This document shows, in pieces, positions 1 through 30,839 of a DNA stretch of 30,839 nucleotides (position 1 is its first letter; every line of letters starts with the position of its first letter). This DNA comes from a virus, in IMG/VR virus record IMGVR_UViG_3300042939_000015, positions 1 through 30,839 of that record, one strand, 5' to 3'. Made by a program: the position numbers and the translations under genes. The notes beneath the pieces are model-generated. The model had not been told where the DNA came from. It was given only the letters and a program-made list of their open reading frames with translations, and did not search any database.

Positions 1-2
1 TG

Positions 3-98
3 CACGACCTCCTAAATTCCGGCTATGTCGGAGTAACCAAATCGTACTATCACAAACTCGAAACCCCAACCCCAACCATTTACAACCCCCAACCATGA
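3..98 (+). CDS. C-terminal end of an unidentified phage protein (5' truncated)
   Basis: An open frame runs in from the left edge and encodes 31 residues ending in TIYNPQP before a TGA at 96-98. That stop overlaps the ATG of the next gene in an ATGA arrangement, the usual sign of translational coupling in this phage, so this is more likely a real gene end than chance. The residues before it include a Tyr/Lys-rich segment (VTKSYYHKLE). Too little is present to assign a family. Its position just before an SSB-like gene suggests a replication or DNA-metabolism gene upstream. Confidence 0.5.
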   Translation, partial: HDLLNSGYVGVTKSYYHKLETPTPTIYNPQP

Positions 99-334
99 GC
101 AGTTACACCCCCCAACCCAACACCTTCACCCTGTTCGTAAACGACAAGGGCGACAACCCGAAACGCCCGGATTACCGAGGCGACGTGGTCCTTCCCGATG
201 GAACCAAGATGCGCCTCTCCGGGTGGGTCAAAGAATCCAACGGCAAGCGATTTATATCCGGCAAAGTGGAGCCGATGCAAACGCAGACCAGCGGTGGAAA
301 TCTTGCACCCCAAGATGGTGACATGCCTTTTTAG
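95..334 (+). CDS. Small SSB-like / DUF736-like DNA-binding protein
   Basis: This 79-residue protein is built of short beta-strand-like segments (TLFVNDKGDNPKRPDYRGDV, then TKMRLSGWVKES and RFISGKVEP), which resembles the small DUF736-like proteins found beside phage replication genes. It ends in PQDGDMPF, which looks like the acidic D-x-[IM]-P-F tip through which bacterial SSB proteins recruit partners. I infer that it binds single-stranded DNA or mimics SSB during replication. The start is the ATG that overlaps the upstream stop. It is followed by a structured, terminator-ending leader and then the primase-helicase, which fits a replication role. Function is inferred from resemblance only. 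Confidence 0.6.
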   Translation: MSSYTPQPNTFTLFVNDKGDNPKRPDYRGDVVLPDGTKMRLSGWVKESNGKRFISGKVEPMQTQTSGGNLAPQDGDMPF

Positions 335-336
335 TG

Positions 337-463
337 TAAATTTGTGCCTTAGATACATTTACATACATAGCCCATTTGTAATTGCAGCCAAATGGTGCTA
401 CCGATAAAGGGTTCATTCTCTAACCCCTGCCCCGGCTGCTGCAATCAGTCGGGGTATTTTTTT
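337..463 (+). ncRNA. Structured leader or small RNA with complementary hairpin loops
   Basis: The 137-base gap between two replication genes holds no gene but has three successive hairpins. Hairpin 1 pairs 372-378 (CCATTTG) with 389-395 (CAAATGG). Hairpin 2 pairs 409-413 (GGGTT) with 422-426 (AACCC). Hairpin 3 is the terminator at 430-454. The loop of hairpin 1 contains ATTGCAGC (381-388), the exact reverse complement of GCTGCAAT (438-445), which is the terminator loop plus its closing base. A TAAATTTG (337-344) and an ACATTTAC (355-362) upstream could be -7 promoter elements, though neither has a TTG at the right distance. It may be a small RNA, or an attenuator controlling the primase-helicase gene that starts 9 bases after the T-tract. 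Confidence 0.45.
430..463 (+). terminator. Rho-independent terminator upstream of the primase-helicase gene
   Basis: A 9-bp stem, CCCCGGCTG (430-438) with CAGTCGGGG (446-454), has one G-T wobble, a 7-base loop, and is followed by TA and seven T residues (457-463). It sits 8 bases before the ATG at 472, so it either ends the upstream transcript or acts as an attenuator for the downstream gene. Confidence 0.8.
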
Positions 464-471
464 CTTATCCT

Positions 472-2709
472 ATGGCAGAAATATCAATGTTCAAAGCGTC
501 CACCAATGGCGGTGTGCGAAACAATGTCCCCGAAGACCATATGCCTTTTGTCCAGTACATACAGGACATTAAGGACGGCATCTACTACACCGAGGTCATG
601 GCTTACCGAAACGCCAATACCGAAGAAACCAAACGCAGGCTTTCAGCCGTAACGCCCAGCGGTAAGTTTAAGAAGCAGGGCAAGGAAGGTCTTGAAACGC
701 ATTCGGGAATAATCTGCATCGATATCGATGCCAAGGACAACGAAGGCGTTGACGTGCTTGCAATTCGCCAAGATGAACACCTATACGCTTTGCACCAAAG
801 TGCCGGGGGTCAAGGGTATGCAGCCTATTACCGCATCGAAGCCGACCGACACTTAGACGCTTTCTTTGCTTTGGAGAAACGCTTGGCAGACCGTTATCAC
901 ATCATTGTGGATCCCGCTTGCAAAGACGTAAGCCGTTTGAGGTTCGTGAGTTTTGACCCGGACGCATTCATCACCGACAAACCTGTTCCGGTATTTAAGA
1001 CCTACCTACCCAAGGCCAAGGCTGCACCAGCCCCAAAGTTTTACCCACACGGTGAACACGATGTCGAACACATCCTTCAGCAAATCGAAGCCAAGCGAAT
1101 AGACCTAACAGATTCTTATGCCGATTGGGTCAAGATTGGCTTTGCCATTGCTGCAAAATACCATGAGCAAGGTGCAGACCTGTTCCATCGGGTTTCAGCA
1201 CTATCCCCAAAGTACAACCCGGAAGCCTGCGACAAAAAGTACAAGCAACTCTGCAACTCCAAGCAGAATCAAGTGTCCTTTGCTTCCTTTATGTGGCTTG
1301 CCAAGAATGCAGGTGTAGAGATTCAAACCAAGACCACCAAGCACATCGTTTCCACAACCAAGTCCCACCGTATGCGTGTTGGTACCAATGGCGGTCCCAA
1401 GGACATCAACGCAGCAACCGAAACCGCAGTTCGCATACTTCGGGAGATAGACAACATCGACATCGATGGACTCGAAGAAATCGTTGCCAACACGATGGCT
1501 CTTGATGCTACGGAACTAAAATCCGCTGATACCGAGGACACACCGATAAAGCAGATAAAGGCTTACTTACGTTCATTTAACCTAAAACGCAATGCAGTAA
1601 CCCGTTGCATTGAATTAAAGGGAGAGCCAATTACCGACGTTGACATCAATGACCTTTACACCGATTGTCTTGAGCAATTTGGAAAAAAGGAAGTTAATAT
1701 GCAACTCATTAACTCAATTATTGATTCAAGCCATACACCGACCTACAATCCATTCACCCAGTTCTTTGCAAAGCACGGACATCGTCAACCCTTTGGGTGC
1801 ATCGAAGCCCTGACCAATACCATTACAACTACCAATTTGGATCACCATTTTATGCAACTTTGCATTCATAAATGGCTCTGCTCGGTCATCGCAAGTATGC
1901 ACGGGGAATACTCTCTTTCAATACTGGTCCTTTGTGGCGACCAGGGCATCGGCAAGACCAACTTCTTTCGTAACCTGCTGCCCGATGAACTTCGGGCCTA
2001 TTACGGGGAATCCAAACTGGATGCCGGGAAGGACGATGAAATTCTTATGTGCAAGAAGATTATCCTCTGCGATGACGAGTTCGGTGGCAAATCCAAGCAG
2101 GAAGCCAAGAAACTCAAGGAATTGTCCTCCAAGCAAACCTTCAGCATCCGCAAGCCCTACGGCCGGGTGCATGAGGAACTGAATCGCTATGCGGTCCTTT
2201 GCGGTACAAGCAACGACGAGGAAGTCATCAACGACCCAACGGGTAACCGTAGGATCCTGCCCATTGTGATCAGCGAGATTGACTGGGATGCCTATGCAGC
2301 CATCGATAAGACCGACCTGTTTATTGAAGCCCTGCATTCCTACAAGTTAAACGGCACCGATTCTTGGCAACTGTCCAAAGCAGAGATTACCATGCTTAAC
2401 GAAAAGACCCTAAACAACATTCAGCCAGCAGTGGAGAAAGAATTGCTATACAATTACTTTACTATTCCCGATGAAAAAAACGACGGCATAGGTGCGGAGT
2501 GGTTAACCAATTCCGAAATTAAAAACATCATTGAATCATACACCGAGCAGAAAATCAATCAAAACAAACTTGGGGCCATTTTAAAGTCCATTGGATGCAA
2601 AAAGGTAAGCCGAAGTGAACGGGACAACCGTGGTTGCTATTTACTCATCCCTAAAACGAATAGTAGTAACTATCAGCAAAGGCTTGGTAATCAGGACAAA
2701 CCATTTTAG
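472..2709 (+). CDS. Primase-helicase (BT4734-like/VirE N-terminal, primase C-terminal-like and VapE-type ATPase domains)
   Basis: This 745-residue protein probably primes and unwinds DNA at the phage replication fork. The N-terminal third resembles the BT4734/VirE N-terminal primase-like domain, with a CIDIDAKDN acidic motif (D84 and D86 visible). A middle segment with DSYADWVKIGFAIAAKY resembles the primase C-terminal-like (PriCT) domain. The C-terminal half is a VirE/VapE-type P-loop ATPase with Walker A GDQGIGKT (489-496), an acidic Walker B-like CDDEF (D534, D535, E536), and a downstream CGTSNDEEVINDPTGNRR sensor-like segment. The last ~100 residues are AT-richer and may be a DNA-binding tail. 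The ATG at 472 follows the terminator directly; an ATG at 487 is an alternative start. Confidence 0.88.
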   Translation: MAEISMFKASTNGGVRNNVPEDHMPFVQYIQDIKDGIYYTEVMAYRNANTEETKRRLSAVTPSGKFKKQGKEGLETHSGIICIDIDAKDNEGVDVLAIRQDEHLYALHQSAGGQGYAAYYRIEADRHLDAFFALEKRLADRYHIIVDPACKDVSRLRFVSFDPDAFITDKPVPVFKTYLPKAKAAPAPKFYPHGEHDVEHILQQIEAKRIDLTDSYADWVKIGFAIAAKYHEQGADLFHRVSALSPKYNPEACDKKYKQLCNSKQNQVSFASFMWLAKNAGVEIQTKTTKHIVSTTKSHRMRVGTNGGPKDINAATETAVRILREIDNIDIDGLEEIVANTMALDATELKSADTEDTPIKQIKAYLRSFNLKRNAVTRCIELKGEPITDVDINDLYTDCLEQFGKKEVNMQLINSIIDSSHTPTYNPFTQFFAKHGHRQPFGCIEALTNTITTTNLDHHFMQLCIHKWLCSVIASMHGEYSLSILVLCGDQGIGKTNFFRNLLPDELRAYYGESKLDAGKDDEILMCKKIILCDDEFGGKSKQEAKKLKELSSKQTFSIRKPYGRVHEELNRYAVLCGTSNDEEVINDPTGNRRILPIVISEIDWDAYAAIDKTDLFIEALHSYKLNGTDSWQLSKAEITMLNEKTLNNIQPAVEKELLYNYFTIPDEKNDGIGAEWLTNSEIKNIIESYTEQKINQNKLGAILKSIGCKKVSRSERDNRGCYLLIPKTNSSNYQQRLGNQDKPF

Positions 2710-2909
2710 ATAGTCACTACATTCACTAAAAATGCGATTTTCCTTATACAATATATATGTGGGTGTGTGTGTGTGTGTGTGTATGTATTATATATACTCT
2801 AAAGAAAGTAGTAGATATAGTGACTATGTGACTATGAACCCCCCTAACGATATCAAAAACGCAGATTTTTATATTCACTACAACATTTTTGCAGTAACTA
2901 TCAGTGACT
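2710..2909 (+). other. AT-rich, repeat-bearing gap: candidate replication origin
   Basis: This 200-base gap between the primase-helicase and the SF2 helicase carries no convincing gene. It contains ATAGTCACTA (2710-2719), whose reverse complement TAGTGACTAT is at 2818-2827, and TGACTATG three times: twice in tandem (2821-2836) and once at 2905-2912 overlapping the helicase start codon. TAACTATCAG occurs at about 2895-2904 and again near the end of the upstream gene. ATATATAT and ten GT units (2763-2782) followed by TATATATAC give an easily melted tract. Iteron-like repeats plus an AT-rich tract between replication genes suggest an origin or a regulatory region. A 27-codon ORF at 2834-2917 is possible but weak. 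Confidence 0.4.
2763..2782. repeat. (GT)10 dinucleotide microsatellite
   Basis: Ten uninterrupted GT units are flanked by ATATATAT on the left and TATTATATATAC on the right. Perfect microsatellites this long are unusual in phage DNA. The tract lies in a non-coding gap and is prone to slippage and to Z-DNA or unwinding. Confidence 0.95.
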
Positions 2910-4340
2910 ATGCTTAGACCCTACCAACAAACCGCTATTGACCAAATGCGGACAAGCATTGCCGAGGGCAAAAGACGCTTGATACTCTGCTCCCCGACTG
3001 GGAGCGGTAAGACGGTCATGTTCTCATACATGGTGGCACGGGCCTTAGAGAAAGGCAAGCAGGCCATTATCTTCACGGATCGGGTGGAACTGCTCCGGCA
3101 ATCCAACGGGGCCTTGGACCAGTTCGGTATCAAGCCGACGCTCATTGAGGCAAGCAAGACTCGTCTGGATGTTTCAGGAAATTGCTTTATCGCTATGGCC
3201 CAGACATTCAGCCGAAGGAAGGACGCTACCGAATACAAGGACCTATTGGCCCGGATGGACCTTGTAATCATTGACGAGGCTCACAAGCAGACATTTAACC
3301 CTCTGCTGCCATACATCAACCCCAATGCCGTAGTCATCGGTGCAACGGCAACACCTGTTAGAAGGGGTAAACAGGAATGTCTTTCAAAATTTTATCAAGC
3401 ATTAATACAACCTGTTCAGGTATCGGAATTAATTGAACAAGGATATCTTTCTTCTTTAATTAGTTATGGAGTATCAATTGACTTTCTTGCAAAAATTAAA
3501 ATGAAAGGAGATGATTACGATTTAAAAGAAATGGCTGATATGTATAGCGAAAAGAAAGTTTATGAAGGGGTTGTTTATAATTACGATAAATTTACACCTA
3601 AGAAAAAGGCTATTCTTTTTGCCAGCAACATCGCATCAAGCAAGGAGGTTTGCGAGGCTTTGCAGGGTGCAGGGTTCAACGCCCGGCACGTTGACGGAGA
3701 GATGCCAAAGTCCTTGCGAGCCGATACCCTTGCATGGTTTAAAGAATCAACCGATGGGATCCTTTGCAACTGCGATTTAATGACTACGGGTTATGATGAG
3801 CCAAGCATCGAGGTTGTCATCCTTTACCGGGCGACTGCGAGCCTTCCGTTGTTTATGCAGATGGTTGGCCGAGGCTCAAGGGTTACGCCTACTAAATCAC
3901 TTTTCACTTTACTTGATTTTGGCAATAACATTCAAACCCATGGGTATTGGGAGGATGACCAAAATTGGTCCCTAAAAAAGAAACGCATTCGTGAATCATC
4001 CGGAATTGGTGGCGTCAAAAATTGTTTTCAATGCAAGGCTACTATACCCATTGCTGCTATGGAATGCAAGTATTGCGGTTTTGTTTATCAACTAAAACCA
4101 AAAGAAACCAATGAAATGGTAGAGTTATCACGCCTCTCTAAACCTCAAGCGATGCAGATAGCCAAGCAAAGCACGATGTATCAAAAGGCTCAACTGGCAA
4201 AGGCCAAAGTGATCAGTCCATACTGGGTGCTACACAACTGCAAGAGCAGGGCCGAGGCCGAAGAGTTTGTCAGTTACATGGGATGGAAGCGAGGTTGGTA
4301 TTTTCACAATGCAAAACGATTTAAAATCTTTCAATCATGA
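2910..4340 (+). CDS. SF2 DEAD/DEAH-box helicase with C-terminal zinc finger
   Basis: This 476-residue protein has the motifs of a superfamily 2 helicase of the restriction-enzyme-like/UvrB-like type. Walker A is SPTGSGKT (28-35), DEAH lies near 122-125, ATATP near 145-149, and motif VI is QMVGRGSR (317-324). A C4 zinc-finger-like segment follows (Cys372, 375, 386, 389). It probably unwinds or remodels DNA in replication or recombination. The ATG at 2910 was preferred to a GTG at 2904 because the protein then begins MLRPYQQTAI, a typical Q-motif-like helicase start. The middle (about 3361-3600) is much more AT-rich than the flanks. Its TGA overlaps the ATG of the nuclease gene. Confidence 0.9.
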   Translation: MLRPYQQTAIDQMRTSIAEGKRRLILCSPTGSGKTVMFSYMVARALEKGKQAIIFTDRVELLRQSNGALDQFGIKPTLIEASKTRLDVSGNCFIAMAQTFSRRKDATEYKDLLARMDLVIIDEAHKQTFNPLLPYINPNAVVIGATATPVRRGKQECLSKFYQALIQPVQVSELIEQGYLSSLISYGVSIDFLAKIKMKGDDYDLKEMADMYSEKKVYEGVVYNYDKFTPKKKAILFASNIASSKEVCEALQGAGFNARHVDGEMPKSLRADTLAWFKESTDGILCNCDLMTTGYDEPSIEVVILYRATASLPLFMQMVGRGSRVTPTKSLFTLLDFGNNIQTHGYWEDDQNWSLKKKRIRESSGIGGVKNCFQCKATIPIAAMECKYCGFVYQLKPKETNEMVELSRLSKPQAMQIAKQSTMYQKAQLAKAKVISPYWVLHNCKSRAEAEEFVSYMGWKRGWYFHNAKRFKIFQS

Positions 4341-4666
4341 TGTCCGAGTTCAAACTCCAAGCCGAATGCTTCCAGTGGCACTGGAACAACTTTCCCAACG
4401 ACCGGGGCCGATTATTCACCGTAAACAACAACGCACCGAATGCCTATGCCGGCAGCGTGATGAAAGCCATGGGCGTGGTGGCAGGGGTTAGCGACATGAT
4501 ATGGCTCTCGCCAACCGGTGCGGTGATGCTGGAGTTCAAAGCCGAAAAAGGAAAGCAGTCCCTCTCGCAGAAGTGGTGGCAGGGGGTGGTCCAAGAGGCA
4601 GGCTACCGATACGAGGTCATCCGAAGCATTGAGGATTTTCAGCGAGTGGTTGCAAGTGTGGAATAG
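4337..4666 (+). CDS. VRR-NUC domain nuclease
   Basis: This 109-residue protein matches the stand-alone VRR-NUC fold, a PD-(D/E)xK-type nuclease found in many phages and thought to act on branched DNA or to partner SF2 helicases. Visible motifs are GVSDMIW (Asp at about 53), an E-F-K signature in VMLEFKAEKG (E66, K68), and LSQKWWQGVVQEAGYRYEV, typical of the family's last helix and strand. It starts at ATG 4337, which overlaps the TGA of the helicase gene; an in-frame ATG follows immediately at 4340. The coupling suggests that helicase and nuclease work as a pair in recombination or fork processing. Confidence 0.88.
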   Translation: MMSEFKLQAECFQWHWNNFPNDRGRLFTVNNNAPNAYAGSVMKAMGVVAGVSDMIWLSPTGAVMLEFKAEKGKQSLSQKWWQGVVQEAGYRYEVIRSIEDFQRVVASVE

Positions 4667-4680
4667 ATGTGTAAATTTAC
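4650..4680 (+). promoter_or_regulatory. Promoter-like TTG-N19-TAAATTTA
   Basis: TTG at 4650-4652 is followed after 19 bases by TAAATTTA (4672-4679), close to the Bacteroidota -33/-7 pattern. It overlaps the end of the nuclease gene and precedes the AT-rich gene at 4703. AAATTTAC (4673-4680) is one base from the ACATTTAC motif seen at module starts. Confidence 0.5.
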
Positions 4681-4702
4681 GATATAATTAAAACCCCAAA
4701 AC

Positions 4703-4981
4703 ATGAGAAAATTAACTTTAGAACACGTATCCCATTGCATCATTGATGCTACCATTGAACACAATGGGGAGCGACATAGGACCGAGTCATATGTTGCTAT
4801 AACCTTTTTAAATCACGGATGTGCTCAAATGTTTATTGATTTACCATTTGAAAAAGAATTGAAAGAAATTGATAGAATAAAAATAGTTTTTCGTGGAGAA
4901 GACGAGAAAGAAGCACTTGCAAAGTTTTTTAAAGCGTTTGCTAAAGAACTTGAAGAAAATTTGTGGTTTGACCATATTTAA
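4703..4981 (+). CDS. Unidentified AT-rich small protein
   Basis: This 92-residue protein (MRKLTLEHVSH...) has alternating charged and hydrophobic segments: an N-terminal strand-like region with His and Glu residues, then a charged helix rich in Lys and Glu, ending in FDHI. No family is recognised. By hand count its last 180 bases are about 29% GC, against roughly 55% in neighbouring genes. Together with its own promoter-like site upstream and the operator-like dyads downstream, this suggests a recently acquired moron-type gene. The ATG at 4703 follows an A-rich leader (AAAACCCCAAAAC) typical of starts in this phage. Confidence 0.6.
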   Translation: MRKLTLEHVSHCIIDATIEHNGERHRTESYVAITFLNHGCAQMFIDLPFEKELKEIDRIKIVFRGEDEKEALAKFFKAFAKELEENLWFDHI

Positions 4982-4995
4982 ACTATGCGACTACC

Positions 4996-5046
4996 GTCAG
5001 CCTACACGCTGACAAAACCTCACCAATCGTCAGCCTATAACCTGAC
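4996..5046. promoter_or_regulatory. Two tandem 18-bp dyads (operator-like)
   Basis: GTCAGCCTACACGCTGAC (4996-5013) has a perfect 6-bp inverted repeat. GTCAGCCTATAACCTGAC (5029-5046) has the same ends with a 5-bp inverted repeat. Their starts are 33 bp apart, about three helical turns, so both would face the same side of the DNA. No T-tract follows, so they do not look like terminators. They lie in the non-coding gap before the gene at 5095, as repressor operators would. Confidence 0.5.
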
Positions 5047-5094
5047 ATAAAATACCCAAAACCTCGCAAATTGTCCCATATAAAACCCAAATTT

Positions 5095-5298
5095 ATGAAA
5101 CGATTTTTAGTGTTTGCCGGTGATGCCTATTATCCTGAAGGAGGGATGAATGATTTTCAGGAGGACTTTGACACCTTGGAAGAGGCAAGAAGTTTTGAAG
5201 CAAAAATCAAAGAAAAGTTTAAACTTTTATGGAAGGATAACTGGAAGGATTTCAATTGGACCGAGATTTGGGATTCGGAAACACGAACCCATGTGTAA
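5095..5298 (+). CDS. Unidentified small acidic protein
   Basis: This 67-residue protein (MKRFLVFAGDAYYPEGGMN...) contains FDTLEEARSFEAKIKEKF, followed by a Trp-rich segment (LLWKDNWKDFNW). The layout, a strand, a Gly loop and a helix with D-T-L-E-E-A, resembles many small phage proteins of unknown function. The ATG at 5095 is preferred to an upstream TTG at 5071 because it follows an A-rich leader. It lies directly downstream of the two operator-like dyads, so its expression may be controlled through them. No function is assigned. Confidence 0.6.
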   Translation: MKRFLVFAGDAYYPEGGMNDFQEDFDTLEEARSFEAKIKEKFKLLWKDNWKDFNWTEIWDSETRTHV

Positions 5299-5341
5299 AG
5301 ACCATTTCGTTGACACCACCAAAATGCTAACCCCCAACCCC

Positions 5342-5494
5342 ATGAAAACCACACCAACCGATTTCCGACGCTGGCAACTGCATATCCGCAAGGCTTGCGT
5401 CAACTGCAACCGACCCGACAAATCCGAAACCATCAAGGCGTGGTCCGTGAACTGGACCCTGCTCGGTCGTATCCTCCAAGCCAAAAACGCCTGA
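5342..5494 (+). CDS. Unidentified small CxxC protein
   Basis: This 50-residue protein (MKTTPTDFRRWQL...) has one CVNC pair near residue 20 and a basic N-terminal half. The start is the ATG after an AACCCCCAACCCC leader, a leader type seen before other genes here; an in-frame ATG at 5324 is possible. It is followed two bases later by the DUF551-like gene, so it is probably part of the same operon. The function is unknown. Confidence 0.45.
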   Translation: MKTTPTDFRRWQLHIRKACVNCNRPDKSETIKAWSVNWTLLGRILQAKNA

Positions 5495-5496
5495 CC

Positions 5497-5676
5497 ATGG
5501 AATGGATTAAATGCTTGGACCGAATGCCGACACCTTACGAGCCAGTCCTAATTTTCACAACCGACCGCAATCAAGCCTACGCATGGCTGGGCGATGGACG
5601 CTGGTACTACGAGCATCAAACTTGGTTCCTGACCGAAGTGAGCCATTGGATGCCCCTACCCCCTAACCCGTTTTAG
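5497..5676 (+). CDS. DUF551 family protein
   Basis: This 59-residue protein begins MEWIKCLDRMPTPYEPVLIF and ends EVSHWMPLPPNPF, the two hallmark segments of DUF551 (W-I-x-x-x-D-R-x-P near the start, HWMPLP near the end). The family is common in phages and prophages and has no established biochemical role. The spacing, two bases after the previous stop and two before the next ATG, indicates an operon with the CxxC protein and the DnaA-like protein. Confidence 0.85.
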   Translation: MEWIKCLDRMPTPYEPVLIFTTDRNQAYAWLGDGRWYYEHQTWFLTEVSHWMPLPPNPF

Positions 5677-5678
5677 CC

Positions 5679-5978
5679 ATGGACCTAATCTCACGAACCA
5701 TCCTCGGATATACCGCAGAGGTCGTCGGAGTCAGCCCGGATGACATCTTGAGCGAAGTCAAGACCCAAGAACTGGTGCTGGCTCGGTCCATCTTTGCTGA
5801 CATCGCCTACTCGGAATACCTCTACACCTATTGCCAAATCGGGCGAATCATCAAGAGGAACCACGCCACCGTGATGCACAACCTCGAAATCCTTGCGATA
5901 AACATGAGGGCAAGGCCGGACATCAAGTTTCTTCGTACACAAGTTTTGAACAGGACACGGGATTTTTTGCAACATTAG
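5679..5978 (+). CDS. Stand-alone DnaA domain IV-like DNA-binding protein
   Basis: This 99-residue protein corresponds to the DnaA C-terminal DnaA-box-binding domain without the AAA+ ATPase. The segment EVVGVSPDDILSEVKTQELV followed by LARSIFADIAY (about residues 14-44) matches the first helices of that domain. IGRIIKRNHATVMHNLE (54-70) matches the signature helix-turn-helix (consensus G-R-D-H-T-T-V-x-H). It may bind DnaA boxes in the phage origin, or compete with host DnaA for boxes. The full domain seems present and only the AAA+ part is missing, so it looks like a deliberate domain-only gene. The start ATG follows the DUF551 stop by two bases. Confidence 0.85.
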   Translation: MDLISRTILGYTAEVVGVSPDDILSEVKTQELVLARSIFADIAYSEYLYTYCQIGRIIKRNHATVMHNLEILAINMRARPDIKFLRTQVLNRTRDFLQH

Positions 5979-5999
5979 CGAGAACCCCCTCCATCTTTG
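5966..5999 (+). promoter_or_regulatory. Possible promoter upstream of the sigma-like gene
   Basis: TTTG at 5966-5969 and CATCTTTG at 5992-5999 are separated by 22 bases, a loose fit to the Bacteroidota TTTG/TAnnTTTG pattern. The GTG start at 6005 is only five bases further on. The spacing is at the long end, so confidence is low. Confidence 0.3.
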
Positions 6000-6004
6000 C
6001 GTGA

Positions 6005-6553
6005 GTGAACGCAGAGAGCATCGTCCTTGACCTGTATCGAAGCGGAGAAATCCGCAAGGCTTGCCTCACCATTACGGGGGGCAATTTGCTTTGGAAGGAC
6101 CTTGAACAAGAGGTCGTCCTGATTCTGCTCGAAAAAGACCCCGACAAGATTGCCAAGATGCAGGTCCAAGGCTACCTGCGCTTCTACATCGTTCGGCTGA
6201 TAATGAACCTCTACCGGGGGAATAACAACCAATTCGCAAAGAAGTACCGTCATCACGACGAGCGTGTCGAAGTGGATCCCGAAACCCAAGAAGAAGGCAA
6301 GGACTACGACACCTTGCTTGACGACCTTTGGGCTATTGCCCAAAACGAGATGGACTCTTGGGCCAAGGATGGGGCCTTCCCGTACGACAAAGAACTGCTG
6401 AACCTGCTCATGCAGACCGGGAACATGAAAGCCATGTCCCGTGAAACGGGAATCCCGTACCGTAGCATCATCTACTCAATCGAACAGGCCAAGGCCAAAA
6501 TCAAAACCGCAATCGAAGCCAATGGATATACTGGTCTATCCCATCCTGATTAG
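6005..6553 (+). CDS. Sigma-70-like regulatory protein
   Basis: This 182-residue protein starts at GTG. Residues 28-78 (LLWKDLEQEVVLILLEK, then VQGYLRFYIVRLIMNLYRG) resemble sigma-70 region 2, with its core-binding helix and Leu/Tyr-rich helix. Residues 135-170 (LLMQTGNMKAMSRETGIPYRSI with downstream IEQAKAKIKTAI) resemble a region 4 helix-turn-helix. The middle is acidic. It may redirect host RNA polymerase to phage promoters or regulate late genes. Similar short sigma-like proteins occur in many Bacteroidota phages. It could also be a simpler HTH regulator. Its end overlaps the next gene by 32 bases in another frame. Confidence 0.65.
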   Translation: MNAESIVLDLYRSGEIRKACLTITGGNLLWKDLEQEVVLILLEKDPDKIAKMQVQGYLRFYIVRLIMNLYRGNNNQFAKKYRHHDERVEVDPETQEEGKDYDTLLDDLWAIAQNEMDSWAKDGAFPYDKELLNLLMQTGNMKAMSRETGIPYRSIIYSIEQAKAKIKTAIEANGYTGLSHPD

Positions 6554-6773
6554 TGCCTTGGCGACCCTTGCGGTCGTGGAGTTCCGGGTCCTGCCGGGGT
6601 GGTTCTACGCTTTGCCATTCGCCAAGCGGAAGCCGTTTTCGTGCATGACCTGCTTTGGATTTTGGCTTGGGGTCTTGCTGACCCTGCCGACCTGCCAATG
6701 GTACTTGGCCCCAATCCTCGGCCTCGCATCTTCAGCCACCGCAATAATCATCCGAGAATGGACCTTCAAATGA
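6522..6773 (+). CDS. Small membrane protein with CxxC motif
   Basis: This 83-residue protein starts inside the end of the sigma-like gene (MDILVYPILISALA). It has an N-terminal hydrophobic segment (about 3-19), a second (about 46-57) and a third (about 62-76), so it is likely an inner membrane protein. Between the first two lies KPFSCMTCFGFWLG, a C-x2-C followed by FW, which recurs in small phage and conjugative-element membrane proteins of unknown function. The ATG at 6522 is chosen because the frame upstream of it is in basic, non-native-looking sequence. Its stop overlaps the next ATG (ATGA). Confidence 0.6.
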   Translation: MDILVYPILISALATLAVVEFRVLPGWFYALPFAKRKPFSCMTCFGFWLGVLLTLPTCQWYLAPILGLASSATAIIIREWTFK

Positions 6774-7039
6774 CCAACGACCAATTCGTAATTGCCCAGA
6801 AGCACAGGAAGTACTGGGACCAATATGTGGCATCGCTGACTATGCGACTCCCACCCGATGCGGTTGGTGAACTGCAAGCCATCCTGACCGCTCACGGACG
6901 ACCGCCTACGAATTGGTGGTGTGCGGACTGCGTAAAATCGGCTCTCCAATACATTTACCTACAAGCGGACTTGTTCCTCGAAGTCAACCAAAACACCATA
7001 ACCCACCCCCTAAATGCCCCTGCCAATCCCGAACAATAA
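6770..7039 (+). CDS. Unidentified phage protein with WWCADC motif
   Basis: This 89-residue protein (MTNDQFVIAQKHRKYW...) is mostly helical. It contains NWWCADCVKSALQYIY (49-63), a C-x2-C followed by an amphipathic helix, as in small zinc- or disulfide-bearing phage proteins. The ATG overlaps the upstream stop; an ATG at 6758 would add four residues. It overlaps the next gene by 26 bases. No function can be assigned; the position before the terminase genes suggests an accessory packaging or regulatory role. Confidence 0.55.
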   Translation: MTNDQFVIAQKHRKYWDQYVASLTMRLPPDAVGELQAILTAHGRPPTNWWCADCVKSALQYIYLQADLFLEVNQNTITHPLNAPANPEQ

Positions 7040-7484
7040 CGAAAGCAAAGAAGGCTTCATCGGTCGCTGCATGAGCAATAACCAAACCAATGCGGAGTTC
7101 CCCGATACGGCTCAAAGATTGGCGGTTTGTGGCTCAACGTGGGAGAATCACAAAAGGCAACAGTTCGAGTCGTACTCCGACTACGGCCAAGAGATTCGGG
7201 CCAATGCCAAGCGAGGGATTGAACTCAACGAGCGGAACGGAAACAAGTGTGCGACGCAGACGGGCAAGGTCCGGGCGCAGCAGTTAGCCAACGGGGAAGC
7301 AATTTCCCTTGAAACCATCAAGCGGATGCACTCCTACCTGTCAAGGGCCGAAACCTACTACGACAATGCAGACGATACCTCGGACTGCGGTTACATCTCC
7401 TACCTCCTGTGGGGTGGCAAGTCGGCTCTCTCATGGTCAAGAAATAAACTCCGAGAACTTGGCGAACTCGAAGGCGAAGGATGA
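7014..7484 (+). CDS. Conserved phage protein of unknown function (two-part)
   Basis: This 156-residue protein has two recognisable parts. Residues 1-40 (MPLPIPNNNESKEGFIGRCM, then FPDTAQRLAVC) form a short motif often found at the start of phage head-associated proteins. Residues 62-150 contain ANAKRGIELNER, VRAQQLANGEAISLETIKRM, SYLSRAETYYDN and GYISYLLWGGKSALSW. This second part resembles a domain that occurs alone or fused to head-maturation proteins in many phages, where it ends in LLWGG followed by a W. The role is unknown, but the company it keeps suggests virion maturation. It lies two genes upstream of the small terminase. Confidence 0.65.
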   Translation: MPLPIPNNNESKEGFIGRCMSNNQTNAEFPDTAQRLAVCGSTWENHKRQQFESYSDYGQEIRANAKRGIELNERNGNKCATQTGKVRAQQLANGEAISLETIKRMHSYLSRAETYYDNADDTSDCGYISYLLWGGKSALSWSRNKLRELGELEGEG

Positions 7485-7506
7485 CGAAGCCCAAGTGCAG
7501 GCTCGG

Positions 7507-7647
7507 ATGGATTCGCTAATGATGGTCATCACAACCCTCTGCGACTGCATCGGAGCGGTGGACGATTCCAATGCCCCGAACCAGTACGAAGTGAAAATGA
7601 AAATCGTAAACAAGATTAGCGACCTAATCGACAAAATCGAATACTAA
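7507..7647 (+). CDS. Unidentified small helical protein
   Basis: A 46-residue protein (MDSLMMVITTLCDCIG...) reads MKIVNKISDLIDKIEY at its end, an amphipathic helix. The start is uncertain: the ATG at 7507 is used here, but the frame is open upstream and a GTG or TTG start could add 4 to 16 residues with a charged N-terminus. The TAATG junction with the small terminase gene suggests coupled translation. No function is assigned. Confidence 0.45.
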   Translation: MDSLMMVITTLCDCIGAVDDSNAPNQYEVKMKIVNKISDLIDKIEY

Positions 7648-8063
7648 TGGGAACCAGCAAGGGCAACGGCAAGTACATCGAAACTCCCGAAAAGATGTGG
7701 GAGTACTTTGAGGCATACCGATCGCAGGTCAAGGCAAACCCAAGGACCAAGACGGTATTCCCCGGCAAGGATGCTATCCCCCAGCATGAGCCTTTGGAGC
7801 GACCCTTGACCTTGGAAGGCTTTGAGAACTGGTGTGCCGATGCAGGTATCATTGAGGACCTAAGCAACTACTTTGCAAACACGAAGGGCAACTACTCCGA
7901 CTATTCAACCATCTGTTCACGCATAAAGCGGGTCATCCGCCAAGACCAAATCGAAGGGGGTATGGTCGGTCAGTACAACGCAAGCATCACCCAACGGTTG
8001 AACTCATTGGTTGACAAGCAGGAGAATCAGGTCTTTATTGAACAATGGACCGAGGATGATTGA
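7647..8063 (+). CDS. terS: Terminase small subunit (GP3 DNA-packaging type)
   Basis: This 138-residue protein resembles the GP3-type packaging protein that recognises phage DNA and presents it to the large terminase. Typical segments are TPEKMWEYFEAYRSQVKANP near the start, RPLTLEGFENWC in the middle (an HTH-like region), and YSTICSRIKRVIRQDQIEGGMVGQYN, the family's conserved C-terminal core. The length is normal for the family. It starts at a TAATG junction with the upstream gene, and its TGA overlaps the large terminase ATG, so the pair is translationally coupled. Confidence 0.88.
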   Translation: MGTSKGNGKYIETPEKMWEYFEAYRSQVKANPRTKTVFPGKDAIPQHEPLERPLTLEGFENWCADAGIIEDLSNYFANTKGNYSDYSTICSRIKRVIRQDQIEGGMVGQYNASITQRLNSLVDKQENQVFIEQWTEDD

Positions 8064-9238
8064 TGAAGGTCATAAACACCACCGCCAAGCGGAAGATTGA
8101 ATCGCTGACCCATCGTAAACGGGTCATCCAAGGAGGGACCTCGGCCTCCAAGACCTTCAGCATTCTTTGCGTTTTAATCAAACAGGCTTGCAAGAAGAAG
8201 ACCGAAATCAGTATAGTGGGGGAAACCGTGCCTCACCTTCGGAGGGGTGCGATTCGGGACTTCATCAAGATAATGATTGCCAAGGAAATCTTCGTTCCGT
8301 CAAGGTGGAATAAGACCCTGCTGACCTACCAGTTCGCTAACCGTAGCACCATCGAGTTTTTCTCGGCTGACCAAGAGGCAAGGCTCCGGGGTGCAAGGAG
8401 GCAGGTGCTATTCATCAACGAGGCGAACAACATCGACTTTGAGTCCTACTACCAGTTGGCAATCCGTACCAGCGAGGCCATCTACATCGACTTCAACCCG
8501 ACCCACGAATTTTGGGCGCATACCGAGGTCTTGCGTGAGGACGATTCCGAACTGCTCATCCTGACCTATCAGGACAACGAGGCTCTGCCTGATACCATCA
8601 AGAGGGACATCGAACTGAACCGCACTAAAGCCGAAACGTCTGCCTATTGGGCGAACTGGTGGAAGGTGTACGGCCTCGGTCAGGTCGGGACGCTTCAGGG
8701 TGCCATCTACGAGGACTTCGAGGTCGTGGAGGGTATCGATGTCAGCCGTGCGAAATTCGTCGCCTTGGGGCTTGACTGGGGCTTTAGCAACGACCCTACG
8801 GCCTTGGTCGCTATCTACCGCCAAGGGGACTGCTTGCTGATTCAGGAACTGCTCTACGCTACGGGCCTAACCAACCAAGACATCGCAGACAAACTGCGGT
8901 CCTTGGGCATCACAAGGGCTTGGGAAATCGTGGCGGACTCAGCAGAACCGAAGTCCATTGAAGAAATCTACCGTCTTGGCTTTAACATCAAGCCAGCAGA
9001 GAAAGGCCCCGATTCGGTTCGGAACGGCATTGACATACTCAAACGCTACAAGTTGCAGGTTACCAAGGATAGCACAAACCTCATCAAAGAACTGCGGTCC
9101 TACACTTGGGCGACCGACAAGGAAGGCAAGAACACGGGGGTCCCGATTGATTCCTTCAACCACGCCTGCGATGCGATGCGGTATGTGGCACTCAACAAGT
9201 TGAGGGTAAGCAACTCCGGGAAGTATGTTGTGGTTTAA
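8063..9238 (+). CDS. terL: Terminase large subunit
   Basis: This 391-residue protein is the packaging motor, with an N-terminal ATPase and a C-terminal nuclease, and belongs to the Terminase_3-type large subunits. Walker A-like GGTSASKT is at 24-31 and Walker B VLFINEAN near 115-122. The RNase H-like nuclease has GLDWGFSNDPT near 236-246, ADSAEPKS near 291-298 and NHACDAMRY near 365-373, supplying the expected acidic residues. The ATG at 8063 overlaps the small terminase TGA; a TTG one codon earlier is less likely. It is followed by unrelated small genes and a glycan-type cluster, not by the portal, which lies about 14.5 kb downstream. Confidence 0.95.
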   Translation: MKVINTTAKRKIESLTHRKRVIQGGTSASKTFSILCVLIKQACKKKTEISIVGETVPHLRRGAIRDFIKIMIAKEIFVPSRWNKTLLTYQFANRSTIEFFSADQEARLRGARRQVLFINEANNIDFESYYQLAIRTSEAIYIDFNPTHEFWAHTEVLREDDSELLILTYQDNEALPDTIKRDIELNRTKAETSAYWANWWKVYGLGQVGTLQGAIYEDFEVVEGIDVSRAKFVALGLDWGFSNDPTALVAIYRQGDCLLIQELLYATGLTNQDIADKLRSLGITRAWEIVADSAEPKSIEEIYRLGFNIKPAEKGPDSVRNGIDILKRYKLQVTKDSTNLIKELRSYTWATDKEGKNTGVPIDSFNHACDAMRYVALNKLRVSNSGKYVVV

Positions 9239-9243
9239 CTTTG
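9236..9243 (+). promoter_or_regulatory. Possible -7 element TAACTTTG
   Basis: This is an exact TAnnTTTG match, but it overlaps the terL stop, lies five bases before the ATG at 9248, and has no TTG at the expected distance upstream. It may be chance, or the promoter of the small-gene and glycan cluster. Confidence 0.25.
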
Positions 9244-9247
9244 CCCT

Positions 9248-9346
9248 ATGAACCCCGAACGCATCCTTGACCTGCTAATCGAAATCGGGAAGACGGTTGC
9301 AGCCGTTTTCTTCATCATCACCCTTCTAACCCTGCTGCTTCAATGA
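9248..9346 (+). CDS. Tiny single-pass membrane peptide
   Basis: A 32-residue ORF encodes MNPERILDLLIEIGKTVAAVFFIITLLTLLLQ: a short charged N-terminus and one hydrophobic helix (about residues 16-31). The ATG lies five bases after a TAACTTTG element, and the TGA overlaps the next ATG in an ATGA arrangement. The coupling and single clean membrane helix make it a plausible gene, but ORFs this short can arise by chance. Confidence 0.4.
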   Translation: MNPERILDLLIEIGKTVAAVFFIITLLTLLLQ

Positions 9347-9477
9347 ACAAACATTACAAATTTGAACTGCATTGCGAGGCTGGCGTTTACTACGCTAACT
9401 CGCTGCTTGGCTTAATCCTTCAAGTCATTAGGCATCGCTTTTGGCATTTGAGGCATGATGGTGTTTGGATGGATTAG
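9343..9477 (+). CDS. Unidentified 44-residue basic peptide
   Basis: The ORF starts at an ATG overlapping the preceding TGA and ends one base before the next gene's ATG. It encodes a His/Arg-rich peptide (MNKHYKFELHCEAGVYYANS...) with a central hydrophobic stretch and a basic RHRFWHLRH segment. The tight packing on both sides favours a translated gene. The function is unknown. Confidence 0.4.
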   Translation: MNKHYKFELHCEAGVYYANSLLGLILQVIRHRFWHLRHDGVWMD

Positions 9478-9478
9478 T

Positions 9479-10132
9479 ATGAAAGTCGTTCACTATTACC
9501 ACATCTACTGCGGAGGAAATTGGCAGTTAATCCTGAATCAGCACATGATGGCGGTCTGCAACTACGGCCTCATCAATGTCTTGGACGAAATCCGTGTCGG
9601 CATCGTCGGCCCACCCGAACAACGCAAGGCGGTCAAGGAGGTGCTGGAAAACTCGATGGTGGCCGATAAGGTCAAGGTCGTGGTTACCCGGACCAACGCT
9701 TGGGAGCAGGCGACGCTGACCGAGATGTACCGGGCCTCGCAGGAAGAGGAAGCGGTGTACCTGTACGCTCACACCAAGGGGGCTGCGAATCCATCCTTGA
9801 CCACCCAACTATGGGGGAGGTCCATGCTATTCTTCAACGTGGTCGCATGGGAGCGGTCCATGCAGATGCTGGAGCAGGTCGATGCAGTCGGCTGCCATTG
9901 GATTACCAAGGAGCAGTTCCCACACATGGCCGATGCCAACAACCCCGAAGGCTATCCGTACTTTGGGGGCAACTTTTGGTGGGCCAAGTCGAGCCACATC
10001 AAGGAACTCGGTGAGCCGAAACGGGAGCAACGCTATCAAGCCGAGCATTGGATAGGAAAGAAACCCGACACCAAGGTCTTTGATTCCAACCCCGGCTGGC
10101 CTTCACCCGAACGCTTTGTCATAACTTTTTAG
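9479..10132 (+). CDS. Putative glycosyltransferase-like protein
   Basis: This 217-residue protein begins MKVVHYYHIYCGGNWQ, a Rossmann/GT-A-like first strand. It contains YLYAHTKGAANPS, a LWGRSMLFFNVVAWER segment, VDAVGCHWI, and YPYFGGNFWWAKSSHI followed by EHWIG. The pattern (AHTKG, an acidic W-rich core, GGNFWWA, EHW) occurs in phage and bacterial proteins annotated as glycosyltransferases, so it may build or modify a surface glycan. I cannot point to a DxD motif with certainty. The ATG at 9479 is preferred to 9455 because the upstream residues are not conserved-looking. It leads the block of enzymes up to 11879. Confidence 0.55.
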   Translation: MKVVHYYHIYCGGNWQLILNQHMMAVCNYGLINVLDEIRVGIVGPPEQRKAVKEVLENSMVADKVKVVVTRTNAWEQATLTEMYRASQEEEAVYLYAHTKGAANPSLTTQLWGRSMLFFNVVAWERSMQMLEQVDAVGCHWITKEQFPHMADANNPEGYPYFGGNFWWAKSSHIKELGEPKREQRYQAEHWIGKKPDTKVFDSNPGWPSPERFVITF

Positions 10133-10133
10133 C

Positions 10134-10643
10134 ATGAAAAAACACATCGACCAACTCAAGGCTTTGGACTACTCCCACATCTACACGACTGCGGTGGACC
10201 ACATCATTGAAATCTACGAGGAAGCCAAGAAGCACAAGGGAGGCCACGCTTTGGAACTCGGCTCCTACCTCGGACACTCGACGCTCGCTATCGCCTTGGC
10301 TGGGCTTGACGTGGTGGTTTACGACACCGACACAACCGTAGAAGATAAACGCAAAGCCCTCCTATCGCAGTTCAAGGTTGAATGGAACAACCAACCGAGC
10401 CACATGGCCCTGCAAGAGGTCAGGACTTTTGACTTCATCTTTCACGATTCCGACCACGGGGACGGCATGATTCCCGAAATGATTGCCTTGTTTAACAAAG
10501 CCCTGAACCCCGGTGGGACGATGGTCATCCACGATGCCGAACTGCTGACGATGGTCAACCTTACGAGCCAACTGCAACCACACGAAGCCAAGGGGTCAAC
10601 GGACCAAAGGGGTCGGATGCTTTTAACCCTCTACAAGAAATGA
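10134..10643 (+). CDS. Class I SAM-dependent methyltransferase
   Basis: This 169-residue protein carries a SAM-binding motif I-like ALELGSYLGHSTLAIA (39-54), VVVYDTD where motif II binds the ribose, DFIFHDSDHGDG in the post-II region, and NPGGTMVIHDAE typical of Methyltransf_24-like enzymes. It lies between glycosyltransferase-like genes, so it may methylate a sugar or a virion component. No DNA-methyltransferase DPPY/NPPY motif is present. The ATG begins one base after the previous stop and the gene overlaps the next by four bases. Confidence 0.82.
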   Translation: MKKHIDQLKALDYSHIYTTAVDHIIEIYEEAKKHKGGHALELGSYLGHSTLAIALAGLDVVVYDTDTTVEDKRKALLSQFKVEWNNQPSHMALQEVRTFDFIFHDSDHGDGMIPEMIALFNKALNPGGTMVIHDAELLTMVNLTSQLQPHEAKGSTDQRGRMLLTLYKK

Positions 10644-11263
10644 AAGCAAAAACTTACATCTTCTGCCACGACACGGACATCGTAAAGCAATGCGAAGCCG
10701 AGGGAAGGTTCAAGGACTTAGCCCCCTATACTTGGGTCATGCTTGGGTTCAAGGACTTTGACGGCATGGCTGGCCTTGACCATATCGTTGCAAGGAACGA
10801 ACCCGACAACATTGAGAGCCATCGCAACCTCGTTGCTTGGACTGGATGGTACGCTTTAGCCAAGAACGGCTACATCAAGAACGGCGATGTCGTGAACCTC
10901 TTCGAGTACGACCTAACCCGGAACGGGGACTTTGACCAAAGAGCCTACTGCGCCTATTTCCGAGTCCCTGTGGACGTTGTGCCTTACTGGTCGTGCGGTG
11001 ATAATTACGAGCCACACATCAAGCAACTGACTGGAAGGGGTGCAAAGGAGTTCCATCAACCCGTCGTGCCTGTAACTTCCAACTACACGCTTACTTGGGA
11101 CGATTCCTACCTTGACCTAACCATCGCTTGCATTGAGCAGGACTTGGTCGCTATTTCTTACGTCGGCCACATTTTAGAACGAGCCTACTCGCAGAGGTTT
11201 GCTGATATTCCCTACAACGTGGCTGCATTCAATCACGCCTTCGCAAACTCTCACGGGTTCTGA
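10640..11263 (+). CDS. Unidentified protein of the glycan-type cluster (possible glycosyltransferase-like fold)
   Basis: This 207-residue protein contains IESHRNLVAWTGWYALAK and then DVVNLFEYDLTRN, whose strand ending in an acidic E-Y-D resembles the metal-binding turn of GT-A glycosyltransferases. YCAYFRVPVD and a C-terminal helix follow. I do not recognise a named family. Its ATG overlaps the methyltransferase stop, and the next glycosyltransferase-like gene starts one base after its own stop, so it belongs to the same operon. Confidence 0.45.
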   Translation: MKAKTYIFCHDTDIVKQCEAEGRFKDLAPYTWVMLGFKDFDGMAGLDHIVARNEPDNIESHRNLVAWTGWYALAKNGYIKNGDVVNLFEYDLTRNGDFDQRAYCAYFRVPVDVVPYWSCGDNYEPHIKQLTGRGAKEFHQPVVPVTSNYTLTWDDSYLDLTIACIEQDLVAISYVGHILERAYSQRFADIPYNVAAFNHAFANSHGF

Positions 11264-11264
11264 G

Positions 11265-11879
11265 ATGTACTTAGTCGGGGTCAATTACGCAACGAGTGAG
11301 TACCTTCCAGCAGCGAGGGGGCAGGCTAATCAGTACCCATTCCCAATCACAACGACCGAGGACGAGAAACGTCCGGGCAGGGGCAACAACTGGTGGAGGT
11401 GGAAACCGCAAATCATCCTTGACGCTCTCTTTGACTTGCAGGAGGACGAAGCCCTGCTTTACTTGGATGCCCAAGACCTGCACGGGGATGGCTGCTTTGA
11501 GTTTGCCAAGCAGTACCTACAAGACAACCCCATCCTGCTGCACCAGAACTTTCACAACCATATTTCATACACCAAGGGCGACTGCTACGCCTTGATGGAC
11601 TGCCTTCAATTCTTTAACGAGAAACCGATGCAGATAGAGGCGGGGTTCCTTGGACTACGCAAGACCGACTTCACGATTGACCTCATGTACGAGTGGTCCA
11701 AGTGGCTCCACGTTGACAAGGCCGTGAATGACGACCCAAGCGAGTATCCGAACCATCCATCGTTTATTGACCACAGGCACGACCAAAGCATCCTGACCAA
11801 CCTCGCCCTGCTTAACGACCTGCCCATGGTTGTCGTTCCCGAAATCCGTTGCAACTCAAGACCCAAGTTATGGCTATGA
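11265..11879 (+). CDS. Putative glycosyltransferase-like protein (capsular-type)
   Basis: This 204-residue protein has NNWWRWKPQIILDALF and DEALLYLDAQD, which resemble the W-x-W-K-P-x-I-I and LYLDA signatures of small GT-A-like enzymes from capsule and O-antigen loci. FIDHRHDQSILTNLA near the C-terminus resembles the R-H-D-Q-S motif of that family. LDAQD may be the metal-binding DxD equivalent. The start is ATG 11265, one base after the preceding stop, because the residues upstream are out of character. Its TGA overlaps the ATG of the tail chaperone gene. Confidence 0.65.
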   Translation: MYLVGVNYATSEYLPAARGQANQYPFPITTTEDEKRPGRGNNWWRWKPQIILDALFDLQEDEALLYLDAQDLHGDGCFEFAKQYLQDNPILLHQNFHNHISYTKGDCYALMDCLQFFNEKPMQIEAGFLGLRKTDFTIDLMYEWSKWLHVDKAVNDDPSEYPNHPSFIDHRHDQSILTNLALLNDLPMVVVPEIRCNSRPKLWL

Positions 11880-12445
11880 AACTCCAAGACCTCACCATCG
11901 ACCAGTTCCAGCGCATCGGAGCCATTGAGTTCTCAAGCGTCCTTGGGGACTACGACAAGCGTGCAGGGGTCGTTGCAATCGTTGAGGGGGTCGATATATC
12001 GTTCGTGAGAGAAATGCCCGCCAAGAGCGTCCTAAATCGCTACAAGGCCATCATAAGCGAGTGGAACGCATTGCCCGCCTTGGGTTACAAGCGAAAGTTC
12101 AAAGCCGGGGGCAAGTGGTGGATCCCGACCGTGTTCACGGATGAGTTGACGGCTGGGCAGTTGATAGAGTTAATGGACGCAAACACGACGGACGAGAAGC
12201 AGTTGTTGCAGAACCTTCATCGCATCATGGCTACTCTATGCCGGGAAGGCGGTCTATTCGGATTCTTCCCGAAAAAGTACGACGGGGCTGCCCATGCTGA
12301 AAGAGCCGAACTAATGAAGAAACACGCCAAGGTCGGGGATGTTTGGGGCGTTGTCAGTTTTTTTTTGTTAAGTTCCGAATCCTACTTGAAAGTTTTGAGC
12401 GACTATTCCAAGCACCTGATGAAGACGGCCGAGGGGCTGACGTAA
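11876..12445 (+). CDS. Tail assembly chaperone (short, G-like product)
   Basis: This 189-residue protein (MKLQDLTIDQFQRIGAIEFS...) resembles phage tail assembly chaperones, which escort the tape measure. Residues ~30-150 are helical and basic, with LMDANTTDEKQLLQNLHRIM and KKYDGAAHAERAELMKKHAKVGDVWGVVSFF. Near the 3' end, a nine-T tract (12358-12366) lies where a -1 slip would enter an open frame continuing to 12621. This is the arrangement of the lambda G/GT pair, with the short protein and a longer fusion made from one gene. Its ATG overlaps the preceding stop. The gene lies upstream of the completion protein and tape measure. Confidence 0.6.
   Translation: MKLQDLTIDQFQRIGAIEFSSVLGDYDKRAGVVAIVEGVDISFVREMPAKSVLNRYKAIISEWNALPALGYKRKFKAGGKWWIPTVFTDELTAGQLIELMDANTTDEKQLLQNLHRIMATLCREGGLFGFFPKKYDGAAHAERAELMKKHAKVGDVWGVVSFFLLSSESYLKVLSDYSKHLMKTAEGLT
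12358..12366 (+). promoter_or_regulatory. T9 slippery tract for -1 ribosomal frameshifting
   Basis: In the zero frame the codons read AGT TTT TTT TTG. Both T TTT TTT and T TTT TTG are compatible with the X-XXY-YYZ slip rule, and the -1 frame is open from here to 12621. This is the position expected for a tail chaperone frameshift. Confidence 0.55.
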
Positions 12446-12621
12446 GTCCTCTTGCCGGCTACGGATGGCTCATGGTGGTGTGGAGGATGGCAAACAAGGA
12501 CGTGCTGAAATTCGATGCCATCTTTGCGATGAAGGCGGTGGAGTTCCTAAACTACGCCCTGCTGATTCACGACATCTTGGAAGCCGAGAGGATGGAAGCG
12601 GAGCGGGCAAGACGCAGATAG
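12364..12621 (+). CDS. Tail assembly chaperone, -1 frameshift extension (T-like part)
   Basis: The -1 frame stays open from the T9 tract for 85 codons. Its second half (GYGWLMVVWRMANKDVLKFD, then MKAVEFLNYALLIHDILEAE) is a helical segment that looks protein-like. A slip at 12358-12367 would yield a fusion of about 248 residues. If there were no frameshift, the ORF would have to start at the ATG at 12472 or 12487, giving a 44- to 49-residue protein and cutting off the segment with GYGW. No strong independent start signal is seen at those ATGs. Confidence 0.5.
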   Translation, partial: FVKFRILLESFERLFQAPDEDGRGADVSPLAGYGWLMVVWRMANKDVLKFDAIFAMKAVEFLNYALLIHDILEAERMEAERARRR

Positions 12622-12640
12622 ACACATTCCAGCACGGGGG

Positions 12641-12648
12641 ACATTTAC
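12641..12648 (+). promoter_or_regulatory. ACATTTAC element before the tail module
   Basis: ACATTTAC ends four bases before the ATG at 12653. It matches the elements before the head, portal and adhesin modules. No TTG lies 18-19 bases upstream here, so this copy has only the -7-like half. Confidence 0.4.
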
Positions 12649-12652
12649 CCAC

Positions 12653-13300
12653 ATGGAAACAACCATCCTCGCCAATGGTAAACCCGTAGGTAAGTTCGGC
12701 AGCGGTTCGATGAAAGGCATTGACCAAACCGCTTTGGAGGGGATTGGTTCAGTCGTCGGCCCCAAGGGTGGAGGCAAGTCGCCAACCCACGACGTGCTGG
12801 TCAAGTGGATTGAAAGGGTCATTGAACTTGCGAAGAAAAACCTCGAAGCAGCCAACGCAAATGCAGGGGGAACGCTATCGGCATCCATCGCCCCCGAAGA
12901 CATCGAACTATCCGCAAAGCAAATCGTGGTGGCTATCATGGCCAACCCCTATTGGAAGTACGTGGACCAAGGGGTGCGAGGCAAAACGTCAAGCCTAAAG
13001 GCTCCAAGGTCGCCATTCCAATATCGGGACAAGTTCCCACCCGCTCAAGCCATGGCCGATTGGATAGCCAACAAGGAAAAACCCGTTGTGCCAACCTATT
13101 CCCGTGAACTCAAGCGGATGCGAACGAAGCAGGAGCAGGGATTGGTGGATGGCAGGTCGGTAGCCTATTGGGTATTCCAGCGAGGAACACGGGCCACGAA
13201 CTTCATGTCTAACGCCCTATCCCCCGAAATGATAGACGTTTTGGTGAACACAATCGCTGAAACCCTTGGCAAATCCATAAGCGTAGCAACCAAACTATAA
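12653..13300 (+). CDS. Tail completion / HK97 gp10-like protein
   Basis: This 215-residue protein contains NPYWKYVDQGVRGKTSS, APRSPFQYRDKFPPAQAMADWI and AYWVFQRGTRATNF. These segments are typical of HK97 gp10-like/tail completion proteins that cap the tail tube or join it to the head. The N-terminal ~45 residues are variable. It begins just after an ACATTTAC promoter-like element and precedes the large tail genes. The assignment rests on the Y-W-K-x-V-x-x-G-V-x-G and S-P-F-x-Y-R-D-K segments; whether it is a head or tail joining protein is uncertain. Confidence 0.65.
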   Translation: METTILANGKPVGKFGSGSMKGIDQTALEGIGSVVGPKGGGKSPTHDVLVKWIERVIELAKKNLEAANANAGGTLSASIAPEDIELSAKQIVVAIMANPYWKYVDQGVRGKTSSLKAPRSPFQYRDKFPPAQAMADWIANKEKPVVPTYSRELKRMRTKQEQGLVDGRSVAYWVFQRGTRATNFMSNALSPEMIDVLVNTIAETLGKSISVATKL

Positions 13301-13301
13301 A

Positions 13302-14495
13302 ATGGCAGTAACCGTCCTTTCCGGGTCGCCCCAAGTGGCAACCCCCGTTTACAACAAGATGCTTTTCAAGGTCAGCGGTTCGCTGATTGCACAACCCAAT
13401 TACAGGTACGTCTGCGATGTGAAGAACCCAGCAGGGACAACCCTTGCCCGGCTCAAGTGCGACAAGTTACCGACAACCAACTTCGGCTTCTTTGACGTTG
13501 CCAAGGTCGTTGAAACCCTGATTGCACCGACTAAGCCAACCTTGACCCAAACGGGCTTTGTGGACCATGCCGGGTATTATTCGGGGTATCGCCTTGACTT
13601 CATGGAGGAATACGGCAACACCCCAGTCGTGCAGACAGGAACGGTTACAACCGTGTCGGGCCGTGTTGCCTTTGCAGGAAACTTGGAGCAATTAGAACTT
13701 GCGACTTGGAGCGGTGGTTTGTACTTCCCAAGCGGTGATATTGTCAACGATACGAACCGGATGCTGACAACCCCGACGACTCGCACGGTCTATGCCGACG
13801 GCTACGGATGGCTTTCCATCGGGCAGTTTAACTACGCGGTCGAGAAGGCTTACATCCAATACTGGAGTGCAACAGGAGCGACCTTTGCAAGGCAGTTCGA
13901 TGTGTTAGCGTCGAATGTATCGGGTTCGAATGTCATCCGCTTCGGGGTCGGGCCAATGAACCTCAAAGCCCTCACGTCGGGGCAATGCTTGGACGGGAAC
14001 CCCGGAGATTACCTATTCCAAGGCAATCCCGGGGACTTCTACGACGTTTACTTCTCAAGGGGGTCAAACATCACGATTCGTCAGAGGTACGTCATCGGGC
14101 AATGCCAGCGATTTAACTCCATCCCGGTTCACTTCCAAAACAAATACGGAGGCATTGACTCCTACACCTTTACGCTCAAGAACCGCAAGAGAGCCAACAT
14201 CAGCAGGCAGACGTTCGGCTATAATTCGGACGTTTATGCGACCACGACTTACGACAAAGTATGGGCAGGCGAGTTCGATTACGTTTACGCCCTCAACTCG
14301 GATTGGCTGACCGATGCCGAGTCTGCTTGGCTAATTGAGATGGTCAGGTCCGGGCAGGTATGGCTTGAACTGGACGGGCAATTAGTCGAAGCCGTCGTCA
14401 ACGCCAACACCTACCAATTCACGACACGCAGGAACGACCGCCTGACTCAGTTGCAGGTCGAGGTTGCAGTCGCTTACAAGAACAATATTTTATGA
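13302..14495 (+). CDS. Virion structural protein, probably tail/baseplate
   Basis: This 397-residue, beta-rich protein has many aromatic and Gly residues (FGFFDVAKVVETLI, YGWLSIGQFNYAVE) and a repeat-free layout typical of phage tail or baseplate proteins. It lies between the tail completion protein and the 813-residue tail protein, with a 4-base ATGA overlap to the latter. Position and composition support a tail-tip or baseplate role; I recognise no named catalytic domain. Confidence 0.55.
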   Translation: MAVTVLSGSPQVATPVYNKMLFKVSGSLIAQPNYRYVCDVKNPAGTTLARLKCDKLPTTNFGFFDVAKVVETLIAPTKPTLTQTGFVDHAGYYSGYRLDFMEEYGNTPVVQTGTVTTVSGRVAFAGNLEQLELATWSGGLYFPSGDIVNDTNRMLTTPTTRTVYADGYGWLSIGQFNYAVEKAYIQYWSATGATFARQFDVLASNVSGSNVIRFGVGPMNLKALTSGQCLDGNPGDYLFQGNPGDFYDVYFSRGSNITIRQRYVIGQCQRFNSIPVHFQNKYGGIDSYTFTLKNRKRANISRQTFGYNSDVYATTTYDKVWAGEFDYVYALNSDWLTDAESAWLIEMVRSGQVWLELDGQLVEAVVNANTYQFTTRRNDRLTQLQVEVAVAYKNNIL

Positions 14496-16933
14496 GCGTA
14501 ACCCTCATCGCCTACCCTCTCAACATATCAAACGCAGAGGTTCCCTACGTCCTTGACACGATGGGCGAGATTGACATCGCCCTGACCTTTTCGGTGGAGG
14601 ACATTGCCGACATCACCAAGCGGAGGGGGTCTTTCTCCAAGACGATAACCCTACCAAACACGCCAACCAACAGGGCCTGTTTCGGGTATGCTTACAACAT
14701 TCAGTCCTTCGTGGGTGGCTTTCAACCGAACAAGAAGATTCGTGCAGCGATGTGGGAGGACGGGGTCCAAGTGTTCAGCGGAGTCCTGCAACTGATTTCC
14801 ATGTCCAAGATTCGGGGAGAGGTTACCTATGAGGTTGGCTTGTTCTCGGACGATGTGAGCCTGTTTAAGTCCATTGAGGGCAACCTCCTTGCGACAACGG
14901 CAGGGGTCAGCGGAATGAACCACACGCTGACCTCGGCCCATGTTTCTGCAACTTGGACCGCAAGTGGTGCGAGCGGTTACGTTTACGGCTTGGTTGATTC
15001 CTACGGCTATACGGACGTGGTTACGCAGGGATGGTTTGCCGTGCCGTTCTACAAGATGACACCGAGCATTTATGTGAAGAAGATGGTGGACTTGATATTC
15101 GCACAGGCAGGGTATCGCTACACCTCGGAGTTCTTTAACTCGGAGCGGTTCGGTAAATTGGTCATGCCTTACGCTGCTGGAGATGTGTCCCTCAACTTAT
15201 CAGGGTCTGCGATTTTTGTGGGTAGTACGGGTAATGTAAGTGGGACCCTTAACCAAAACCTCACGATGCGGTTTCAAGATGAAACGGGCAGTTACTACGA
15301 CCGACCCGGTTATTGGGTTCCTTCATCAAGCACCTTCGTCGCTCCATCAGCACCAACCCGTTGGAATGTAACTGTTAACTATGCATTGAGGCACGGGCAA
15401 TTTCCTGCTGAAAGTAGGTTGAGGTTTAATATGTCAATTAGGGACTTGACCAATTCTGGGGATATTTCAGTCATTCAGGGAATAACCCTTGAAGCACCCG
15501 GAGGGCTTACAGGCTTACAATCGACCACATTCTCCAACATCACTATACCTGCGAACATAACCGCAAATATTGGTTTTGTATTTACAAGTTTTTTTAATGC
15601 CTTTGCGAGTGGTGCGACAATATTGTCGGGTGCAACCGTGCTATGGGAGTGCTTGGATAACCCGTTATCATTCCCAACCCAGCAAGTCAATATGGCTACC
15701 GCCCTGCCTGCTGACGTGAAGCAATCGGACCTCCTGCAAGACCTGCAAAAGATGTTCAACCTCTACTTCATGCCGGACCCAGACGACCCCAAGAACCTCA
15801 TCGTGGAGCCTTGGGTGGACTTCTACTCCAGCGGAGTGGTTGACTGGTCGCAGAAATCGGATGAGAACGCAGAGCAAAACATCACGAACGGGGACCCGAA
15901 CCAATACAAGACCATCGTGTTCAAGTACAAGGATGCCGGGGACTATTTGTCAAAGTTGGATAAATCGAACTACCCGCTTGCCAAGGAAGGCTACGGAGGG
16001 AGAATCTTCACGACCGACAACTTCTACGGCAAAGGTGAGAACGTCGTCGAACTCGCTTGCAGCACCCTTATCCCTGCGAACTTCACGACCGACAAAGTAA
16101 TCGGCAGGGCTTGGGACTTGGACGGCTCCGCTTTATCAGGAACCATCAAGACCTTGCAGAGCGGTTACCGCATAGCCCAATACAACCTCATTGAAGCACC
16201 GACGACGTGGGCCTACCAGTACGGGGTCAGCGGTTCGGTAGCACTCGCAGAGTCGTTGTTGAGCCTGCCCTTTGTCAGCCACCTTGACAACCCTTACGCA
16301 GCAGATTTTGACCTTGCCTTTGGAATCCCCAAGCAGTTGTACTATGCGGTGAATGTCGCCGCAAATAGCGACCCTTACGCATACACGAACAACAACCTCT
16401 TCAACATCTATTGGTGGAATTTTATCCAAGAAACGGTCAGCCGTGAAGCGATGCAGTTGGAGTTGTCCATTATGCTCAATGCGGTGGACATCAGCCAACT
16501 CGACTTTCGCACTCCCATCTACTACGGAGGGGTCCGTTGGAGGTTGATGGAAATTCGGGACTACGAGATAGGTCAGCAGAAGCCGTGCCGGGTTACACTT
16601 CGCAGGATTCTCAACCTAACCGAGTTTGTCCCAAAGCAAATCTACTATTTCCCCTACGACGGCCCTGTTCCTGCAACGGATTCGGATTACCCGAACGAAG
16701 TACCTCCCATTCCAACCATCAAAGAACTCCCAGCGGTTGCAGGTCCTCCGGGTGAAACAGGTGCGACTGGAGCAACGGGTGCAGTCGGCCCAGCAGGTGA
16801 AGGCTTTACTCCGGGCGATGCGGCAGGGGACATCAAGTATTGGGACGGAGCCGATTGGGTCAACTTGGGAATAGGAACCGAAGGTCAGGTCTTGGAAGTT
16901 GTGTCGGGATTACCAGCATGGGCAGACAAATAA
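14492..16933 (+). CDS. Large tail/baseplate protein with C-terminal collagen-like segment
   Basis: This 813-residue protein starts MSVTLIAYPLNISNAEV and contains EDIADITKRRGSFSKTITLP near residues 35-55, a signature of a large tail/baseplate protein common in Bacteroidota phages. Near residues 751-771 it carries seven Gly-X-Y triplets starting GPPGETGATG, a collagen-like trimerising stalk as in tail fibres. It ends in a short globular tail (FTPGDAAGDIKYWDGADWV) resembling fibre tips. It probably contributes to the tail tip or its fibres. Residues roughly 290-390 are encoded by AT-richer DNA than the rest, which may mark an exchanged domain. The gene is coupled to its upstream neighbour by ATGA. 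Confidence 0.7.
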   Translation: MSVTLIAYPLNISNAEVPYVLDTMGEIDIALTFSVEDIADITKRRGSFSKTITLPNTPTNRACFGYAYNIQSFVGGFQPNKKIRAAMWEDGVQVFSGVLQLISMSKIRGEVTYEVGLFSDDVSLFKSIEGNLLATTAGVSGMNHTLTSAHVSATWTASGASGYVYGLVDSYGYTDVVTQGWFAVPFYKMTPSIYVKKMVDLIFAQAGYRYTSEFFNSERFGKLVMPYAAGDVSLNLSGSAIFVGSTGNVSGTLNQNLTMRFQDETGSYYDRPGYWVPSSSTFVAPSAPTRWNVTVNYALRHGQFPAESRLRFNMSIRDLTNSGDISVIQGITLEAPGGLTGLQSTTFSNITIPANITANIGFVFTSFFNAFASGATILSGATVLWECLDNPLSFPTQQVNMATALPADVKQSDLLQDLQKMFNLYFMPDPDDPKNLIVEPWVDFYSSGVVDWSQKSDENAEQNITNGDPNQYKTIVFKYKDAGDYLSKLDKSNYPLAKEGYGGRIFTTDNFYGKGENVVELACSTLIPANFTTDKVIGRAWDLDGSALSGTIKTLQSGYRIAQYNLIEAPTTWAYQYGVSGSVALAESLLSLPFVSHLDNPYAADFDLAFGIPKQLYYAVNVAANSDPYAYTNNNLFNIYWWNFIQETVSREAMQLELSIMLNAVDISQLDFRTPIYYGGVRWRLMEIRDYEIGQQKPCRVTLRRILNLTEFVPKQIYYFPYDGPVPATDSDYPNEVPPIPTIKELPAVAGPPGETGATGATGAVGPAGEGFTPGDAAGDIKYWDGADWVNLGIGTEGQVLEVVSGLPAWADK

Positions 16934-16939
16934 AAAACT

Positions 16940-18793
16940 ATGGCAGACGTAAACAAAGAAATTGCGATTAAGGTAACCGCTACGGATGCGAGCGGTCCAG
17001 CACTTCAGTCCCTTGAGGATAAACTGAACGCTGCGAAGAAGCGGATGATTGAACTTGCCGTTGCTGGCAAGCAGAATACCGAGGAGTTCATAAGGCTTCA
17101 GCAAGAGGCAGGGGAGTTCAAGCGAACCATTGAAGGCGTTGAGCAGTCCGTTGATTCGGTCGCAAAGTCAGGAACGCAAGGGATGCAGTTGTTCTCGGAG
17201 GCTTTGACCGCAGTAACCGCAGGATTCACGATTGCGACAAGTATGTCGGCTTTGTATGGCGAAGAGAATGAGGACCTTCAAAAGACGATGATGAAGGTTC
17301 AAGCGTCTATGGCTTTGCTTCAAAGCATACAGGCCTTGCTTGCCATTACGACTAAGACGAGTGCCGTAGCAACCACCGCTAACAGGATTGCCTTGGCCCT
17401 TTACGACAAGACTGTCAAAGGGACGACCATAAGCCTCAAAGGTTTCAAGGCTGCACTTGCTGCAACAGGCATCGGGCTGATTGCCGTTGCTGCGGGACTT
17501 GCCTACACCAACTGGGAAAAGTTGCGAGAATTGCTCGGCTTACCACCGAACAATACCAAAGCCATTGCTGCCTTGGAGCGTGAGATTGCTTTGATGGAGG
17601 CAAATGGGGCCAAGATTGAATCCATTGAGGCCAAGAAGGTTGAGTTAATCAAACTGCAAGCCCAAGAGATGAAGGGGCAAGAAAAGTTGAACAAACTCAA
17701 CGAGATTGGCATCATAACCGCTCAAGCACAAGTAAGGGCAAAGCAAGCACAAATTGCAACCCAAGAAAAAGCCATTGCTACATCTGAGCGTGAACTTGAG
17801 GTGCTGCAATCCCAATACGTTAAAGGTGAAGAAAATGCAACGGCACAAATCGAACTCGCTCAAAAGATTTATGCTGAAAATGAAAGGCTATACCAACAAA
17901 GGAGATTGCTCGCACAAAGCCAGCAAGAACTCGACCAACTTGAGATAGACGAGAAGAACCGAAAGGCTGAGATTTTATCAAACTTAGACTCGCAGTTGCA
18001 GGAAGATGCGAGGAAAGACTATGATGTCAGGAATCAATTAGCGGAAGAACAGTTTAGAGATGAGATAGATAAAGCAAAAACCAAGGGAATCTTACTTGAA
18101 TCCCAACTTGATGAAGAGCGAGTACAAAGGTTAGCAGCAGCCAAGTTAGCCCTCGGAGATACCGAAGCCTATCTCACGATGGAGAAGGATATCAATGCAA
18201 GGTTTGATGCAGCCAAAATAAATCAAAAGCAATTAACCGAAGAAGAAATATCAAGGATTGAACGTGAACGCAGGCAACAAGACCTAAAGATGGCTTCCGA
18301 TGCCATTGGTGCGCTTGGTGATTTGCTGACCGCTGGCTTGGGCCAATCCGAGAAAGACCAACGGAAAGCCTTTGAGATAAACAAGAAGGCCAGCATGGGT
18401 CAAGCCCTTATCAACACCTTCATGGCCGTAACCGCTGCCCTGACTGCTGGAGGAAATGCGCTTAAAATCGCAAAGGGTCGTCAGTTCATTGACGCAGGTA
18501 TCGCCCTTGCGACAGGCTTGGCACAGGTCGCCAAAATCAGCAAGACGCAGTTCCAAGGGAGTTCAGCAAGCGGAGGCGGTGGTGCGTTGACTGCTGGGGG
18601 CGGTGGAGGTGGAGAGGCTGCTCCTGCATCAATCTTTGCCAACCCTCAAACAACCATGCTTGGAACCGATGGTGCTGCAATGGGCCAAGGCCAAGGCTCA
18701 TCACCGATGCGAGCCTATGTCGTGGAGAGGGACATCACCCAAAGCACTCGGAGGGTTCGGAGATTGGAGGAATTTGCAACTCTTGGAGCCTAA
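16940..18793 (+). CDS. Tape measure protein
   Basis: This 617-residue protein sets tail length and is threaded through the tail tube. It has an N-terminal alpha-helical region with charged coiled-coil stretches, hydrophobic segments (about 170-190, ATGIGLIAVAAGLAYTNW), a long coiled coil rich in Glu, Lys, Gln and Leu (about 200-450), and a Gly-rich segment near residue 545. This profile, with the gene just after the large tail proteins, is typical. At about 1.5 angstroms per residue, 617 residues would predict a tail near 90 nm. Confidence 0.8.
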   Translation: MADVNKEIAIKVTATDASGPALQSLEDKLNAAKKRMIELAVAGKQNTEEFIRLQQEAGEFKRTIEGVEQSVDSVAKSGTQGMQLFSEALTAVTAGFTIATSMSALYGEENEDLQKTMMKVQASMALLQSIQALLAITTKTSAVATTANRIALALYDKTVKGTTISLKGFKAALAATGIGLIAVAAGLAYTNWEKLRELLGLPPNNTKAIAALEREIALMEANGAKIESIEAKKVELIKLQAQEMKGQEKLNKLNEIGIITAQAQVRAKQAQIATQEKAIATSERELEVLQSQYVKGEENATAQIELAQKIYAENERLYQQRRLLAQSQQELDQLEIDEKNRKAEILSNLDSQLQEDARKDYDVRNQLAEEQFRDEIDKAKTKGILLESQLDEERVQRLAAAKLALGDTEAYLTMEKDINARFDAAKINQKQLTEEEISRIERERRQQDLKMASDAIGALGDLLTAGLGQSEKDQRKAFEINKKASMGQALINTFMAVTAALTAGGNALKIAKGRQFIDAGIALATGLAQVAKISKTQFQGSSASGGGGALTAGGGGGGEAAPASIFANPQTTMLGTDGAAMGQGQGSSPMRAYVVERDITQSTRRVRRLEEFATLGA

Positions 18794-18803
18794 CCACATT
18801 TAC
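18773..18803 (+). promoter_or_regulatory. Promoter-like TTTG-N18-CACATTTA before the head module
   Basis: TTTG (18773-18776) and CACATTTA (18795-18802, part of ACATTTAC 18796-18803) are separated by 18 bases. The site overlaps the end of the tape measure gene and lies five bases before the protease ATG at 18808. It could drive protease, scaffold and capsid genes, whose transcript would end at the terminator at 20989. Confidence 0.55.
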
Positions 18804-18807
18804 CTGC

Positions 18808-19401
18808 ATGGAACTACCCATTTACAGGATGACCGTGGACGAGGTGGATGAAGGGGTCCAATTCGTGGCCCTGACCGATATGCCCGCCATCGAACGGCCA
18901 TTCCAAGCCTTCGCAAAGACACCACAAAAGTTCACCGAAACAGGAGAACGCAGGGTCCTGACTGGGCCTCTCATGCTTGCAGACACCCCCATCTTTCGCA
19001 AGGACGAAACCTACGGGGAATACTACGTCGTATTCGACAAAGCGACCATCCGCAAGATAGTCCAAAAGTATTTCAAGCAAGGAAATCAGCACAACGTCAA
19101 TGCTTATCACAATGCCGAACTCGATGGCGTGTTCATGTTCGAGTCCTACATCACCGACTCCGAGCGTGGCATCATGCCACCCAAGGGCTACGAGGACACA
19201 CCCGATGGCTCTTGGTTCGGTTCCTTCAAAGTCGAGAACGACGAGGTGTGGGACAACCGCAACCTGTTCCGGGGTTTCTCCGTTGAGGGACTTTTCGGGA
19301 TGGACAAGACCGAATCCGAACTGGAGGTCGCACTCGCTGGCCTCGCTGACGAATTAACCGCTTTTTTGCAACAATTAACCCCCACCTACAAATCCCACTA
19401 A
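18808..19401 (+). CDS. XkdF-like prohead protease (S78-type)
   Basis: This 197-residue protein resembles the XkdF-like/Peptidase_S78_2 protease that cleaves the scaffold and capsid precursor during head maturation. Segments include RVLTGPLMLADTPIFRKDE, YVVFDKATIRKIVQKYFKQ and NAYHNAELDGVFMFESYITDS, with the candidate catalytic His at 101. GFSVEG places the candidate Ser at 158. The gene is followed two bases later by the scaffold gene and then the capsid gene, the order expected for this family. The ATG at 18808 lies just after an ACATTTAC element. Confidence 0.85.
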   Translation: MELPIYRMTVDEVDEGVQFVALTDMPAIERPFQAFAKTPQKFTETGERRVLTGPLMLADTPIFRKDETYGEYYVVFDKATIRKIVQKYFKQGNQHNVNAYHNAELDGVFMFESYITDSERGIMPPKGYEDTPDGSWFGSFKVENDEVWDNRNLFRGFSVEGLFGMDKTESELEVALAGLADELTAFLQQLTPTYKSH

Positions 19402-19403
19402 CT

Positions 19404-20039
19404 ATGAATCTCAAAAACGCAATCGAATCCCTGCGAAGTGAACTTCGTAAATTCAGCACCCAAAAGCAGTCCTTTGCCGACTACAAGTTGACCGATGGCA
19501 CGGTTGTCCGTGTTGACGGGGACCTCGTTGCCGGAACTGCCGTTTACGTTGTAGCCGAAGACGGCACACTCCCTGCGCCCGATGGCGAACACGTTGTTGA
19601 AGGCGTTGGCACGATCAAGACCGAAGGAGGCAAAATCGTTGAGGTCATTGCTGCCGAAGTAGCGACCCCGGTCATCGAGCCGTTGCCTGTTGCTGCCGAA
19701 ATCACTCCCGAAGTGGCCGTTGAGGTTACCGAGGAAATCAAGGAAGCCTATCCTGCCATGACCCCCGAAGTCGTTGAGGCCATTGTAGCCAAGCACCTCG
19801 GAGCCATCATGGACGAACTCAAAGCAGCATACGCTGAAATGGGCAAGATGAAGGAGAAGATGTCTGCATTCGCATCGCAGGTTGAAACCATGGCCGACAT
19901 CGTCGAAAAGGTTTCCGAACTCCCAGCCGAAGCACCCAAGGCCAGCGGTTCAGCAATTGTCGAGCAACGCAAGGCTCAGGCATCGCAGAACTTCAACGCT
20001 CTCGCACAAGCACTTCAATCACTCAAATCCAAAAAATAA
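19404..20039 (+). CDS. Scaffolding protein
   Basis: This 211-residue protein lies between the prohead protease and the major capsid protein, the classical scaffold position. The N-terminal segment (FADYKLTDGTVVRVDGDLVAG, then VYVVAEDGTLPAPDGEH) resembles scaffold proteins of related Bacteroidota phages. The middle is acidic and Val/Pro/Glu-rich, and residues ~130-175 (AIMDELKAAYAEMGKMKEKM) form a coiled coil. It ends in a basic KSKK. It likely builds the prohead and is then removed by the protease. Confidence 0.72.
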   Translation: MNLKNAIESLRSELRKFSTQKQSFADYKLTDGTVVRVDGDLVAGTAVYVVAEDGTLPAPDGEHVVEGVGTIKTEGGKIVEVIAAEVATPVIEPLPVAAEITPEVAVEVTEEIKEAYPAMTPEVVEAIVAKHLGAIMDELKAAYAEMGKMKEKMSAFASQVETMADIVEKVSELPAEAPKASGSAIVEQRKAQASQNFNALAQALQSLKSKK

Positions 20040-20060
20040 CCCCCTAAACCCCCACTAACC

Positions 20061-20981
20061 ATGGCATACAATTTTGGCAATCTAAACGCCTACACCGACC
20101 AAGAGAGGCTTCCTCTCATCACCAAAGCGGTATTCTCCGCTCGTTCAGCAGCCCTGTTCACCAAGCAAGTGGGCATCAAGTTCGCTGCTGCTCTCAACCT
20201 CATGGACACCGATGCCTTGATTCAAGGCGGAGATGTTTGCGGTTACGAAAGTTCAGGTACGACTACATTCAGTCAGCGTAACATCACCGTTGGCCGTATG
20301 AAAGTGCAAGAAACCTTGTGTCCTCGTTCCTTGGAGCAGTACTGGATGCAGACCCAGTTGACTGCTGGCTCTACCTACGATGGCGTTCCTTTCGAGCAGG
20401 CTTTCTCCGAGCAGAAGGCTCTCCGTATCGCAGAGGCGTTGGAGAATGCAATTTGGAAGGGCAACACCTACTTTTCAGGTGTCAACCAGTTGTTGAACGC
20501 TGCATCGGGTTCTACCATCAGCGGTAACACAGGAGCGGTTTCTGCGTCCGTTGGTGTTACCACAGGCAACGCAATCGCCATCTTTGACGGCATCTACAAC
20601 CAAATTCCACAGGCCATTCTGACCAAGACAGACCTCGTAATCTTCTGCGGTTGGGACAACTTCCGTACGTTGCTTGGTGCGTTCAAATCAACCGCTAACG
20701 TCCTGTATAACCAAGTTGACTTGGCTGGCCTTGCTGACGGGGACATCATGTATCCCGGCACGAATGTCCGTGTAATCGCAGTCCCCGGCTTGACTGGAAC
20801 TAACCGCATCGTTTCTTCTTACCTCGGCAACTTCTTCTACGGAACCGACTTGTTGAGTGATGAGGAGCAGTTCTCAATCTGGTTCTCCAAAGACAACGAC
20901 CAAGTACGTTTCCAAGCCAGTTTCAAAGCAGGTGTCCAAATCGCTTACCCCGACTTGGTTGTAGACTTCCGCTTGACCTAA
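20061..20981 (+). CDS. Major capsid protein
   Basis: This 306-residue protein follows the scaffold gene and ends at a strong terminator, both expected for the major capsid gene. It has an N-terminal helix (YTDQERLPLITKAVF), a beta-rich middle (GYESSGTTTFSQRNITVG) and a LCPRSLEQYWMQ segment, consistent with an HK97-like fold. Gly/Ala/Ser-rich stretches around 150-170 look like a loop or insertion domain. The leader before its ATG is AACCCCCTAAACCCCC-like, without a Shine-Dalgarno sequence. Confidence 0.85.
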   Translation: MAYNFGNLNAYTDQERLPLITKAVFSARSAALFTKQVGIKFAAALNLMDTDALIQGGDVCGYESSGTTTFSQRNITVGRMKVQETLCPRSLEQYWMQTQLTAGSTYDGVPFEQAFSEQKALRIAEALENAIWKGNTYFSGVNQLLNAASGSTISGNTGAVSASVGVTTGNAIAIFDGIYNQIPQAILTKTDLVIFCGWDNFRTLLGAFKSTANVLYNQVDLAGLADGDIMYPGTNVRVIAVPGLTGTNRIVSSYLGNFFYGTDLLSDEEQFSIWFSKDNDQVRFQASFKAGVQIAYPDLVVDFRLT

Positions 20982-20988
20982 TGTGTAG

Positions 20989-21016
20989 GGGGGAGGGAAA
21001 CCTCCCCCTGCTTTTT
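20989..21016 (+). terminator. Strong rho-independent terminator after the capsid gene
   Basis: GGGGGAGG (20989-20996) pairs with CCTCCCCC (21001-21008) around a GAAA tetraloop, followed by TGC and TTTTT (21012-21016). It is 7 bases past the capsid stop. A stable GNRA-like loop and an all-GC-rich stem suggest efficient termination. Confidence 0.9.
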
Positions 21017-21021
21017 GTTCC

Positions 21022-21050
21022 TTGAAACTTAAACCCCAAATACACATATG
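21022..21050 (+). promoter_or_regulatory. Possible promoter TTG-N18-CACATATG
   Basis: TTG (21022-21024) is followed by CACATATG (21043-21050) with 18 bases between, like the module promoters but with T to A in the core. It overlaps the start codon at 21048. A promoter is expected here because the gene is isolated between two terminators. Confidence 0.3.
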
Positions 21051-21578
21051 TCCTGCTCCCTAACTACTGGCTACGCCCTCGGCTGCCGTGATTCCGTAGG
21101 TGGAATCAAAAAAATTTACGTCCAATCCTTCATCCCAACGGGGTCCTGCAATGCCAACCTTTCAGGTGCGGTTACAGGCTTCACGGGTTACGCTTCGGGT
21201 GGGTTCTTCGAGTATGACTTGACCAAGGCTACGTCATCTTTGACTGAAACCTTGAATGCAAGCATCGAGAACGGCTCAATCTACTACACCCCCGAAGTAA
21301 CGTTCACCATCAACAAACTGCAAGTCGCAGTCCGCAACGAACTCCGCTTGCTAGTCCGCAACCGTGTCATCGTCATCGTCCAAGACAACAACAACCGTTA
21401 TTGGTTGCTGGGTTCTGCCAACGGCTTGGAGGCAACCGCTGGAACCGCTGGAACTGGTACTGCCTTCGGGGACCGCAGCGGATACGAATTGACCTTGACC
21501 GGGATGGAACCCGACCCGATGTTCGTGATTGCATCCACAGTCTTTTCACCATCGACTGCACAGATACTCGGCTCGTAG
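21048..21578 (+). CDS. Virion structural protein, probably major tail tube protein
   Basis: This 176-residue protein (MSCSLTTGYALGCRDSVGGIKKIYV...) resembles a family of Bacteroidota phage structural proteins that I associate with the tail tube. It contains LNASIENGSIYYTPEVTFTINKL, VRNELRLLVRNRVIVIVQD and GDRSGYELTLTGMEPDPMF. It is isolated by a terminator on each side, as expected for an abundantly made virion protein. The tail-tube assignment is an inference from the family and isolation; a head decoration role is possible. Confidence 0.6.
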   Translation: MSCSLTTGYALGCRDSVGGIKKIYVQSFIPTGSCNANLSGAVTGFTGYASGGFFEYDLTKATSSLTETLNASIENGSIYYTPEVTFTINKLQVAVRNELRLLVRNRVIVIVQDNNNRYWLLGSANGLEATAGTAGTGTAFGDRSGYELTLTGMEPDPMFVIASTVFSPSTAQILGS

Positions 21579-21614
21579 TATCTTTGGCTTAGGTTTTCAT
21601 CACTGAGGTTTGAG

Positions 21615-21650
21615 AGGGGCAGTCAGCAATGGCTGCCCTTCTTATTTTTA
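21615..21650 (+). terminator. Rho-independent terminator after the tail-tube-like gene
   Basis: GGGCAG (21617-21622) pairs with CTGCCC (21633-21638), extended by G-T and A-T pairs, then TTCTTATTTTT (to about 21649). It lies 37 bases past the stop. It also decides the start of the next gene: an ORF beginning at 21629 would start inside this hairpin, so ATG 21656 is used. Confidence 0.82.
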
Positions 21651-21655
21651 CGGCC

Positions 21656-22732
21656 ATGAAGATTTGTATCGTTTACAACGCTCATCCAACCGGGTGCAGT
21701 TTCTATCGGTTAGAAATGCCGAACGCTTACCTTGGCGACAACTACCCGGAGTTCGACTATGTGTGCGTCGAGAATATCACGACCATCAGCGACGAGGGAT
21801 TGAAGTCGATTGACCTGTTCCTGTTCAGCCGTTTGTGGTGTCAGGGAACCATGGAGCAGGTGGAGAATGTCTACAAAGCCCTGACCCAATTCGGGGCCAA
21901 AGTCATCCTTGACTTGGACGACTACTGGGTGCTTGAAAGCGGCCACATCATGTACCGCCACTACCATCAAACCAAACTCGCAGAGGTCATCCGTAAGCAC
22001 ATCAAATTGGCTGACTGGGTTACCTGTACCACCGAACACCTTGCTGCTCGCATACGGCCTCTAAACGCCAATGTGAGCATTTTGCAGAACGAACCCTACG
22101 AAGCCTACCAACAATTCATTCCCAACCCCGAAGAAGAACCCGACAAGCACCTCGTGAAGTTCGGTTGGTTCGGAGGTGCGCAGCACGGAGAGGACATGGA
22201 ACTGCTCCGTGAGGGTATGCAGAAACTACGCTGGGATGCAAACCTTGACGGCAAGTACCGCCTCTATCTTGGAGGGTGGAACGACAACAACCCGGTATAT
22301 GAGGACTACGAAAAGATTATCAGCGACCAAGGGAACAACCCGAACTACGGACGCATTCAGGCTGCTGACATCTACTCCTACGTCGGGGGCTACAACTTCG
22401 TGAACGTAACCCTTGCACCGCTTCGGGACACCAAGTTCAACAAACTCAAGTCCGAGTTGAAGGTGGTCGAGGCAGGGTGGATGAACAAGGCGATAATAGC
22501 AAGCGAAACCATCCCCTACACCGACGTAATCAAGCACGGGGAGAACGGGTTTCTCGTTCCTTACAACAAACCCAAGGACTGGTACAAGTACATCAAGCAG
22601 TTGATTCTTGACCCCGACCTGCGTAAAGGCTTGGCTGACAACCTTACACGGGACATCAAGAGGCAGTTCAACGTGGCTGAAACCGCCAAGAAGCGGGCCG
22701 AACTATACAGGCAGATTGGGCGCAAATTGTGA
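21656..22732 (+). CDS. GT4-type glycosyltransferase
   Basis: This 358-residue protein has the two-lobed layout of a GT-B glycosyltransferase. The N-terminal lobe (MKICIVYNAHPTGCSFYRLE) is followed by LFLFSRLWCQGT and VILDLDDYWVLE. The C-terminal lobe has VKFGWFGGAQHGEDMELL, YRLYLGGWND, VTLAPLRDTKFNKLKSELKVVEAG, and IIASETIPYTDVIKHGENGFLV, the donor-binding E-x(7)-E-like region of GT4 enzymes. It probably adds a sugar to a surface or virion glycan. It is the only glycan enzyme inside the structural region and sits between the tail-tube-like gene and the portal block, before the promoter at 22727. Confidence 0.88.
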   Translation: MKICIVYNAHPTGCSFYRLEMPNAYLGDNYPEFDYVCVENITTISDEGLKSIDLFLFSRLWCQGTMEQVENVYKALTQFGAKVILDLDDYWVLESGHIMYRHYHQTKLAEVIRKHIKLADWVTCTTEHLAARIRPLNANVSILQNEPYEAYQQFIPNPEEEPDKHLVKFGWFGGAQHGEDMELLREGMQKLRWDANLDGKYRLYLGGWNDNNPVYEDYEKIISDQGNNPNYGRIQAADIYSYVGGYNFVNVTLAPLRDTKFNKLKSELKVVEAGWMNKAIIASETIPYTDVIKHGENGFLVPYNKPKDWYKYIKQLILDPDLRKGLADNLTRDIKRQFNVAETAKKRAELYRQIGRKL

Positions 22733-22756
22733 AATTCGGGGGCATCGCACATTTAC
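22727..22756 (+). promoter_or_regulatory. Promoter-like TTG-N18-CACATTTA before the portal block
   Basis: TTG (22727-22729) and CACATTTA (22748-22755, with ACATTTAC at 22749-22756) are 18 bases apart. TTGTGAAATTC (from 22727) recurs in the promoter at 26934. The ATG at 22763 follows by six bases. Confidence 0.55.
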
Positions 22757-22762
22757 AAGCAG

Positions 22763-23161
22763 ATGCTTTACCTAAACCCTGACACAACCAACACGATTAC
22801 CGTTACTTGGACCGAGCGAGCCAGCACGGGGGACCGCTACATCTTGCGACTCACGAGCATTGCCAAGAACACCACGACGGATTACACCCTGCTGAAATCC
22901 GCAAACCTTTCATCTTATACCAACCGCTATGACCAATTTCAGATTGCCGTGGGGTCGCTTGAAACAGGCTCGTATAAGTATGAAGTTTACGATACCAATA
23001 GCACGGTTGCCGCTGCTTTGGCGGTCGTTGAAACGGGCTTGGCTTTTCTACAAACCGCTGCGATAGGCTTTAACACCTACTCAAACACAATCACTTACAA
23101 CACCTTCCTCGCATCCAGCGTGAGGGTTTTCGATTCAACCTTTGACCAATCCTTCGCATGA
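22763..23161 (+). CDS. Unidentified virion protein, beta-rich
   Basis: This 132-residue protein (MLYLNPDTTNTITVTWTERA...) has Thr/Tyr/Ser-rich strands, like an Ig-like or fibronectin-like fold, with IAVGSLETGSYKYEVYD resembling a strand-turn-strand of such domains. It starts just after the promoter at 22727 and overlaps the next gene by four bases (ATGA). It is probably a head or tail accessory protein. No specific family is recognised. Confidence 0.5.
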   Translation: MLYLNPDTTNTITVTWTERASTGDRYILRLTSIAKNTTTDYTLLKSANLSSYTNRYDQFQIAVGSLETGSYKYEVYDTNSTVAAALAVVETGLAFLQTAAIGFNTYSNTITYNTFLASSVRVFDSTFDQSFA

Positions 23162-23712
23162 GCGTACAAACAAGAAGCGAACTCCAAGCGAGTGCTGCTA
23201 CCATCACCAACGAAACCGCTGCCGGGGCGAACACCGCATCCCGTGTGGGCGGCTTGTTCGACGACCTTGCAGACACCGCCACGCTTGACCGGGAACGGGG
23301 CTTTGCAAACCTTTACCTTGACACCGACACGGCTTTCACTCCGACGCAAGGGCAAAGAGTCAAGTTGACAAGTGCGATGAGTTCAGGCGTTTTGTCAACC
23401 TACAATTTCACAAGGACTACCAACTCGCTGACCTACACCGGCACAACGGGTGCGACCCTTCGCATCGCTGCGTCCATGGTCTTGGCACAAGGCAACAACC
23501 ACCAAATCAAGGTTTACATCGCCAAGAACGGCACAACGATTGACCAGTCAATGACTGACATCACAACGGCTCACACGAACGGCCATGCGATTTACACGGA
23601 GGCCTACGTTACGGGTGCAGTCAACGATGAGTTCACCATCTACGTCAACGCAATCGATAGCGGTGCAAGTATCACGATTTCAGCCCTTTCATTCACAGTT
23701 CACACCCTATGA
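23158..23712 (+). CDS. Virion protein with C1q/jelly-roll-like C-terminal half
   Basis: This 184-residue protein begins MSVQTRSELQASAATITNET and AGANTASRVGGLFDDLADTA, a segment common at the start of Bacteroidota phage adhesin-like proteins. The C-terminal part (TAFTPTQGQRVKL, IKVYIAKNGTTIDQ, DEFTIYVNAIDSG, SALSFTVHTL) has the strand rhythm of a C1q/TNF-like jelly roll, which often forms trimers at fibre tips. It overlaps the portal gene by four bases. A surface or decoration role is inferred. Confidence 0.55.
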   Translation: MSVQTRSELQASAATITNETAAGANTASRVGGLFDDLADTATLDRERGFANLYLDTDTAFTPTQGQRVKLTSAMSSGVLSTYNFTRTTNSLTYTGTTGATLRIAASMVLAQGNNHQIKVYIAKNGTTIDQSMTDITTAHTNGHAIYTEAYVTGAVNDEFTIYVNAIDSGASITISALSFTVHTL

Positions 23713-25829
23713 GCAAGTCAACGCAGCACTTCACCCAATGGCTTGGGATAGAGCATAAGGTCCCTGTAATGCTGGAGAACAGGTCCGGCAAGTACATCAC
23801 CTACGGCTTTGCCAACGAATACCCCTACTACCTGCTTGACAACTATCGCAGGTCGTCCAAGCACAACGCTATCGTGAATGGTAAGGTCAACTACATCATG
23901 GGCGGTGGATGGCAGGCAGGCGACAACCTGACCGTAGAGCAAGAGGCCCGGTTCATCAAGTTCTTCGATGGAATGTCAAGCACCGAGGACCTGAACGACA
24001 TCACGGAGAAACTGGTCCTTGACTTGGAACTATTCAATGGATTTGCAGTTGCGGTTACTTGGTCCAAACTTGGGACCATCGCCAAGATGGAGCACGTCCC
24101 GTTCGAGAAAATCCGGGTGGACAAGGAAGAGAAGATGTTCCAAGTCGCTGACTGGTATAACGACGACATGATGCAGTTGTTCCCGAAGGTGGGCGACATC
24201 GAGAAGATTCCTGCATTCGACCCGGAGAACCGCCTCGGAAAGCAGTTGTTCTACTATCGGGTGTACGCAGCAGGCGTGAAGCACTATCCTCTGCCCGAAT
24301 ACATCGGAGGGAACGCTTGGATTGAAGCAGACGTGCAAGTAGCGAATTTTCACAACAACAACCTACGCAACAACTTTTGGGGCGGTTACTTGATAAACTT
24401 CAACAACGGCATCCCGACCCCCGAAGAACAGGGCGACATCGAGAGGCAAATCAAACGCAAGTTTTCGGGAACCGACAACGCTGGTCGCTTCGTGGTTACA
24501 TTCAACGACGATGCAGCCAAGGCTCCGACACTTGAACCGCTCACACCGAGCGACATGGACAAGCAGTTCGAAATCTTGAACAAGGCTATCCAGCAAGAGA
24601 TATTCATTGCCCATCGTGTAACCAACCCCATGCTTTTCGGAGTCAAGACCGAAGGCCAATTGGGTGGTCGCAACGAATTGGTCGAGGCTTACGAACTATT
24701 CAAAGCCACCTACGTCAACGACCGGGTACGCAAAGTGGAGCGGATGATAAACTACCTCGGCTCATTCAACGGAGTCGAAGGCATGGAACTTATCCCGGTG
24801 GAACCCATTACCGAGCGACTAAGCGAACAAGCCCTCTTGCAGATTATGACCCAAGACGAACTTCGGGAAAAGGCAGGTCTGCAACCCTTGGAGAAACCTG
24901 CCGACGTGGTTGGACCTAACCCCCAACCCGATGAGCAACCGCAAGCCGTGGAGGCATTGCAGAGCAACGACAACATCAAGAAGTTGTCAGGTCGTGAGTA
25001 CCAAAACCTGATGCGAATCGTCAGGCAGTATATGCAGGACAAAATCACCTTGGAAATGGCTCGGACCATGTTGTCAGCAGGCTTCGGTCTATCAGCCCAA
25101 GAGATTGACACGATGCTGGGCGTTCAGTCCCAAGAGTTCAGCGAACCGACTTGGGGCGAAGAGGACGACGAAGACTACGGCTGGGGCGATGAAGAGTTCA
25201 AGGTCTTGGAAGTGGTTGCGAGTAAGTTCGGATGTCATGCAGACGATTACCACGTCATGCACTCCAAGCCAATGCGGTTTGACTCCAACATAGACGAAAA
25301 CATCCGCTTGGCCTTTGCCGAATTAGGAGAGGAAGAAGTCGAACTGGACAAGAAGATTGAAGCGTATCGCAAGAAGAACCGGGATGCATCGGTTGAAGAA
25401 ATGGCAAAGGAGTTCGGGGTCAGCAAAGCCAAGGTCGCCAAGCGAGTCGCCTACCTAATTACCAAGGACCGCTACCCAATCAGCCGGGCCGTGGACAAGA
25501 TTGCCGAGCAGAACCTTCCAAAGAACGTGAAGGAAGTGGCCGAGCCAGTCTTGGAAGTCCGCTACAAATACGCATGGGCGACAGGTTTCAGCAACAAGGA
25601 CAAAGGGTCAAGCCGTCAGTTCTGCAAAGTGATGCTGGACTTGGCCGGTCAAGGCAAGGTTTACACCCGTGAGGACATCGACGGGATTTCTGCAATCATG
25701 GGCTACTCCGTTTGGAACAGGAGGGGCGGTTGGTATCACACGCCCAGCGGAGTGAATCGGCCCCAATGTCGCCATGTATGGGAGCAGCAACTCGTTATCC
25801 GCAAAGGCAATAAAATCAGCAAGGCATGA
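23709..25829 (+). CDS. Portal protein with C-terminal extension
   Basis: This 706-residue protein is longer than a typical portal protein (about 450-550 residues). Its N-terminal two thirds resemble phage portals, with YPYYLLDNYRRSSKHNAIVNG, INYIMGGGW-like turns and QEIFIAHRVTNPMLFGVKTE in the clip/stem region. From about residue 480 an extension follows, with an acidic segment and a helix-turn-helix-like stretch SVEEMAKEFGVSKAKVAKRV (about 560-580). Near the end, GYSVWNRRGGWY and CRHVW (near 687-691) resemble the last part of MuF/gp7-type minor head domains. It may combine portal and minor head functions. It overlaps the upstream gene by four bases and the connector gene by four. Confidence 0.85.
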   Translation: MSKSTQHFTQWLGIEHKVPVMLENRSGKYITYGFANEYPYYLLDNYRRSSKHNAIVNGKVNYIMGGGWQAGDNLTVEQEARFIKFFDGMSSTEDLNDITEKLVLDLELFNGFAVAVTWSKLGTIAKMEHVPFEKIRVDKEEKMFQVADWYNDDMMQLFPKVGDIEKIPAFDPENRLGKQLFYYRVYAAGVKHYPLPEYIGGNAWIEADVQVANFHNNNLRNNFWGGYLINFNNGIPTPEEQGDIERQIKRKFSGTDNAGRFVVTFNDDAAKAPTLEPLTPSDMDKQFEILNKAIQQEIFIAHRVTNPMLFGVKTEGQLGGRNELVEAYELFKATYVNDRVRKVERMINYLGSFNGVEGMELIPVEPITERLSEQALLQIMTQDELREKAGLQPLEKPADVVGPNPQPDEQPQAVEALQSNDNIKKLSGREYQNLMRIVRQYMQDKITLEMARTMLSAGFGLSAQEIDTMLGVQSQEFSEPTWGEEDDEDYGWGDEEFKVLEVVASKFGCHADDYHVMHSKPMRFDSNIDENIRLAFAELGEEEVELDKKIEAYRKKNRDASVEEMAKEFGVSKAKVAKRVAYLITKDRYPISRAVDKIAEQNLPKNVKEVAEPVLEVRYKYAWATGFSNKDKGSSRQFCKVMLDLAGQGKVYTREDIDGISAIMGYSVWNRRGGWYHTPSGVNRPQCRHVWEQQLVIRKGNKISKA

Positions 25830-26407
25830 AGGCACTATTCATAAGCGAAGAAACGCTGCTCGACAACTCAATCATCAACGAGAACGTCAGTTACACGCAG
25901 ATACGCCCCACCGTTGTCAAGGTCCAAGAGATGCGGATTCAGCCCATCGTTGGCTCTCCGTTGTATGGGGAACTGGTTACACAGGTCGTCAGCGGTTCAA
26001 CCTCTGCACTCAACCAAACGCTCTTGGAGGACTACATCCAGCCGGCTATGATTCAGTGGCTTTACTACGAGTTGCCGATGGTCCTTGCGTTTAAGTACAT
26101 GAACAAGGGCATGGTCCGTAGAACGAGCGAGGAGTCCTCCCAAATGAGCATGGAAGAAATCACACGGCTGACCGATAAGGTCAAGAACGATGCCGAGTGG
26201 TATTCCGAACGGATTACTCGCTACCTCATGGAGAACCGCAACTCCTATCCCTTGTGGAACTCGCCGCCATCGGCTCTTGACACGATTTACCCGAACGCTA
26301 CCAACTATCGCACCGGGATGGTTTTGGACCGCAACAGGAGGATGGGAATCAGCAACCTTGACTACCCCTACCCTTACGGACAATTTGGGGCGTGTAATGA
26401 CTGCTAA
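25826..26407 (+). CDS. Head-tail connector (DUF6712-like)
   Basis: This 193-residue protein resembles DUF6712-type head-completion/connector proteins of Bacteroidota phages. It begins MKALFISEETLLDNSIINEN, followed by IRPTVVKVQEMRIQPIVGSPLYGELV, LLEDYIQPAMIQWLYYELPM and FKYMNKGMVRRTSEES. It probably stacks on the portal to form the neck. Its ATG overlaps the portal stop (ATGA). Location directly after the portal supports the role. Confidence 0.72.
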   Translation: MKALFISEETLLDNSIINENVSYTQIRPTVVKVQEMRIQPIVGSPLYGELVTQVVSGSTSALNQTLLEDYIQPAMIQWLYYELPMVLAFKYMNKGMVRRTSEESSQMSMEEITRLTDKVKNDAEWYSERITRYLMENRNSYPLWNSPPSALDTIYPNATNYRTGMVLDRNRRMGISNLDYPYPYGQFGACNDC

Positions 26408-26449
26408 CGATGGGCGCGCATAAAAAAAACATACTGAAACTTCAGACTT

Positions 26450-26953
26450 ATGTCATGGATAAAAATCAAGCAGGCTCTCTTGGACCTTGCAAATGCTCAC
26501 CCGCAAGTCAACTCCTTCGGGACGGGCGACCCGCTTGCAATCGGCACGGACAACACCATCAACCTGCGAACCCCAAGCCGTGAGCGAATCGTCTATCCTT
26601 TGGTCTTTGCGGACGTTCAGTCTGCAAGTACTGACGCTGGTACTTTGGACCTTGTGGTCGGTGTCTATTTTAGCGACCGGGTGGAGTCCATCAAGCCGAT
26701 GGGCGGAGTGGTTTCGGGCAGCCCTACGCTGGGTTGGCAGGATAACGAAGATGAGGTCCTAAGCGACCAGTTACAGGTAGCACAGGACTTCATATCGTCG
26801 CTCACAAACGACCCGAACGAGGACTGGACCCTCTCATCCAGCGTATCGCTTACCCGCTTCGTAGAGAGCCGGGACGACCGCACGGCTGGGTGGCAGGCGA
26901 CGATGACCTTTGAGATTCCTTACTCTCACTCGGTTTGTGAAATTCCAACCTAA
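26450..26953 (+). CDS. Tail terminator / neck protein candidate
   Basis: This 167-residue protein (MSWIKIKQALLDLANAHPQV...) has an N-terminal helix, then strands (IVYPLVFADVQSAS, TLDLVVGVYFSDRV), another helix (LQVAQDFISSLTN), and strands ending TAGWQATMTFEIPYSH. The order of helix, beta sheet and helix fits the tail-terminator fold that ends the tail tube and joins it to the head. It follows the connector gene. The match is by layout and position, not by a recognised signature. Confidence 0.55.
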   Translation: MSWIKIKQALLDLANAHPQVNSFGTGDPLAIGTDNTINLRTPSRERIVYPLVFADVQSASTDAGTLDLVVGVYFSDRVESIKPMGGVVSGSPTLGWQDNEDEVLSDQLQVAQDFISSLTNDPNEDWTLSSSVSLTRFVESRDDRTAGWQATMTFEIPYSHSVCEIPT

Positions 26954-26964
26954 AAGACATTTAC
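26934..26964 (+). promoter_or_regulatory. Promoter-like TTTG-N18-GACATTTA before the adhesin/lysis block
   Basis: TTTG (26934-26937) and GACATTTA (26956-26963, with ACATTTAC at 26957-26964) are 18 bases apart. The first ten bases TTGTGAAATT match those of the promoter at 22727. The ATG at 26981 is 16 bases downstream, with an A-rich leader. Confidence 0.55.
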
Positions 26965-26980
26965 AATTAAACGCTAAAAA

Positions 26981-27256
26981 ATGCCTACACCCATATTGCA
27001 ACAAATGCTCGGCCAAGGTGGTACGATGGAGTTTATCAATGGAACCGTTACCGGGAAAAACTACGACTTCTTGGTAGTCAACACCGCTGCGACCTTCACA
27101 ACTTTAACAGGAACTGGAAGCGAGAACCTGCTAACCGCTTACAACTTTTCGGGGGCTTCTATTTCCGCTGGCATCGTGATTTCGGGGCGCAACGGCGGTA
27201 AGATTACTGCGGTAACTCCAAGCGTTGGTTCGGTCATCGGTTTCACATTCCTGTAA
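26981..27256 (+). CDS. Small virion protein, decoration-like
   Basis: This 91-residue protein (MPTPILQQMLGQGGTMEFINGTVTG...) is beta-rich, with FLVVNTAATFTTLTGTGSENLL and AGIVISGRNGGKITAVTPSVG. It resembles small virion decoration or tail-associated proteins of Bacteroidota phages. The ATG follows the promoter at 26934. Assignment is by context and composition. Confidence 0.45.
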   Translation: MPTPILQQMLGQGGTMEFINGTVTGKNYDFLVVNTAATFTTLTGTGSENLLTAYNFSGASISAGIVISGRNGGKITAVTPSVGSVIGFTFL

Positions 27257-27555
27257 TGCTGATAGGTTACGGCTACGGCTATCCAACAAACCAACTGCTT
27301 GGCGGTGGCAATCCGTTTTGGCTTGCATTCAACCAACGTGCAGACGCTGACGGGGCTTTGCCTGCGGAGGCTGCGGTCAATGGATGCCTCCAAACCCGAT
27401 TCCTTAACTCGTTCCAATCTTACGATTTCTTCGTCTTTTATTCAAATTCTTGGCAGCCGTTTATGCAACGGGCGAATACCGACTCGGCTAACGCTGCGGA
27501 GGTCGCCTTTATCAACTGCCTCGAAGTCCGAATGTATAATCTTTTAAACGCATAG
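27256..27555 (+). CDS. Virion protein with an internal two-fold repeat
   Basis: This 99-residue protein contains two copies of a ~27-residue unit: residues 25-51 (FNQRADADGALPAEAAVN...) and 69-95 (FMQRANTDSANAAEVAFI...). They share 13 of 27 positions, including Q-R-A, A-E, C-L and a final N. The unit resembles short motifs (R-x-x-A-D-G followed by E and C-x-x-x) seen in structural proteins of Bacteroidota phages. A TAATG-type junction joins it to the preceding gene. The function is unknown but probably virion-associated. Confidence 0.5.
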   Translation: MLIGYGYGYPTNQLLGGGNPFWLAFNQRADADGALPAEAAVNGCLQTRFLNSFQSYDFFVFYSNSWQPFMQRANTDSANAAEVAFINCLEVRMYNLLNA

Positions 27556-27558
27556 CAG

Positions 27559-28848
27559 ATGCCTGCAAGCCCATCTTTACTCATCGTCCCTGCCAGATTC
27601 AAGACGGGGAAACTCTACACCCAAATCGCTACGACTTCGGCTGGGGTTGTCTTGGCAAGTTCGGGGGACTTCAACGTAACCCGTGCAACGGCTGCGACCC
27701 GTGTGAATGCAAACGGCTTCATTGAGTCGGTGGCTTCGGGTGTCCCTCGCTTGGATTACTATACCAGCGGTGGAACGGCTGGCTGCCCTGCTCTATTGGT
27801 GGAGGCAAGTGGGTCGAACTTGGCGTTGCAGAGTGAGGCGTTTAATACAACTTGGGCGGCAACCAGTTTGAATATAACGAGTGGGTTTACATCACCAACC
27901 AACAGCAACTTAGGTGCATTAATTGAGGCCTCGGCAGCGGGCGGTCGTTTGCGTCAATCCGTAACTTTGACAAGTGGCGCAACGCTTAATTTTTCTTGCT
28001 TTGCTAAACTAGGAACATTATCCAGCGGTGTGTCCTTGGTTTTTCAAGATGGAACCGCTACAAACTACACATCAGGTGCTTGTCAGGCTTTCCGCTTAGA
28101 TACTGGACAATTAGCATCAAGCGGCTCAACGGGTGCTGGATTCACCGTTGTTCGGTCGGGCATTGAGAATTATGGCAATGGATGGTATCGGTGTAACCTT
28201 GCGGTAACAATGGGTTATACCCCTGCTACTCCTCATATAACGATAAGACCAACGGCGACACTTACATCAAGCATCCCTGTAACCGCCAGCGGAGGCACTT
28301 GTTACATTTTTGGAGCACAACTCGAAACAGGCTCCATCGCCACCTCCTACATCCCCACAACCACAGGCTCAATAACCCGCAACGCAGACGTTATCACTCT
28401 ATCAGGAGCAGTCAGCGGATGCATCGGGCAGACGGAGGGGACGATTTATTTGCAAACAGATGAACTTGTTAGCGGGGCAAGTGATTTATTTTGCTTTGCA
28501 AGGGCTACAACGAATACTGTATCGATAAGCAAGAATTCTAGCAATATAATTCAAGCCACGGTATATACATCTGGCCCATCGCCAGCTTTATTTATAGCAG
28601 CATCAGGCACCGTGTCAGGAAATCTGAAAATAGCGGTTGCATACAAGACTGGCGAAAGCGCTTTGTATATCAATGGGGTTCAAATTGGGACGAGTTCAAC
28701 CGCATTCTCTTTTGCTGCTGCATTAACTGAGATTAATATAAACCCGACTGGATTTTTTGAGGGGAGAGGCAACCAAAGGATTAGTGCCTTATCCCTCTAC
28801 ACTACAAGGCTCACGAACGATGAACTCCAGTCGCTCACCACATTGTAA
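27559..28848 (+). CDS. Tail fibre / adhesin with carbohydrate-binding-like domains
   Basis: This 429-residue protein is a probable receptor-binding protein. The N-terminal part (DFNVTRATAATRVNANGFIES, SGVPRLDYY, CPALLVEASGSNLALQSEAF) is a known start of phage tail fibre and spike proteins. The middle (GNGWYRCNLAVTM, ITIRPTATL, YIFGAQLETGSIATSYIPTT) resembles a carbohydrate-binding-like beta sandwich. The C-terminal part (EGTIYLQTDELV, SALYINGVQIGTS, RISALSLYTTRLTNDELQSL) looks like a concanavalin/LamG-type domain. It ends at a TAATG junction with the next gene. Host-surface binding is inferred from these domains. Confidence 0.78.
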   Translation: MPASPSLLIVPARFKTGKLYTQIATTSAGVVLASSGDFNVTRATAATRVNANGFIESVASGVPRLDYYTSGGTAGCPALLVEASGSNLALQSEAFNTTWAATSLNITSGFTSPTNSNLGALIEASAAGGRLRQSVTLTSGATLNFSCFAKLGTLSSGVSLVFQDGTATNYTSGACQAFRLDTGQLASSGSTGAGFTVVRSGIENYGNGWYRCNLAVTMGYTPATPHITIRPTATLTSSIPVTASGGTCYIFGAQLETGSIATSYIPTTTGSITRNADVITLSGAVSGCIGQTEGTIYLQTDELVSGASDLFCFARATTNTVSISKNSSNIIQATVYTSGPSPALFIAASGTVSGNLKIAVAYKTGESALYINGVQIGTSSTAFSFAAALTEININPTGFFEGRGNQRISALSLYTTRLTNDELQSLTTL

Positions 28849-29102
28849 TGGCTACCTTCCGAAAATACGCATTCTCCAAGCAGGCCGACGCTGACAAGGT
28901 GCTGGCTCTATGCACAGGCACGACCGCTGCGGTTTCCCTCGGTGTCTTGGATGGCTTTATCTGCTACGACATCCTTTGGGAGGGCGACGCACCTGAAGAG
29001 GCGACCCAGTACGAAACTTGGCCCGAACCGTGCGGAGTTCACTCCTTTCTCGGATGGGACGAGCAGTACACCGAGGACTACCACCAACACAAATCGCTAT
29101 GA
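28848..29102 (+). CDS. Unidentified small acidic protein
   Basis: This 84-residue protein (MATFRKYAFSKQADADKVLAL...) has a basic start, then an acidic and Trp-rich C-terminal half (DILWEGDAPEEATQYETWPE). It lies between the adhesin and the holin, with TAATG and ATGA junctions on its two sides, so it is part of the same operon. The alternating strands and helix resemble small chaperone-like proteins encoded after fibres, but no family is recognised. Confidence 0.5.
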   Translation: MATFRKYAFSKQADADKVLALCTGTTAAVSLGVLDGFICYDILWEGDAPEEATQYETWPEPCGVHSFLGWDEQYTEDYHQHKSL

Positions 29103-29323
29103 AACTCTTTCGCAAACGCAACCCCGAAACCCCTAAACTCTCAATAATGAAATCAGCCGTCATCGCACTTCTTCGCCACCTTTTGACCTTCATCGGTGGA
29201 ACCCTTGTTGCCAAAGGTATCATTGATTCAGCGACCCTTACCGAAATCATCGGTTCCGTATTGACCTTGTTGTCAGTTGGTTGGATGGCCTTGGATAAAA
29301 CAAAGGGCGAGCCGAACAAGTAA
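29099..29323 (+). CDS. Holin (Pam3-gp28-like)
   Basis: This 74-residue protein has two hydrophobic helices (about 22-39, RHLLTFIGGTLVAKGII, and 46-63, EIIGSVLTLLSVGWMAL), like Pam3-gp28-type holins, which make holes in the inner membrane at lysis. It begins MKLFRKRNPETPKLSI, a basic N-terminus. A second in-frame ATG at codon 17 (29147) would remove this basic part, a dual-start pattern known from lambda holin. Its ATG overlaps the upstream stop. It is followed by a membrane-coiled-coil protein, as in lysis cassettes. Confidence 0.7.
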   Translation: MKLFRKRNPETPKLSIMKSAVIALLRHLLTFIGGTLVAKGIIDSATLTEIIGSVLTLLSVGWMALDKTKGEPNK

Positions 29324-29598
29324 TGAACCTAATCGAAACCACCATCGTCGGGAGCGTTGCAGCAATCGTCGGTGGAGCGGTCGCTTGGTTTACCAAAGGC
29401 CGTGTTGAATCGGACTCCCTGCAAGTTCGTCAAGCCCAAGCGGTCCTCGCTATGTGGCAGGCTACCAGCGAGTCCCAAAACAAAGAATTAACACAACTTC
29501 GCAATGAGGTCGTAAGTTTGCGTCAACGACTTGAGGAAATGGAACATACCATCCACTCCCTCCAAGCCGAGAATGCCAAACTTAAAACCCTCGTATGA
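29323..29598 (+). CDS. Spanin-like membrane coiled-coil protein
   Basis: This 91-residue protein has one N-terminal membrane helix (about 4-23) followed by a long charged coiled coil (LTQLRNEVVSLRQRLEEME, then IHSLQAENAKLKTLV). This layout fits an inner-membrane spanin (Rz-like), although no outer-membrane lipoprotein partner was seen. The ATG is at a TAATG junction after the holin, and its stop overlaps the next gene, so it belongs to the lysis cassette. Its role is inferred from layout and position. Confidence 0.55.
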   Translation: MNLIETTIVGSVAAIVGGAVAWFTKGRVESDSLQVRQAQAVLAMWQATSESQNKELTQLRNEVVSLRQRLEEMEHTIHSLQAENAKLKTLV

Positions 29599-30479
29599 TT
29601 CTACCAGCCACCAAGCACACCAGAAACATCCACGAAGTAACCTGCCAATCAGGGCAGGAGTTCTTACTTGTCAGCGACCTGCATTGGGACAACCCCCATT
29701 GCGATAGAGGCTTGCTGAAAAATCACTTGGACGAAGCCGTCAAGCGGAATGCTGCCATCATACTCAATGGCGACACTTACTGCTGCATGGGTGGGAAATA
29801 TGACCGTCGTGCTGACAAATCGCTGATTCGTCCCGAACACAACACCGACCGATACTTTGACGCTATCGTGGACACCTCGGTGGAATGGTTCGCTCCCTAC
29901 GCCAAAAACATTTTGCTGATAGGCTACGGCAACCACGAAACCGCTATCATTAAACACGGGGAAACGGACCTCCTGCAACGCTTTGCCAGCACCCTCAACT
30001 ACGCCACAGGGTCAGCGGTTCAAGTTGGCGGATATGGTGGAACCATTGACATCCGAGTGCTTCACGATACAATCCGTGGAGTCAACTTCGTAGTGCATTA
30101 TTATCACGGATTCGGGGGCGGAGGGGTGGTCAGCAAGGGCGTAATTCAAGACCAGAGGATACTTGCCGGGACCGAAGGCTACGACTTGACTTGGATGGGC
30201 CACGTCCACGAACTGTACTACCATCAAAATATGATTCATAGATATGACCGCTCAACCAAAACCCTCATTCAAAAACCTGTTCACCAACTGCGTACGGCTA
30301 CTTACAAGGAAGAATGGGACGGAGGCTACATGGGCTTTCATACTGAGCGAGGAAGAGGCCCGAAGCCTTTGGGAGGCTATTGGCTGAAACTGGAAACCTC
30401 ACGAAATAACAGCAAAGACAACAAGGGTCCCGAACTTCAAGTCCACGCCACCTTCACCCCTGCAGATAGGTTGTACTGA
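29595..30479 (+). CDS. Calcineurin-like metallophosphoesterase
   Basis: This 294-residue protein has the metal-binding motifs of the metallophosphoesterase fold in order: SDLHWDN (D28, H30), LNGDTYC (D60), GNHE (N113, H114), HYYHG (H171) and GHVHE (H203, H205). All expected ligands are visible. The family hydrolyses phosphomono- or diesters, including cyclic nucleotides, 2'-3' RNA ends or DNA; the substrate here is unknown. It is coupled (ATGA) to the spanin-like gene and converges on the amidase gene. A DNA/RNA processing or host-defence-blocking function is possible but not shown. Confidence 0.88.
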   Translation: MILPATKHTRNIHEVTCQSGQEFLLVSDLHWDNPHCDRGLLKNHLDEAVKRNAAIILNGDTYCCMGGKYDRRADKSLIRPEHNTDRYFDAIVDTSVEWFAPYAKNILLIGYGNHETAIIKHGETDLLQRFASTLNYATGSAVQVGGYGGTIDIRVLHDTIRGVNFVVHYYHGFGGGGVVSKGVIQDQRILAGTEGYDLTWMGHVHELYYHQNMIHRYDRSTKTLIQKPVHQLRTATYKEEWDGGYMGFHTERGRGPKPLGGYWLKLETSRNNSKDNKGPELQVHATFTPADRLY

Positions 30480-30480
30480 C

Positions 30481-30837
30481 CTATTTGCTTCCTTCGCCCC
30501 CTGCGACAGGTTCTACACCGCTGGCAGTTAGGTATAGGTAGCCGTACTCTTTCTCGGCATTGAACTGGGGACAGGCTTTCGTAACGCCCGGAAAGTCCCT
30601 GTGTCCGATGATGCGGGCCTTGGGATACTTCTTGAGCCAATCTAAAAGCACCACGGCAATCGCTTGACGCTGGCCGATAGTTCGGTCATCTTTGTCTTTG
30701 CCTCCGATATAACTCACGTGGAGGCTCGTAGCGTTGTGGCCCTGCACTCCGTTGGTGATGGCACTATCAGGAGCCAAGACCGTTACGTTCCCAATCGAAT
30801 CAATGATACAATGATAGCCAACGGACTTCCATCCAAG
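30481..30837 (-). CDS. N-acetylmuramoyl-L-alanine amidase (endolysin), 5' end beyond the window
   Basis: The minus strand is open from the right edge to a stop at 30481-30483 and encodes at least 118 residues. Visible parts are WKSVGYHCIIDS near the edge, NGVQGHNATSLHVSYIGGKD, DRTIGQRQAIAVVLLDWL, ARIIGHRDFPGV and KACPQFNAEKEYGYL. These match the Amidase_2 fold, with zinc ligands likely to be the His of GYH, the His of GHRDF and the Cys of KACP. It cleaves the amide bond between N-acetylmuramic acid and the peptide stem, i.e. the endolysin of the lysis module. It is the only clear gene on this strand, and its stop lies one base from that of the metallophosphoesterase. Confidence 0.9.
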   Translation of the reverse strand, partial: LGWKSVGYHCIIDSIGNVTVLAPDSAITNGVQGHNATSLHVSYIGGKDKDDRTIGQRQAIAVVLLDWLKKYPKARIIGHRDFPGVTKACPQFNAEKEYGYLYLTASGVEPVAGGEGSK

Positions 30838-30839
30838 GG

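Follow-up and report, generated by a model that had tools for sequence, protein, structure and literature searches.

The element described here lies at positions 337-463, on the + strand, of the IMG/VR virus record IMGVR_UViG_3300042939_000015 (1-30,839; this whole stretch of 30,839 nucleotides is the window of our analysis), and it belongs to phages known from metagenomes. As the genes of the window include those for small and large terminase, a portal-like protein and tail proteins, the DNA comes from a tailed phage, whose host, judging by the promoter box and the relatives, is probably a member of the Bacteroidota. The element is situated between a gene for a single-strand DNA-binding protein (SSB), whose product has a D-M-P-F-stop tail similar in sequence to the SSB tail, and a primase-helicase gene (Table 1).

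Transcribed rightward, 366-463 has a minimum free energy (MFE) fold of three hairpins only, with an energy of -35.3 kcal/mol and a z of about -3.6 to -3.8: hairpin 1, a small hairpin 2, and a GC-rich hairpin followed by a U-tract, which has the makings of an intrinsic terminator. The segment GCTGCAAT of the terminator hairpin is the exact reverse complement of ATTGCAGC in the loop of hairpin 1; seven of its eight nucleotides lie in the loop proper, G438 being the base that closes the stem. The original prediction had placed both hairpins and the two complementary segments correctly to the base, and the exact 8-nt complementarity that it reported between the loops is confirmed with this one refinement. 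An 8-nt inverted match anywhere within 127 nt arises in about 5% of shuffles; when the region was shuffled 5000 times, no 8-nt match between two predicted hairpin loops arose. When 127-nt stretches of the whole window were scanned in 40-nt steps on both strands, 337-463 was the sole place on either strand with two predicted hairpin loops complementary over 8 nt.

Table 1. Features of the kissing-loop element and its neighbourhood in the window
Feature	Position	Strand	Remarks
Upstream gene, single-strand DNA-binding protein	2..334	+	Open at contig start; PHROG 18154, E 1.6e-7
TAAATTTG	337..344	+	Fits TAnnTTTG, the -7 box of Bacteroidota sigma-A, exactly
Second -7-like box, TACATTTA	354..361	+	Aligns with invariant TATATTTG of group 2 (A1, A2)
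Hairpin 1	368..400	+	368-378 with 389-400, 396 bulged (core 372-378/389-395, extension 368-371/397-400); loop 379-388 (10 nt)
Kissing segment 1, ATTGCAGC	381..388	+	Inside the hairpin 1 loop; basis covariation
Hairpin 2 (GGGTT/AACCC), small spacer	409..426	+	Pairs 409-413/422-426
Intrinsic terminator	428..463	+	Stem 428-438/446-456, 7-nt loop 439-445, U-tract 457-463
Kissing segment 2, GCTGCAAT	438..445	+	Terminator loop and closing G; basis covariation
Primase-helicase gene	472..2709	+	BT4734-like_N, PriCT_2, VapE-like; ATG 8 nt past the U-tract

Homologues form three sequence groups

Relatives of the downstream primase-helicase are encoded on 243 stretches in IMG/VR, and the RNA is present in most of the best 80 of these 243, which were examined, that have upstream sequence; a terminator-only scan added loci in further gene contexts. 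The homologues share a general layout of about 95 nt in three parts: a first hairpin, whose loop has 8-10 nt; a small hairpin that acts as a spacer; and an intrinsic terminator, whose loop has 6-8 nt. The terminator stem and the T-run are retained in all aligned relatives, and hairpin 1 is likewise retained as a hairpin, its stem varying in sequence between the loop types described below. Hairpin 2 seems to be a spacer that tolerates insertions, since in L051:2867-2984 and L136:1092-1216 it carries a long inserted hairpin and the loops of hairpin 1 and the terminator still match.

Three sequence groups can be distinguished: group 1, the window-like RNAs; group 2, comprising L073, L075 and others, with primases 47-48% identical to that of the window; and group 3, the two RNAs L071 and L072, whose loops likewise match. 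Compared by eye, RNAs of different groups align over little more than the terminator stem and the -7 box. Covariance models nevertheless detect one group from another: R1, built on group 1, finds L073 (E 1.2e-4), and R2, built on group 2, finds the window (E 2.4e-5) and L072 (E 1.5e-4). The comparisons below use two alignments with 69 distinct RNAs in total: A1 (group 1, 47 RNAs) and A2 (group 2, 22 RNAs).

At the DNA level GenBank phages gave no relatives. The cultured relatives, compared at the primase protein, reach only 30-41% identity: Nonlabens P12024 and Flavobacterium mumin6 have no gap ahead of the primase and the RNA was not seen there, nor was it seen in Cellulophaga phi46:1, where the gap before the primase folds differently and more weakly. 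Prophage-type primase relatives in Bacteroidota genomes are without the RNA, and model R2, run under strict filters and with no positive control, had no match in 396 Bacteroidota genomes. In L058:2826-2892 and L066, upstream of primases that are more distant relatives (62-67% identity), there is no kissing RNA, and a different long hairpin with a T-run precedes the gene.

The two loops covary without wobble pairs

The original prediction had proposed looking for compensating changes in the two loops among related phages, and such changes proved to be many in both alignments. In A1, 98.4% of the kissing pairs are standard, five of the seven pairs are double-changed, and there are 72 double-changed cells with no one-sided change; shuffles gave a mean of 75.6% paired and reached the observed covariation score in 0 of 500 cases, and slid registers gave at most 67% paired. 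In A2, 99.3% of the pairs are standard and again five of seven are double-changed, with 24 double-changed cells, none one-sided, and 0 of 500 shuffles reaching the score. Only two of the seven loop pairs are invariant in each group.

The mode of change sets the kiss apart from the stems: G-U pairs occupy none of 312 kissing cells, as against 43 of 423 cells of the terminator stem and 25 of 332 of the predicted hairpin 1 stem. Three variable A1 pairs change via double transversion, so that no wobble path is available to them. As read from the aligned sequences, the stems drift via wobble pairs whereas the kiss jumps between Watson-Crick states, in many cases via double transversion (U-A to A-U, G-C to C-G, C-G to A-U). 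The G-U pairs in the stems also point to the + strand RNA as the molecule that folds. A U-turn (YUNR) was sought in the loops by eye: an invariant U is present, and the motif is absent from some types.

True mismatches in A1 and A2 are confined to L122 and L078, the other unpaired A1 cells being an alignment gap in L127. L122:6284-6385 has hairpin 1 of one type and the terminator loop of another, and is apparently recombinant; L078:379-478 has one loop mismatch. Both appear to be recombinants or recent mutants and are useful as natural controls. Hence, either the pairing is not absolutely required or these phages are recent recombinants. In 11 contigs obtained later and lying outside the alignments the loops match in every case (11/11), all with already known types. 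Taken on the comparative evidence, it is close to certain that the loop-loop pairing is real and under selection.

Loop types switch rapidly

The matched loops fall into about 17 types. Computed loop duplexes average -12.4 kcal/mol for cognate and -4.8 for non-cognate combinations, and the loop matching was equalled by 0 of 100000 permutations. Types differ between close relatives: across 127 distinct loci, 111 of the 189 pairs with 95-98% identity over the 500 nt downstream are of different types, as do 8 of the 23 pairs with 98-100% identity there, and the type switches even between phages with downstream genes 97-100% identical. In aligned examples most of the change falls on hairpin 1 and the terminator loop, with the spacer, the terminator stem and the start of the gene nearly constant. 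On a 46-tip primase gene tree six types require at least 19 changes, a count that is built on the downstream gene and that recombination of whole RNA cassettes inflates if it is read as a number of mutations. The same type is found ahead of different genes, and the same gene with different types. This rapid switching of matched types favours self/non-self recognition over a plain switch in cis.

Promoter and gene context

Two boxes precede the RNA. The first, TAAATTTG, is the only exact TAnnTTTG on either strand within 1-5087; the second reads TACATTTG in L051, L090, L153 and L190. TAnnTTTG is the consensus of the Bacteroidota -7 box, which occupies -12 to -5 in Flavobacterium psychrophilum (PMC9723704). 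With the second box placed likewise, transcription is predicted to begin near 366, where the stem of hairpin 1 has its foot. As the minus strand before 5088 holds no exact TAnnTTTG (a search for exact matches only, which leaves room for weaker promoters), there is no obvious counter-transcript.

Between the U-tract and the ATG of the primase-helicase there is no promoter-like box. In the homologues 5-27 nt separate the end of the terminator from the ATG, and promoter box, RNA, terminator and gene follow one another in a constant order. The genes themselves are not: they encode a primase-helicase, DUF6291, DUF3223, ParB-like/methylase or unclassified proteins, and usually belong to replication. 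The contigs with L111 and L448 and with L082 and L449 have the same RNA before ParB-like/DNA methylase and DUF3223 genes. Hence, it is the position of the RNA rather than the gene that is conserved; and since DUF3223 and ParB-like/methylase genes have no plain place in replication, a role in controlling replication is not universal. Control of the primase-helicase, as originally predicted, is consistent with the direct adjacency of that gene in the window and does not extend to the homologues that precede DUF6291, DUF3223 or ParB-like/methylase genes. The two forms that had been suggested for the transcript, a leader and a small RNA, both fit these observations.

The upstream neighbour of the RNA is an SSB-like gene or some other gene. 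One copy of the RNA is present per record in 19 of 20 records; in the twentieth it occurs at both contig ends, in the manner of a terminal repeat. That record is the L154 contig (33430 bases), with the RNA at 20-118 and 33323-33421, which suggests a terminally redundant, near-complete genome. The 40-kb record IMGVR_UViG_2222084011_000057 (L057, L064) has two primase-helicase genes, 84% and 89% identical to that of the window, and possibly joins two phage variants. GC skew, inspected for an origin, gave no clear signal. A phage-integrase domain was found in 0 of 20 related records, many of them fragmentary; classical lysogenic immunity is therefore unlikely, and any benefit of self-recognition would stem from co-infection.

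A proposed mechanism and its alternatives

As a tentative yet plausible reading, we infer that the element is a terminated leader RNA of about 95 nt in which the kiss controls read-through and confers type-specific self-recognition, probably in trans. Because nothing promoter-like separates the terminator from the ATG, transcription of the downstream gene would have to pass the terminator and its expression would depend on read-through, so that the RNA would by its position act as an attenuator. In the nascent transcript the loop of hairpin 1 would capture the terminator loop as it emerges, and this kiss in cis would oppose closure of the terminator base and favour read-through. Released copies of the same type, bearing the same two loops, would kiss the nascent loops in trans and thereby restore termination, which would amount to negative feedback on the replication gene. 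As only matching loops recognize each other, every loop type would define a separate specificity group, much as in plasmid incompatibility or phage heteroimmunity, and such groups would explain the fast diversification of the loop pairs.

The favoured read-through step in cis draws on the geometry of the RNA and on the guanidine-IV precedent discussed below. When hairpins are treated as rods, a kiss with all hairpins closed needs 81 Å in the window, where the linker provides 84 Å (just possible), 78 Å as against 72 Å in L075 (strained), and 90 Å as against 48 Å in L071 (impossible). As the linker is too short or barely sufficient, a kiss in cis is likely to compete with closing of the terminator. 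The restoration of termination in trans, also favoured, draws on the evolutionary pattern of the loop types. We favour the combined model because trans recognition accounts for the diversification of types and a cis switch does not; plasmid attenuators with loops that set orthogonality (PMC3753616, PMC4878617) and the c4 RNAs that underlie P1/P7 heteroimmunity (PMC12197685) are precedents for such recognition. A further step, possible if on the unlikely side, is a new class of phage RNA that regulates its own kind: during co-infection, phages that share a type would repress one another's replication operon and phages of different types would ignore each other, the matched loops being under diversifying selection. 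This would amount to self/non-self discrimination by RNA in phages that lack lysogeny genes.

A pure cis switch, which we regard as unlikely, would have hairpin 1 kiss its own terminator loop in response to a factor, a metabolite or the speed of RNA polymerase, with no action in trans; the loop changes would then represent compensatory drift and recombination. The conserved terminator and the gene-proximal position suit such a switch, and guanidine-IV shares the architecture, its upstream loop kissing the terminator-hairpin loop and stretching the linker (PMC7736828, PMC11611296). However, diversification would bring a cis pair no gain, and yet there are at least 19 type switches without wobble intermediates; the loops, with two of seven pairs invariant per group, offer no conserved ligand pocket; and the group 3 linker falls far short of the full structure unless hairpins open.

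It is quite unlikely that the element is a structural RNA multimerizing through its two loops, like the phi29 pRNA or GOLLD/ROOL, with the replication genes as incidental neighbours. The loops of pRNA covary likewise and mutual mismatches abolish its function (PMC12670572), other phage-borne RNAs build RNA-only homo-oligomers through kissing loops (PMC12286853), and the strained kiss in cis of the rod estimate makes intermolecular pairing easier. Set against this are the conventional small and large terminase of the window, hence no motor of the pRNA type, the lack of an Rfam match to pRNA, GOLLD or ROOL, and the use of a terminator loop as partner at a fixed spacing from the gene, which suggests regulation.

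Distinctly improbable is a stand-alone small RNA that acts in trans on RNAs of the host or of other phages, with the kiss keeping the loops inactive or protecting the RNA. Its own promoter box and terminator, its constant size and its occurrence before more than one kind of gene would agree with this; however, loops that vary freely could read no conserved outside target, and the ATG follows the U-tract without a further promoter box. A DNA-level element, i.e. single-stranded hairpins at an origin or primase site, would suit the location between the SSB and primase genes, but is very improbable given that the G-U pairs of the terminator and hairpin 1 stems pair only in + strand RNA, that the T-run lies on one side of the stem only, and that a promoter box lies at the right distance. 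Chance complementarity within an ordinary terminator region, for all that inverted matches of this length do arise in shuffles, is a negligible prospect: covariation, seen independently in both alignments, and conservation in three sequence groups have already refuted it and make the question moot.

If recognition does occur in trans, the element would show how phages that lack lysogeny genes could count or recognize their own kind during co-infection; if the kiss acts in cis, kissing-loop antitermination would extend beyond riboswitches. In either case the element provides orthogonal RNA loop pairs, tied to a terminator, as a compact and natural set of high diversity: the clear covariation permits direct tests with compensatory mutants, and RNA design can use the loop types as orthogonal parts just as they are.

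Comparison with known systems

Rfam contains no family that matches the element at the gathering score, and up to E 10 there was nothing credible, the best sub-threshold matches being unrelated. The original statement that no named family has this layout nevertheless goes too far, since guanidine-IV and the phi29 pRNA are precedents. In guanidine-IV (GGAM-1/mepA) the terminator hairpin forms a kiss, through its loop, with the loop of an upstream hairpin, a contact proposed to keep the outer terminator stem from closing and hence to antiterminate (PMC7736828, PMC11611296). The phage RNA shares the upstream hairpin loop complementary to the loop of a terminator hairpin; however, the highly conserved loop nucleotides of guanidine-IV form a ligand pocket, whereas those of the phage RNA are hypervariable matched pairs, five of seven changing in each alignment. 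Further, guanidine-IV precedes guanidine genes, whereas the phage RNA sits in a replication module and has a spacer hairpin between the two partners.

In pT181 attenuation orthogonal specificity is set by loop sequences (PMC3753616, PMC4878617), and the leader likewise combines a 5' hairpin with a terminator ahead of a replication gene. That system uses a counter-transcribed antisense RNA, whereas both partner loops of the phage RNA are on one strand and no exact antisense promoter box is present before 5088. The pT181 antiterminator pairs with the terminator stem; in the phage RNA the covarying partner is the terminator loop with its closing base, and MFE folds have no long competitor of the stem in the window, L075 and L071, L073 having an alternative fold.

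The CI RNA of phage P4 acts through premature termination ahead of the primase-helicase operon. The c4 RNA of P1/P7 is a short phage RNA in which complementary sequences define heteroimmunity (PMC12197685). Like the present element, both are short RNAs of phages that arise in a leader or are processed out of one. They serve prophage immunity and act on separate target segments, whereas here the pairing is loop-to-loop within one terminator RNA, and no integrase domain was found in 20 related records, many of them fragments.

In phi29 pRNA two mutually complementary loops covary between phages (PMC12670572). There the loops pair over 3-4 bp and build the ring of the packaging motor; here the pairing spans 6-9 bp and one of the loops belongs to a terminator. 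The pRNA model of Rfam gave no match and there is no prohead-binding three-way junction, the fold consisting of three simple hairpins. Since the layout of a hairpin loop matched to a terminator loop has precedent, the element is not categorically new; the most fitting description is a new RNA family that is a variant of the kissing-loop regulators.
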